Shown here piece by piece: positions 1-40,624 of a DNA stretch of 40,624 bases. How positions within the stretch are numbered: the first letter of the stretch is position 1; each line of letters starts with the position of its first letter. The position numbers were made by a program, and so were the translations under genes. The notes beneath the pieces were generated by a model, which saw only the letters and a list, made by a program, of their open reading frames with translations, was not told the origin of the DNA and searched no databases. The stretch lies in IMG/VR virus record IMGVR_UViG_3300042111_000258, positions 1 to 40,624 of that record, one strand, 5' to 3'. Source of the stretch: a virus.

Positions 1-2
1 CG

Positions 3-119
3 TCCGGCACGGCGGTCGTGCAGGCGACCGACGCGCAGTCGCCCGTCGTCGTCGGCAAGGGCGCCGAGGCCGGTGAGCGTGTGGTGGTGGTGATGATGCC
101 GCTGGCGGTCGACGACTGA
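3..119 (+). CDS. C-terminal end of an unidentified protein (5' truncated)
   Basis: An open frame runs from the window edge to a TGA at 117-119, giving the last 38 residues of a protein whose start lies upstream. The tail is rich in Val (VVVVMMPLAVDD ending) and has no recognisable motif. It is followed by a strong hairpin at 137-164. The frame could be a chance opening, but its valine/alanine/acidic composition and GC-ending codons fit a coding segment. Function unknown. Confidence 0.5.
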   Translation, partial: SGTAVVQATDAQSPVVVGKGAEAGERVVVVMMPLAVDD

Positions 120-136
120 CCGGCAGACCGACACAA

Positions 137-196
137 CCGGCCGCGGGCACGTTGCCCCGGCCGGCGGAACGAGAACCCCGAGCGAGGAAACGAGAG
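137..196 (+). promoter_or_regulatory. Leader 1 of the left-arm series (hairpin plus RBS)
   Basis: CCGGCC (137-142) pairs with GGCCGG (159-164), and inside it GGGCA (145-149) pairs with TGCCC (153-157) around a CGT loop. GGCGGAACGAG and GAGGAAACGAGAG then lead to the ATG at 197. This is the first member of a leader series that recurs before most genes up to 3650. Confidence 0.6.
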
Positions 197-445
197 ATGA
201 CCCGGACGATCCTGATCGAGCAGGCCACCGACGACGGCTACGACGCCGCGGAGGTGTGCGAATTCAGACTCCCCGGCGACGGCACCGTCGAACTGGTCAC
301 CGGCGACGGCTACGAGCGGCTGGCCTTCCCGGCGTCGGTGGCGGCCGACACCGAGGAACTGGCCCGCCTCGTCTGCGAGGAGGTGGCGGACGGCGACACC
401 TCGATCTTCGACCCCGACAAGCCGGTGATCCTGACCGAGCGCTGA
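197..445 (+). CDS. Small acidic protein, unknown function
   Basis: 82 residues starting MTRTILIEQ at an ATG preceded by GAGGAAACGAGAG; an upstream TTG in the same frame at 152 lies inside the leader hairpin and is not used here. The protein is strongly acidic with alternating short strands and a helix (TEELARLVCEEV), and ends PVILTER. I do not recognise a family. It is the first of a run of tiny rightward genes, each with its own leader, typical of phage accessory regions. Confidence 0.7.
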   Translation: MTRTILIEQATDDGYDAAEVCEFRLPGDGTVELVTGDGYERLAFPASVAADTEELARLVCEEVADGDTSIFDPDKPVILTER

Positions 446-460
446 TGACCCCCGAGCCGG

Positions 461-483
461 CGCCTCCTGCCAGCGAGGAGGCG
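461..483 (+). terminator. Perfect 8-bp stem-loop, terminator-like without a T-tract
   Basis: CGCCTCCT (461-468), loop GCCAGCG, AGGAGGCG (476-483). It lies 16 bp after the stop of the preceding gene. There is no run of T after the stem, so it may be a weak terminator, an RNA-stabilising hairpin, or both. Confidence 0.45.
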
Positions 484-495
484 TCGAGTCGGCGG

Positions 496-547
496 CCACC
501 GTGGCCCCGTGGATGGAAACCCTGACCCCGACCGAGGAGACGCGACG
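496..547 (+). promoter_or_regulatory. Leader 2 (CCGTGG...GTGG-type repeat plus RBS)
   Basis: Contains CCACCGTGGCCCCGTGG, then ATGGAAACC, then GAGGAGACGCGACG directly before the ATG at 548. The CCGTGG / GGAAACC pieces recur before the genes at 1075 and 1800. Confidence 0.55.
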
Positions 548-754
548 ATGCACCGATTGATGACCATCCTGACGCGCCCGAGCCGCCCGAGCCGCGAGGC
601 TCAACTGGAAGCGGCCATGCGGCGTGTCGTGCGGACGCACGCGCTCGCCATGTGGGCGAACGAGGCGGCCGATCACGCTACATACGAAGCCCTCGCGAAC
701 GATCGAGACGACGCGATCGAGGCGGCGGCCGATCTTCTGGGAGGTGCCGCATGA
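548..754 (+). CDS. Small helical protein, unknown function
   Basis: 68 residues, MHRLMTILTRP at the start, then an Arg/Ala-rich helical body ending AADLLGGAA. The ATG at 548 is chosen over an in-frame ATG at 509 because the GAGGAGACGCGACG ribosome binding region sits just before 548. Its stop overlaps the next start (ATGA at 751-754), so the two are probably translated together. No known domain is visible. Confidence 0.65.
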   Translation: MHRLMTILTRPSRPSREAQLEAAMRRVVRTHALAMWANEAADHATYEALANDRDDAIEAAADLLGGAA

Positions 755-972
755 ACACGAAGGCGCAGTACAGGCAGGTCCGCGTGGAGTACGACGCAGC
801 CGGCGGCCACCTCCACGCATGGACGAGCGGCACCGGGCGATTCTGGATGCTGGTCGATCAGGCAGCCACCGAGGAGCAGATTCGGGCCGCGGCGGAAGCC
901 GAGGCGATCCAGCGGGCACGGCGGAACATCGAGCACAACGCGACCGTGTCGGACGTTCGCATCATAGGTTGA
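751..972 (+). CDS. Small protein, unknown function
   Basis: 73 residues beginning MNTKAQYRQV, with a predicted beta part (VRVEYDAAGGHLHAW), then an Ala/Glu/Arg-rich helix (EEQIRAAAEAEAIQRARRN). The start overlaps the previous stop by four bases, which fits translational coupling. No family recognised. Confidence 0.65.
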   Translation: MNTKAQYRQVRVEYDAAGGHLHAWTSGTGRFWMLVDQAATEEQIRAAAEAEAIQRARRNIEHNATVSDVRIIG

Positions 973-1019
973 CGGACACTTTGCCGATGCTAGGATAGAC
1001 GACAGAACGACACCGTAGC

Positions 1020-1074
1020 CACCGTGGCCCGGTGCGTGGAAACGAGACGAGAACCCGAGTGGAGGAACGCGACG
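1020..1074 (+). promoter_or_regulatory. Leader 3 of the left-arm series
   Basis: CACCGTGGCCCGGTGCGTGG followed by AAACGAG, then GAGGAACGCGACG next to the ATG at 1075. It closely matches leaders 2 and 5 over the CCGTGGCCC...CGTGGAAAC core. Confidence 0.6.
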
Positions 1075-1320
1075 ATGGGATACGTGAAGCAAGCAATGAT
1101 CGAGGTGCAGGAGGCCGGTTGCCTCTGGCTGGACGATGCCGTGATCGACCGGCTGCGCGATGCCGGCCACAAGCCGCAGACGCAGCGAGTGATCGTGGAG
1201 GGCTACCGCGGGCCGGTTGAACTGGATGCACTGCCGGCATCTGAGGGGCTGCGTCTCATGCCGCTACTGACCGGCGACGATCGCGAGGCGATCGCGGATG
1301 CCTTGGCTGAAATGCTGTGA
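1075..1320 (+). CDS. Small protein, unknown function
   Basis: 81 residues, MGYVKQAMIEV at the start. It contains two short helical parts (DAVIDRLRDAG and REAIADALAEML) linked by a beta-rich stretch. The start at 1075 follows a GAGGAACGCGACG ribosome binding region; an in-frame ATG at 1024 lies inside the repeated leader and is rejected. No recognised domain. Confidence 0.65.
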   Translation: MGYVKQAMIEVQEAGCLWLDDAVIDRLRDAGHKPQTQRVIVEGYRGPVELDALPASEGLRLMPLLTGDDREAIADALAEML

Positions 1321-1370
1321 CCCGCCCCGGCTCGTTGCCGCGGCGGTGCGATTAGAGGATGATCACCAGA

Positions 1371-1402
1371 CCCCCGGACGGGGGAACGAGAGGAGAGCGA
1401 CG
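1371..1402 (+). promoter_or_regulatory. Leader 4: GC hairpin with GGA in the loop, plus RBS
   Basis: CCCCC (1371-1375), loop GGAC, GGGGG (1380-1384), then AACGAGAGGAGAGCGACG up to the ATG at 1403. A GGA exposed in a hairpin loop next to a ribosome binding site is the kind of target CsrA proteins bind, and this window carries its own csrA. Confidence 0.5.
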
Positions 1403-1696
1403 ATGGCGATCAACTGGCCCGAGGGCGACGATCTGGCGGCGGCGAGCCGCCGCGGTGATCTGATCCGAGAGATGATGCGCGAGCGTGGATACACCGACCC
1501 CACGTCGATCGTCGAGGACATTCTCGCGAGCGTGGCAGTCGAGGAGCGGCGCGAGCGGACGGAGTGGGAGGAGCGTCACCGCGGCGACTTGCGCGGCAGA
1601 ACACTGCGGACGCTCACGCCGCGCGACGTGGCCGAAACCGCCGAGTGCAACGTCCGCATCATGTTGGAGATCGCGGACGAGAAGGCGACGGCCTGA
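1403..1696 (+). CDS. Charged helical protein, unknown function
   Basis: 97 residues, MAINWPEGDDL at the start, very rich in Arg and Glu (SVAVEERRERTEWEERHRGD), predicted mostly helical. The ATG follows GAGGAGAGCGACG. Composition suggests a soluble nucleic-acid- or protein-binding helper, but no family is recognised. Confidence 0.65.
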   Translation: MAINWPEGDDLAAASRRGDLIREMMRERGYTDPTSIVEDILASVAVEERRERTEWEERHRGDLRGRTLRTLTPRDVAETAECNVRIMLEIADEKATA

Positions 1697-1710
1697 CCGC
1701 CCCCCCCGCA

Positions 1711-1799
1711 ACCCCCGGCCGGCGAAACGCTGGCACGGGGGCGACGGGCGGGCCGGCGTGGCCCGGAGCGTGGAAACCCTAGAGACGAGGAGAGCGACG
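1711..1799 (+). promoter_or_regulatory. Leader 5: both repeat types in tandem, plus RBS
   Basis: Carries the CCCGGCCGGCGAAACG form at 1714-1729 and then the GGCGTGGCCCGGAGCGTGG form with AAACCC at 1754-1778, ending in GAGGAGAGCGACG before the ATG at 1800. Having both forms in one gap links the two motif versions to one element family. Confidence 0.55.
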
Positions 1800-2111
1800 A
1801 TGATCACCGTGTACTACTGCCGCGACGGCGGCGCGACGATGAACAACCCGTGGCCGAATCAGATGGGCTGCGGGCCGTTCCCAACCGCAGACGAGGCCGA
1901 GGCGGCCATGCTGGCGAAAGTGCCCGAGGGCCAGCCCGACATCACCAGCATCGACGCCACCGACGCCGTCGAGCAGTGGCGGGTAGCGGCTGGGGAGGCC
2001 GGCGACGATGCGATGGACGAGACGTGCGATCGGACGCTGGACGGCGACCCCGCCGCCCTGTCCGCGTGGTGCCGATGCGAGCGCGGGGCCGATGCCTCGT
2101 TCTCACTGTGA
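1800..2111 (+). CDS. Small acidic protein, unknown function
   Basis: 103 residues, MITVYYCRDGG at the start, with several Cys (residue 7, CGPF, ETCDR, WCRCE) and an acidic middle. The segment FPTADEAEAAMLAK resembles the short helix found in many small phage proteins that follow a two-strand start. The ATG is preceded by GAGGAGAGCGACG. Function unknown. Confidence 0.65.
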   Translation: MITVYYCRDGGATMNNPWPNQMGCGPFPTADEAEAAMLAKVPEGQPDITSIDATDAVEQWRVAAGEAGDDAMDETCDRTLDGDPAALSAWCRCERGADASFSL

Positions 2112-2123
2112 CCCAACAACCAG

Positions 2124-2159
2124 CCGGCCCCGGCCGGAGAAACGAGAAGGAGAGATGCG
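2124..2159 (+). promoter_or_regulatory. Leader 6: GCCGGCC hairpin, GAAAC box, RBS
   Basis: GCCGGCCCCGGCCGG forms a short GC stem, followed by AGAAACGAGAAGGAGAGATGCG and the ATG at 2160. Confidence 0.6.
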
Positions 2160-2378
2160 ATGGAGACGACGACGAGACGATGGGTGAAGAGCGAGGCCGC
2201 CGGCCACGGTGCCGGTGCGCTGCTGCTCGATGCTCCGGTCGGACACTGGTCGGTGCGGCGGGCGAACGGACGCCGCTGGGTGGCGGCGCTCGTGAAAAAC
2301 GGCGTCGCGGTCTGGTCGCGTGAGTTTCTGACCAGACGCGAGGCGATGGAGTTTGCCGAGGCTGATGCCGCAGCGTGA
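2160..2378 (+). CDS. Small basic protein, unknown function
   Basis: 72 residues, METTTRRWVKSE at the start. A beta-hairpin-like middle (GHWSVRRANGRRWVAALV) is followed by a helix (TRREAMEFAEADAAA). The architecture, short sheet plus one amphipathic helix, is common among phage accessory proteins, but no named family is recognised. Confidence 0.65.
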   Translation: METTTRRWVKSEAAGHGAGALLLDAPVGHWSVRRANGRRWVAALVKNGVAVWSREFLTRREAMEFAEADAAA

Positions 2379-2396
2379 GAAACAGGGATCATTCAA

Positions 2397-2435
2397 CCAG
2401 CCGGCCCCGGCCGGCGAAACATGAGGAGAGAGACG
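2397..2435 (+). promoter_or_regulatory. Leader 7: near copy of leader 6
   Basis: CCAGCCGGCCCCGGCCGG then CGAAACATGAGGAGAGAGACG before the ATG at 2436. Over CCAGCCGGCCCCGGCCGG it is identical to leader 6 at 2121-2138. Confidence 0.65.
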
Positions 2436-2672
2436 ATGACATACACCAAATGCAACGTGCTGAATCACACGGTCGAGTTCAAACTGATCCCGACCAGCGG
2501 GTACATATCGGTCGGCGTGGACGGCCGACTGATCGGCAATCACCAGACCGTCAGGCTGGCGATGTTCGAGGCGGCCGAGCATGTGCGTGTGATTGAGAAC
2601 CAGCACGCGCGGCCGGCGATCCCCGAGGAGACTTGGGCAGCGGTCGAGCAGTGGGCGACCATCAATGGATGA
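2436..2672 (+). CDS. Small protein, unknown function
   Basis: 78 residues from MTYTKCNVLNH. The ATG at 2421 is in frame but forms part of the leader (ATGAGGAGAG is the ribosome binding region), so 2436 is chosen. The body has a beta part (VEFKLIPTSGYISVGVDG) and a helix (RLAMFEAAEHVRVIE). No recognised domain. Confidence 0.65.
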   Translation: MTYTKCNVLNHTVEFKLIPTSGYISVGVDGRLIGNHQTVRLAMFEAAEHVRVIENQHARPAIPEETWAAVEQWATING

Positions 2673-2676
2673 CCCC

Positions 2677-2743
2677 GCCCCGTGGCAACCAGTGTTCAAT
2701 TTCACCCTGCCGCCCCGAGCGGCGAAACCGGAGGATATGAGCG
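2677..2743 (+). promoter_or_regulatory. Leader 8: GTGGCAACC motif, GC hairpin, RBS
   Basis: CCCCGTGGCAACCAGTG comes first, then CCGCCCCGAGCGGCGAAAC (2710-2728), where CCGC and GCGG can pair, then GGAGGATATGAGCG before the ATG at 2744. Confidence 0.55.
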
Positions 2744-2947
2744 ATGACTACCGTACTGATCGGCAATGAAAAGAAGCGTGTGATCCACTTCGGCAAACGT
2801 AACCGCATTGCGGTGACGTTCACCCGGAATGGACAGTTGTGGCACGCGCACGCAGCGCTGCTGCCGACGCCGCACCGGAACATCCGGGTGGCGCGACAGA
2901 TCGTGGCGAGGCGGCTGGCGAAGTTGGGCAAGGGTCCGGCCGCGTGA
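2744..2947 (+). CDS. Small basic protein, unknown function
   Basis: 67 residues, MTTVLIGNEKKR at the start and AKLGKGPAA at the end. It is very basic, with a predicted three-strand part and a C-terminal Arg-rich helix (VARQIVARRLAKL). The charge would suit nucleic acid binding, but this is inference only. The start follows GGAGGATATGAGCG. Confidence 0.65.
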   Translation: MTTVLIGNEKKRVIHFGKRNRIAVTFTRNGQLWHAHAALLPTPHRNIRVARQIVARRLAKLGKGPAA

Positions 2948-2951
2948 GCCG

Positions 2952-3004
2952 GATCGCGGAAACCAGAACCAGCCGCCCCGTGCGGCGAAACGAGGAGAGC
3001 GACG
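2952..3004 (+). promoter_or_regulatory. Leader 9: GGAAACCAG, GC hairpin, RBS
   Basis: GATCGCGGAAACCAG is followed by AGCCGCCCCGTGCGGCGAAAC, where GCCGC and GCGGC pair, and by GAGGAGAGCGACG before the ATG at 3005. Confidence 0.6.
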
Positions 3005-3364
3005 ATGATCTACTGGATTCTGTCCGACGTTGGCGTGAAGCACGCTCGCCGGCACGACGGCGACTGGGAGCCGCTCGACCGCCGGCATCCGGCGAGCGAC
3101 GACGTGGAGCGGTTCCACCGCTACCGGGACGCGGTGGCGAAGGCGAAGAAACTGCGGAAGCAGGACTGCCACTGCAAGCCCCTGAAGCAGGAAGGCGTCG
3201 TGCTCTTCTGGAGGCTGCCCGAGCGGTCTGGCGAGAGCGACATGGCCGAGGTGATCGAGTTCCGGTCCCGCCGGCAGGCCGCGGCGTGGACGAAGCGGGC
3301 GATCGCCGAGGGCTGCGAGGTGATTGAGTGCAAGGGGACGGCGAAACGAGAGGTGACGAAATGA
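3005..3364 (+). CDS. Basic protein of unknown function
   Basis: 119 residues, MIYWILSDVGVK at the start, with a Lys/Arg-rich middle (DAVAKAKKLRKQDCHCK), a Cys-His-Cys cluster, and a C-terminal part (AEVIEFRSRRQAAAWTKRAI) with the sheet-then-helix pattern. The stop overlaps the next ATG (ATGA, 3361-3364), so the next gene is probably translationally coupled. Not recognised. Confidence 0.65.
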   Translation: MIYWILSDVGVKHARRHDGDWEPLDRRHPASDDVERFHRYRDAVAKAKKLRKQDCHCKPLKQEGVVLFWRLPERSGESDMAEVIEFRSRRQAAAWTKRAIAEGCEVIECKGTAKREVTK

Positions 3365-3552
3365 CCAACCGCATCACGCCGTATCAGTCCGGCTGGCTCA
3401 CCTTCCTCGTCGATGCCGGGATTGCGACCCGGCTCGAGGCCGAGGACGCGATGGGCCGCGTGGCGCAGGCGGCGATCGAGGAGATGGATCGCCGGCGGAA
3501 ACTGAAACGCCGGCAGAAACGCTCACGGCGACGGCGCCGCGAGGACGATTAG
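3361..3552 (+). CDS. Small protein with a poly-basic tail
   Basis: 63 residues from MTNRITPYQSG; the last 20 residues are almost all Arg/Lys before a DD end. The helical start (TFLVDAGIATRLEAEDAMGRV) and the basic tail would suit DNA or RNA binding. The ATG at 3361 overlaps the previous stop and is preferred to an in-frame ATG at 3328 deep inside the upstream gene. Confidence 0.6.
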   Translation: MTNRITPYQSGWLTFLVDAGIATRLEAEDAMGRVAQAAIEEMDRRRKLKRRQKRSRRRRREDD

Positions 3553-3610
3553 ACGGCAGGAGCGTACAACGCTAGGCTACTGACCCCGCCATCGGCGGTG
3601 GGTCGGCTCA

Positions 3611-3649
3611 TCGCCGGCCCCCGGCCGTGGCAACCAGAGGAGGCGCGAG
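3611..3649 (+). promoter_or_regulatory. Leader 10: GTGGCAACC motif plus RBS
   Basis: Contains CCCCGGCCGTGGCAACC (3619-3635) followed by AGAGG, which doubles as the ribosome binding region (AGAGGAGGCGCGAG) for the ATG at 3650. The same 22 bases recur at 5291-5312 inside a coding region. Confidence 0.6.
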
Positions 3650-3931
3650 ATGTGGATTGTGAAGGCGTATCGAGGGATGAACGACGGCAAACCGCTCGCC
3701 GTCGTGGCCGAGGTCGAGGCGGTGCAGCACGGCGAGCAGACGCTCTACCGGCATCCGAGTTCGGGGCGCGTCGAGCCGCTCTACGACTGGATGGGAGAGC
3801 GTGTCGTCGAGACCCGGGACGAGGCCGTCGGCCTCGTCGAGACGATGCTCGACGGGTTCGCGGCCGAGTACGCGGCTAACTGCCGCGAGGTGGTCGAGAG
3901 GTTGCGTGCGGAGGGGGTGGTGGCGGTATGA
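3650..3931 (+). CDS. Small protein, unknown function
   Basis: 93 residues, MWIVKAYRGMND at the start. A beta-sheet-like first half (VVAEVEAVQHGEQTLYRH) precedes an acidic helix (AVGLVETMLDGFAAEYAA). It overlaps the next gene by four bases (ATGA, 3928-3931). No family recognised. Confidence 0.65.
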   Translation: MWIVKAYRGMNDGKPLAVVAEVEAVQHGEQTLYRHPSSGRVEPLYDWMGERVVETRDEAVGLVETMLDGFAAEYAANCREVVERLRAEGVVAV

Positions 3932-4188
3932 TCGTCGTCGTTCGTGACACTTGGCGGGCCGTGCTCGTCGTGGTCGTCGCCGTGCTGCTCCGCGAGGTCT
4001 TCGCGGAGCGGCCGGCGGCCCCCGCCCCGACCGTGGCAACCAGTGCGTGGCAGCCGACCCCGACCGTGGCAACCGGCTGGCCGGTGCAGCAGATCGTGGT
4101 CGAGCAGCCGCCGGCACGGCCGCTGCGAAGGATCGGTGAGGCTTTCGTGGACTTGGGTGACGCAGTGATAGGAGCGGTGCGACGATGA
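3928..4188 (+). CDS. Single-pass membrane protein carrying two coded copies of the leader repeat
   Basis: 86 residues with a hydrophobic N-terminal stretch (about residues 10-22, VLVVVVAVLL) after a short basic start, so probably an anchored membrane protein. Residues about 33-50 are a Pro/Thr/Ala linker with two PTVAT units. Each PTVAT is encoded by a perfect copy of the 17-base CCCCGACCGTGGCAACC element (4025-4041 and 4058-4074) that also occurs in the non-coding leaders. Coupled to both neighbours by ATGA overlaps. Confidence 0.65.
   Translation: MIVVVRDTWRAVLVVVVAVLLREVFAERPAAPAPTVATSAWQPTPTVATGWPVQQIVVEQPPARPLRRIGEAFVDLGDAVIGAVRR
4025..4074 (+). repeat. Two in-frame copies of CCCCGACCGTGGCAACC
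   Basis: Perfect 17-base copies at 4025-4041 and 4058-4074, 33 bases apart (a multiple of three, so both are read in the same frame). They match the leader element seen at 2677 and 3619 apart from one or two bases. Confidence 0.75.
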
Positions 4189-4475
4189 AGATTGACACAG
4201 ACGACTACCTGACGATCGAAGAGACGATGGAGGCGATCGGCTGCTCGATGCGGTCGGTCTACCGAGCCATCGACGCGGCGGCGGCCGACGGGATCACGGT
4301 CGACACATTCATCTTCGGCAAGCGGCTCGTCATGCGGAAGATGCTCGACGCCGTCAGGGCGCGGTACTTCCCATTCGGCAGCAAGCGGCGGAGCGAGATG
4401 GCGGTCGAGTGCGGCCAGCGCGGCGGCCTGACGAAGGCGGCGAACGCTCGCCGGCGGGCGAGGCAGGCGGACTAG
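4185..4475 (+). CDS. HTH (excisionase/MerR-like) DNA-binding protein
   Basis: 96 residues. The first 55 match the winged-helix HTH used by excisionases and MerR-type proteins: LTIEETMEAIGCSMRSVYRAI is a typical recognition-helix region, followed by a wing-like FIFGKRLVMRK. The basic tail (NARRRARQAD) may add DNA contacts. Possible roles are regulator of the left-arm genes or recombination directionality factor, although the integrase is 20 kb away. Its stop codon overlaps, tail to tail, the stop of the leftward HNH gene (4472-4475), so this is a convergent junction with no room for a separate terminator. Confidence 0.7.
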   Translation: MKIDTDDYLTIEETMEAIGCSMRSVYRAIDAAAADGITVDTFIFGKRLVMRKMLDAVRARYFPFGSKRRSEMAVECGQRGGLTKAANARRRARQAD

Positions 4476-4774
4476 CCTTCGCTGCGCGTCTTCTGCGAGT
4501 GGCAGGTGCGGCAGAGCAACTGGAGGCCAGAGATCGGAGTCGCCTCCGCAGCCTCGTCAGTCGGCTTCCTTGAGATGTGATCGATATGCCCGTCCCCCGC
4601 CTGATGAATCAGTTTCCCACAAGCCCGGCAAAGCCCGCCGTCGCGGGCGATCACGGCGAGCCGCACGCGCTGCCATGCCGCGGACCCGTACCCTCGGCGC
4701 GTCGAGTTGGGGCGGGCGTCGTCGACACGCTTCGGCATCCACGGGGGCCGGTACGTGGGAACGCGATGCGGCAT
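4472..4774 (-). CDS. HNH endonuclease-like protein
   Basis: 100 residues. It shows the zinc-HNH layout: CRAC (residues 49-52), HIDH (63-66), and a C-terminal CRTCH with the SQKT end typical of phage HNH proteins. Such small HNH proteins often sit beside phage packaging genes and can help terminase cutting, but no terminase is visible here. The start MPHRVPTYRP at 4774 overlaps the stop of the upstream gene (ATGA). It could also be a free-standing homing or nicking enzyme. Confidence 0.85.
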   Translation of the reverse strand: MPHRVPTYRPPWMPKRVDDARPNSTRRGYGSAAWQRVRLAVIARDGGLCRACGKLIHQAGDGHIDHISRKPTDEAAEATPISGLQLLCRTCHSQKTRSEG

Positions 4775-5097
4775 CAGGCTCTCGCCTCCTGCGACCAGCC
4801 GGCCATGAGCACGCGGTGGGCCTCGTTCTCGAGCCACCAGTCGATCACGAGGCGGATGATGAGGTTCGCGAGCGCCGACAGGAGGAACACGGCGACGACG
4901 CTCCCGTACCGCTCGCGGAGACGCACCGACATCCTCGCCCGTAGCACCTCCTCGATCCGGTCGACTTGGCAGCCGACCGGCCACTCCTCCACGATCTGCT
5001 CGACGAGGCGGTCGCGGAGCGGCCCGTGGAGCGCCAGCCGCATCGAGCCACGACGCAGAATGAACGCCTTCAGCGGACCGTATTTCGTGGCGGCCAT
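4774..5097 (-). CDS. Small membrane protein, unknown function
   Basis: 107 residues from MAATKYGPLKAF, basic at the start, with one hydrophobic segment near residues 70-92 (VVAVFLLSALANLIIRLVIDWW). It overlaps the lipoprotein gene by 27 bp. A lysis-related or envelope role is possible from its place among small membrane proteins, but no family is recognised. Confidence 0.65.
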   Translation of the reverse strand: MAATKYGPLKAFILRRGSMRLALHGPLRDRLVEQIVEEWPVGCQVDRIEEVLRARMSVRLRERYGSVVAVFLLSALANLIIRLVIDWWLENEAHRVLMAGWSQEARA

Positions 5098-5426
5098 CCG
5101 GGCCTCCCTTCGGTAGGGGCGGTGGCCTTCTTGGCCTTGCACTTGCACGTCTCGGGGCAGCGGCAGGAGACGTCGGCGAGGCCGTCGCCGGACTTCTCGA
5201 CCCCCGTACCGTTGCACCGGCATCCGGCCTCGCACCCGTCCGTGGGAACCGGAGCGGGCGCTGCGGCGGCGGCCTCGGCGATTCCGTATGCCCCGGCCGT
5301 GGCAACCAGAGGCTGAAGGTTCACCCTCGGCGCCACCGGCAGGCGAGGCGTGCAGGAGAGGGGCAGGGCGGCGGCGGTCGTGAGAAGGATCACGCCGGCG
5401 ACGTCGGCGACGAGGTCGGTCCTCAT
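5070..5426 (-). CDS. Cys-rich predicted lipoprotein
   Basis: 118 residues. The start MRTDLVADVAGV leads into a hydrophobic stretch and LPLSC, a lipobox-like site that would put the mature N-terminal Cys at residue 24. The C-terminal half has eight more Cys arranged CEAGCRC...CRCPETCKC, suggesting metal binding or disulphides, followed by a basic tail. The middle codes LVATAG from a 17-base GTGGCAACC element read on the other strand. A small phage lipoprotein can be an outer spanin, but the Cys-rich part is not typical of one. Confidence 0.6.
   Translation of the reverse strand: MRTDLVADVAGVILLTTAAALPLSCTPRLPVAPRVNLQPLVATAGAYGIAEAAAAAPAPVPTDGCEAGCRCNGTGVEKSGDGLADVSCRCPETCKCKAKKATAPTEGRPGWPPRNTVR
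5291..5312 (+). repeat. Exact 22-base copy of the leader element within a leftward gene
   Basis: CCCCGGCCGTGGCAACC plus AGAGG, identical to 3619-3640. Here it lies inside the lipoprotein gene on the opposite strand, so it cannot be acting as the leader of that gene. Confidence 0.75.
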
Positions 5427-6427
5427 ACGTTGCCCTCCGCTCCGTAAGACCTTAGTGTCCGCGGCGGCCACCCCGCCACGCTCGAGAGTGCGATGACCTG
5501 ACCGCGCATGAGCACGGACGCCTTCGTCCAGTAGGCGCCTTCGGGGATCAGGAGGGGTGTACCACGGACGGTACGTGGACCGGAGTTGAAGCGGCCCCAA
5601 GAGTTCTGAACGAGTGCCAGCGGCTCGCCGTAGATCGCGATCGTCTCAGGGCGATCATCGAAGCCGACGATCCCTTGAGCGTGGGGCCACGAGCCAACGA
5701 CGACCGGCGAGAAGCCGTTCTCGTCGCGCTTCTTCGACCACGCGAGGCCCGAGCAGAAGTAGCAGCCATAGCCCGCCCACAACATATCGCGCATGCCTTC
5801 GACGCTCTTCACGAACGTCGCGGTGCGGACGAGATGCTGGCGGCCGAAGTCGCGGATGGAGTCGGGGGGCTTGCGGGCGCCCCACTTGCCGGCGAGGCGG
5901 CCGTCATACTGCGTGAGGTCGAAGCCGAACTGTTGGTAGTTCTGCCGCAGCCAGATGCCGCATTCGGTCGTGATCGCACGAGCCGCGCCGCTGCACGTCC
6001 AGCCTTCCGAATCCCAGCCACGCCACCAGTAGGCGGCCTCGCTCGCGAGGACGCAGTTCTTGATTCCTGCGTCCGAGACGTCCGGCTTCCCTTCGATGGC
6101 GCCGGTGACCTCGTCGGGTCTGCCGTCGAGGAGTTCAGTTGTCCACGTCAGCAGCGCGGCTCTCAACAAGGCCCATGAGACGCAGTCGCCGCGGTCTTGC
6201 GGTGGCCCCGGCCAGCACCCGGGCCACGTTCGCAGGACGTCCTCCCAGCGGGAGATCAGGAGTCCCTTGCCTTTGTCGGCAAACTCCCACTCGTGGGCGA
6301 CGTGATCGCCGTCCGGGTCGCCGCCGTGGCGGATGATCGAATCGACGGCGAGTTCGTCTTCGCGCGGGTCGATCCACGCACCGCGCAAGCCTCGTTCGTA
6401 CTCGAGGACTGGGTCGAAGTCACTCAT
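5423..6427 (-). CDS. Papain-like (C1-type) cysteine peptidase
   Basis: 334 residues from MSDFDPVLEY. The order and spacing of papain-family landmarks are present: the oxyanion Gln and nucleophile in PQDRGDCVSW (Gln77, Cys82), the His in WPHAQGIVGF (His249), and the Asn in VQNSWGRFN (Asn275). No signal peptide is seen. It sits with small membrane proteins, so a role in lysis, entry or virion maturation is possible; such peptidases also occur as virion proteins. Overlaps both neighbours by a few bases. The family call is good, the role is open. Confidence 0.8.
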   Translation of the reverse strand: MSDFDPVLEYERGLRGAWIDPREDELAVDSIIRHGGDPDGDHVAHEWEFADKGKGLLISRWEDVLRTWPGCWPGPPQDRGDCVSWALLRAALLTWTTELLDGRPDEVTGAIEGKPDVSDAGIKNCVLASEAAYWWRGWDSEGWTCSGAARAITTECGIWLRQNYQQFGFDLTQYDGRLAGKWGARKPPDSIRDFGRQHLVRTATFVKSVEGMRDMLWAGYGCYFCSGLAWSKKRDENGFSPVVVGSWPHAQGIVGFDDRPETIAIYGEPLALVQNSWGRFNSGPRTVRGTPLLIPEGAYWTKASVLMRGQVIALSSVAGWPPRTLRSYGAEGNV

Positions 6428-6911
6428 CGCGGCGAATCCCGAACGACCATGAGAGCGCTTGGCACGCCGCAATCAGTTTCGCCCGGGGGTCCGCCGTGAC
6501 CGGCTTCGACTCCGGCCCGTTCGCGTTGACGAACACGAGGTCGATCGCCTTGTCGAGGCCGGGGTACTTGCCGACATTCTGCTTGTCGATCGACAGACGC
6601 AGGGAGTTCGCATGGAACGCCGCGAACTGGTCAGTCGTGCCGATGATCGGGCGATCGCGCTGGCCGTCACGCAGGAGCACGTAACTCATCGCGTCGTAGA
6701 GTTGGGCGAGGTACAGGCGGTCGGCCGGCATCATCTGCGGCAGGATCGGAACCAGCGGCTCTGCCCACTTGAGCAGGGCTGCATCCGGCTTCGTCACGGC
6801 GGAGTCAGGCACGTCAGCCGGCGGCCACGCGAGGTCGAGGATGGAGCCTTTCCACGCGAAGAACAGGATCACGACGGCCACGATCAGCCTCATCGGGATG
6901 GCGAGTTTCAT
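6420..6911 (-). CDS. Membrane-anchored or exported protein, unknown function
   Basis: 163 residues. MKLAIPMRLIVAVVILFFAWKG is a basic-then-hydrophobic N-terminus that could be an anchor or uncleaved signal, followed by a soluble domain of about 135 residues with no recognised motif. It lies between a small membrane protein and the cysteine peptidase and overlaps both, so the three are probably made together at the envelope. Confidence 0.65.
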   Translation of the reverse strand: MKLAIPMRLIVAVVILFFAWKGSILDLAWPPADVPDSAVTKPDAALLKWAEPLVPILPQMMPADRLYLAQLYDAMSYVLLRDGQRDRPIIGTTDQFAAFHANSLRLSIDKQNVGKYPGLDKAIDLVFVNANGPESKPVTADPRAKLIAACQALSWSFGIRRDE

Positions 6912-7180
6912 TTGTCAGACCCGTCCACGAGGCCGAGGGTGAGGACGTCGATGGCCTTCTTGCGGTCGTCGTCGAGCGTGTTGGTAGCCCGCAGTCGCAG
7001 CCGCACGTTCGCAAGGGCGACGATCGCCTCCTTGTAGGAAGGCCCGACGAGCGGAGCCGGAGCGTGGTCGCCGTCATCCGACCCGATCCACCCGACGACG
7101 GTCTCGAAGACCGAGACGATCTGCGGCCAGAGCGCCACGACCACCGCGATCGCCACGGCGATGTACTGCATCGTCGTCAT
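6908..7180 (-). CDS. Small single-pass membrane protein
   Basis: 90 residues from MTTMQYIAVAIAVV. The first 30 residues are hydrophobic (VAIAVVVALWPQIVSVF), followed by a charged region (YKEAIVALANVRLRLRA). The ATG overlaps the upstream stop (ATGA). A holin-like role is conceivable but cannot be shown. Confidence 0.65.
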   Translation of the reverse strand: MTTMQYIAVAIAVVVALWPQIVSVFETVVGWIGSDDGDHAPAPLVGPSYKEAIVALANVRLRLRATNTLDDDRKKAIDVLTLGLVDGSDK

Positions 7181-7470
7181 TCGACCCCTCCGGCGATCTT
7201 CGCGTAGGCCCACTCGAAGGCCGCCTTCCCCTCAGGCGTCCGCAGGACCGCCTCGACGTGCCGGAGCGTCTCGTCGTCGAGCGACGTCGTGCTCTTGCCG
7301 GCGGCCCATTGCAGCGTCTTCACGATCGCCACGGCCTGCTCGTGCGGCGACTGCGCACTGCCGATGACCTGAAGTTGCGCAAGAAGCGGCGCCCACTCCG
7401 CAAGCAGTTTCAGGCGGTCGAGCAGCGGGAACCCGGCACCGTAGATTTCCTCTTCATTTCCTTCCATCAC
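7177..7470 (-). CDS. Small helical protein, unknown function
   Basis: 97 residues, MMEGNEEEIYG at the start (the second Met at 7467 is an equal candidate). Mostly amphipathic helices (LLDRLKLLAEWAPLLAQLQV and LRHVEAVLRTPEGKAAFEWAY). Overlaps both neighbours; no family recognised. Confidence 0.65.
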   Translation of the reverse strand: MMEGNEEEIYGAGFPLLDRLKLLAEWAPLLAQLQVIGSAQSPHEQAVAIVKTLQWAAGKSTTSLDDETLRHVEAVLRTPEGKAAFEWAYAKIAGGVE

Positions 7471-7651
7471 GAGCCTCCCTTGCTCCGTACAGAAACCGGA
7501 TATATGCGGGCGAAAGCGTCCGCGGCGTGCTGGTCAGAGCGCCCCAATGAACGGGCGGCGGGTCCGATACCTTCGCCATGAGCGGAGGCGAGTCATCGCC
7601 GCCTCTCGCAACGAAGTCCCGCTCGTCGAGTTGTTCATCCGGCTGCGCCAT
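7454..7651 (-). CDS. Short protein, unknown function
   Basis: 65 residues, MAQPDEQLDERD at the start, Pro-rich middle, ending YGAREARDGRK. It overlaps the genes on both sides by 17 bp, in keeping with the packing of this block. Composition is less protein-like than its neighbours, so the call is moderate. Confidence 0.45.
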   Translation of the reverse strand: MAQPDEQLDERDFVARGGDDSPPLMAKVSDPPPVHWGALTSTPRTLSPAYIRFLYGAREARDGRK

Positions 7652-7829
7652 GCGTCGCGTAGTTCATGAGGTCGTAGCAGTCGTTGAAGACGCATTCCCC
7701 GATGTCCCGCAGTTCACGCCGCGGGGCTGGGGTGTCGAACTTCCACGTCTCCTGATCCACGACGTTCGCGCCGTTTGTCAGCGTGAGCGTCGCGGACTTC
7801 TGGGTCAGTACGAGGCGGACCTCCGTCAC
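7635..7829 (-). CDS. Short protein, unknown function
   Basis: 64 residues starting at a GTG (7829) preceded by AGGAGGCGACAACT, a strong ribosome binding site; upstream ATGs in the same frame (7937, 7898) would run into the previous gene without such a site. A beta-rich start (VTEVRLVLTQKSATLTL) is followed by a helix with two Cys (GECVFNDCYDLM). Not recognised. Confidence 0.6.
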   Translation of the reverse strand: MTEVRLVLTQKSATLTLTNGANVVDQETWKFDTPAPRRELRDIGECVFNDCYDLMNYATHGAAG

Positions 7830-7848
7830 AGTTGTCGCCTCCTGTGGT

Positions 7849-8166
7849 CTACTCCAGTCTACCACGCGGAGGCCCGGCCAGACGTGACTCCCGCTCATCG
7901 GGAGTCCACCCCGCTCGAATCCTCGCACACGCCGCACGGATCGTTTTCTCGTCCGGTTCGTACAGATCGACCTCCGGCCGCTCGCCCAGACCCATGCTCG
8001 CCGCGAGCGCGGAGACCTGTTCCTCGCTCATCACCAACTCATCGGCGATCTCCTCGATCGTCGAGTCGCCCGACCAGAGCATGCGCAGTCGCCGCTTGAG
8101 ATTGGCCGCCGCCTTCGAGGCCGCCAACTCCTCCGGCGTCATCCTGCGTCGCGGTGATCCGACCAT
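7849..8166 (-). CDS. Small HTH protein with the shared I..C..I.A.W tail
   Basis: 105 residues. Residues about 36-60 (DSTIEEIADELVMSEEQVSALAA) form a helix-turn-helix like that of sigma-70 region 4 or small phage regulators. The C-terminal TIRAACARIRAGWTPDERESR is a motif shared in weaker form by three other small proteins in this window (11181, 11453 and 14020). Probably a DNA-binding regulator; target unknown. Confidence 0.65.
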   Translation of the reverse strand: MVGSPRRRMTPEELAASKAAANLKRRLRMLWSGDSTIEEIADELVMSEEQVSALAASMGLGERPEVDLYEPDEKTIRAACARIRAGWTPDERESRLAGPPRGRLE

Positions 8167-8168
8167 GC

Positions 8169-9074
8169 TCAGATAGCCACATAGCGGCAGCCGGGGTTCA
8201 GGTACATCTGGTAGCCCGCCTCACGCATGGCACGATGGTGGGCGACGTGCTCGCAGTCCCCGCCGACGTACCCGCCTCGCAGGAACGCCTCGGTCCAGTA
8301 CACCGCGAGGCCGCCGAACGCCGAGTACATCGGGATCGGGTGCGACCCCACGGGCGGAAGGAGCCAGTGGAACCACTCCATGCCGACCTCCTCGCGGCGG
8401 TCCCGCCAATCGTTGAGCCGGGCCGCCCATGCGTCGTAGCCCAAGACCTTCGCGACGCCGCGGCCGTGCTGGTGCCGCATGACCGAGTAGGACGCCATGC
8501 CGCCGGCCTTCAGCGGGTCTTGTCTGGTCGAGAGCCGCCCCAGCCACCCGATCGAATTGAAGACGCCGTCGACGCTGAACCCGACGGCGGGGTCGCAGTC
8601 CAAGACGATCGTCCACGCCGTCTTCGGCGCCTCGTCGCGGACGTACCGCAGGCACTCGTTGCGGCAGTAGGCGAGGCGGTTCGTGCGGTCGGCCCCGAAC
8701 CCGCGGATGTCCTCGCCGCCGAGCGTCTCGTGGTCGACAACCACGCCGAACGTCTCCCGGGCATATTCGTCGAGCAGTTGGGCCGTGCCGTCGCGAGAGT
8801 CGTTCTCGAACACGTAGACGCTCGAGTCGTTGAAACCCTTCCGCATCTCCTCGACCAAGAGCAGCGTGTTCGCGAGCGCCGGCCGGGCGTTCCTCGCGAT
8901 CATCACAATCGCCGCGTCGAGTTCCTTCGCCGCCCCGCGGCCGATGGCGACGGCGGTGCGGTAGGACTCCTCGTAGACCGGGTCCACCGGCCAGAAGTCC
9001 TCCGGCCGAATCAGTTGTTCTGGAACGTCCATAGTTCGATCGGTTGGTTGATGATCAGTCGCGGATCGCACCAT
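8169..9074 (-). CDS. Glycosyltransferase, GT-A type (CAP59/GT69-like)
   Basis: 301 residues. The pattern SSVYVFENDSRDGTAQLLDE, then RLAYCRNECLRYV, then WTIVLDCD matches the GT-A fold of the CAP59-type mannosyltransferase family, with DCD as the metal-binding DxD. The start at 9074 is preferred to the ATG at 9032 because GGGAGGTGAGAT lies just upstream; it overlaps the next gene by 64 bp. It sits with a second glycosyltransferase and a sugar aminotransferase, so it likely moves an activated sugar onto a surface or virion acceptor. Acceptor and donor are not shown by sequence. Confidence 0.75.
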   Translation of the reverse strand: MVRSATDHQPTDRTMDVPEQLIRPEDFWPVDPVYEESYRTAVAIGRGAAKELDAAIVMIARNARPALANTLLLVEEMRKGFNDSSVYVFENDSRDGTAQLLDEYARETFGVVVDHETLGGEDIRGFGADRTNRLAYCRNECLRYVRDEAPKTAWTIVLDCDPAVGFSVDGVFNSIGWLGRLSTRQDPLKAGGMASYSVMRHQHGRGVAKVLGYDAWAARLNDWRDRREEVGMEWFHWLLPPVGSHPIPMYSAFGGLAVYWTEAFLRGGYVGGDCEHVAHHRAMREAGYQMYLNPGCRYVAI

Positions 9075-9781
9075 ATCTCACCTCCCAGTTGTCGTATTCG
9101 GTCGCATAGACCGACGAATCCCTCGTTCTCCATCCGAGCGCCGCATCGCAGGTACTCACCCTTGATGAGCGCGACGCTCCCCACCGTGTCGAGGCGGAAC
9201 GGCTCCGTCGAATAGCACGGCGAGTACGGGGGCACCGAAGTGAACCTGTTTCCTTCGTGCCGATACCCCCATGTGTCATAGAAAAACGGCAGCGGCGCCG
9301 GGCCGCCGTTCAGGTGCAACTGGAGGTGCTCGCCGAGCCTGAGCGCCCCGTCGCACAAGTCGAGCGAGCGGTCCATGCCGACGCTCGCGAGGCACGGCCA
9401 CCCGCCGGCGACGGCACGCTTCTCGTCGCCATCGAGGACGTCGGCCAGCCGCTGCACCACGTCCGGCGGCGAGATCAGGTCGCTCTCGTGGATGAGCACA
9501 CGCCCCGCCCCGTGCATGAGCGCGGCGTTGATCGCGACGTCCCCCACGAGCGAGCAGGCGAGCAAACGATCGGCCGGCTTGTCCCACGGCTCGACAACAA
9601 GAATCACCGGCACCGGCGAGTGCTCGATCACGTACCGCAGCATCTTCTCGGTGGCGTCGTTCGTCGGCCGGACGATCCACACCCAGCCGGACACGCCGGC
9701 TTTGTCTACGAGGTGGCTGGTCCGCCGGATGAAATGCTTCCCGACGTCGCCCATCCACGCGGAGATGCCGATGGTCGTCAT
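9011..9781 (-). CDS. Second glycosyltransferase-like protein
   Basis: 256 residues from MTTIGISAWMGDV, which overlaps the aminotransferase stop (ATGA at 9778-9781). It has a GT-A-like layout: a nucleotide-binding half, HESDLISPPDVV with an ESD that may stand in for DxD, and a late SVALIKGEYLRCGARMENEG segment resembling the acceptor loop of GT2/Anp1-type enzymes. The coupling to an aminotransferase supports transfer of an amino sugar. Family assignment is moderate. Confidence 0.65.
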   Translation of the reverse strand: MTTIGISAWMGDVGKHFIRRTSHLVDKAGVSGWVWIVRPTNDATEKMLRYVIEHSPVPVILVVEPWDKPADRLLACSLVGDVAINAALMHGAGRVLIHESDLISPPDVVQRLADVLDGDEKRAVAGGWPCLASVGMDRSLDLCDGALRLGEHLQLHLNGGPAPLPFFYDTWGYRHEGNRFTSVPPYSPCYSTEPFRLDTVGSVALIKGEYLRCGARMENEGFVGLCDRIRQLGGEIWCDPRLIINQPIELWTFQNN

Positions 9782-10857
9782 GCCGAGCACCTCTCGAGCG
9801 CCTCGCACACGGTCTTCGCGTCGTCCCTCGTGAGGCCGCAGTGCGTGGGCAGGACGATGCCCTCGTCGTGGAGCCGGTGCGCCGCGGAGCCGCCCACGGT
9901 GCGAAACGTCCTCATGTGGCGGTGCGTGTTCATCGGAGGGAACGCCGGCCGCGTCTCGACGCCGGCCTGCGCCATCCGGCGGATCACGGCGGCTGCCTGC
10001 ATCCCGCTCTTTCGCGCCGCGTAGGCCCAGTACCCGCTCGTGTCGTTCGGGTGCGTCGCCTGCGGCACGAAGCCGGCCGGCAGGAACTCGCCGTACCAGC
10101 GGAAGAGCATCCGGCGGTGCGTCAGGAACGAGTCCAGTTTTTTGAGTTGCTCGACCAGCACGGCGGCCTGCAACTCCGTCATCCGGTAGTTCGTGCCGGC
10201 TGCGTCATGCACGTACCGCTCGCGTGTCTGGGCCTGACCGGCCATGTGCCGGACCCGCGCCCCGTGCAGCGGATCGCGCCAACCGACGGCCCCGCCCTCC
10301 CCGCAGGTCACGGTCTTCGAGCCGTAGAAGGAGTACGTCGTCAGGTCGGAAACGGCCGGCACGCCGGAACGTAGCGCCCCCAGTCCCTCGGCGTTGTCCT
10401 CGATCAAGGCGATGCGCCGGCCGGTCGCGAGGTAGTGATCGTGCCGCCACTGCTCGAGCGACGGCGGCGGCGTGCCGTAGAGGTTGACCGTGATGATCGC
10501 CTTCGTCCTCGGCGTCACGGCGCCTGTCAGAAACCCCGGCTCGATCGTCCACATCTTGTCGTCGATGCCGACGAACACGGGCTTCGCGCCGCAGTACAGG
10601 ACCGCGTTGGCCGTCGCCACGAAACTGGTCGCCGGCACGATCACCTCGTCGCCACGGCCCACGCCGGCCGCAAGGAGGGCCAAGTGCAGGGCGGCCGTCC
10701 CGCTCGACACGACGTGGCACGGCTGGCCGGTGATGGCTTCCATCGCGGCGTCGGCTGCATCGCACACCGGGCCGCGGGTCAGCCGGCCGGATGCCAGCAC
10801 CGAGGCCACGGCGGCGGCCTCCTCCTGCCCGACGATGGCGGCGCCGAACGAGATCAC
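9778..10857 (-). CDS. DegT/DnrJ/EryC1-family sugar aminotransferase
   Basis: 359 residues, the normal size for the family. It shows the SSGTAALHLAL cofactor-phosphate region (about residue 51), the Asp of IEDNAEGLGA (Asp154), and the cofactor Lys in YSFYGSKTVTCGEGGAV (Lys181). Relatives (PerA, PseC, ArnB, VioA types) move an amino group to a keto-sugar nucleotide, using PLP and usually glutamate. With Gmd elsewhere in the window, GDP-4-keto-6-deoxymannose is a possible substrate, giving GDP-perosamine, but a dTDP- or UDP-sugar from the host is equally possible. Confidence 0.85.
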   Translation of the reverse strand: MISFGAAIVGQEEAAAVASVLASGRLTRGPVCDAADAAMEAITGQPCHVVSSGTAALHLALLAAGVGRGDEVIVPATSFVATANAVLYCGAKPVFVGIDDKMWTIEPGFLTGAVTPRTKAIITVNLYGTPPPSLEQWRHDHYLATGRRIALIEDNAEGLGALRSGVPAVSDLTTYSFYGSKTVTCGEGGAVGWRDPLHGARVRHMAGQAQTRERYVHDAAGTNYRMTELQAAVLVEQLKKLDSFLTHRRMLFRWYGEFLPAGFVPQATHPNDTSGYWAYAARKSGMQAAAVIRRMAQAGVETRPAFPPMNTHRHMRTFRTVGGSAAHRLHDEGIVLPTHCGLTRDDAKTVCEALERCSA

Positions 10858-11147
10858 TGGAGGCTCTCCAAGAAGTGCCGGGCGTCAGCCGCGCTCGTGA
10901 CCGTCGTCACGGCGCACCCGTAGGAGGCCAGTTCCCTCTGGCGGTGCAGTTGCACGCGGGTCGGATCACAACCGGGTCGCTTGACCTCGATCCACGCGGC
11001 ACGACCGTCCTTGATCGCGAGAACGTCAGGCAGGCCGACAACGGTTCCATATGAGCCTCCGTGGGTTTTCATAACCCACCAGCCCAGAGACCGCGCCTGC
11101 GCCATGACCTTGGCGACGATCGTCCTCTCCAGAGGCTCGCGCCGCAT
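10854..11147 (-). CDS. VRR-NUC domain nuclease
   Basis: 97 residues. GLPDVLAI (Asp), WIEVKRPG (Glu-Val-Lys) and RVQLHRQRELASYG are the conserved blocks of the VRR-NUC version of the PD-(D/E)XK fold, as a stand-alone phage protein of usual length. Such proteins act on branched or nicked DNA, often beside phage helicases. Its stop overlaps the aminotransferase start, which ties a DNA-processing gene to the sugar genes in one transcript. Confidence 0.85.
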   Translation of the reverse strand: MRREPLERTIVAKVMAQARSLGWWVMKTHGGSYGTVVGLPDVLAIKDGRAAWIEVKRPGCDPTRVQLHRQRELASYGCAVTTVTSAADARHFLESLQ

Positions 11148-11180
11148 GGCCTGATTGTATCCGCGTGTCGCATTGGCTGC

Positions 11181-11456
11181 CTAGTGGAATCTGTGAGTTT
11201 TTGCCACGACCGGGCGGATGCCGCCCCGCGACTGCCGCTTCTTCTTCGACCACCGCTCCTGCGCCGCCTCCGCCCCGGCCGCGATCTCATCCTCAGACGG
11301 GTCCGGCTGCCGCGTCCAGACCGCCACACGCCTCGGCGGGAGGCCGAGAGCCTTGGCTCGCCGTGTCACCGTCGCCGCCGATACGCCCAGTGTTTTCGCC
11401 AACTCCATGATCGAGCACGTCGCCCAGAGCCGCCGCAGAACCAACTCGTCGATCAA
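11181..11456 (-). CDS. Small HTH protein with the shared tail
   Basis: 91 residues from a TTG that overlaps the previous stop (TTGA, 11453-11456) and follows CGGGAG; a longer frame to 11546 would run inside the neighbouring gene. SIMELAKTLGVSAATVTRRAKALGLP is a clear helix-turn-helix. The tail EIAAGAEAAQERWSKKKRQSR matches the W-containing tail of three other proteins here. Likely DNA-binding. Confidence 0.65.
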   Translation of the reverse strand: MIDELVLRRLWATCSIMELAKTLGVSAATVTRRAKALGLPPRRVAVWTRQPDPSEDEIAAGAEAAQERWSKKKRQSRGGIRPVVAKTHRFH

Positions 11457-11821
11457 CGCAGTCTCCCGAGGGAATAGACGGGGAAGTGGTACGGCAACGG
11501 CCTGACACGCCCGATCGAGCGAAGGGCGAACATCTCGTCCGTCCACCGCGCCTGCACCTTCGCCATGCGGTGCTGCACCTCCTCCGGCTCGAGTTCCGGT
11601 TCAGGGTCTCTGTTCCGCTTCCCCTTGCCGGGGTTGTGCCACGGCTTCCGCGACGACCGCCGAGGCAGCCTAAGATCGCGCTTGATGCGGTCGAGCACGT
11701 AGGCCGACACGCCGAGCGCGGTGCAGATGTCCTCGTTGAGCGCGTCGGTCCCCCAGATCGCCAGCAGTTTCTCGTGATCGACGACCGCCAGCGGGACGCG
11801 GCGGGTTCGCGGTTGCGTCAC
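11453..11821 (-). CDS. Small HTH protein with the shared tail
   Basis: 122 residues from a GTG overlapping the previous stop (GTGA, 11818-11821); a GTG 12 bases upstream is an alternative. DHEKLLAIWGTDAL...DICTALGVSAYVLDRIKRDL forms a helix-turn-helix, then a basic linker, then EEVQHRMAKVQARWTDEMF, the same tail motif as at 7849, 11181 and 14020. It is adjacent to the paralogue at 11181, suggesting tandem duplication followed by divergence. Confidence 0.65.
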   Translation of the reverse strand: MTQPRTRRVPLAVVDHEKLLAIWGTDALNEDICTALGVSAYVLDRIKRDLRLPRRSSRKPWHNPGKGKRNRDPEPELEPEEVQHRMAKVQARWTDEMFALRSIGRVRPLPYHFPVYSLGRLR

Positions 11822-12075
11822 CGGCCGCCCCACAACTCGAGTATCCGCAGGCTCAGGCGGGCGATCTTCTTCTCAGTCTCGTGGGCCTCGTGACGCAACT
11901 TCTCCACCTCGGCCGACAGGAGCGTGTTCGTGTCCTCGAGGCGGTGACACTTCGCTCGCAGCCGGCGGATCGCCTTGTTCGCACTCACGGCCCCCGCCGT
12001 GGCCCGGCGCCACTGCAACTCGTAGTGCCGGCAGAGCGCGAGGAGCCGCTGGATTTCTGCGTGCAAGTCCATCAT
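11818..12075 (-). CDS. Coiled-coil protein
   Basis: 85 residues from MMDLHAEIQRLL (the second Met at 12072 is equally possible). Heptad-like Leu spacing through EDTNTLLSAEVEKLRHEAHETEKKI predicts a coiled coil over most of the length. Overlaps both neighbours. Function unknown. Confidence 0.65.
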   Translation of the reverse strand: MMDLHAEIQRLLALCRHYELQWRRATAGAVSANKAIRRLRAKCHRLEDTNTLLSAEVEKLRHEAHETEKKIARLSLRILELWGGR

Positions 12076-12284
12076 TCGATGCCCACTCCGACCTCGTTGG
12101 CGATCGTGAACAACTCCTGCCTGACCTCGTCGTAGACCTCGACGCCGTCGGTGCCGTACTTCGCCTTGTTCCTGAGCCACGACGCCACCCGGCGGAGAAC
12201 GCTTTGGTACTTGTGGCCGTTCTGGGCTACCTCGAAGTCCTTCTCGTCCTCCGGCAGGCGGAAGTGCAGGCTCGCGGATGGCAT
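12072..12284 (-). CDS. Small protein, unknown function (Asp/Glu-rich, helical)
   Basis: 70 residues, MPSASLHFRLPEDEKDF at the start. The pattern LPED...DFEVAQNGHKYQSVLRRV...LR is close to small phage proteins that follow a short strand with a long helix and act as host-cell regulators, but this is resemblance only. Start and stop overlap neighbours (TGATG junctions). Confidence 0.65.
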   Translation of the reverse strand: MPSASLHFRLPEDEKDFEVAQNGHKYQSVLRRVASWLRNKAKYGTDGVEVYDEVRQELFTIANEVGVGIE

Positions 12285-12499
12285 CAGTCGTCACCCAGAT
12301 GCTTGCGTGTGTACGCGACCATTTCGAGCGAGTAGACGGCGAGCGCCTCGCGGATCATGTAGATGGAGAACGCCATGCCCTTCTGGTCGTCGCCGTTGCA
12401 CTCGCCGGCGACGCCGTCGAGGTAGTCCATGAGCGTGCGGATCGTCTTCTGTGCGGCGAGCATCCGCCGCACGAGGTCGAGCCGCTCGTCCTCGGTCAT
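12284..12499 (-). CDS. Small helical protein, unknown function
   Basis: 71 residues from MTEDERLDLVRR, overlapping the previous stop (ATGA at 12496-12499). Almost all helix, with one Cys (GECNGDDQKG). Not recognised. Confidence 0.65.
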   Translation of the reverse strand: MTEDERLDLVRRMLAAQKTIRTLMDYLDGVAGECNGDDQKGMAFSIYMIREALAVYSLEMVAYTRKHLGDD

Positions 12500-12972
12500 G
12501 CCCGCGCCCATTCGTCGCCCTTCTTCTGGAAAAGGGTCGGATGCAGGCAAGCCCGCCGTGCCACGAGCAGCATGTGCGGATGGAAGACGGCGACGTTCGC
12601 GCCGTTTTCGTGGAGCACTCCGGCGGCGAGGCCGGCGGCGCACCACGCGGCGATGCCGCGGTTCCGGTACTCCGGCGCCACGAACGCCTCGAGCGTGTCG
12701 TGGTACGTCATCTCCCAGCAATACGGCGGCCCGCCTTGGTCAAGGAAGACCGGACTCGTCCGCTCGCCCCACTTCTCCGTCCGGCACCACCCGACGATCT
12801 CCCCGTGGTCGCTCGCGATCGCGATGTGCCCGTCGGCCTCCTCCGGCTTCTGGCCGCGAAGCCACGCCGTCAACTTCCTCTGAAAGTCGCTCCCCGGCTT
12901 CGTGAGGCGGTCGCGCAGCCACTCCGCGGCGTGTTCGGGGAGTTGTGTCGCTGGGTGGATTAGGCAGTGCAT
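12496..12972 (-). CDS. GNAT-family acetyltransferase-like protein
   Basis: 158 residues from MHCLIHPATQ. The GNAT core is visible: a strand with HIAIASDHGEIVGWC, then LEAFVAPEYRNRGIAAWCAA, which is the motif A acetyl-CoA loop (here RNRGIA), then a helix and FHPHML. Length is normal for the fold. The substrate cannot be told; it could acetylate a protein, an amino sugar or a small molecule. The ATG lies just after the previous stop. Confidence 0.75.
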   Translation of the reverse strand: MHCLIHPATQLPEHAAEWLRDRLTKPGSDFQRKLTAWLRGQKPEEADGHIAIASDHGEIVGWCRTEKWGERTSPVFLDQGGPPYCWEMTYHDTLEAFVAPEYRNRGIAAWCAAGLAAGVLHENGANVAVFHPHMLLVARRACLHPTLFQKKGDEWARA

Positions 12973-12973
12973 T

Positions 12974-13507
12974 TCATGGCTCAAAGAGTCGCTGTTGCGT
13001 GGCCTGCGTGTACTGCCATTCGTCTCCCACCAGCGTGCAGTCATCCATCTTGATGAAAGCGTTTGCACGCTCCACCTCGCCGCCGTTTACAGTCTCCTGC
13101 GTCGTCGTCCGATCGCATCGAAACGGCACGCAGAAGTCCCCTTCCCTGTCCACGATCTTCTGCAACATCAGCACCCGCGAGTCCACGAGGTAGCAAAACC
13201 CGTACAGAGGAATGCACAGCGACCCGCATACGTCTCTCGCGGTCGTGATCTTCCGCATCGTGACAAGCCACTCGTTATTCCACACCGTGCGGAAACCCTC
13301 AAGCGTGATGTCGTACCGACACTTCGCCTCGACGCCCGCGGATATACGCCCCGCCGGGGACACAAGAAACCCGTCGATCGATGACTCGCTCGTGTCTGGA
13401 AACAGCATCACCTTCCAGCCGGGATATGCCTTCTCCAGCATGACGACGGCATCCGCAAGGTCTTTGAGTGTCTGTTGCCCGCGAGGTGTTTTGACGGCGA
13501 GTCCCAT
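12974..13507 (-). CDS. Possible PD-(D/E)XK nuclease-like protein
   Basis: 177 residues. SSIDGFLVSPAGRISAGVEAK has an Asp, then a Glu-Ala-Lys, separated and placed like the catalytic D...ExK of restriction-type nucleases. It follows a leading helix that would precede the core strand. Two Cys pairs occur later. The rest shows no clear motif, so the assignment is tentative; a nuclease-like fold without activity is also possible. Confidence 0.45.
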   Translation of the reverse strand: MGLAVKTPRGQQTLKDLADAVVMLEKAYPGWKVMLFPDTSESSIDGFLVSPAGRISAGVEAKCRYDITLEGFRTVWNNEWLVTMRKITTARDVCGSLCIPLYGFCYLVDSRVLMLQKIVDREGDFCVPFRCDRTTTQETVNGGEVERANAFIKMDDCTLVGDEWQYTQATQQRLFEP

Positions 13508-13509
13508 GA

Positions 13510-13749
13510 CTACACGCTTTCCGGGGTCGCTTCGGACTCCATCCTCTCCCGATGCCTCGCGCCAAGCACTCCGACGATTTGATTGGCCTGCGCCTGCGTC
13601 ATCACATCGATCTCATTCTCAGGCGGCATGTGCGGCTTCACGTACCTCTTGAAGGCGTAGTCGAGTCCGACGCCCATAGTTGCCGCAACCCGCGCTGCCT
13701 TGTAGTAGTAGTCCAGCAAGGACAATGGTTCATTGCTTTCACTGCTCAT
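13510..13749 (-). CDS. Small protein, unknown function
   Basis: 79 residues, MSSESNEPLSLLDYYYKAAR at the start; helical, with a conserved-looking hydrophobic face (ARVAATMGVGLDYAFKRYV). Only two bases separate its stop from the gene after it. Not recognised. Confidence 0.6.
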   Translation of the reverse strand: MSSESNEPLSLLDYYYKAARVAATMGVGLDYAFKRYVKPHMPPENEIDVMTQAQANQIVGVLGARHRERMESEATPESV

Positions 13750-13774
13750 GTCATTCGCACTCCGATGGCTCGCG

Positions 13775-14026
13775 TTAGTTCGTTCCGCCGATTAGCGACT
13801 CGTACTCATCGTCCGTGATGGCAATGTGCGGCGCTCGTCCACCTTGAGGGACTGGTATCCCATTCGACTGAAAGAACTCAGCAATATCTCGCAGGCTCAT
13901 GTTTTTGAGGTTCGCGGTGGGGTCGATCCTCAGAATGATTCGCGCCGCTTCCATCCAGTCTGGGTGCTTTCCGAGAGTCGCCCAGTCCCTCTTTCGCATC
14001 ACAACTATCTTGTCTTCGCTCACCAA
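13775..14026 (-). CDS. Small protein, possible HTH
   Basis: 83 residues, MVSEDKIVVMRKRDW at the start. The segment NMSLRDIAEFFQSNGIPVPQGG resembles a short HTH, and the acidic tail TDDEYESLIGG is distinct. The start overlaps the next upstream stop by seven bases. Weak functional evidence. Confidence 0.55.
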   Translation of the reverse strand: MVSEDKIVVMRKRDWATLGKHPDWMEAARIILRIDPTANLKNMSLRDIAEFFQSNGIPVPQGGRAPHIAITDDEYESLIGGTN

Positions 14027-14292
14027 ATCACCCTCACCTTCCTCCGCGACTCCCGAACCCTGTCACTCCACGATGCCTGTAGACGCAGGCACTCGCGTGT
14101 GATCTGCTCCTCCGTCGGGTCGCCCCACTGCCGCTCGCCGTCGCCGTAGACCGGGCGTTCGCGGACGACGCCGCAGTTCATGCACGACCTGCACCACGCG
14201 GCGAGGCCGTCTGGGCTGGACGGGTGCTTGTAGAACTTGCGGGCCTCGAGGTGCTTCTTGCATTCGGGGCAGCGTTTGTAGGCGGGGGTCAT
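14020..14292 (-). CDS. Zinc-finger protein with the shared I..C.R.Q..W tail
   Basis: 90 residues from MTPAYKRCPECKK. The first 35 residues form a CPEC...CRSC zinc-finger-like unit with a GLAAWC motif, common in phage HNH-related or binding proteins. The C-terminus EEQITRECLRLQASWSDRVRESR is the closest relative in this window of the tail on the HTH protein at 7849. Here the tail is joined to a zinc finger instead of an HTH, so it looks like a portable module. Confidence 0.65.
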   Translation of the reverse strand: MTPAYKRCPECKKHLEARKFYKHPSSPDGLAAWCRSCMNCGVVRERPVYGDGERQWGDPTEEQITRECLRLQASWSDRVRESRRKVRVIW

Positions 14293-15029
14293 CACTCCAC
14301 CATCCCCCTCACCTGCTCGATCCACTCCGAAAACAGCGACACGTCGGTGTGCGCGCTCTCCTCGCCCTCGCGGCTGCGGAGCGGGCCGGTGCCGTCGCGC
14401 ATCGTGAACGAGTGGATGCCGGCGATGCGTGCGTCCGAGCCGGAGCCTGTGAAGAGCGGGCCGCCGGAGTCGCCCGGCGCGATCCCGAACTCACGGGAAC
14501 TCGACCGCCTGTTGATTCCGCAGATGAGGAGCGTCCGCTCCCGCCTCTTGATCGTGTTCGTGCCTGCCCGCAGGAGGCCGTCTGATCGCGAGTATCCGCC
14601 CGAGATCGGCCCGGTCGCGCCGTATCCTGCCAGCGAGCACACAGTGCCTTCGTTGTCCGGTTCTGTCGCGTAGCACGGGTAGTGGTCGAGGCCGAAGTCG
14701 CCTTTGCACCGCAGGATCGCGAGGTCATGCCAGCCGATATTCGCCTCGTCGAACTTCGGGTGGACGAACACGGTCGTGACCGGATTGCCGCCGACCGCCA
14801 CCGTCATGGCCTCGTTGACGACGTGCGCCGCGGTCATTGCCAGATGCGGAGCGAACACGACGCAGGTGCCGATCGCCAACCTGCCCGACGGCTCGACTAC
14901 CTCGCACTTCCGCACGTAGGGGGCGAAGGAGGCGCCGTACTTCACGTACACGGAGTCAGGCACGGAGTCGTCGATCGTGCCGGCGGCAGCGGCCGATGCG
15001 AGAGCGGCGAATGCGAGCGTCGACCTCAC
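14292..15029 (-). CDS. Secreted trypsin-like (S1) serine protease
   Basis: 245 residues. A signal peptide is clear (MRSTLAFAALASAAAAG, cleavage near residue 17). The catalytic triad is complete: His69 in MTAAHVV, Asp102 in WHDLAIL, Ser188 in APGDSGGPLF. Several Cys could form disulphides. Its size is right for a single S1 domain. A signal peptide points to action in the periplasm, on the cell surface or outside, not in the cytoplasm. Possible jobs are processing of envelope proteins, superinfection exclusion or lysis. Coupled to its neighbours on both sides. Confidence 0.85.
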   Translation of the reverse strand: MRSTLAFAALASAAAAGTIDDSVPDSVYVKYGASFAPYVRKCEVVEPSGRLAIGTCVVFAPHLAMTAAHVVNEAMTVAVGGNPVTTVFVHPKFDEANIGWHDLAILRCKGDFGLDHYPCYATEPDNEGTVCSLAGYGATGPISGGYSRSDGLLRAGTNTIKRRERTLLICGINRRSSSREFGIAPGDSGGPLFTGSGSDARIAGIHSFTMRDGTGPLRSREGEESAHTDVSLFSEWIEQVRGMVE

Positions 15030-15673
15030 GCTTCCCTCCGCTCAAACTGGTAGTACATCAGTTCGTCCTCGCCGGCGGTCCACTTCCACCCGGCGGCCTC
15101 GCAGGAAAACTCACGCGAGAAGACCTCCCACCGTTCGTGGCCGGCGAGCGGCCTGCCGATGAACGCCCCGCCGTCGTGCCAGACGACGCGGTTGTTCGGC
15201 TGGCAGGCCAGCCTGCCGCAGTCGAGAGCGATGACGTGTCCGCACTTGTGGCCGGCGGCCATCTCCGCGTAGCCGGTCTGGTGATCCGGGCCGTGGCACC
15301 AGTCGATCGTGAAGAGATACCGACCGCTCTCGGTCGACTTGTCCTTCATCACGACCGTGCATTTCGCGTTCTTCAGGTAGTCGTGCCTGACGACGCTGAA
15401 GTAGGGCGAGAAGCAGTCCCACAGTTGCAGCCAGTCCAGCGGGTAATCACGCCGGGTCGCTTCCGGCACGTCCATCCGCAGGTAGTGGATCGGCACCCTC
15501 GCGTGCTGGCTGCCCATCTCGCTCATCACCGAGAACATCAGGCACCGCCTCGGAATGCTGGTCACGCCGAAGACTTCGACCAACAGGCCGTCTTCGCCGG
15601 TTGGCAACGAATCGTGCAGGAAGCCCGAGTCGAGCCACGCCCAGAACGGTGGGATGTCCGCGTTCAGATACAT
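15026..15673 (-). CDS. Protein of unknown function, 215 residues
   Basis: Start MYLNADIPPFWAWL at 15673, inside the tail of the upstream gene. The protein has a DxxH-rich segment (IDWCHGPDHQTGY) and three Cys-His pairs (CHG, KCGH, CGRLAC) that could hold zinc. No known domain is recognised. Its ATGA-type overlap with the S1 protease start suggests joint expression. Confidence 0.6.
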   Translation of the reverse strand: MYLNADIPPFWAWLDSGFLHDSLPTGEDGLLVEVFGVTSIPRRCLMFSVMSEMGSQHARVPIHYLRMDVPEATRRDYPLDWLQLWDCFSPYFSVVRHDYLKNAKCTVVMKDKSTESGRYLFTIDWCHGPDHQTGYAEMAAGHKCGHVIALDCGRLACQPNNRVVWHDGGAFIGRPLAGHERWEVFSREFSCEAAGWKWTAGEDELMYYQFERREA

Positions 15674-15891
15674 CGCTGCTTCTTCTCGAGCCAATCGGCC
15701 GCCTTCACGAGCCACGCGGCAGTCTGCCGAAGCAGGTCGACGCGCTCGCTGTAGTCGAGGTCGCCTTCACGCGGCGGGATCGTATCGATCCGCAGGTCGA
15801 CATACGGCCTCGTGCATTCGTCCTCGATGCACTGGAGGCAGAACTGATCCTCGTCGACCACGAGTGCTGCGGGTACCACTTCATTCGGCAT
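15664..15891 (-). CDS. Small protein, unknown function
   Basis: 75 residues, MPNEVVPAALVVDED at the start, with CLQCIEDEC (possible metal-binding Cys triad) and a C-terminal helix (LLRQTAAWLVKAADWLEKK). Not recognised. Confidence 0.6.
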   Translation of the reverse strand: MPNEVVPAALVVDEDQFCLQCIEDECTRPYVDLRIDTIPPREGDLDYSERVDLLRQTAAWLVKAADWLEKKQRCI

Positions 15892-15895
15892 GACG

Positions 15896-15979
15896 TCACT
15901 CCATGTATCGCATGAGGCTCAGATACGTCGCGGCTCCTGCCGCAACGAGGATCACGAAGACGTTCGCCCATGTGTCCAT
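15896..15979 (-). CDS. 27-residue membrane peptide
   Basis: The ATG at 15979 overlaps the csrA stop (TGATG). The whole product is essentially one membrane helix (ANVFVILVAAGAATYLSL) with charged ends. Short, but the coupling to csrA and its clean membrane-helix composition support it as a real gene. Confidence 0.5.
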   Translation of the reverse strand: MDTWANVFVILVAAGAATYLSLMRYME

Positions 15980-16155
15980 CACGGCTTCTCCGCGACGGCT
16001 GGCTTCGGTGCGACCAACTCCTCGCGGAGGACAGTCGTGTCCCGCGGGGCGACGACGCCGATGCGGACGCGGCCTTGCTCTACGCCGCGCACCTCGATGA
16101 CGACGTCCTTGCCGATCAATATCCGCTCGCCAATTCGTCTGGTCAGGCACAGCAC
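15979..16155 (-). CDS. csrA: CsrA/RsmA-type RNA-binding regulator
   Basis: 58 residues from a GTG with AAGGAG upstream; a longer frame to 16290 has no such site. The CsrA signature is complete: MLCLTRRIGERILIG at the start (Leu4, Arg6), then VRIGVVAPRDTTVLREEL, with Arg44 in the same place as the RNA-contact Arg of Escherichia coli CsrA. CsrA dimers bind GGA motifs in hairpin loops near ribosome binding sites and alter translation. A phage copy could change host metabolism or control phage leaders with exposed GGA. Confidence 0.9.
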   Translation of the reverse strand: MLCLTRRIGERILIGKDVVIEVRGVEQGRVRIGVVAPRDTTVLREELVAPKPAVAEKP

Positions 16156-16190
16156 TTGAGGCTCCTTCCTCGTTTGTGTCGGTCGGAAGC

Positions 16191-16658
16191 CTAGCAGGCT
16201 GCCGGATTCTCTGCAAGCCATGTTTGGCACGCTTCTCTCGCCGCAGAGTCCTTGTGGTTTTTGGCTGCGTATTCGCAGTATTCCCGCCATCTGGGTTGAC
16301 CTGCGGCCTCCGCGATCCCCATCCCCTGAAAACGTCCGCTTGAGAACGCGAACGCTTTGTGCTCGCCTGCCGTCTCCTGCTCAGGCTCCGGCTCTTCGCG
16401 GGCGTCGATCCACTGCCCGGTCCCGCAGTAGCAGCACTCGATACGCCACTGGTCTCGGCACTTGTCGGTCACGTCGTGGCACGCCCCTTGACAGTTCTGG
16501 TCAAGGCACAAGACGTCGCCGTCGAGCCGGCCCAGAAACGAGATCGCCCGCCGAACCGTCGGCATGAACGTCGCCTTGGCCTCTTCCGGCGAGACCGCCT
16601 TCTTGGTCTTCTTCTTCCGCGGCTCGTCGGTGGGCGAGATGTCGAAAAGCAGGCTCAT
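16191..16658 (-). CDS. Cys-rich protein, unknown function
   Basis: 155 residues from MSLLFDISPTDEPRKKK, overlapping the helicase stop (ATGA, 16655-16658). A first block CLDQNCQGACHDVTDKC and a CCYCGTG block look like zinc-binding clusters, and the lysine-rich start suits nucleic acid binding. A C-terminal half ends in a Cys. It is directly downstream of the UvrD-like helicase and may be a replication accessory. No family recognised. Confidence 0.6.
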   Translation of the reverse strand: MSLLFDISPTDEPRKKKTKKAVSPEEAKATFMPTVRRAISFLGRLDGDVLCLDQNCQGACHDVTDKCRDQWRIECCYCGTGQWIDAREEPEPEQETAGEHKAFAFSSGRFQGMGIAEAAGQPRWREYCEYAAKNHKDSAAREACQTWLAENPAAC

Positions 16659-18292
16659 AGTGGCAACCTCATCTTGTAGTCGGCCGCTTGCTCCGTCCCC
16701 ACGATCAGCCGCCGGCGTGCCCGCGTGACGCCGACGTACTCGATCCTTCGCTCCTCGTCGTGCTGGCCCGCGTCGATCCCTTGGGCTTCGGCGATCCGCC
16801 GGCTGATCGTCGTCGAGAGCACGACCGTGTCGGCCTCCATGCCCTTGGCCGCGTGAATCGTGCCGATCCGTATCGCCGGCTTGCTGGCGAGTTCCGCACC
16901 GTACTTCTTCGCCGCGGTCCTCCACCGCTCCGCCCCCGCGAAAAGCCCGCCCCACTCGCCCTTCCGCAGCCTGTCGGCGAATTCCGGCTTCATGCCGGCG
17001 TCCTCGAGGTCGCCCGGGAGCACGACCTCCCAACGTCTGAGCGTTTCCTCCCGCTCCCACGTCTTTTTTGTGCCGCGGGCCATGTTTTTGCCGTCGTTGC
17101 TCGGCATGAGTTCGACAGCCGCCGCGAAGTCCTCCGGCGAGCAGTGCTCGCCGTGCTCGATCGACCACAAAGCGCCGACGGCCCGGTAGAACTTCGTCTG
17201 CTCCTTGGCCTTGAGTTTCGCGAACGGCAGCCCAGCCTTTGCCAAGGCTTCAGCCCAGATGTCGAGCGTGTAGTTGCAGCGGGCCACGACCAGCGTCTGG
17301 TCGGTCGGCGTCAGCGACCGGACGATGCTCTCCGCGTACCCACCGCGGACGACCTCGCCCTCGTGGTCGGCTGGAGCGATCCCGCGATCCCAGTAGCCGT
17401 TCCGCATCTTCTTCAGGCACGCCTCGCCCAGTGCCAGCACCGGGGCCGGGCATCTCCACGTCTTCTGCATGACCCGCTCTTTGTCGGCCTTCCAACCCAT
17501 GAAAAACCGCGAGTCGCTCCCTCCGAAGCCGAAGATGGACTGCATTGGGTCTCCGCCGAGGTACACCCACTGCACCAGCGGTCCCGAGGCGAGCCGGCGG
17601 CAGCATCGATCGACCAGCGCGGATGCGTCCTGCTGCTCGTCCATGACCCACGCCTTGACGCTCGGAGGCAGTTCGCCCTCCGGGTCCGTCTCCTCCCAGC
17701 CATCCGGCGAGAACCTAATCCCACCGAACCTCGCGAGGAGGTCGGTGAAGTCGAAGCGGTTCTCCAGCCGCTTCGCCATCTCGTACTTCTCGATGTACTG
17801 CTTGCAGGTCGAGAACGACGGCACCTCCTCGCCCATTCGTGCCGACCGCAGGATTGTGTCCTTCAGTGGTTCAAGACGCGACCGGGCCTGCTCCCACACG
17901 TTCAGCGCGGCGGCGGCCGACCGCTCTCCCGTGAACCGCGTGTAGCCGGAGTCGTCGTCGATGATCGACCGCACGTTGACCCCTAAAGCCCCTGCGATCC
18001 ACTCAGACGACTTGTTCCCGTCGTCCAGCATCTCCCCCTTCTTCACGCCCAATTGCCTGTAGGCGATGCTGTGGACGGTCCTGAACCACCCGTCCTGCGA
18101 CAGCGTCTCCGACGGCACACCCCACGCGGCACTGGCCCTGCCGACCGCCTCGGCCCGGGCGGCCCTCGTGAAACTGGTGAACCCGATGGCGAAAGGGCTA
18201 CCACCCAAGGCGTTTTTGGCTCCCTCCATGACCCTCAAAAGTTCCGTCGTCTTTCCCGTGCCTGCCCCACCTACCAATCTTGCCACTTGCAT
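16655..18292 (-). CDS. UvrD/Rep-like superfamily 1 DNA helicase
   Basis: 545 residues from MQVARLVGGAGTGKTTELLR; the ATG at 18292 has GGAG eight bases upstream and puts Walker A (GGAGTGKT, residues 8-15) at the very start. Motif II is VMDEQQDAS, motif III GDPMQSIFGFGG, motif V IHAAKGMEADTVVL, and motif VI YVGVTRARRRL. This is an ATP-driven 3'-5' DNA helicase type. It lies next to the prim-pol gene, so it may be the replicative or repair helicase of the phage. The size is a little short of UvrD, lacking much of the usual accessory domain. Confidence 0.9.
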   Translation of the reverse strand: MQVARLVGGAGTGKTTELLRVMEGAKNALGGSPFAIGFTSFTRAARAEAVGRASAAWGVPSETLSQDGWFRTVHSIAYRQLGVKKGEMLDDGNKSSEWIAGALGVNVRSIIDDDSGYTRFTGERSAAAALNVWEQARSRLEPLKDTILRSARMGEEVPSFSTCKQYIEKYEMAKRLENRFDFTDLLARFGGIRFSPDGWEETDPEGELPPSVKAWVMDEQQDASALVDRCCRRLASGPLVQWVYLGGDPMQSIFGFGGSDSRFFMGWKADKERVMQKTWRCPAPVLALGEACLKKMRNGYWDRGIAPADHEGEVVRGGYAESIVRSLTPTDQTLVVARCNYTLDIWAEALAKAGLPFAKLKAKEQTKFYRAVGALWSIEHGEHCSPEDFAAAVELMPSNDGKNMARGTKKTWEREETLRRWEVVLPGDLEDAGMKPEFADRLRKGEWGGLFAGAERWRTAAKKYGAELASKPAIRIGTIHAAKGMEADTVVLSTTISRRIAEAQGIDAGQHDEERRIEYVGVTRARRRLIVGTEQAADYKMRLPL

Positions 18293-18317
18293 GACCACTT
18301 CTCCAAGGGGTGCCAGA

Positions 18318-18383
18318 AAACGTGGATCACGCAAGTCCTTGCCGCCACACGACTTGCGAAGCAAAAACCACGTTTCCACGTTT
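18318..18383 (-). repeat. Nested inverted repeat with tandem CCACGTTT units
   Basis: AAACGTGG (18318-18325) pairs with CCACGTTT (18368-18375). Inside it CGCAAGT (18330-18336) pairs with ACTTGCG (18352-18358). A second CCACGTTT follows at once (18376-18383). On the leftward strand this reads as repeated CGTGGAAACG, close to the CGTGGAAAC core of the left-arm leaders. It fills most of the 94-bp gap between the primase and helicase genes. Confidence 0.65.
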
Positions 18384-18386
18384 CCA

Positions 18387-20108
18387 TCAGTTTTTTTCGA
18401 TTCTCAAAGGGACTTCCTCGTGAATAGAAAAGGCCGTCTCGCTCTCGGCCCCGAATTCACCTGCCGCCAGACGCTCTAGGACGCGGATGTGCTGGCTTGT
18501 GAACCGGACGAACCGGCGGCTGCTGTCGCCCTCCCCGGCCGATCTGGAGGCCGGCAGGCTCTTCTGGCCGACGCCCGCCAGAAGCATCTTCTTGATGGTC
18601 AGGATGTCGCCGTCCTCGAGTTTCCTCCGGCCGCGGTCAACCATCTCCCACGCCTTCATCCATCCGAACCACAACTCCCAGACCCCGTCGCGGCCACGGA
18701 CCCACGCCGGCATCCCCGTGACGTCCGGGCTGCCGCTCTCCTCGGCGTCGTCGTCCGGCTTGGGGGTCATCATCAGGACGTCGAGCAGCCAACCCGCGAC
18801 CGTCGCGAATCGGCAGTTCTCCGCTGTAGCCGGCTCTTGAGTGGACTCGTCCATCAGTTTCGCCTTGAGGCCGCGGACGGCCGGCTTCCCCTTCTTCTTC
18901 CCCTGCCCGTTCCAGATCGTGAACCACTCCTCCGGCACCTCGTCCACGATGACGGTGTGCGTCGATTCGAGGATCGCTTGGGCGACCTTCGCCGCCGACC
19001 GGAACACTTCCACGCTGAGTGGCACGGAGACCTTCACAGTCTTCTGCTCGCCGCCGACCTCCCTGAACACAGGCACCGTGAGCGAGTACCTGACCGGGTC
19101 GCCGTGGATCACCTTCAGGTGCCACTGGCCGGGCCACCACTGCTCGCCGTCGTACCGCAGGCCGGTGAAGGTGAACGGCAGGTCTTTTTTGGCGTCCTCC
19201 GTCGGCTCCTCGGCCCCCTTCTCGAGCCGCTCCGCCACGGCCTTCGCCTTCTCGGCCTCGTCCGCGACGCCCTGAGCACGCTTCCGCGTCGCCCACTGCA
19301 ACTCGTGGCGGAAGATGTTCTCGATCTCTTCCTCGCCCTTCGGCGGATTGCACTTGGTCGTGTTGATCGCCTTGATCAACTCCAGAACATCCTGCTGCTC
19401 GACAGGGTCGTGGACGTTGACCATGTTGATGCACTGACGCGCCGCGAACCGGACCAGAGAGTGGTGGCGGTCGCCCTCCCCTGCCGGCTTGTAAAGGATC
19501 ATGTTCGCCGACGGTTGCCGCTCGCCGCCTTCCTCGCCGGCGTCGTTCACGATCGCGACGAGCAGTTCCTTCGGCAGTTCAGCGACTTCGCAGTCCTCTG
19601 GACTCATCCCGTTGACCCACGAGTAGGACGCCCCGCTGGCGTGGGCGCTCGGCGGCATGATCGACTGCGCTCCGCGGGCGCCTCCGCCGATGCGAATCTC
19701 GAGGCCGGAGAGTTTGTGGACGGCCTTCTGCGGAAGGCGACGGTCCCACTTGAAAAGCCGGTGCGTCGATCGCTTCGACGTGAACGTGGGCGTGTACGCC
19801 TTGTCGATTCCGAACCGCTCGGCCGTCTTCCGGCCCTGCTCGGTGTCGAACTCGATGTCGATGATCCCGCTCTTCTCACCCAGTTGGACGCCGACGTTGT
19901 ACTTCCTCGACCCGTCGAACCAGTGACCCAACTCGTCCTCGTCGATCGTGGCCTTGTGCTGCCACGCGGTCAGCACAGGGTGCTTCCCGGGCGTCGCGCA
20001 CTCCGGGTTCAAGCATGTGCATTTGTCGCCGTTCAATCCGTGGCACGGCACGACGTACCATCCCCGCGCCGCGTACTGGGCTGCCCACTTGAACTTGGTG
20101 TCACTCAT
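18387..20108 (-). CDS. Bifunctional DNA primase/polymerase (prim-pol) replication protein
   Basis: 573 residues; the ATG at 20108 has AGGAG seven bases upstream. The N-terminal 200 residues match the AEP prim-pol domain: AAQYAARGWYVVPCHG, the CTCLNPECATPGKHPV zinc-like loop, YNVGVQLGEKSGIIDIEFD (the Asp-containing catalytic strand) and a SKRSTHRLFKW region. After it comes a region like the primase C-terminal helix (IENIFRHELQW) and a long unassigned part. There is no Walker helicase domain, unlike many phage prim-pol fusions, so separate helicases (16655, 22575) may supply that activity. Confidence 0.85.
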   Translation of the reverse strand: MSDTKFKWAAQYAARGWYVVPCHGLNGDKCTCLNPECATPGKHPVLTAWQHKATIDEDELGHWFDGSRKYNVGVQLGEKSGIIDIEFDTEQGRKTAERFGIDKAYTPTFTSKRSTHRLFKWDRRLPQKAVHKLSGLEIRIGGGARGAQSIMPPSAHASGASYSWVNGMSPEDCEVAELPKELLVAIVNDAGEEGGERQPSANMILYKPAGEGDRHHSLVRFAARQCINMVNVHDPVEQQDVLELIKAINTTKCNPPKGEEEIENIFRHELQWATRKRAQGVADEAEKAKAVAERLEKGAEEPTEDAKKDLPFTFTGLRYDGEQWWPGQWHLKVIHGDPVRYSLTVPVFREVGGEQKTVKVSVPLSVEVFRSAAKVAQAILESTHTVIVDEVPEEWFTIWNGQGKKKGKPAVRGLKAKLMDESTQEPATAENCRFATVAGWLLDVLMMTPKPDDDAEESGSPDVTGMPAWVRGRDGVWELWFGWMKAWEMVDRGRRKLEDGDILTIKKMLLAGVGQKSLPASRSAGEGDSSRRFVRFTSQHIRVLERLAAGEFGAESETAFSIHEEVPLRIEKN

Positions 20109-20112
20109 CAAA

Positions 20113-20814
20113 TCACTCCTTTGATTGATCGCTTCTCCAACTCTTCTGGTTTTCTTCCGGCGTCACCAACCGGAGGCGGCAGTGCGACTGGTGGTACAGA
20201 ACCCAAGCCTTCTCAAATTCCTCGTCGGCCAGCACCCAGCCGCCGAGGTCGTCCTGCTTGAGCGGAATGCTCTCTGCCGGGTGGGGCCAGCCGGCCAGAA
20301 AGTCGTCACGCAGTTTCGCGAACGTCAGCGGGCGGACGTGATCGACTTGGCAGGTGTCCCAAGTGATCGGCTTTCCGCTGATGTCGCTGGTCAGTGACGA
20401 GGACGACGCGAATCGCAGCCTCTTGTAGGCCCGAACGTCGCGGTCGACCGCCACACGCATCCCGTGCGTCAGCCAACTCGACCGCTTCCTGAATCCGGTG
20501 CAGCACTGAACCCAAGAAAACGAGATTTCCAGACCTCCGCGGTAGACGACGAACGTGTGATTGCACGCCGCTTTTCGCAGGACAGCCTTGGCGGATTCGT
20601 GCCGCACACGAACGCCGATGACCTCGTCCTCAAGGCCGGGGAGAATCTTCTCGTCAGGCATACTGTGACGCTGGCGGATCAGATTCAGCATGAAGTCTCC
20701 GCACTCGATGAGTTCGCCATCTGCCGTGGCCGATATGGCATTGCGGCAGTACGCAACCAGTTCTTTCAGGCTCGCGAACTCGACGCCGGCGACCATTGTC
20801 TTTTTTCGAGCCAC
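20113..20814 (-). CDS. DUF3223-like protein with a C-terminal HNH-like part
   Basis: 233 residues from a GTG with AGGAGGCTTTTCA upstream. The first 110 residues (VEFASLKELVAYCRNAI to FVVYRGGLEISFSWVQCC) resemble the DUF3223/DCL-type domain. The C-terminal part has CQVDHVRPLTFAKLRDDFL, then HCRLRLVTPEENQKS, a reduced HNH-like layout. Placed between prim-pol and other replication genes, so probably DNA-directed. Assignment from memory of the family, moderate. Confidence 0.55.
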   Translation of the reverse strand: MARKKTMVAGVEFASLKELVAYCRNAISATADGELIECGDFMLNLIRQRHSMPDEKILPGLEDEVIGVRVRHESAKAVLRKAACNHTFVVYRGGLEISFSWVQCCTGFRKRSSWLTHGMRVAVDRDVRAYKRLRFASSSSLTSDISGKPITWDTCQVDHVRPLTFAKLRDDFLAGWPHPAESIPLKQDDLGGWVLADEEFEKAWVLYHQSHCRLRLVTPEENQKSWRSDQSKE

Positions 20815-20847
20815 TGAAAAGCCTCCTTCTGGCGTGCCTTCAGTGAG

Positions 20848-21141
20848 TCAGTTCCAAGCCGCGAAGTTCGGCCTGTCGACGATGCTGCTCGGCGCATCGT
20901 GAACAATCGTCGTGGTGCACATGCCAGTCTTTTCGTCCCACACTCGCCGGAACTCCGCGATCTGATCGCTGTCGGGGTGTATGTCCCATGACACGACAGC
21001 GCCGAACGTCTCGTAGGCCAACGAGAATGCGTCCACTCTCAGGATCGTGGACGACCCTCGGTCGTTGCCGATGAAAGTCCCGACAGCGGCGAAAACATTG
21101 GCAACGCTTGACGGGCAATCCAACTTGATTCGCATGATCAT
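20848..21141 (-). CDS. Small protein, unknown function
   Basis: 97 residues, MIMRIKLDCPSSVAN at the start (third codon is an alternative ATG). It has AAGGAATCGAAAC before the start and a strong hairpin further upstream. Mixed sheet and helix; no recognised domain. Confidence 0.65.
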   Translation of the reverse strand: MIMRIKLDCPSSVANVFAAVGTFIGNDRGSSTILRVDAFSLAYETFGAVVSWDIHPDSDQIAEFRRVWDEKTGMCTTTIVHDAPSSIVDRPNFAAWN

Positions 21142-21180
21142 GTTTCGATTCCTTGTTGTTGAAGAAGTGTGAAACCCCCC

Positions 21181-21210
21181 CGCCGCCCCGACCTCTCGAT
21201 CGGGGCGGCG
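21181..21210 (-). terminator. Perfect 11-bp GC stem-loop
   Basis: CGCCGCCCCGA (21181-21191), eight-base loop, TCGGGGCGGCG (21200-21210). It lies between two leftward genes, 142 bases past the upstream stop and 40 before the downstream start. The run after the stem is mostly G on the transcribed strand, so it is not a classic U-tract terminator; it could act as an attenuator or as the leader hairpin of the gene at 20848. Confidence 0.5.
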
Positions 21211-21352
21211 GGTCAGGTTCGCCCGCCGGCGTGGTGGAATACGACACCAGAGGCTCGGTCAGACTTCCGGTCGGTTACGACGCCACCGCCGGCTGGGCGG
21301 CCGGCTCGTCGCGACGATGACGACGAGTGCGCCGCCGGCCCGGCGGGATGCA

Positions 21353-22135
21353 CTACTCGTCGCTCTCGACCACCTCGGCGGCGACGGCGCCGCCGCTGAA
21401 CGTCGTGAACATCCGGGTCAGCGACTCCGTGTAGAGACGGCGAGCGACCTCGCCCTCCTCCTCGGAGATCGTGCCCACGAGCCGCGGGACGATCTGGGAG
21501 TACGGCTGGCCGCCGGCACCCTTCGCCTTCTGCAACTTGAGTCCGATCACGCACTCGTAGTGGAAGGCCGGCAGCCGCTTCCGAAACGGCAGCCACGACG
21601 GCAGCGACCCCGGCCCGACGGTCACGAGCACCGGCCAGACGTCGCCCTGACGAAGGATCGCGAGGATGCGACTCTCCTTCACCCGCTTCGCACCACCCTT
21701 CGACGAGCCGAACCCAAACTCCGGCGAGATCGAGATCGCCGCCCAGTCGTAGAGACGATCGCCGATGCGATACTTCTCCAGCGCCGCCGGCGAAATCTCA
21801 CTCCCGAGATCGTCCGAGAGACGTCGCGCGACGATGAGGTCGCGCGACTCGAGGATCGGACGCTGCTCGCTGGGGTCGAGCGACGGCCACAGGTAGCCGC
21901 GCTTCCCCTCGCCGACGAGCAGTCCCTTCAGTTCATCGGTGCTCTCGGTATTCCCGTCCACGTCGATCTGCCACGTCGTCGACCCGCCCAGCGGTGTCTT
22001 CACGCGGACCAAATCCATCTCCCGCATCTGCTCACCATCCAGATTGCTCTGGATGATGCGTGCCTGCCGACTGTTCGGCTGAAGGCACGGGTAGGCGACC
22101 TCTGTGGTCGCCGTCGCAATCGCTGTGGTAGCCAT
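21353..22135 (-). CDS. Phage replication-block protein, possible ssDNA-binding role
   Basis: 260 residues from MATTAIATATTE; the Met at 22135 is chosen since an AGGAG lies ten bases upstream, while the Met at 22144 is only one base from it. DLVRVKTPLGGSTTWQI, KGLLVGEGKRGYLWP and SWLPFRKRL...FHYECVIGLKLQ are segments I recognise from a common family of phage proteins that lies beside prim-pol genes and is often described as ssDNA-binding-like. No biochemical proof is implied. It lacks the Cys cluster I recall in some relatives. Confidence 0.6.
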   Translation of the reverse strand: MATTAIATATTEVAYPCLQPNSRQARIIQSNLDGEQMREMDLVRVKTPLGGSTTWQIDVDGNTESTDELKGLLVGEGKRGYLWPSLDPSEQRPILESRDLIVARRLSDDLGSEISPAALEKYRIGDRLYDWAAISISPEFGFGSSKGGAKRVKESRILAILRQGDVWPVLVTVGPGSLPSWLPFRKRLPAFHYECVIGLKLQKAKGAGGQPYSQIVPRLVGTISEEEGEVARRLYTESLTRMFTTFSGGAVAAEVVESDE

Positions 22136-22180
22136 TTGTGGCATACTCCTGTCGTGTAGATCAGACCATCAACCTCTGCG

Positions 22181-22630
22181 TCACCCGACCGTCGTGTGCC
22201 GCAGTTTCGGCGAGACGAACTCGCCGACGATCCCGTCGAACTCCGTCCCAGCCGAGTAAGGCAGGCTGGGGTCCGTCCCAGCCTCTCGTGCCCTCTCGGT
22301 CAGCAAGGCTTTCAGCCTTGCTGTGTTCACCTGCGTGACCGCCTCCAGCAGCCCCGCCGATCGGGCGGCCTCCATCACCGCCTCCTTTCGCGCCTCCGGC
22401 GCAGAGAACGAGTGTGTCCACTCGATCCTCCAACTCCTCCCTGCCGCCCGGACTCCGTCCAAGCGTTGTCCCTGAAACTCTTCGATCGCGATCGACTCGT
22501 AGTGGTCGCGCTTTTTCTTGAGCGCGTCGATCTGGTCGTTGAGCGCGGCAACCTGCTTGTCAATCGCCGTGATCTCAGCGAGCGCCGTTTGCAGTGCCGG
22601 CGCGTCGTTCATATCCGTCGATGATGTCAC
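22181..22630 (-). CDS. Conserved phage protein with N-terminal coiled coil
   Basis: 149 residues from a GTG with GGGAGGTGCTCA upstream, overlapping the helicase end by 56 bp. Residues about 13-45 form a coiled coil (ITAIDKQVAALNDQIDAL). The rest (RIEWTHSFSAPEARKEAVM, TEFDGIVGEFVSPKLRH) is like a family seen in many phages next to replication helicases. Function not established; probably a helicase partner or DNA-binding protein. Confidence 0.7.
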   Translation of the reverse strand: MTSSTDMNDAPALQTALAEITAIDKQVAALNDQIDALKKKRDHYESIAIEEFQGQRLDGVRAAGRSWRIEWTHSFSAPEARKEAVMEAARSAGLLEAVTQVNTARLKALLTERAREAGTDPSLPYSAGTEFDGIVGEFVSPKLRHTTVG

Positions 22631-23975
22631 TGAGCACCTCCCTTCGATCCCTCAGAGCCTCGTACACGCGGCCGTCCACCGTGGAGCGGCCGTCGATTGT
22701 CGCCACTAGATGCCAAATAGACACCTTGCGTTCCTGCCCGGGGCGATGCAGACGCGCAACCGCCTGAAGGTATTCAGCCAGTGAGTAGCCTAGCGAGAAG
22801 AAGACCGCGAAACGTGCCCGCGTCAGATCGATCCCGATGCCGCCCGACTGAATCTGCACGATGAGCACGTTCGTCTTCCCGGCCTGCCAGTCGGCGAGAT
22901 CGTCTGCGGAGCCGCTGAGTTCGCCCCACGATCGCTTGAGCCGCTCACACGCGGCTCGCGCCGCCACGATGTCGCTCCTGAAGCGACAGAACACGACCCA
23001 CGGCTCGTCAGCGGGGGAATCCCACAGCATATCCTCGAGGACTCCGGCCTTCGCGGGGTCGGCGACAATCTGCCTCGCGAGGCTCTCGCCGTCATACGTC
23101 ACCGCACCACCGCAAACCTGTTGCAGGCGTAGCAGTTGGACGAGAGCGTTCGCCGGCGTGATCGTGCCCTGCTCGAGCACAGCACAGAACTCACGCTCGA
23201 TCTCGCGGTAGACCTTCGCTTCCTGCGGCGACAGGTCGCACGGCAGGTCGATGAATTGTATTTGTGGGAGGTCTAGAACATCAGCGGCCACCGCACGGTG
23301 CGTCGTGGCGGCCACGCGGCGATGAGCGTCGTCGAGGTTCTTGTAGCCGATGACGAAGTTCTGGCCGGGGGCGATCATCGCGTACCGGGCCTTGTGCAGC
23401 GTGTACGTCGTGCCGAACGTCTGGCATTCAGGACTCTCGACGGCTCGCCAGATGCCGTAGCAGTCGAGGACACTATGCGGGATCATCGTGCCGGAGAGTC
23501 CGATCTTCACGGCCTCGGCGTTCTTTTTGCACACCCGGCTCGCCCAGCGGCTCGCAGCCCCGCTCGGACTCTTGAGCCGATGCACCTCGTCCCAGACGAT
23601 CGCCGACCACTTGGTCTTCTCGATGATCGGCATCCGCCACGCCGTCTCGTAGTTGACTACGAAGACCACGGGCGTGCGATCGGCGAGCGCGGCCTCGACC
23701 TGCTTGACCTTCTGGGCGCTCGTGCCCTTCGTGAGGGCGACGACGCGGACGTCAGGCCACCAGAGGCTGCATTGCTTGACCCACGCCGCGATCACGGCCT
23801 TCGGGCAAGAGACAAGCACGGAGAACCCGCCGCGATCGCCGCGAGCCATGCGGCGCCTCAGAATCTCGATGGCCGTGCGGGTCTTGCCGCACCCCATCTC
23901 GTGGTGGAGCAGCACCGCGGTGCGGTCCTCGCTCCACTTGATTGCGTCGCGCTGATGCGACCACAGGCCGTCCAT
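22575..23975 (-). CDS. SNF2-like superfamily 2 DNA helicase/translocase
   Basis: 466 residues, ATG with GGAGGAGCGGC upstream. Motif I is HHEMGCGKT (residues 24-32), motif II DEVH (129-132), motif III SGTM (161-164), and the C-terminal motif V-VI part GGIGIDLTRA then QAVARLHRPGQ, which is the SNF2-type signature. Phage versions are compact and lack chromatin-type accessory domains. Likely acts in replication start, fork restart or recombination, with the prim-pol next to it. Confidence 0.9.
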   Translation of the reverse strand: MDGLWSHQRDAIKWSEDRTAVLLHHEMGCGKTRTAIEILRRRMARGDRGGFSVLVSCPKAVIAAWVKQCSLWWPDVRVVALTKGTSAQKVKQVEAALADRTPVVFVVNYETAWRMPIIEKTKWSAIVWDEVHRLKSPSGAASRWASRVCKKNAEAVKIGLSGTMIPHSVLDCYGIWRAVESPECQTFGTTYTLHKARYAMIAPGQNFVIGYKNLDDAHRRVAATTHRAVAADVLDLPQIQFIDLPCDLSPQEAKVYREIEREFCAVLEQGTITPANALVQLLRLQQVCGGAVTYDGESLARQIVADPAKAGVLEDMLWDSPADEPWVVFCRFRSDIVAARAACERLKRSWGELSGSADDLADWQAGKTNVLIVQIQSGGIGIDLTRARFAVFFSLGYSLAEYLQAVARLHRPGQERKVSIWHLVATIDGRSTVDGRVYEALRDRREVLSDIIDGYERRAGTANGAR

Positions 23976-24024
23976 GCCGCTCCTCCTTGGCGGGCGGCAT
24001 GGTACGCGGCTGCTAGGCGGCCAG

Positions 24025-24597
24025 TCAAGAGAAATCCCGAGGCCGCCCCACCTTCCCTCCGGCGTGCTGCTGCTGCCTCACGATCTTCGCGTTTTCGAGG
24101 CAGGACTTCCTCGAGCAGATGTAGACCGCTCGGTGCCGCGTGAGGACTTGATCGCGTGAGTGGAGCCGCCTGCCGACGATGTCGCCGGCCTTGATCATCC
24201 GCGGCACGAACGACGGGTGGACGCCGAGGATGCCAGCGGCCTCGCGGACGCCGATGGCGTCGCCGAACGCGATCGGCTCTTCGATCGCCGCGAGTTTGCG
24301 AAGCATCGGCTCACGCAGATGAATCCACGCGCGCGGCCGGCGGTCGTTGGTGCCGCCGCGTGCCTGCACCCTCTCGTCGTACTCGCGGTAGTTCGCGTCG
24401 CACTCCGTGCCGTTGTAGAGCACGAACGCCCGCTGCCCAGTGCCGGCGCCCTCCATCTCGCTGGCCGACAACCAGCCCTTCGACAGCATCCTCGCCGGCA
24501 CGGACCAGTGCAGGCCCATGATGGCGGCGGCCTCGTGCGGGCCGACGGCCTGATTCACGGCCTGCCGAATTTCGCTCTCTGTCAGTCGTCTAGCCAT
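24025..24597 (-). CDS. Double helix-turn-helix DNA-binding protein
   Basis: 190 residues; the ATG at 24597 is chosen since AGAGGA lies just upstream, while the ATG at 24606 overlaps that site. Two similar units are visible: AVGPHEAAAIMGLHWSVPARML near residue 20 and AIGVREAAGILGVHPSFVPRMI near residue 115, each an HTH with the same A-A-I/L-x-G spacing. A late CSRKSC pair may bind metal. First gene of the leftward replication block and divergent from the rightward integrase block, so a regulator of the shared region is the natural inference. Confidence 0.7.
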   Translation of the reverse strand: MARRLTESEIRQAVNQAVGPHEAAAIMGLHWSVPARMLSKGWLSASEMEGAGTGQRAFVLYNGTECDANYREYDERVQARGGTNDRRPRAWIHLREPMLRKLAAIEEPIAFGDAIGVREAAGILGVHPSFVPRMIKAGDIVGRRLHSRDQVLTRHRAVYICSRKSCLENAKIVRQQQHAGGKVGRPRDFS

Positions 24598-24606
24598 CGA
24601 TCGCAT

Positions 24607-24764
24607 CCTCTACGTGTCCGGCGGCAAACTGCTGCCGGTTGGGTGGATTTTGACGGCGGGAAAGGTGGTTGGCAAACTCCGGTTGACAAGATGCAATGGA
24701 GGCGGCAACACTCTAACTCCGAGGCGGCTGGACACACCCTCAGAAACGCGAAAGGAGTCGATAA
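24607..24764. promoter_or_regulatory. Divergent control region with direct repeats and a -35-like box
   Basis: Two related units occur: GGCAAACTGCTGCCGGTTG (24623-24641) and GGCAAACTCCGGTTG (24671-24685), the second lacking four bases in the middle; a third, weaker GGCAACACT follows at 24704. The second unit runs into TTGACA (24683-24688), a perfect -35 for the rightward genes; a -10 is not clear (TCTAAC at 24712 is 23 bases away). The layout would suit an operator that blocks the promoter, with the HTH protein at 24025 as candidate binder. Confidence 0.5.
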
Positions 24765-24977
24765 ATGCCCATCCAACGTGCCTATATCGCGGTGATTTCG
24801 TGGATCGACGGCGACGTCGAGGACGCCGATGAACTCAGGGTCTTCGCCGAATCGGCCGAACAGGCCAAAACGCTCGCCCGGGAAGTCTGGCTCCGAGCCA
24901 AGTCGCCCCGGTGGCCGACGTGCCGGATCACCTCGGTGGAGGCTTTCCCCCCTGCGAGGCTCTCGACGCTTGCGTGA
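24765..24977 (+). CDS. Small acidic protein, unknown function
   Basis: 70 residues, MPIQRAYIAVISWIDGD at the start, ATG preceded by AAAGGAGTCGATAA. Sheet, then helix (SAEQAKTLAREVWL), then sheet (CRITSVEAF). First rightward gene of the integrase block. Not recognised. Confidence 0.7.
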   Translation: MPIQRAYIAVISWIDGDVEDADELRVFAESAEQAKTLAREVWLRAKSPRWPTCRITSVEAFPPARLSTLA

Positions 24978-25016
24978 TCGGAAGGGTGGTGTCACCCTCC
25001 GCAGTGAGGTTGCAAC

Positions 25017-25880
25017 ATGACTCACACTCTCCTGTCTGTACTCCACGATCTGTACGTGCCGCTCAGGTCGCTCTGCCCAAGAAGCGTCGAGAACTACGAA
25101 TTCACGATTCGTGCGTTTTCGACGTTTCTTGGGCGAGAGGCGACTCTGGACGACCTCGACGAACTGACCGTCGCGAGGTACCTAACCAATCGCGTCAAGG
25201 AGCGCGCGATCGCCACGGCCGCGAAGGACCGCGCCCAACTCCGCGCACTCCACGAGTTCAGCGTTCGCCGCAAACTTTGCGACCACTGGCCTCAGTATCC
25301 GCCGATTCGGGTGCCCGACCGCGTGCCGGAGGCGTGGTTCTCCGGCGAGATGCAGAGGCTTCTTGACAGTGCTGGTCAAGAGAAGACGGTCCTCGACGGC
25401 ATCCCCGGCGGCTTGTGGTGGCGGGCGCTCCTGCTTCTGGCCTACGACACGGCCGAGCGTGCGACCGCTCTGACGAGCCTCCGCTGGAGGAACGTCAGAG
25501 GCTCATCGGTCCTCTTCGTGGCCGAGGACCGCAAGGGCCGTCGCCGCGACATCCTCCGCGAGATCGGCGAAGACACTCTGGCGGCGCTTGAAGCGATCCG
25601 TGGCGACCGCGGGCCTGACGACCTCGTCTTCCCGTGGCCTCGGACGAAGACGTACCTCTGGCGGCGGCTCGAGATCATCCTCGAGCGAGCCGGCCTGCCT
25701 CACGGCCGAAGGGACAAGTTCCACAGAATCCGCCGGACGACCGCGTCCTACTACGAGGCCGCCGGCGGCTCGGCGCAGCGGCTTCTTGACCATTCCGACC
25801 CGGCGACGACGAGGAAATACATCGACCCGCGGATCGTCAGGCCGCAGGCTGCGCCGGAACTGATCCCGAGGGTGTCGTGA
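25017..25880 (+). CDS. Tyrosine recombinase (phage integrase)
   Basis: 287 residues, with an N-terminal core-binding domain (about 1-95, SVENYEFTIRAFSTFLG) and a catalytic domain. The active-site set is present: Arg148 (TAERATAL), Lys173 (DRKGRR), His236 and Arg239 (FHRIRR), His259 (LLDHSD) and Tyr268 (RKYID). It lacks a long arm-type N-terminal domain, so it resembles simple XerC/D-like or minimal phage integrases. It breaks and rejoins DNA at attachment sites through a Tyr-DNA bond. This is the main evidence for a temperate or prophage life style. Confidence 0.9.
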   Translation: MTHTLLSVLHDLYVPLRSLCPRSVENYEFTIRAFSTFLGREATLDDLDELTVARYLTNRVKERAIATAAKDRAQLRALHEFSVRRKLCDHWPQYPPIRVPDRVPEAWFSGEMQRLLDSAGQEKTVLDGIPGGLWWRALLLLAYDTAERATALTSLRWRNVRGSSVLFVAEDRKGRRRDILREIGEDTLAALEAIRGDRGPDDLVFPWPRTKTYLWRRLEIILERAGLPHGRRDKFHRIRRTTASYYEAAGGSAQRLLDHSDPATTRKYIDPRIVRPQAAPELIPRVS

Positions 25881-26095
25881 CCGACATCGTGACACGCCTG
25901 CGCCGGTGGACGCACGCCGTGGACGCTGCACCGGCGAGCGACCTGATGGACGAGGCGGCGGATGAGATTGAGCGGCTTTTGCGAATCATCAACCGGGCGG
26001 CAGGAGACTTGAGCAGGCTTCAGGGCGAGAACCTCCGGCTGCGGTCGCTGTGCGGGCTGGCGGCGAACCAGCCGATACCGGAGATAATGTCGTGA
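25877..26095 (+). CDS. Small coiled-coil protein
   Basis: 72 residues from a GTG that overlaps the integrase stop (GTGA). Residues 20-58 are a long helix (DEAADEIERLLRIINRAAG...). It is probably translated with the integrase. A role as integrase partner is only inference. Confidence 0.6.
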   Translation: MTDIVTRLRRWTHAVDAAPASDLMDEAADEIERLLRIINRAAGDLSRLQGENLRLRSLCGLAANQPIPEIMS

Positions 26096-26127
26096 GTGAG
26101 AGCCTGAGAAGAACTGACGCCACACGC

Positions 26128-26137
26128 ACTAGGTAAC
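26128..26137 (+). repeat. ACTAGGTAAC copy 1
   Basis: Identical to 26385-26394 and one base from 26418-26427. Here it lies just before the start of the small coiled-coil gene, so it may serve as a ribosome binding site as well as a repeat. Confidence 0.5.
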
Positions 26138-26142
26138 GCCGC

Positions 26143-26319
26143 ATGAACCTCGCCGCCGCCGCCGAATTCCAGCAGGAGATCGCCCGCCTCCAAGCGGTCA
26201 TCGACTCACTACGTCAGGAGGTGCGCGAGCAACGCCGGGAGATCGCCGGCCTGCGCGAAGAGCGGCGAGCGATACTCGACGCGGATCGACCGAGGGTGGA
26301 TCAAGCGCTCGGAGGATGA
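26143..26319 (+). CDS. 58-residue coiled-coil protein
   Basis: MNLAAAAEFQ followed by an unbroken heptad helix (EIARLQAVIDSLRQEVREQ). The ATG is nine bases after an AGGT in an ACTAGGTAAC element, which may act as its ribosome binding site. Small, but its clean coiled-coil pattern and spacing support it. Confidence 0.55.
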   Translation: MNLAAAAEFQQEIARLQAVIDSLRQEVREQRREIAGLREERRAILDADRPRVDQALGG

Positions 26320-26328
26320 CGCCCATCC

Positions 26329-26369
26329 CATATGCGAAAACCATCAGTAATGAGTGTTTTTCACATACG
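26329..26369. repeat. Inverted repeat of CATATGCGAAAAC type
   Basis: CATATGCGAAAAC (26329-26341) is facing GTTTTTCACATACG (26356-26369), whose complement is CGTATGTGAAAAAC. A third related copy, CATACGCGAAAC, is at 27783-27794. AT-rich within GC-rich DNA, so probable protein binding sites, for example integrase arms or an operator. Confidence 0.5.
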
Positions 26370-26384
26370 ATTTGGGCGGCCGGA

Positions 26385-26427
26385 ACTAGGTAACTTCACA
26401 AAGAATTAGGTAGTAAACTAGGTAATA
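26385..26427 (+). repeat. Cluster of ACTAGGTAA direct repeats
   Basis: ACTAGGTAAC (26385-26394), ATTAGGTAGT (26405-26414), ACTAGGTAAT (26418-26427), all in one orientation at spacings of 20 and 13 bases, with a fourth copy at 26128-26137. Iteron-like or arm-type sites are possible. Confidence 0.6.
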
Positions 26428-26453
26428 CCACTCACTTTGCTCGCCGTCATACC

Positions 26454-26474
26454 GGCTGGACGCCATATCCAGCC
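26454..26474. repeat. Perfect 7-bp stem-loop
   Basis: GGCTGGA (26454-26460), loop CGCCATA, TCCAGCC (26468-26474). No T-tract follows on either strand. Could be a recombinase core with inverted arms or a weak terminator. Confidence 0.4.
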
Positions 26475-26654
26475 AACTGGACGCTGCCCTCATAGTCAGC
26501 GGCTGCCGGCGGGCTGCCCCGAGGCGTAACGCGGCCCGACAACGGCTTGGCGACGAGTGGACCGGGACAGTGGCACAGCGATCCCGGCGGGCAGGCACCG
26601 CACCGATAAAGCGGCCAGCCGAACCCGCCGGGGTCGCGTTCTGGAGAGTGGAAC

Positions 26655-27170
26655 ATGAAAGAATTCGATACACCGCAGCCCATCGACATCGTCATCCGCC
26701 TGCGCCAGACGCGGGCCGAAATGATTGGCACTGACGACGAGCAGCACTACTGGGACTGCCATGATGCGGCCGACGAGATCGTTTCGCTGCGGGTGTTGCT
26801 GAAGCGGCAGAGCGAGGCGGCACATCAAGCAGTCACAATGATGGGCAGGTACGCCGAGCGATACGGATTCCTGCTGGGCGGGCTGGAGATGGTTGCCATC
26901 GGGCATACGACGGCCGAAAGGGTGTTGAGGTGTGCGAGAGACAAATACCCGGAAGACCCCGCAAGTACCCCGCAAGTAGCCCGCAGAACGCACAAGAACA
27001 GGAGCGGCGAGACATGGACACTGAGAACACGCAAGGCGCGGCCGAGCCGTCTCCTGCATCCGCTGGTTCTCAGCCGGTGGCGTGGGCTGTCTGGTCGCCA
27101 TCTTTCGGCTATCCGTTTGGCGATGCGGCAATCTTCAAGCGGAACGAACTTGCAATCGAAATGTGCGTGA
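26655..27170 (+). CDS. Helical phage protein with a probable out-of-frame tail
   Basis: 171 residues, ATG preceded by GGAGAGTGGAAC. Residues 1-100 look normal: PQPIDIVIRLRQTRAEM, then EIVSLRVLLKRQSEAA, typical of small helical phage proteins. After CARDKYPEDPAS the composition turns Arg/Ser-rich and has no protein character. That change falls on a tandem 11-base duplication (26957-26978). With one copy, the frame would run straight into the gene at 27014. So this gene may be a duplicated-repeat frameshift of an ancestral longer protein, with the present tail being noise. Confidence 0.6.
   Translation: MKEFDTPQPIDIVIRLRQTRAEMIGTDDEQHYWDCHDAADEIVSLRVLLKRQSEAAHQAVTMMGRYAERYGFLLGGLEMVAIGHTTAERVLRCARDKYPEDPASTPQVARRTHKNRSGETWTLRTRKARPSRLLHPLVLSRWRGLSGRHLSAIRLAMRQSSSGTNLQSKCA
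26957..26978 (+). repeat. Tandem 11-base repeat CCCCGCAAGTA
   Basis: Two perfect head-to-tail copies (26957-26967, 26968-26978). Eleven is not a multiple of three, so copy-number change shifts the frame. One copy fuses the genes at 26655 and 27014 in frame; a third copy would bring a TAG into frame just after the repeat. Confidence 0.8.
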
Positions 27171-27331
27171 TGAATGGGTACGGCGTTGACGACATTGTTC
27201 CGCTGTATCGCAAGCCGATGTTGGCAGACGAGGAGTTGAAAGCGATCCGAAGGGCGAAGGCAGTGGCACGCGAGATGCACGACTCGCGAATAGAGGCTGC
27301 GCTGGGTGGCCTACTGGAGCGGCTAGGCTGA
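27014..27331 (+). CDS. PVAWAV-motif protein, copy 1
   Basis: 105 residues from MDTENTQGAAEP, with AGGAG nine bases upstream. A Pro/Ala/Ser linker leads to GSQPVAWAVWSPSFG, then DIVPLYRKPM, then a helix (DEELKAIRRAKAVAR), ending GGLLERLG. The PVAWAV...VPLY pattern is a familiar short domain in phage and prophage proteins, where it usually follows an N-terminal helical part. Here that part lies in the gene at 26655. Its closest relative is the next gene. Confidence 0.7.
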   Translation: MDTENTQGAAEPSPASAGSQPVAWAVWSPSFGYPFGDAAIFKRNELAIEMCVMNGYGVDDIVPLYRKPMLADEELKAIRRAKAVAREMHDSRIEAALGGLLERLG

Positions 27332-27431
27332 GAACGGCTGCATTGAGCAGCCCGAGAGGGGACTTTGATATGACGCAGGACGATGCCGGGTCTGCTCCAA
27401 TGCTTGGTTCTCAGCCGGTGGCGTGGGCTGT
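27062..27431 (+). repeat. Direct DNA repeats bracketing the two PVAWAV genes
   Basis: GGTTCTCAGCCGGTGGCGTG with GGCTGT occurs at 27065-27090 and again at 27405-27430. At the gene ends, GGCTAGGCTGAGAAC occurs at 27320-27334 and 27713-27727. Identity at DNA level shows a recent tandem duplication or gene conversion. Confidence 0.7.
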
Positions 27432-27723
27432 TGTGCGCACCGATGGGGAGTTTGAGTGCGTGCGCGAGTTGGAGGATGAGGCCCGCGAATACGCTGCATG
27501 GGTGCGGTCGGAGATGGGCGGGCAATACGACGTTCTGCCACTCTACGCCAGCGACAGGTGTCCTCACATTCTCGGAAAGACGACGCACTACTGCTCGCTC
27601 AACTTCACGCTCACCAATGCGGAGCGGGCGGCGATCAGCGAGGCTTGCGACGAGGGGCGATGGTATCCACGCGATTACCACCATATTCGCACGCTGCGCG
27701 GGCTGCTGGAACGGCTAGGCTGA
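27370..27723 (+). CDS. PVAWAV-motif protein, copy 2
   Basis: 117 residues from MTQDDAGSAPM. GSQPVAWAVVRTDGEFEC, a helix, DVLPLYASDRC, then a C-terminal helix region ending RGLLERLG, which matches copy 1. The insert HILGKTTHYCSLNFTLTNAE is extra. Last rightward gene before the convergent junction with fcl. Function unknown. Confidence 0.7.
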   Translation: MTQDDAGSAPMLGSQPVAWAVVRTDGEFECVRELEDEAREYAAWVRSEMGGQYDVLPLYASDRCPHILGKTTHYCSLNFTLTNAERAAISEACDEGRWYPRDYHHIRTLRGLLERLG

Positions 27724-27742
27724 GAACTTGTGTTTACACGGT

Positions 27743-27776
27743 CCGTATAACACGCCGCTTCCGTATATCACGCCGC
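27743..27776. repeat. Tandem CCGTATAWCACGCCGC pair
   Basis: CCGTATAACACGCCGC (27743-27758) and CCGTATATCACGCCGC (27761-27776), 15 of 16 bases alike, in the 115-bp convergent gap before the fcl stop. A CATACGCGAAAC element follows at 27783. No clear terminator hairpin is seen here. Confidence 0.55.
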
Positions 27777-27838
27777 CCCACTCATACGCGAAACTCATCG
27801 CAAAACGACTGATTGCCAATATGATCGGGGCGTCGCGA

Positions 27839-28754
27839 TCAGACGGCGCAGCCGCTCGTCGCCCGCCACCACGCCACGGTCTCGGCGATCCCTTCTCGCA
27901 GCGTGACCTGCGGCTCCCACCCGAGCACCTTGCGTGCCAGTGAGGCGTCGACCGCACGGCGAGGCTGGCCGTCCGGCTTCGAGGAGTCCCAGCGGATCGT
28001 GCCGTGATGCTCGCACTCGCCGGCGATCAGTTCGGCGAGGTCTCGCATCGTCACCTCGCCGCCGCCGCCGAGGTTGACAGGCTCCGGCGTCTCGATGCGT
28101 TCGGCGGCACAAAGAATCCCTTCGGCCGCGTCGGCGACGTGCAGAAACTCGCGGCTGGCACTTCCGGTCCCCCAGAGCGTGACGTCGCCGGCATCGCAGA
28201 ATCGCCGGATCATGGCTGGGATGACGTGGCTGGACGCCGGGTCGAAATTGTCCCCGGGGCCGTACAGATTGGTCGGGATCACGACGGCCCCCTCCATCCC
28301 GTACTGGGCGTGGTACTGCTTCAGGAGTTCGTAGACGGCCCTCTTCGCCACGCCGTACCCGGCGTTCGTCGGCTCTGGGTAGCCGTTCCAGAGGTCTTCC
28401 TCCTTGAACGGCACGGGCGGCGAGACGGGGTACGAGCATACCGTCCCGACGGCGACCGTGCGGCGGCACTCGTGCAGGCGGGCGGCCTCGACGACGTTCA
28501 GGCCCATCGCGAGGTTCGCGTATGTGAACCTGCCCGGCGTCCGCATATTGGCGCCGATTCCGCCGACCTCCGCGGCCAGATGCAAGACGACGTCCGGCCG
28601 GCAGGCTGCGAACAGTCTCGCCGTGGACCGCGGGTCGGTCAGGTCGCACACGCGCCGCCGCGGCACGGTGACCTGCGTGCAGCCGCGCTCCTCGAGCAGC
28701 CGGCACACGACGCGGCCGAGGAACCCTGCCCCGCCGGTGACCAGCACACGGCAG

Positions 28755-28777
<23 letters not shown>
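27839..28777 (-). CDS. fcl: GDP-L-fucose synthase (GDP-4-keto-6-deoxymannose epimerase/reductase)
   Basis: 312 residues, normal length. Extended SDR fold: TGGAGFLG for NADP(H) near residue 14, the active-site Ser-Cys region VGTVCSYP, and YGVAKRAV with the Tyr/Lys pair. [16 protein letters not shown] and the [12 protein letters not shown] block are typical of Fcl/WcaG. It turns GDP-4-keto-6-deoxymannose, the Gmd product, into GDP-L-fucose. It lies directly after gmd and overlaps its end by 23 bp, so the two act as a pair. Confidence 0.9.
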
Positions 28778-29735
<958 letters not shown>

Positions 29736-29759
29736 GGCGGCATTGTAGCGTTTTGCCGC

Positions 29760-29990
29760 CTACGAATCGCGTCCTCGCCAGAATGCCCACGCCCCCGCCA
29801 CGAGCGGCGGCAGCCAGATGGCCCACGCCTGCGGCACCTGCCAGCCGAGCGAGCCGCTCGCCACGATTGCGAGGACGCCGACGATGCCTCCCGCGATACG
29901 CCAGCCGCACGCCGACAGGACGGCCGCGACGAGTCCGAGGAGGAGCACGGTCGCGACAATTGCCGCGACGAGGAACGCGAGGGACTCCAT
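29760..29990 (-). CDS. Small membrane protein
   Basis: 76 residues from [12 protein letters not shown]. Two to three hydrophobic segments (FLVAAIVATVLLLGLVAAV, then IAGGIVGVLAIVASG, then PPLVAGAWAFW). The start overlaps the previous stop (TGATG). Following tail genes, a holin or accessory lysis role is possible, but so is a glycan-export role beside gmd. Confidence 0.65.
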   Translation of the reverse strand: MESLAFLVAAIVATVLLLGLVAAVLSACGWRIAGGIVGVLAIVASGSLGWQVPQAWAIWLPPLVAGAWAFWRGRDS

Positions 29991-30301
29991 CACTCCGGCC
30001 CCGCCACTACGCCCTCTGCCACGCCCACCTTCGCCACGTACTGCATCAACGCCCCCACCGCCGCCGCGAGGTCGGGATCGGAGTCGGCTCCCGCGAGCAG
30101 GTCGCGTACGTGCAGCCGGATCGGCTCGGCGGGTGCCTCCTCCACGCCGGTCTCGGTGGTGCGGAATCGGACCAGCGTGACGCGGGCTTCGGCTTCGCCT
30201 CCTGTCACGCTTGACACTACGATTTCACGGACCCACAGGCGGTCGTACGTGGCTGCGTAAGACAGCGGCTCGGCAGCGTACAGCGTGGGGATGTCAGGCA
30301 T
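29990..30301 (-). CDS. Small protein next to the tail fibre, unknown function
   Basis: 103 residues, [15 protein letters not shown] at the start. Mostly beta ([24 protein letters not shown]), then an acidic helical end ([13 protein letters not shown]). It overlaps the fibre gene by eight bases, so a tail-fibre accessory is plausible. Not recognised. Confidence 0.6.
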
Positions 30302-32408
30302 TGATCCTCTCCTCTAGTGCGGCGATGCGTGCGTTGCTTTCTTGCAGTGCCTTGATCAACACGGGCACCAACTTTTCATACGCCAACCCCAGATGGTCGC
30401 CGCACTGCGCGACCACGCTGTCGGCGTAGTCGGTGCCCGCGAGTGCCGCCTGAGCCTCTTGTGCGATCAGTCCGACCTGACGCTCGGTGGCGAAGTTGCG
30501 GTCGCTCTGCGGTATGAAGTCGAACGCGACGGGTCGCAGCGATTCGATGACGCTGGTGGCGTCGGTCAGCGATTCGACGCGAGTCTTGAAGCGGGCGTCT
30601 GAGGTGGCGATCGTCGCGTTGGTGGCGTAAATCTGGGAGTTGACTTGCAGAAGGTAGGCACCGTTGTCGGTGGTGGTGCCGATGAGTACCTCACCGCCCA
30701 GCGCCTGCATGTAGATCGGATACGAAACGGACGATCCGAAACTCTGGCACTGGATGTACGTGCCTCCAGTGCTTGTGTTTACTCCTCCAATGCCAAGCCC
30801 ATAGCCTGCCGAGAAGTTCTCAATCGTCAGAGGGTAGTATGTTTTCGCACCAAGCGCCGGAGTGCCGTTTGCAGATTGATACAGTGACGACGTGCCGACG
30901 ATGTTCAGTCGCTCCGTCGTCATCTGCGTCCCAATCCCCACATTCCCGCTCGCATCCACCCGCACCCGCTCAAGCGAGTCGGTGACGATCGACAGCGAAT
31001 TTGCACCGCCGACCTGCTGGATGCCCGTATCGTCGTCCCCGCTGATCGCCAGTCCCGGCTTGTACGAGCCGCTGCTGCCGCTGCCTGCGGTGACGAAGCA
31101 TTGCCCAGCCATCACCGTCTGCGCGACACCTGTGCTGGCATCGGTGCGACACCGCATCACCTCGCTTAGGCTGCCTGCACCGCCGCCCGTCTGCGCGAAG
31201 AACACCAGCGCGCCAGCGTAGTTCTGTGATGCGGACGAGTCCTTGACGCCCTGAATCGCGCCGAATCCGTAGTCCGCAGTGCTGTTCCCTGTCTGGCCCT
31301 TGAAGAACACAGTTGGTCCGACATTGACCGCAGCGGTCGCCGTAGAGGTAAGGACAACAGTATGAGACGTGCCGTTTGCCGGTGCAGAACCGACGCTGCC
31401 AGACACGGAGACGCTTCCCGACGTAACCGCCGCCGCACCGGTGAACGCCGGACTCGCCGTCGGCTGCACGGACAGCACCGTGCGTGCCGTCGCGGCGTCC
31501 AGTTCCTCCACGTCGCCTGCACCCGCAGACGAGCGACCGAGAATGCGGTTGGTGGCGGAGACGTTCTGGAGTTTGGCGTAGGTGACGGCGTCGTTCTGAA
31601 TCTTCGCCGTGCTGACGGTGTTGTCCGTCGGCGTGCGGGTGTCGCTGAGACGCGAGTCGTTGCCCTGACACGCGGTGCCGCCACTGGTCCCGTACGTCAC
31701 GCTCACCGTGCCGTTGATTGACACGCCCAGCCCCGAGCCGACGATCATCGCACCGGCGGCACCCGTCGTCGCGAGTGGCAGGCGGGCGGCGTCCAGCGTG
31801 CCGGAGGTCACGGCACTGGCCGCGATGGCGATCGTCGTGTTCGACGCCGCCGTCAGGCGACCGTCAGCGCCGACGGTGAACGTGGCGACCTGCGTTGCCG
31901 AGCCGTAGGACGCTGCGGACACACCGCTCGCGGCGATTGTCGGATTCGGGTATGTGCCTGCGAGCGAGCCGCCTGCACTGCCCGTCGGAGTGCGGGAGTC
32001 GGAGAGCCTCGCGTCATTGCCGATGCACACGGTGCTCGAAGACGAGCCCGTCGGAATGCGGGCAATGTCCAGCGTGCCGGACGTGATGTCCGACGCTGCG
32101 TGCGTGTGCGACGACGACGCCTTGCCATCGAGCGCCGTCTGAAGCCCGGTCACGTCGGAAATCGCGTGCGTGTGGCTGCTTGACGCCTTGCCGTCGAGGG
32201 CGGTTTGCAGCCCCGTTACATCAGAGATCGAGTGCGTGTGCGACGCGAGGGCGTAACTCTGGAACGTGAACGACGTGATGACGTTCGAGGCGTCCTTGAA
32301 ATACAGAACTTTGTCGGCGTAGTTCAGTGCCAACTCGCCGTGCAGGAGCGACGACGGGGCCGATGCTCCGGGCGTGCCGTTGCGCTTGAGTTGGACCGGC
32401 GTTGGCAC
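30294..32408 (-). CDS. Tail fibre protein with C-terminal S74 intramolecular chaperone
   Basis: 704 residues from a GTG (TAGTG overlap with the upstream stop). N-terminus [27 protein letters not shown] is like the virion-attachment start of phage fibres. Then come repeats of the [21 protein letters not shown] kind (about residues 55-110), a long Ser/Thr/Gly-rich shaft, and the S74 end: SDARFK with the cutting Ser near 603, [20 protein letters not shown], and a final coiled coil. The chaperone folds the trimer and then cuts itself off. This protein most likely binds the host surface. Confidence 0.85.
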
Positions 32409-33838
32409 TAAAAAGACCCTCCATCGAGCGTCTCAAGAAACGCCACCGACGTGCCGGACGCGGAGTAGGTCAGGATGCCGTCGGTCGTGCCGCCCTGCAC
32501 GGCAGAGACCGTGTCGAGCGCGTTCGACCCGAGGACGCTGCCCTTCGGCACGGTCGCGAGGCCAGTTCCACCCTTCGTAGGCCCGATCGCCGTTGCAGAC
32601 CACACGCCGGTGGTCACCGTGCCGAGCGTCGTGATCGACGTCTGGCCGGCGTAGGCCGTCGAGATGTCGATGGAGTCGGCTGCCACGCTGATCCGATCCG
32701 CCGTCCCGACGGCGTTGATCGTGCTGCCGTCCTTCGTGAGGCCGTTGCCGGCGGTGATCTGGCCGGCGCCGGAGAACTGGGCGAACGCCAGCGACGTCGT
32801 GCCGACCGTGATCGTGCCGTTTGTCGTCAGCACCCAGCCCGTGTCCGCGTTCGTCGTGCCTTCCTCTACGAACGTGAACGCACCCGGCGTCACTTCGGCG
32901 TCAGCGTCGAAGTCGGTGGCACGCACCGCCGCCCCGGACGCCTGCACGACGTAGATGCCGTTCTGCGACGCCGTGTCCTGATTCTTGACGAGCACCCGGT
33001 CGCCCGTGGCGAGCGTCACGCCGTCGATCGCGTCGCCGTTCTCAAGCGCGCTCGACAGGTCGATGTTCGCCGTGGTCGCGGCCCTGACGCTTTGCTTGAC
33101 GTCGAGGCCGTTCCTCGCAGCATCGACGTCCGCTTTCCTCGCGGCGTCGTTCGCATCTGTCGGCGCCGCGAGGTTCGTGATCTTCTGCGAGTTCATCGTC
33201 AGCGACGCCGTCGGCGCAGCGAATGACGTCAGGTTGTACGCCTTGACCGTGGTCTCGAGGTCGGTCACGTTCGCCGCGACGTGTGTGTGGACGGCGGACG
33301 CGGCGGAAACATCGACCGAGGTCAGGCTGACTGTGCCGACCTTTCCGTTGACGCTTGAGACCGGCCCGTACTTGGCCGCCTCTGTCGCGAAGTCAGTGAC
33401 GTCGGCTGCGACGTGCGTGTGGACGGCGGACGCCGCGCTCACGTCGACTGACGTCAGGCTGACAGTCCCGGTCTTCCCGTTGACGCTGGAAACCGGCCCG
33501 ACGAGCGACGCGGCTGTCGTGAAGTCGGTGATCTTGACGCTGGTCAGCGACGGGATGTCGTCGGCCACGAGCGCACGGAACGTCGGCGCCGCGTCCGGCC
33601 CCGAAGTCGGCCCGGCGAGCACCTTGTTGGCCTCGCGGACAGTGACGATCGAGATGAACGCCCCGCCGCCGCCGATAGCGACCACGTTCGCGGCGTTCGT
33701 GCCGCTCGAGCCGGTGCCGATGTAGAGCGTGCCAGCACCGCCCGTGCCGGCGGCTTCGGCGTAGGCTAACTCCGCATTCAGGAGATGCTCAGGAGCCGAG
33801 CCGCCTGTAGACCTGCGGATACGAATGCGATTAGCCAT
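32408..33838 (-). CDS. Second tail-fibre-like protein
   Basis: 476 residues. N-terminus [27 protein letters not shown] resembles the start of the fibre at 30294. The middle has a duplicated unit ([19 protein letters not shown], then [12 protein letters not shown], repeated once) and the typical fibre segment [20 protein letters not shown]...[16 protein letters not shown]. It has no S74 end; it stops after LETLDGGSF. It could be the proximal half of the fibre, with the 704-residue protein as the distal part. Confidence 0.8.
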
Positions 33839-34122
33839 GCGAAGTTACCTCCATCCACTAGGTTTGTTTCTGCGTAGTCGCGCCATTTGCCTGTTGAGTA
33901 CCGCAGCACGTCGCCGTCCGCCGGCGAGGCGATCTGCACGTCCGTCAGTTGGCTCAGTGCCGTGGCGCCTCCAGTCGCCCCGATGTCGCCGGACGGACCC
34001 TGCGGCCCGATGCCGCCCGTGACCGCTGCCGCGACGGCTCCGCTGCCGACGGTCGCCGAGACGCCGGCGCCGCTGACGGTCGCCGAAATCCGCGTTCCCG
34101 TGACGCTGGCCGTGATGCTCAC
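33778..34122 (-). CDS. Small fibre-associated protein with a collagen-like piece
   Basis: 114 residues from a GTG that overlaps the previous stop (GTGA). Repeated SATVSGAGVSATVGSG units, then GIGPQGPSGDIGATGG (collagen-like Gly-X-Y), then VQIASPADGDVLRYSTGKW, a segment common in phage fibre proteins. Overlaps the next fibre gene by 61 bp. Likely a virion appendage part. Confidence 0.7.
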   Translation of the reverse strand: MSITASVTGTRISATVSGAGVSATVGSGAVAAAVTGGIGPQGPSGDIGATGGATALSQLTDVQIASPADGDVLRYSTGKWRDYAETNLVDGGNFAWLIAFVSAGLQAARLLSIS

Positions 34123-34442
34123 CGCGCCACCTCGACGAAGCCCGAAAGTGCCGTCCGCTTCACGTCGCCCGGGGCGATCCACTCAAGCCGCCACGAGTAC
34201 GTGCCCGGCTGGAGCGCCTCGGTCTGTGCCTCGGTCATCGCGACGGACACGACGCCCGTCGAGGCGTTCGTGATCGTCGAGGTGATCGTGCCGACCGAGT
34301 TCCCCGTGATCGGCGACACGATCGACGATGACACCGTGTACCCCGACATATCTATGTCAAAGTCGATAGTCGTTCCGAACTGGTCCCCGCGACGGAGCGA
34401 GAGGTTCAGCGGACCCGGCAGTTGGCTGTAGGTATTGCTCAC
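34119..34442 (-). CDS. Probable baseplate/fibre adaptor (BppU-like)
   Basis: 107 residues, MSNTYSQLPGPLNLSLRRGDQFG at the start. The all-beta body with SLRRGDQFGTTIDFDIDMSG and GTYSWRLEWIAPG is like the N-terminal domain of phage baseplate upper proteins and related appendage adaptors. The position before the fibres agrees. Moderate. Confidence 0.6.
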   Translation of the reverse strand: MSNTYSQLPGPLNLSLRRGDQFGTTIDFDIDMSGYTVSSSIVSPITGNSVGTITSTITNASTGVVSVAMTEAQTEALQPGTYSWRLEWIAPGDVKRTALSGFVEVAR

Positions 34443-34711
34443 CGAGGCTGCTCCACGGAGACCTTGTATTGCCTCGCCTCTTCAGCGGCCTTGGGCTGGA
34501 GCGCGTAGAGGAGCCGGGTCTGCTCCTCGATCGCGCTGGCGATGTCCTTCTGCGACTCCGAGATCGTCTTCAGGAACGCCGAGTGCTGCTCCACGAGCGG
34601 CAGGAGGACGTCGGTGCGGAGGAAGTAGCCTCCGGCCACGCAAAGCAAGGTCGGCAGGCCGTAGCGTTCGAGGACCGTCTTCAAGACGTCGTTCATTTCT
34701 TCACCGCTCAC
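34439..34711 (-). CDS. Single-pass membrane protein, holin candidate
   Basis: 90 residues from a GTG (34711, GAGG nearby); the ATG at 34696 is an alternative. LPTLLCVAGGYFLRTDVLLPLV is a membrane segment, then a helical tail (VEQHSAFLKTISESQKDIASAIEEQ) that is probably coiled coil. This one-segment-plus-coil layout between fibre genes and downstream functions fits BhlA/UviB-like holins. No lysozyme-type endolysin is seen nearby. Confidence 0.5.
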   Translation of the reverse strand: MSGEEMNDVLKTVLERYGLPTLLCVAGGYFLRTDVLLPLVEQHSAFLKTISESQKDIASAIEEQTRLLYALQPKAAEEARQYKVSVEQPR

Positions 34712-34748
34712 GGGACGCCTCGTGACGCCACAAAGGCAGAATGCGGCG

Positions 34749-35300
34749 TTATTTCATTGTATCGTTTTGCAGCCTTACCCACGCAGCATCCACGCGGCCG
34801 GCGAGGACCGACAAATCCCCATCGTTGAGCACCTCGTCGTCCACGAGGCGGGCCTCGATGCCACGCTCGCTCGAGTGCGACCCGGCAGAACCAGCCAATC
34901 CAGCCCCGGGCCTGACGACGCGCCAGACGTACCCGCCGCGGGCGTGGATCGCCTCGGCCTCGTTGTCGAATCGGACGTCCGTGATCACGGCGAGCGGCGA
35001 CTCAGAGTCTTCGATCCGCTTCATGGTCGCCATCACCCAGATTTCCGGGTGGATCGTCTCGCGCCCCCACTCCGTGCCGATCGTCTGGAGGAGCCGCCGC
35101 GGGCTGGCCGGCAGCCACGGCAGGTCGCGTTCCTTGTGCCGGCGGTCCTGCAACTCGGCGATCGACATCCCGGTGATCGCCGAAATCGCCGCGTACAACG
35201 GGTCAGCGAATCCGAAGACGCCGGCGCCGTGCCGTGCCGCCAGCATCTCCGCCACCGTGTTTTTGCCGCAGCCGGCGGCGCCGCAGAGGCCGAGGATCAT
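34749..35300 (-). CDS. Deoxynucleoside monophosphate kinase-like protein
   Basis: 183 residues from MILGLCGAAGCGKNTVAEML. Walker A is GAAGCGKNT (residues 7-15), then FGFADPLYAAISAITGM (substrate lid typical of phage dNMP kinases), LLQTIGTEWGRETIHPEIWV, and VITDVRFDNEAEAIHARGG. This is the T4 gene 1-like family, phosphorylating dNMPs to feed phage DNA synthesis. Coupled to the upstream phosphoesterase (TGATG). Confidence 0.85.
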   Translation of the reverse strand: MILGLCGAAGCGKNTVAEMLAARHGAGVFGFADPLYAAISAITGMSIAELQDRRHKERDLPWLPASPRRLLQTIGTEWGRETIHPEIWVMATMKRIEDSESPLAVITDVRFDNEAEAIHARGGYVWRVVRPGAGLAGSAGSHSSERGIEARLVDDEVLNDGDLSVLAGRVDAAWVRLQNDTMK

Positions 35301-36469
35301 CACTTCACCCCTGCGACGTGCATGGCCGTCAAGCCGCCCTCTGGGCGGTAGAGGAACGTCTCCATCGCTCGGCGGGCGCCTATGAATCCGTGCTCGGAGT
35401 GCCAGTCGTCCGTGGCCCCGACACTGGGAGCGGTTCGGACGATCACCGACTCGATGGTCTCGATCGGCCGCTGCCACTCGGCGGCCTGCGAGTGGTAGTG
35501 TCCCGTGTGGTACTCGCGGTACGGGCATCGCGCCCAATCGGCGGCGGCCTCGATCGCCATGATCTGCGGCAACTTCCGCTTCGCCCGGTGGCCGTGGGCG
35601 ATTCCGAGCAGATTGGCCCCGTGCGTGACGTACTGCCGGCCGGTGAACTTCATGCTCACGGCGACGCGCTGGTCGTTTCGGAACCGCTCGAACAGGATGC
35701 GCTGAAACGCCCAACTGAGGGTCTCGTCATGGTTCCCGTTCACGACGTGGACGTCGGTCGGCGTCGTCGCGGCGGACTGCTCGACGATCGACAAGAGCGC
35801 GTCGCTGCCGACCTCGATCATCTTCTGAAGGCGGCCGTCGCGCTCCAACTGCGTGCCGCTGGTGGTGGTCCCGTGCGGCGAGTCGTAGTGAAAGAGGTCG
35901 CCGAGGTAGAAGATGCTCCTCCGAGCGGGCTTGTACTCGTTGCCGACGGCGATCAGTTCGTTCGACGTCTGCCTGATGACGCGGTCGGCGATGTCGAGAT
36001 CGTAGTCGCCGTGTCCGGTTGTCTTGCTCCACGCATACTTGCCGACGTGAACGTCCGCCACCACGATGACCTGCCACAGTTCTCCCTTCGGCTTCTTGTG
36101 GCGGCTCACCGGCCGCTGCTTGAGGCCGACGGCGCCGGCGATCATCGCCTCCACAACCTCGCGGGTCGTCGGCCCCGCCTTGGGCTTCAGCCGGACGAAG
36201 ACGCGGTGTAACTCGGTGACGGTCGTGCCGCCCTTGCCATCGCTCGTCGCGCACTCCCACTTGGTGGCTTCGGATGCCGCTACTTCATACCGCTGCAAGT
36301 CCGCCTCGATGTGCGCGAGGAGGTCTTCGACGGTCTTGATGCGGCGGCTCGTGCTGCGGGCCTCGAGCACGTCGCCCTCGCGCTTGGTCGTGACCTGCTC
36401 CGCGTCCGGGGCGGGTTCAGGCTGTGGCAGTTTGGCCGCCACCTTGGCGATCAAGTCCTCCTGAGCCAT
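35300..36469 (-). CDS. Calcineurin-like metallophosphoesterase
   Basis: 389 residues from MAQEDLIAKVAAKLP. Metal-binding motifs occur in order: VADVHVGK, YLGDLFHY, VNGNHDE, AHGHRAK and HTGHYHSQ, all needed for a two-metal phosphoesterase. An N-terminal 150 residues precede the domain and may bind DNA or partners. Phage proteins of this size act on nucleic acid ends or nucleotides; its place next to the dNMP kinase supports nucleotide or DNA metabolism. Substrate unknown. Confidence 0.85.
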   Translation of the reverse strand: MAQEDLIAKVAAKLPQPEPAPDAEQVTTKREGDVLEARSTSRRIKTVEDLLAHIEADLQRYEVAASEATKWECATSDGKGGTTVTELHRVFVRLKPKAGPTTREVVEAMIAGAVGLKQRPVSRHKKPKGELWQVIVVADVHVGKYAWSKTTGHGDYDLDIADRVIRQTSNELIAVGNEYKPARRSIFYLGDLFHYDSPHGTTTSGTQLERDGRLQKMIEVGSDALLSIVEQSAATTPTDVHVVNGNHDETLSWAFQRILFERFRNDQRVAVSMKFTGRQYVTHGANLLGIAHGHRAKRKLPQIMAIEAAADWARCPYREYHTGHYHSQAAEWQRPIETIESVIVRTAPSVGATDDWHSEHGFIGARRAMETFLYRPEGGLTAMHVAGVK

Positions 36470-36708
36470 GCCTTCACTCCTTGCGGGCCGATGACGATGC
36501 CCAGTTCGCCGAGCGTCGCCGAGATCGCCCGGCACGCCGTGATCTCCCGCTTGCCGAACCGGCCTGCAAAGTACGCATCGCGGAGCGGCAGAACCTGCTC
36601 CGCCTGCTCCGGCGTGAGCCGCTGCCACCACGGTTTGACGTGCGGCGTCGTGTCCACCCGGGACGCGACTCGTTCGATGAGGTCATCCGCTGACAACTTC
36701 TCGTCCAT
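36451..36708 (-). CDS. Small HTH-like protein
   Basis: 85 residues from MDEKLSADDLIER, with GAGGTGCAGC upstream. WQRLTPEQAEQVLPLRDAYFAG, then REITACRAISATLGELGIVIG, looks like the N-terminal DNA-binding part that some phage phosphoesterases carry, here as a separate gene overlapping the phosphoesterase by 19 bp. Ends LRRT. Confidence 0.6.
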   Translation of the reverse strand: MDEKLSADDLIERVASRVDTTPHVKPWWQRLTPEQAEQVLPLRDAYFAGRFGKREITACRAISATLGELGIVIGPQGVKAWLRRT

Positions 36709-36716
36709 GCTGCACC

Positions 36717-37781
36717 TCACGAGAGACCGTCGCACGCCATCAGGAGTGCGCTGATGTGATGCCCGACACGCTCCTCGTCCCCTGACAGGATCGCTTCCAC
36801 GCCAGACCCGGCGGCGTCGATGGCCCCCGCGTGGACGCTCTCGCAGACCGCGGCGTCCTCGGCGAACACGGCTCGGTTAAAGTCCACGACCGCCCTGTTG
36901 AACACCTCGCGGCGTTCCGCCTGTGCCGGCGAGAGGTCGCCGACCTTCGTCGCGTAGACCAGAGACGTGAACTCCGTGTCGCCGACGCCAGCCGGCGAGA
37001 AGAACTGGACCGATACGCTCATGCCGGCCGCGCTCGCGATTGTGCAGTGCGGGAAGACCAGTTGGTGGACGTAGCCGGCAGGCTTGTACGGACGCGACGC
37101 GAACACGTCCTCCATCGATTCAAGCCACGCCGTGGTCTTCGCGGACAAGGGCGTCGACCACGACGAGTGCGGGCCGGCGAATGAGAACTCGCCGCCGTTC
37201 GCGCCGAGCCGGTGGAACGTCTCCGGGTGGACGTGGCCGACGTGGTACGCCTCGAGCGTGTTCTCGACGGCGATCTTCCAGTTGCACCGCATCCAGATGC
37301 GGTTCGTGTCGAGTTTCTCGCCGCAGGCTTCCGTCATCGCGGCGATCGTCCCCCAAGCATCTCCGAGCCACGCCTCCAGTTCGATCGCTTTCGTGCGGCA
37401 GACGAACACGAGGTTCCCGCACCGGGCCGTCTCGTACACGGCGAGGCCGTGCTCCGCGAGGTTCACGCCGTCGAAACTGGGCCGCTTCGGCACCCGGCAC
37501 GGTAGGCCGTCAGGCCCGAACTCCCAGCCGTGGTAGCCGCAGACAAGCGGGCCGGTCCCGCAGGGCTTCGTGACAAGCCTGTTGAGGCGGTGCGGACAGA
37601 CGTTCAGGAACGCCTTCAGTTCGCCGTCGACGTTCTGGACGATGACCTTCCCGCGGACGACGTAGTCGCCGTCTCCGGCGATCTCGTTCGCCATGCAGGC
37701 CGGAGTCCAGACGGAGTTCGCAAGCGCCGTCACCTCGCGGGCGTACTGCTCCTCAGAAGCGTAGTAGGCGGCCGGGATCAT
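36717..37781 (-). CDS. Rieske non-heme iron oxygenase (alpha subunit type)
   Basis: 354 residues; ATG overlaps the SDR stop (ATGA-type, 37778-37781). The Rieske [2Fe-2S] centre is complete: CPHR (Cys62, His64) and CGYHGW (Cys81, His84). The iron site is ENTLEAYHVGHVH (His180, His185), with Asp309 in FAEDAAV as the probable third ligand. Such enzymes hydroxylate, demethylate or desaturate with O2 and NAD(P)H-derived electrons. No ferredoxin or reductase gene is nearby, so host partners would be needed. Oxidising an acyl chain or a sugar is the likely job here. Confidence 0.9.
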   Translation of the reverse strand: MIPAAYYASEEQYAREVTALANSVWTPACMANEIAGDGDYVVRGKVIVQNVDGELKAFLNVCPHRLNRLVTKPCGTGPLVCGYHGWEFGPDGLPCRVPKRPSFDGVNLAEHGLAVYETARCGNLVFVCRTKAIELEAWLGDAWGTIAAMTEACGEKLDTNRIWMRCNWKIAVENTLEAYHVGHVHPETFHRLGANGGEFSFAGPHSSWSTPLSAKTTAWLESMEDVFASRPYKPAGYVHQLVFPHCTIASAAGMSVSVQFFSPAGVGDTEFTSLVYATKVGDLSPAQAERREVFNRAVVDFNRAVFAEDAAVCESVHAGAIDAAGSGVEAILSGDEERVGHHISALLMACDGLS

Positions 37782-38509
37782 TGTGCTGTCATGCCCCCGT
37801 CGATCGTGAGGATGGCCCCCGTCGTCCACTTCTGCCGCAGGAGGTACTGGATCGCCTCGGCGACGTCCTCCGGCTCGCCGAGGCCGAGGAGGTGATCGTC
37901 GACCACGGCTTGCCACTGCTTCGGAGACATCGTGTGCTCGAGCCGCTCCTGCATCGGCGTCCTGACGACGCCGGGGGCGACGGCGTTGACCCGGATGCCG
38001 GAGGGGGCCAGTTCGACCGCCAGCGCCTTGGTCAGCCCGAGCACTGCCGCTTTCGACGCGGCGTAGGCGCTCGCAGCGGCCTGTCCGACGATTCCAGCCA
38101 CGCTCGCCACGAACACGATCGCGTCGGACCCGCCGGCCCGAACGGCCGGCTGCCGGAACGCCTTGGCGACGTGCCACGCCGTGTGGTAGTTCGCCGCGAT
38201 CATCTCGTCCGCTTTGGCGTGCGTCTGGTATCGCAGGGGGATCAGCGAGTGGATGCCGGCGGCGTGGACGACGCCATCGAACTTCCCGTGGACCGCAGCG
38301 ATGTCCGCGAGCACGTCGTCGGTGCGGTCGCCCAGCGACACGAGGTCGATGCTCTTCCAGCCGTGGTTGCCTGCTGGCAGTGCGTCGTGGACTTCCCGCA
38401 GGCGGCCGTAGTCCCGGCCGAGCAGGTAGACGTCGTGGCCTCCGGCGGCCAAGAGTCTCGCCGTGGCGGCCCCGATGCCGCTGGACCCTCCGGTCACGAG
38501 GTATCTCAC
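37778..38509 (-). CDS. SDR-family oxidoreductase (3-oxoacyl-ACP reductase-like)
   Basis: 243 residues from a GTG that overlaps the KAS III stop (GTGA) and has GGAGG upstream. TGGSSGIG (residues 6-13) binds the cofactor, HAAGIH is the NxAG position with Asn replaced by His-Ala, and the catalytic Ser136, Tyr149, Lys153 are present (SAYAASKAA). VNAVAPGVVRTPM is typical of classical SDRs such as FabG. Beside KAS III and ACP, reduction of a 3-oxoacyl group is the best guess. Confidence 0.9.
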   Translation of the reverse strand: MRYLVTGGSSGIGAATARLLAAGGHDVYLLGRDYGRLREVHDALPAGNHGWKSIDLVSLGDRTDDVLADIAAVHGKFDGVVHAAGIHSLIPLRYQTHAKADEMIAANYHTAWHVAKAFRQPAVRAGGSDAIVFVASVAGIVGQAAASAYAASKAAVLGLTKALAVELAPSGIRVNAVAPGVVRTPMQERLEHTMSPKQWQAVVDDHLLGLGEPEDVAEAIQYLLRQKWTTGAILTIDGGMTAQ

Positions 38510-39441
38510 TCGGCGACCTCCACGAGGTCGTGGAGCCTCGTCGTGGACAGGTCGGCGGCGACGGCGCAGTACGACCAGCCACCGCCGAATCCGGCCATGA
38601 CCGTCTTCCCCTTGCCGCCGGTGGTCACGAGCGCCAGCGGGATCGACGCGCTCGACACGTTGCCGAACCGCCGGACGACGCCGTCGACCCACTTTGACTC
38701 CGGCACGCCGCACTTCTCGCGGAGGTGGCGGAGCATGAACTGGTTCGGCTGGTGCGGCACGATCTGGTCGACCGTGTCCATCGTCCAGCCGGCCGCAGCG
38801 AGCGACTCGGTGACCATCATCGGCACCGTCCGCACCGCGAACTCAAAGACCTCGGCGCCGTTCATCTTCAAGTACGCCGTGTCGCCGTGACCGAGCGACA
38901 GATGATCCGCCCCGCTCCCGTCGCTGCCGAAGGCGACGTGCATGGGCGGAGCGTCCTCGTCCCGCTCGAGGATCGTCGCGCTCACTGCGTCGCCGAAGAG
39001 AGGCTCGGTCGCCCTGTCGTTCGGCGAGACGACGGTCGACAGGCAGTCGCCGGCGACCAAGAGGACGCGGGGCACGCCGGCGGCCACGAGGCCGGACGCC
39101 ACCGCGAGGCCGTAGGTGTAGCCGGAGCACCCTTGGTTCACGTCGAACGCAGCACACGCCGTGCCGAGATTGAGCCTGCCGTGCAGGACGTTCGCGACCG
39201 GGGGGATGCGCTGATCCGGCGTCTGCGTGACGACGACGATCGCCTGCACCGCCCGGCCGAGCACCTCGCGGCACGCGGCCTCGGCCAAGTCGGTGAGCGT
39301 CAGGCGATCGACGACACGACGCTCGCGGACGCCGGTGGCGGCCTCCAGTTTCGACGCCGCGGCGCCCCAGCGCGACTGATCTCGCACGGTCGAAGGCACG
39401 GCCACGGCGATGTCGCGGATCGCGACGCCTTGGATGCTCAT
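38506..39441 (-). CDS. 3-oxoacyl-ACP synthase III (KAS III/FabH-like)
   Basis: 311 residues from MSIQGVAIRDI, starting on the ACP stop (ATGA, 39438-39441). The full catalytic set of the family is in place: Cys105 in NQGCSGYTY, His230 in VPHQPNQF, Asn261 in RFGNVSSAS. GFGGGWSYCAV near the end is the usual glycine-rich closing loop. It joins an acyl-CoA starter to malonyl-ACP to make a 3-oxoacyl-ACP, or, in related enzymes, moves acyl groups to other acceptors. Length and residues suggest it is active. Confidence 0.9.
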   Translation of the reverse strand: MSIQGVAIRDIAVAVPSTVRDQSRWGAAASKLEAATGVRERRVVDRLTLTDLAEAACREVLGRAVQAIVVVTQTPDQRIPPVANVLHGRLNLGTACAAFDVNQGCSGYTYGLAVASGLVAAGVPRVLLVAGDCLSTVVSPNDRATEPLFGDAVSATILERDEDAPPMHVAFGSDGSGADHLSLGHGDTAYLKMNGAEVFEFAVRTVPMMVTESLAAAGWTMDTVDQIVPHQPNQFMLRHLREKCGVPESKWVDGVVRRFGNVSSASIPLALVTTGGKGKTVMAGFGGGWSYCAVAADLSTTRLHDLVEVAE

Positions 39442-39656
39442 TGGATTCCCACGAGCGCGGCCAAGTCGCCGACGGTCCTTGCTTCCATGAGCCGTGCGGC
39501 GCTCACGATCACGCCGTACTTCTTGTCGGCCATCGCCATGAACCCCATCGCGCTCATGGAGTCCCACCCGGCAAGGTGGTTCAGGGACATCTCCGGCTGG
39601 CTGGTGCCGGCCGGCTGCTCGACCAGTTGGTCGAGCGCTTCGCAGAACTCGCTCAT
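39438..39656 (-). CDS. Acyl carrier protein
   Basis: 72 residues, usual for ACP. The Ser that receives 4'-phosphopantetheine is Ser33 in GWDSMSAMGF, and the flanking four-helix pattern (CEALDQLVEQ..., ARTVGDLAALVG) fits. It lies between KAS III and the acyltransferase with four-base overlaps on both sides, so all three are made together. A phage ACP would need a host or phage phosphopantetheinyl transferase; none is seen here. Confidence 0.9.
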   Translation of the reverse strand: MSEFCEALDQLVEQPAGTSQPEMSLNHLAGWDSMSAMGFMAMADKKYGVIVSAARLMEARTVGDLAALVGIQ

Positions 39657-40264
39657 TGTGGCTTCCTGTAGATAACGGCCGCAGGGACTCCCATCACGGT
39701 GGATCGCTCCGGCGCCTCGCGGACGACGACGCTGCCGCTGCCAACGATCGACCAGTCGCCGGCGTGGGCGTGTGGCAGGATGCTCGCGTGCGACCCGACG
39801 AGGACGCCCTCTCCGAGGCTCGCGTGCCCGCAGATGTCGGCGTGGCTTGAGATCGAGCAATAGTCGCCGGTCACCGTGTCGTGGCCGACGGTCGCAGCGC
39901 AGTTGACCGTCACGAACCGCCCGATGGACGAGCCGACGCTCAGGATCGCATGGGGGCAAATCACGCAGCCCTCTCCCATCGCGGCCGGCTCGGTGACGAT
40001 CGCGGTCGGGTGAACGAGCGTCCAGAACCGCGCCCCGCGACTGCGGAGCCGCTCACAGACGATCCGCTTGAGGGCCGGCTCGCCGATGCCGCACAGGAAG
40101 ACGTCGCGAGGTGAGAATACGAGGTCGTCAGGCAGGACGGGCAGGCCGCACGCGACGCCCTCGGCCGTGTCGAGGAAGGCGTCCACGTCGATGCCTGCGT
40201 CCCGTGCCCAGCGGAGCACCTCGCGGCCGAAGCCGCCGGCGCCCACGATGTACGTGTTGCTCAC
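39653..40264 (-). CDS. NeuD/PglD-family sugar acyltransferase
   Basis: 203 residues from a GTG overlapping the previous stop (GTGA). N-terminal Rossmann-like part (YIVGAGGFGREVLRWA) binds the sugar nucleotide, and the C-terminal left-handed beta-helix (hexapeptide repeats, e.g. VGHDTVTGDY, ADICGHASLG) binds acyl-CoA or acyl-ACP. The catalytic His is His128 in TVGHDTV, as in PglD. These enzymes acylate amino sugars (UDP-4-amino sugars, GDP-perosamine or sialic acids). Here, next to ACP and KAS III, an acyl donor other than acetyl-CoA is possible. Confidence 0.85.
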   Translation of the reverse strand: MSNTYIVGAGGFGREVLRWARDAGIDVDAFLDTAEGVACGLPVLPDDLVFSPRDVFLCGIGEPALKRIVCERLRSRGARFWTLVHPTAIVTEPAAMGEGCVICPHAILSVGSSIGRFVTVNCAATVGHDTVTGDYCSISSHADICGHASLGEGVLVGSHASILPHAHAGDWSIVGSGSVVVREAPERSTVMGVPAAVIYRKPQ

Positions 40265-40566
40265 GGCTGCTTGTCCTCTTGCAGGCGGTAGCCTAAGAAC
40301 CAGAGGATTCTGCTCACGTCGCGGGCGCTCGCCGTGATCGTCTCCTCGGACATCTGCGGGAAGCACACATGGAGCGCCTCGTGGATTTCGGTCTCCATGC
40401 GAGTCCGACCTTTCAGCCGCGAGTCGATCAAGACCTTCCGCACCGACGGCTCGTCGGGCTTGTTCGGGTCAGGCAGGTACGCCCACCCAGCCGCCTGCCC
40501 TCGGAGACGGCTATATCGCCACACCCAGCGGGCGCCAGCGATCAGGAAGTGGTGGGTCGCCGCCAT
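40261..40566 (-). CDS. Small HExxH putative metallopeptidase
   Basis: 101 residues. IHEALHVCFP (HExxH at residues 62-66) with a downstream SEETI (Glu as third ligand) matches small zincin-like proteins seen in phages, and the tail DVSRILWFLGYRL is also typical. Substrate unknown; such proteins can be phage maturation or anti-host factors. The first gene visible in this leftward block. The ATG has no clear ribosome binding site, so a later start is possible. Confidence 0.7.
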   Translation of the reverse strand: MAATHHFLIAGARWVWRYSRLRGQAAGWAYLPDPNKPDEPSVRKVLIDSRLKGRTRMETEIHEALHVCFPQMSEETITASARDVSRILWFLGYRLQEDKQP

Positions 40567-40624
40567 GCCGGATAGTGTCCTTGGGACGCCTAGCGTAAGT
40601 CAAGTGATGTTTTTTGGTGCTAGC
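40567..40624. other. Window edge upstream of the last gene
   Basis: 58 bases with no open frame of interest. On the leftward strand TTGACT lies at 40603-40598, but no good -10 lies at the proper distance (ACTATC is 21 bases away) and the gene starts six bases further, so a promoter is not claimed. Confidence 0.3.

Follow-up and report, generated by a model that had tools for sequence, protein, structure and literature searches.

A five-gene phage cassette with a Rieske oxygenase that probably forms a glycan-acylation operon

The window, that is, the whole stretch of 40,624 nucleotides analyzed here (IMG/VR record IMGVR_UViG_3300042111_000258), carries at positions 36717-40264 of its minus strand a block of five genes for a Rieske oxygenase, an SDR, a KAS III, an acyl carrier protein (ACP) and a NeuD-type acyltransferase (Table 1). 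An earlier note on this DNA had described five same-direction genes with four-base overlaps and intact catalytic residues, and both statements hold. All four junctions overlap by exactly 4 nt (ATGA, ATGA, GTGA and ATGA, in the order NeuD to Rieske), every residue that it named was verified, and a fifth overlap, GTGA, links the NeuD-type gene to a small upstream gene. No ferredoxin or reductase, phosphopantetheinyl transferase or malonyl transferase gene was seen with the cassette, so host enzymes must serve these functions.

Table 1. Positions of the cassette and of other genes discussed, numbered along the window
Feature	Position	Strand	Remarks
Putative family-2 glycosyltransferase GTb	8169-8987	-	Pfam Glycos_transf_2 23.4 bits vs cut-off 23.3
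Putative GT-A-like glycosyltransferase GTa	9011-9790	-	Overlaps aminotransferase gene; no Pfam match; 71-97% in relatives
DegT/DnrJ/EryC1 sugar aminotransferase, perosamine-synthase-like	9778-10857	-	PLP Lys181; Pfam 2.8e-81
Tyrosine integrase	25017-25880	+	phrog_1 integrase 4.6e-27
GDP-L-fucose-synthase-like epimerase/reductase	27839-28777	-	Best NCBIfam match NF047922, below its cut-off
GDP-mannose 4,6-dehydratase (GMD)	28755-29735	-	NCBIfam TIGR01472 equivalog passed, 495 bits vs cut-off 415
Tail-fibre-like protein, variable	30294-32408	-	About 41% identity among relatives where neighbours have 95%
Tail-fibre-like protein, downstream of cassette	32408-33838	-	Fibre-type sequence with repeats; in relatives, homologues on either side of cassette
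Rieske oxygenase alpha subunit	36717-37781	-	354 aa; Cys62/His64/Cys81/His84; His180/His185/Asp309; Glu177 at bridging position; Pfam Rieske and Ring_hydroxyl_A
FabG-like SDR	37778-38509	-	243 aa, GTG start; Ser136/Tyr149/Lys153; Pfam adh_short_C2 8.6e-43; phrog_3142 FabG-like
KAS III-type ketosynthase	38506-39441	-	311 aa; Cys105/His230/Asn261; Pfam ACP_syn_III; below FabH cut-offs
Acyl carrier protein (ACP)	39438-39656	-	72 aa; GWDS with Ser33; Pfam PP-binding 1.5e-8; kept in all relatives
NeuD/VioB/PglD-type sugar N-acyltransferase	39653-40264	-	203 aa, GTG start; His128; NCBIfam TIGR03570 above cut-off
Small upstream gene	40261-40566	-	HEALH (HExxH) motif; no Pfam match; 84-100% in relatives

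Judged by Pfam and NCBIfam profiles, the five family assignments are far beyond chance. The NeuD-type protein combines a PglD_N domain (1e-7) with left-handed beta-helix repeats (Hexapep, 4e-10) and belongs to the NeuD family by its score of 197.5 bits for NeuD_NnaD (TIGR03570; cut-off 160.8). Its closest solved relatives are VioB (7txp), a pilin glycosylation protein (4m98) and a perosamine N-acetyltransferase (4ea7), and His128 corresponds to the His that is conserved in VioB 7txp and PglB 4m98. NeuD-family enzymes with known function mostly use acetyl-CoA. The ketosynthase is assigned to its class by ACP_syn_III (1.5e-19) and its C-terminal domain (9.7e-18) together with the Cys-His-Asn triad C105/H230/N261, which is invariant in all nine aligned phage and bacterial KAS III proteins; its closest solved structures are 4efi and 3gwa. 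The NCBIfam cut-offs for housekeeping FabH are missed (168 vs 292.1 bits for TIGR00747, 198.7 vs 249 for PRK09352).

The Rieske protein matches Ring_hydroxyl_A (1.4e-19) and Rieske (2.7e-11) and has the CxH-x-CxxH [2Fe-2S] ligands and 2-His-1-carboxylate iron site of an RHO alpha subunit; C62, H64, C81, H84, N174, E177, H180, H185 and D309 are invariant in six of six aligned proteins. No named RHO equivalog cut-off of NCBIfam is reached (68.8 vs 670 for GbcA, others lower). Among solved structures, the best profile match, near full length, is the carnitine monooxygenase CntA (6y8j), whose substrate is aliphatic.

The order of the cassette genes and the flanking phage genes are the same in 11 IMG/VR contigs, of which eight are near relatives (94-100% identity) and three are distant (47% for Rieske, 64% for KAS III); the longer ones also encode terminase, portal and major head protein. 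The window and most of its relatives are metagenome contigs, which could raise the suspicion of an assembly artefact or, as the earlier note had considered, of bacterial DNA outside the phage. The junctions on either side recur in all eleven contigs, and some of these also encode head and packaging proteins. This makes the explanation scarcely credible, and bacterial contamination was rejected. The evidence of gene order shows the cassette to be phage DNA. Low dN/dS values against near relatives (NeuD 0.02-0.04, ACP 0-0.06, KAS 0.12-0.16, SDR 0.07-0.08, Rieske 0.07-0.09; overall 0.00-0.16) indicate purifying selection on the cassette among them.

The carrier is a freshwater-type phage lineage, GC-rich and siphovirus-like. 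Its terminase is nearer to those of Planctomycetota prophages (40%, 337 bits) than to those of Pseudomonadota (37%, 258 bits), and the head modules are only 30-40% alike. In INPHARED, KAS III and Rieske matches are below 60% identity; most are in records without annotation, and the matches listed gave no hint of a cassette; plasmids gave only short and distant matches. The phage is possibly temperate, as suggested by its tyrosine integrase. Three genes downstream of the cassette lies a gene for a deoxynucleotide monophosphate kinase.

The earlier note had guessed at a GDP-perosamine-like sugar donor, and the sugar half of such a pathway is indeed encoded in the same genome, by a GMD and a perosamine-synthase-like aminotransferase. 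The best solved matches of the latter are the perosamine synthetases 3bn1, 3dr7 and 3dr4 (183-186 bits; next best 159), and no NCBIfam equivalog cut-off was passed; it is present in all four relatives that are long enough (55-100% identity). GTa and GTb stand beside it in relatives too. The predicted model of GTa is weak (pLDDT 45), and the presence of GDP-mannose-using GT-A enzymes among its best Foldseek matches is only a hint that it may be a GT-A glycosyltransferase. A gene adjoining that of the major head protein has a weak glycosyltransferase match only (E = 0.0088) and a poor fold model (pLDDT 33), and relative contigs reaching further upstream add a methyltransferase gene. As a group, the sugar genes lie 7-28 kb from the cassette. 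Because the cassette and the aminotransferase are co-conserved, at a distance of about 26 kb, we read them as parts of one putative pathway.

Similar KAS III/ACP/SDR sets had been expected in bacterial glycan islands, and this proved correct both for Janthinobacterium flagellin and for the Pseudomonas syringae viosamine island. In the flanks of 43 bacterial KAS III loci, a NeuD-type acyltransferase gene occurs at 18 and a Rieske gene at 13. Counterparts with ACP, KAS, SDR, NeuD and Rieske genes are found in Undibacterium, Janthinobacterium, Duganella and Acidobacteriaceae. Two Janthinobacterium genomes have flagellin next to the cassette, a pilin gene and glycosyltransferases are present at the Undibacterium locus, the acidobacterium locus has a Wzz/sugar-transferase cluster, and the Asticcacaulis locus has a CMP-sugar cytidylyltransferase-type gene. 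The bacterial loci checked are thus glycan loci, not the plain fatty-acid operons that the note had named as the contrary outcome. These neighbourhoods and the NCBIfam cut-offs led us to reject an ordinary FabH or fatty acid operon. More broadly, the product could be a lipid or else a small metabolite for secretion, as fatty-acid supply or as a signal, with the NeuD-type protein as a general acyltransferase; KAS III, ACP and a FabG-like SDR are fatty-acid-type enzymes, and a roseobacter prophage set, acpP-fabF-fabG, has been interpreted as fatty acid synthesis (PMC8224337). However, the acyltransferase scores above the NeuD cut-off and has PglD_N, a sugar-nucleotide domain, the KAS III falls short of FabH (168 bits where 292 are required), relatives are in glycan loci, and the phage has matching sugar genes, so we regard this explanation as improbable.

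The pathway that we propose would begin with the KAS III condensing an acyl-CoA starter with host malonyl-ACP onto the phage ACP; the SDR would then reduce what is formed, giving a 3-hydroxyacyl-ACP (3-hydroxybutyryl in the case of a single round). The Rieske enzyme, receiving electrons via host reductases, could hydroxylate the acyl group before or after transfer. Phage GMD and aminotransferase would convert host GDP-mannose to a GDP-4-amino-4,6-dideoxyhexose (GDP-perosamine-like), to whose 4-amino group the NeuD-type enzyme would transfer the acyl group. In contigs that have one, the methyltransferase may methylate the sugar, and phage glycosyltransferases would attach the acylated sugar. 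The pathway sketched in the earlier note gains support from the families, the glycan-locus relatives and the sugar genes in the genome; the overall chemistry and target, including Rieske action on the acyl chain, acyl-ACP use by the NeuD-type enzyme and the glycan destination, we infer from these.

In our assessment, the five genes probably constitute a phage-borne glycan-acylation operon. Since the operon sits among structural genes of the same strand, with a set of fibre genes on either side, a virion protein is its most likely acceptor. The same chemistry might instead serve the surface of the host, where O-antigen, capsule, flagellin or pilin could be the target, with a changed receptor and a block to superinfection as the outcome, as in serotype conversion. 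Consistent with such a target, flagella or envelope polymers are what the nearest bacterial cassettes modify, the integrase allows for a temperate phage, and envelope loci, too, typically have GMD, GDP-fucose-synthase-like and glycosyltransferase genes. However, the integrase is not adjacent to the cassette, and no polysaccharide flippase or polymerase was recognized among the genes scanned; we consider a host-surface target possible but doubtful. As regards the gtrABC module of serotype conversion (GtrA flippase and GtrB bactoprenol glucosyltransferase next to the attachment site), none of its genes was seen in the subset of window genes scanned against Pfam. That the cassette adds acylated or glycosylated groups to bases of the phage DNA, as protection against host nucleases, is very improbable. 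DNA modification by phage glycosyltransferases is known (cited in PMC12619734), and the nearby kinase might suit such a role, but many phages have a dNMP kinase, the relatives in bacteria act on glycans, and the window gene calls, a subset of which was scanned, showed no gene resembling those for thymidylate synthase or hydroxymethylase.

Between its tail and tail-fibre genes, the phage lineage has the enzymes by which bacteria add an unusual acyl group to flagellar and O-antigen sugars, and this suggests phage-made designer sugars for the phage's own particles or the host surface. Phage glycosyltransferases are known; with a sugar pathway and a dedicated acyl-ACP assembly line with an oxygenase in addition, phages would be investing in their own glycan fine chemistry instead of borrowing that of the host. 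Two AT-rich phage contigs, L095 and L101, share one run of a DegT gene, ACP, KAS III, SDR, a second KAS III and NeuD. L095, a viral contig of 27% GC, has a GMD and a Rieske gene 35% identical to that of this phage, and L101, of 124 kb with a T4-type Gp23 gene, has PhyH where Rieske would be; PhyH is also near the cassette of Janthinobacterium locus L031. Both contigs differ from this phage in being from unrelated phage and in having two KAS III genes, which branch elsewhere in the KAS III tree. No third contig with the T4-type cassette came up in additional scans. An acyl-hydroxylation step fits because two unrelated hydroxylases, Rieske and PhyH, serve one gene set. We suggest, tentatively, that glycan-acylation cassettes may have passed from bacteria into unrelated phages on separate occasions, Rieske and PhyH being interchangeable in them, and that these phages may display on their virions a custom hydroxyacyl amino sugar made from host GDP-mannose and malonyl-ACP. 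Their acyl-sugar coat would then vary as adjoining genes for glycosyltransferases, methyltransferases and lectin-like proteins are exchanged. The set recurs both in the GC-rich siphovirus-like lineage and in a T4-type contig rich in AT, with a different oxygenase in each, and so offers a concrete pathway to test (KAS III, SDR, oxygenase, NeuD). It would also inform the understanding of those flagellin and O-antigen islands of bacteria in which the same uncharacterized Rieske gene occurs.

Our literature search, which covered few subscription journals, found no phage genomes with this gene set. The nearest are the roseobacter prophages, which likewise have phage-borne acyl-ACP genes but differ in having FabF, not KAS III, and in being without NeuD, with no oxygenase mentioned (PMC8224337). 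Mycobacteriophage virion glycosylation, with glycans on capsid and tail proteins (Freeman et al. 2023, as cited in PMC12619734), is a precedent for glycosylated virions; the description consulted mentions no acyl-sugar cassette.

The Oxalobacteraceae and Acidobacteriaceae cassettes (L024, L027, L031, L032, L037) have the same enzyme set as the phage, including Rieske, and adjoin flagellin or other glycan genes. However, they usually have two KAS III genes (KAS-ACP-KAS-SDR-NeuD-Rieske), only about 36-41% identical to that of the phage, and place NeuD between SDR and Rieske, whereas the phage NeuD precedes ACP. No published function was found for these Rieske-bearing cassettes in the literature. 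In Flavobacterium psychrophilum, the proposed role of wfpC-wfpG is synthesis and transfer of a 3,5-dihydroxyhexanoyl group, the R-group of the O-polysaccharide; these genes share with the phage KAS-type synthases, ACP, a reductase and a PglD-type acyltransferase; the locus differs in being a chromosomal O-antigen locus with two synthases and a UDP-sugar, and no oxygenase is mentioned (PMC6519341).

In P. syringae, the proposed product of vioS/acp/vioR/vioB/vioA/vioM is N-(3-hydroxy-1-oxobutyl)-2-O-methylviosamine for flagellin; by mass spectrometry it disappears when vioR is lost, and the roles of both vioR and vioM were shown in this way (PMC3927599). With this island (vioA, vioM, vioT, vioS, vioB, vioR, acp) and orfA-N of P. 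aeruginosa PAK, the phage shares a sugar aminotransferase, KAS III, ACP, SDR and a VioB/NeuD-type acyltransferase. Genes for the last four stand together at 36717-40264, as in a viosamine-type cluster; the dTDP-4-amino-4,6-dideoxyglucose route (VioA) is not in the cluster, the phage sugar genes being of GDP-mannose type. No VioT homologue was found in the phage, and a counterpart of the methyltransferase is present only in longer phage contigs. In comparison with the viosamine island, the phage thus has a GDP-mannose (GMD) route in place of dTDP-viosamine, an additional Rieske oxygenase, and sugar genes that are split from the acyl operon.

All five genes of the cassette proposed in the earlier note are present on the minus strand, and each family assignment is backed by Pfam and NCBIfam.

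Genes of the acyl-modification cassette in the window
Gene	Coordinates	Strand	Family support
NeuD-type acyltransferase	39653-40264	minus	Pfam + NCBIfam
ACP	39438-39656	minus	Pfam + NCBIfam
KAS III	38506-39441	minus	Pfam + NCBIfam
SDR	37778-38509	minus	Pfam + NCBIfam
Rieske oxygenase	36717-37781	minus	Pfam + NCBIfam

The overlapping junctions described there were likewise recovered: the four within the cassette read ATGA, ATGA, GTGA and ATGA, and a fifth overlap, GTGA, joins the NeuD gene to the gene upstream. The catalytic residues listed there were all found in place in the window proteins. In alignments with relatives from phages and bacteria, KAS III and the Rieske protein show no variation at their key residues. 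The upstream gene (40261-40566, minus strand) encodes a conserved HEALH (HExxH) motif resembling those of metalloproteases, had no match in a Pfam scan, and is 84-100% conserved, with distant relatives included.

The window is a virus record of 40,624 bases, and scans of IMG/VR identified eight contigs with KAS III proteins 94-100% identical to that of the window and three distant ones (KAS III 64%, Rieske 47%). The order upstream gene, NeuD, ACP, KAS III, SDR, Rieske holds in 11 of 11 viral contigs, one of which ends inside the Rieske gene. Contigs that reach beyond this gene carry the same metallophosphatase-like gene, dNMP kinase and fibre genes. In longer relatives, terminase, portal and major head protein genes share the contig with the cassette and are read in the same direction. 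The cassette DNA belongs to the phage. Among near relatives, dN/dS of the cassette genes is 0.00-0.16, similar to that of the other genes of this phage; the cassette has been kept functional. In five contigs (L003, L004, L006, L007 and L008), a methyltransferase and a laminin-G-like lectin gene are inserted as a pair between ACP and KAS III; in the window's own lineage, a methyltransferase is instead located upstream of the cassette.

Two other genes of this phage were observed. The second fibre gene (window 30294-32408) is only ~41% identical to its counterpart in the viral contig L002 (10618-12576), whereas neighboring genes share ~95% identity; exchange of receptor-binding regions would produce such a pattern. 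A trypsin-like protease gene (14292-15029, minus strand; Pfam Trypsin, 3e-13) is conserved in relatives.

The same genome encodes a GDP-mannose 4,6-dehydratase that scores above the equivalog cut-off, a GDP-fucose-synthase-like enzyme that scores below its cut-off, and a DegT-family aminotransferase that, among proteins of solved structure, is most closely related to perosamine synthetases. The aminotransferase gene is followed by two glycosyltransferase-like genes; it is retained in all four relatives of sufficient length, with identity as low as 55%, and is trailed there by two such genes as well. The region upstream of the cassette varies among relatives and includes glycosyltransferase-like, methyltransferase, sulfotransferase-like or lectin-like genes. 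In the distant relative L018 (2724-4022), one protein combines a family-25 glycosyltransferase part with a sulfotransferase part; its gene lies immediately upstream of the glycan genes. A conserved gene adjoining the major head protein gene in two viral contigs (L070 8732-9514 and L073 8637-9419, minus strand) has a weak family-2 glycosyltransferase match (E = 0.0088) and a DxD-like motif, and possibly encodes a virion glycosylation enzyme.

The Rieske protein of the window is a genuine RHO alpha subunit, but it corresponds to no named equivalog in NCBIfam. In profile comparisons covering almost its full length, the nearest protein of solved structure is carnitine monooxygenase, which hydroxylates an aliphatic substrate. 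Both proteins have Glu at the position between the metal sites that Asp occupies in naphthalene dioxygenase. A parallel run, DegT-ACP-KAS-SDR-Rieske-KAS-NeuD, is present on the AT-rich viral contig L095 (27% GC), where the Rieske protein is 35% identical to that of the window. The run at L101, located on a contig of 124 kb that also encodes a T4-type Gp23 capsid protein, lacks a Rieske gene and has a PhyH-type dioxygenase between its second KAS III and NeuD. PhyH is also found a few genes from the cassette in the Janthinobacterium locus L031. The association of two unrelated hydroxylases with one gene set fits hydroxylation of the acyl group or of the acylated sugar. CMP-Neu5Ac hydroxylase, likewise a Rieske enzyme, offers a precedent, as its target is the N-acyl group carried by a nucleotide sugar.

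The families, residues, co-conservation and neighborhoods observed for the cassette suggest a pathway. KAS III and SDR would assemble an acyl-ACP, the Rieske enzyme would hydroxylate by using host electron donors, and NeuD would transfer the acyl group to a GDP-4-amino-6-deoxysugar. The modified sugar might then be attached to a virion protein, as favored by the position of the cassette among structural genes, or to the host surface, as favored by bacterial analogues and an integrase.

In a tree of KAS III proteins, the lineage of the window stands as a clade by itself (100/97). L095/L101 have two KAS III genes, and neither falls in that clade: one groups with Massilia/Stenotrophobium (97/98) and the other adjoins a Bacteroidetes protein (100/99). 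This separation points to at least two independent uptakes of such cassettes by phages; the Rieske tree was poorly resolved. A third type of viral contig (L096-L100, 62% GC; for example, L098 7095-8254) carries a KAS III gene followed directly by an ACP gene, adjoining a nicotinamide-nucleotide-adenylyltransferase-like gene, with no NeuD, SDR or Rieske neighbors matching the window cassette. Some of the INPHARED "phage" records that were matched by KAS III or in a benA/antA-like gene, among them OR844991.1 and CAKLQF020000006.1, may be pieces of bacterial chromosomes deposited as phage.

The chemistry class, every single protein family and phage sugar genes are already known, as are phage acpP-fabF-fabG genes (PMC8224337). 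No description of an entire acyl-amino-sugar pathway that includes an oxygenase and is carried by phages, here of two unrelated lineages, emerged from the literature searched.

Bacterial counterparts were collected in a single scan of genomes, for which an alignment of KAS III proteins served as query. Among the 43 loci, a NeuD-type gene is present in the flanks of 18 and a Rieske gene in those of 13. SDR, NeuD and Rieske genes immediately follow KAS III in Undibacterium, two Janthinobacterium, Duganella and one acidobacterium. Flagellin, recognized by motif, directly follows the Rieske gene in Janthinobacterium L027, and lies ~5 kb further on in L031 (Pfam). Type IV pilin and glycosyltransferase genes are found at the Undibacterium locus, Wzz and a sugar transferase at the acidobacterial locus, and a cytidylyltransferase at an Asticcacaulis locus. 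In P. syringae, vioS (KAS III), acp, vioR (SDR) and vioB are assigned to the flagellin sugar N-(3-hydroxy-1-oxobutyl)-2-O-methylviosamine, which is abolished by loss of vioR, as judged by mass spectrometry (PMC3927599). For F. psychrophilum, the proposal is that wfpC-G synthesize a 3,5-dihydroxyhexanoyl group and attach it to an O-antigen sugar (PMC6519341). The published experiments on both systems concern the core set that they have in common with the phage cassette.
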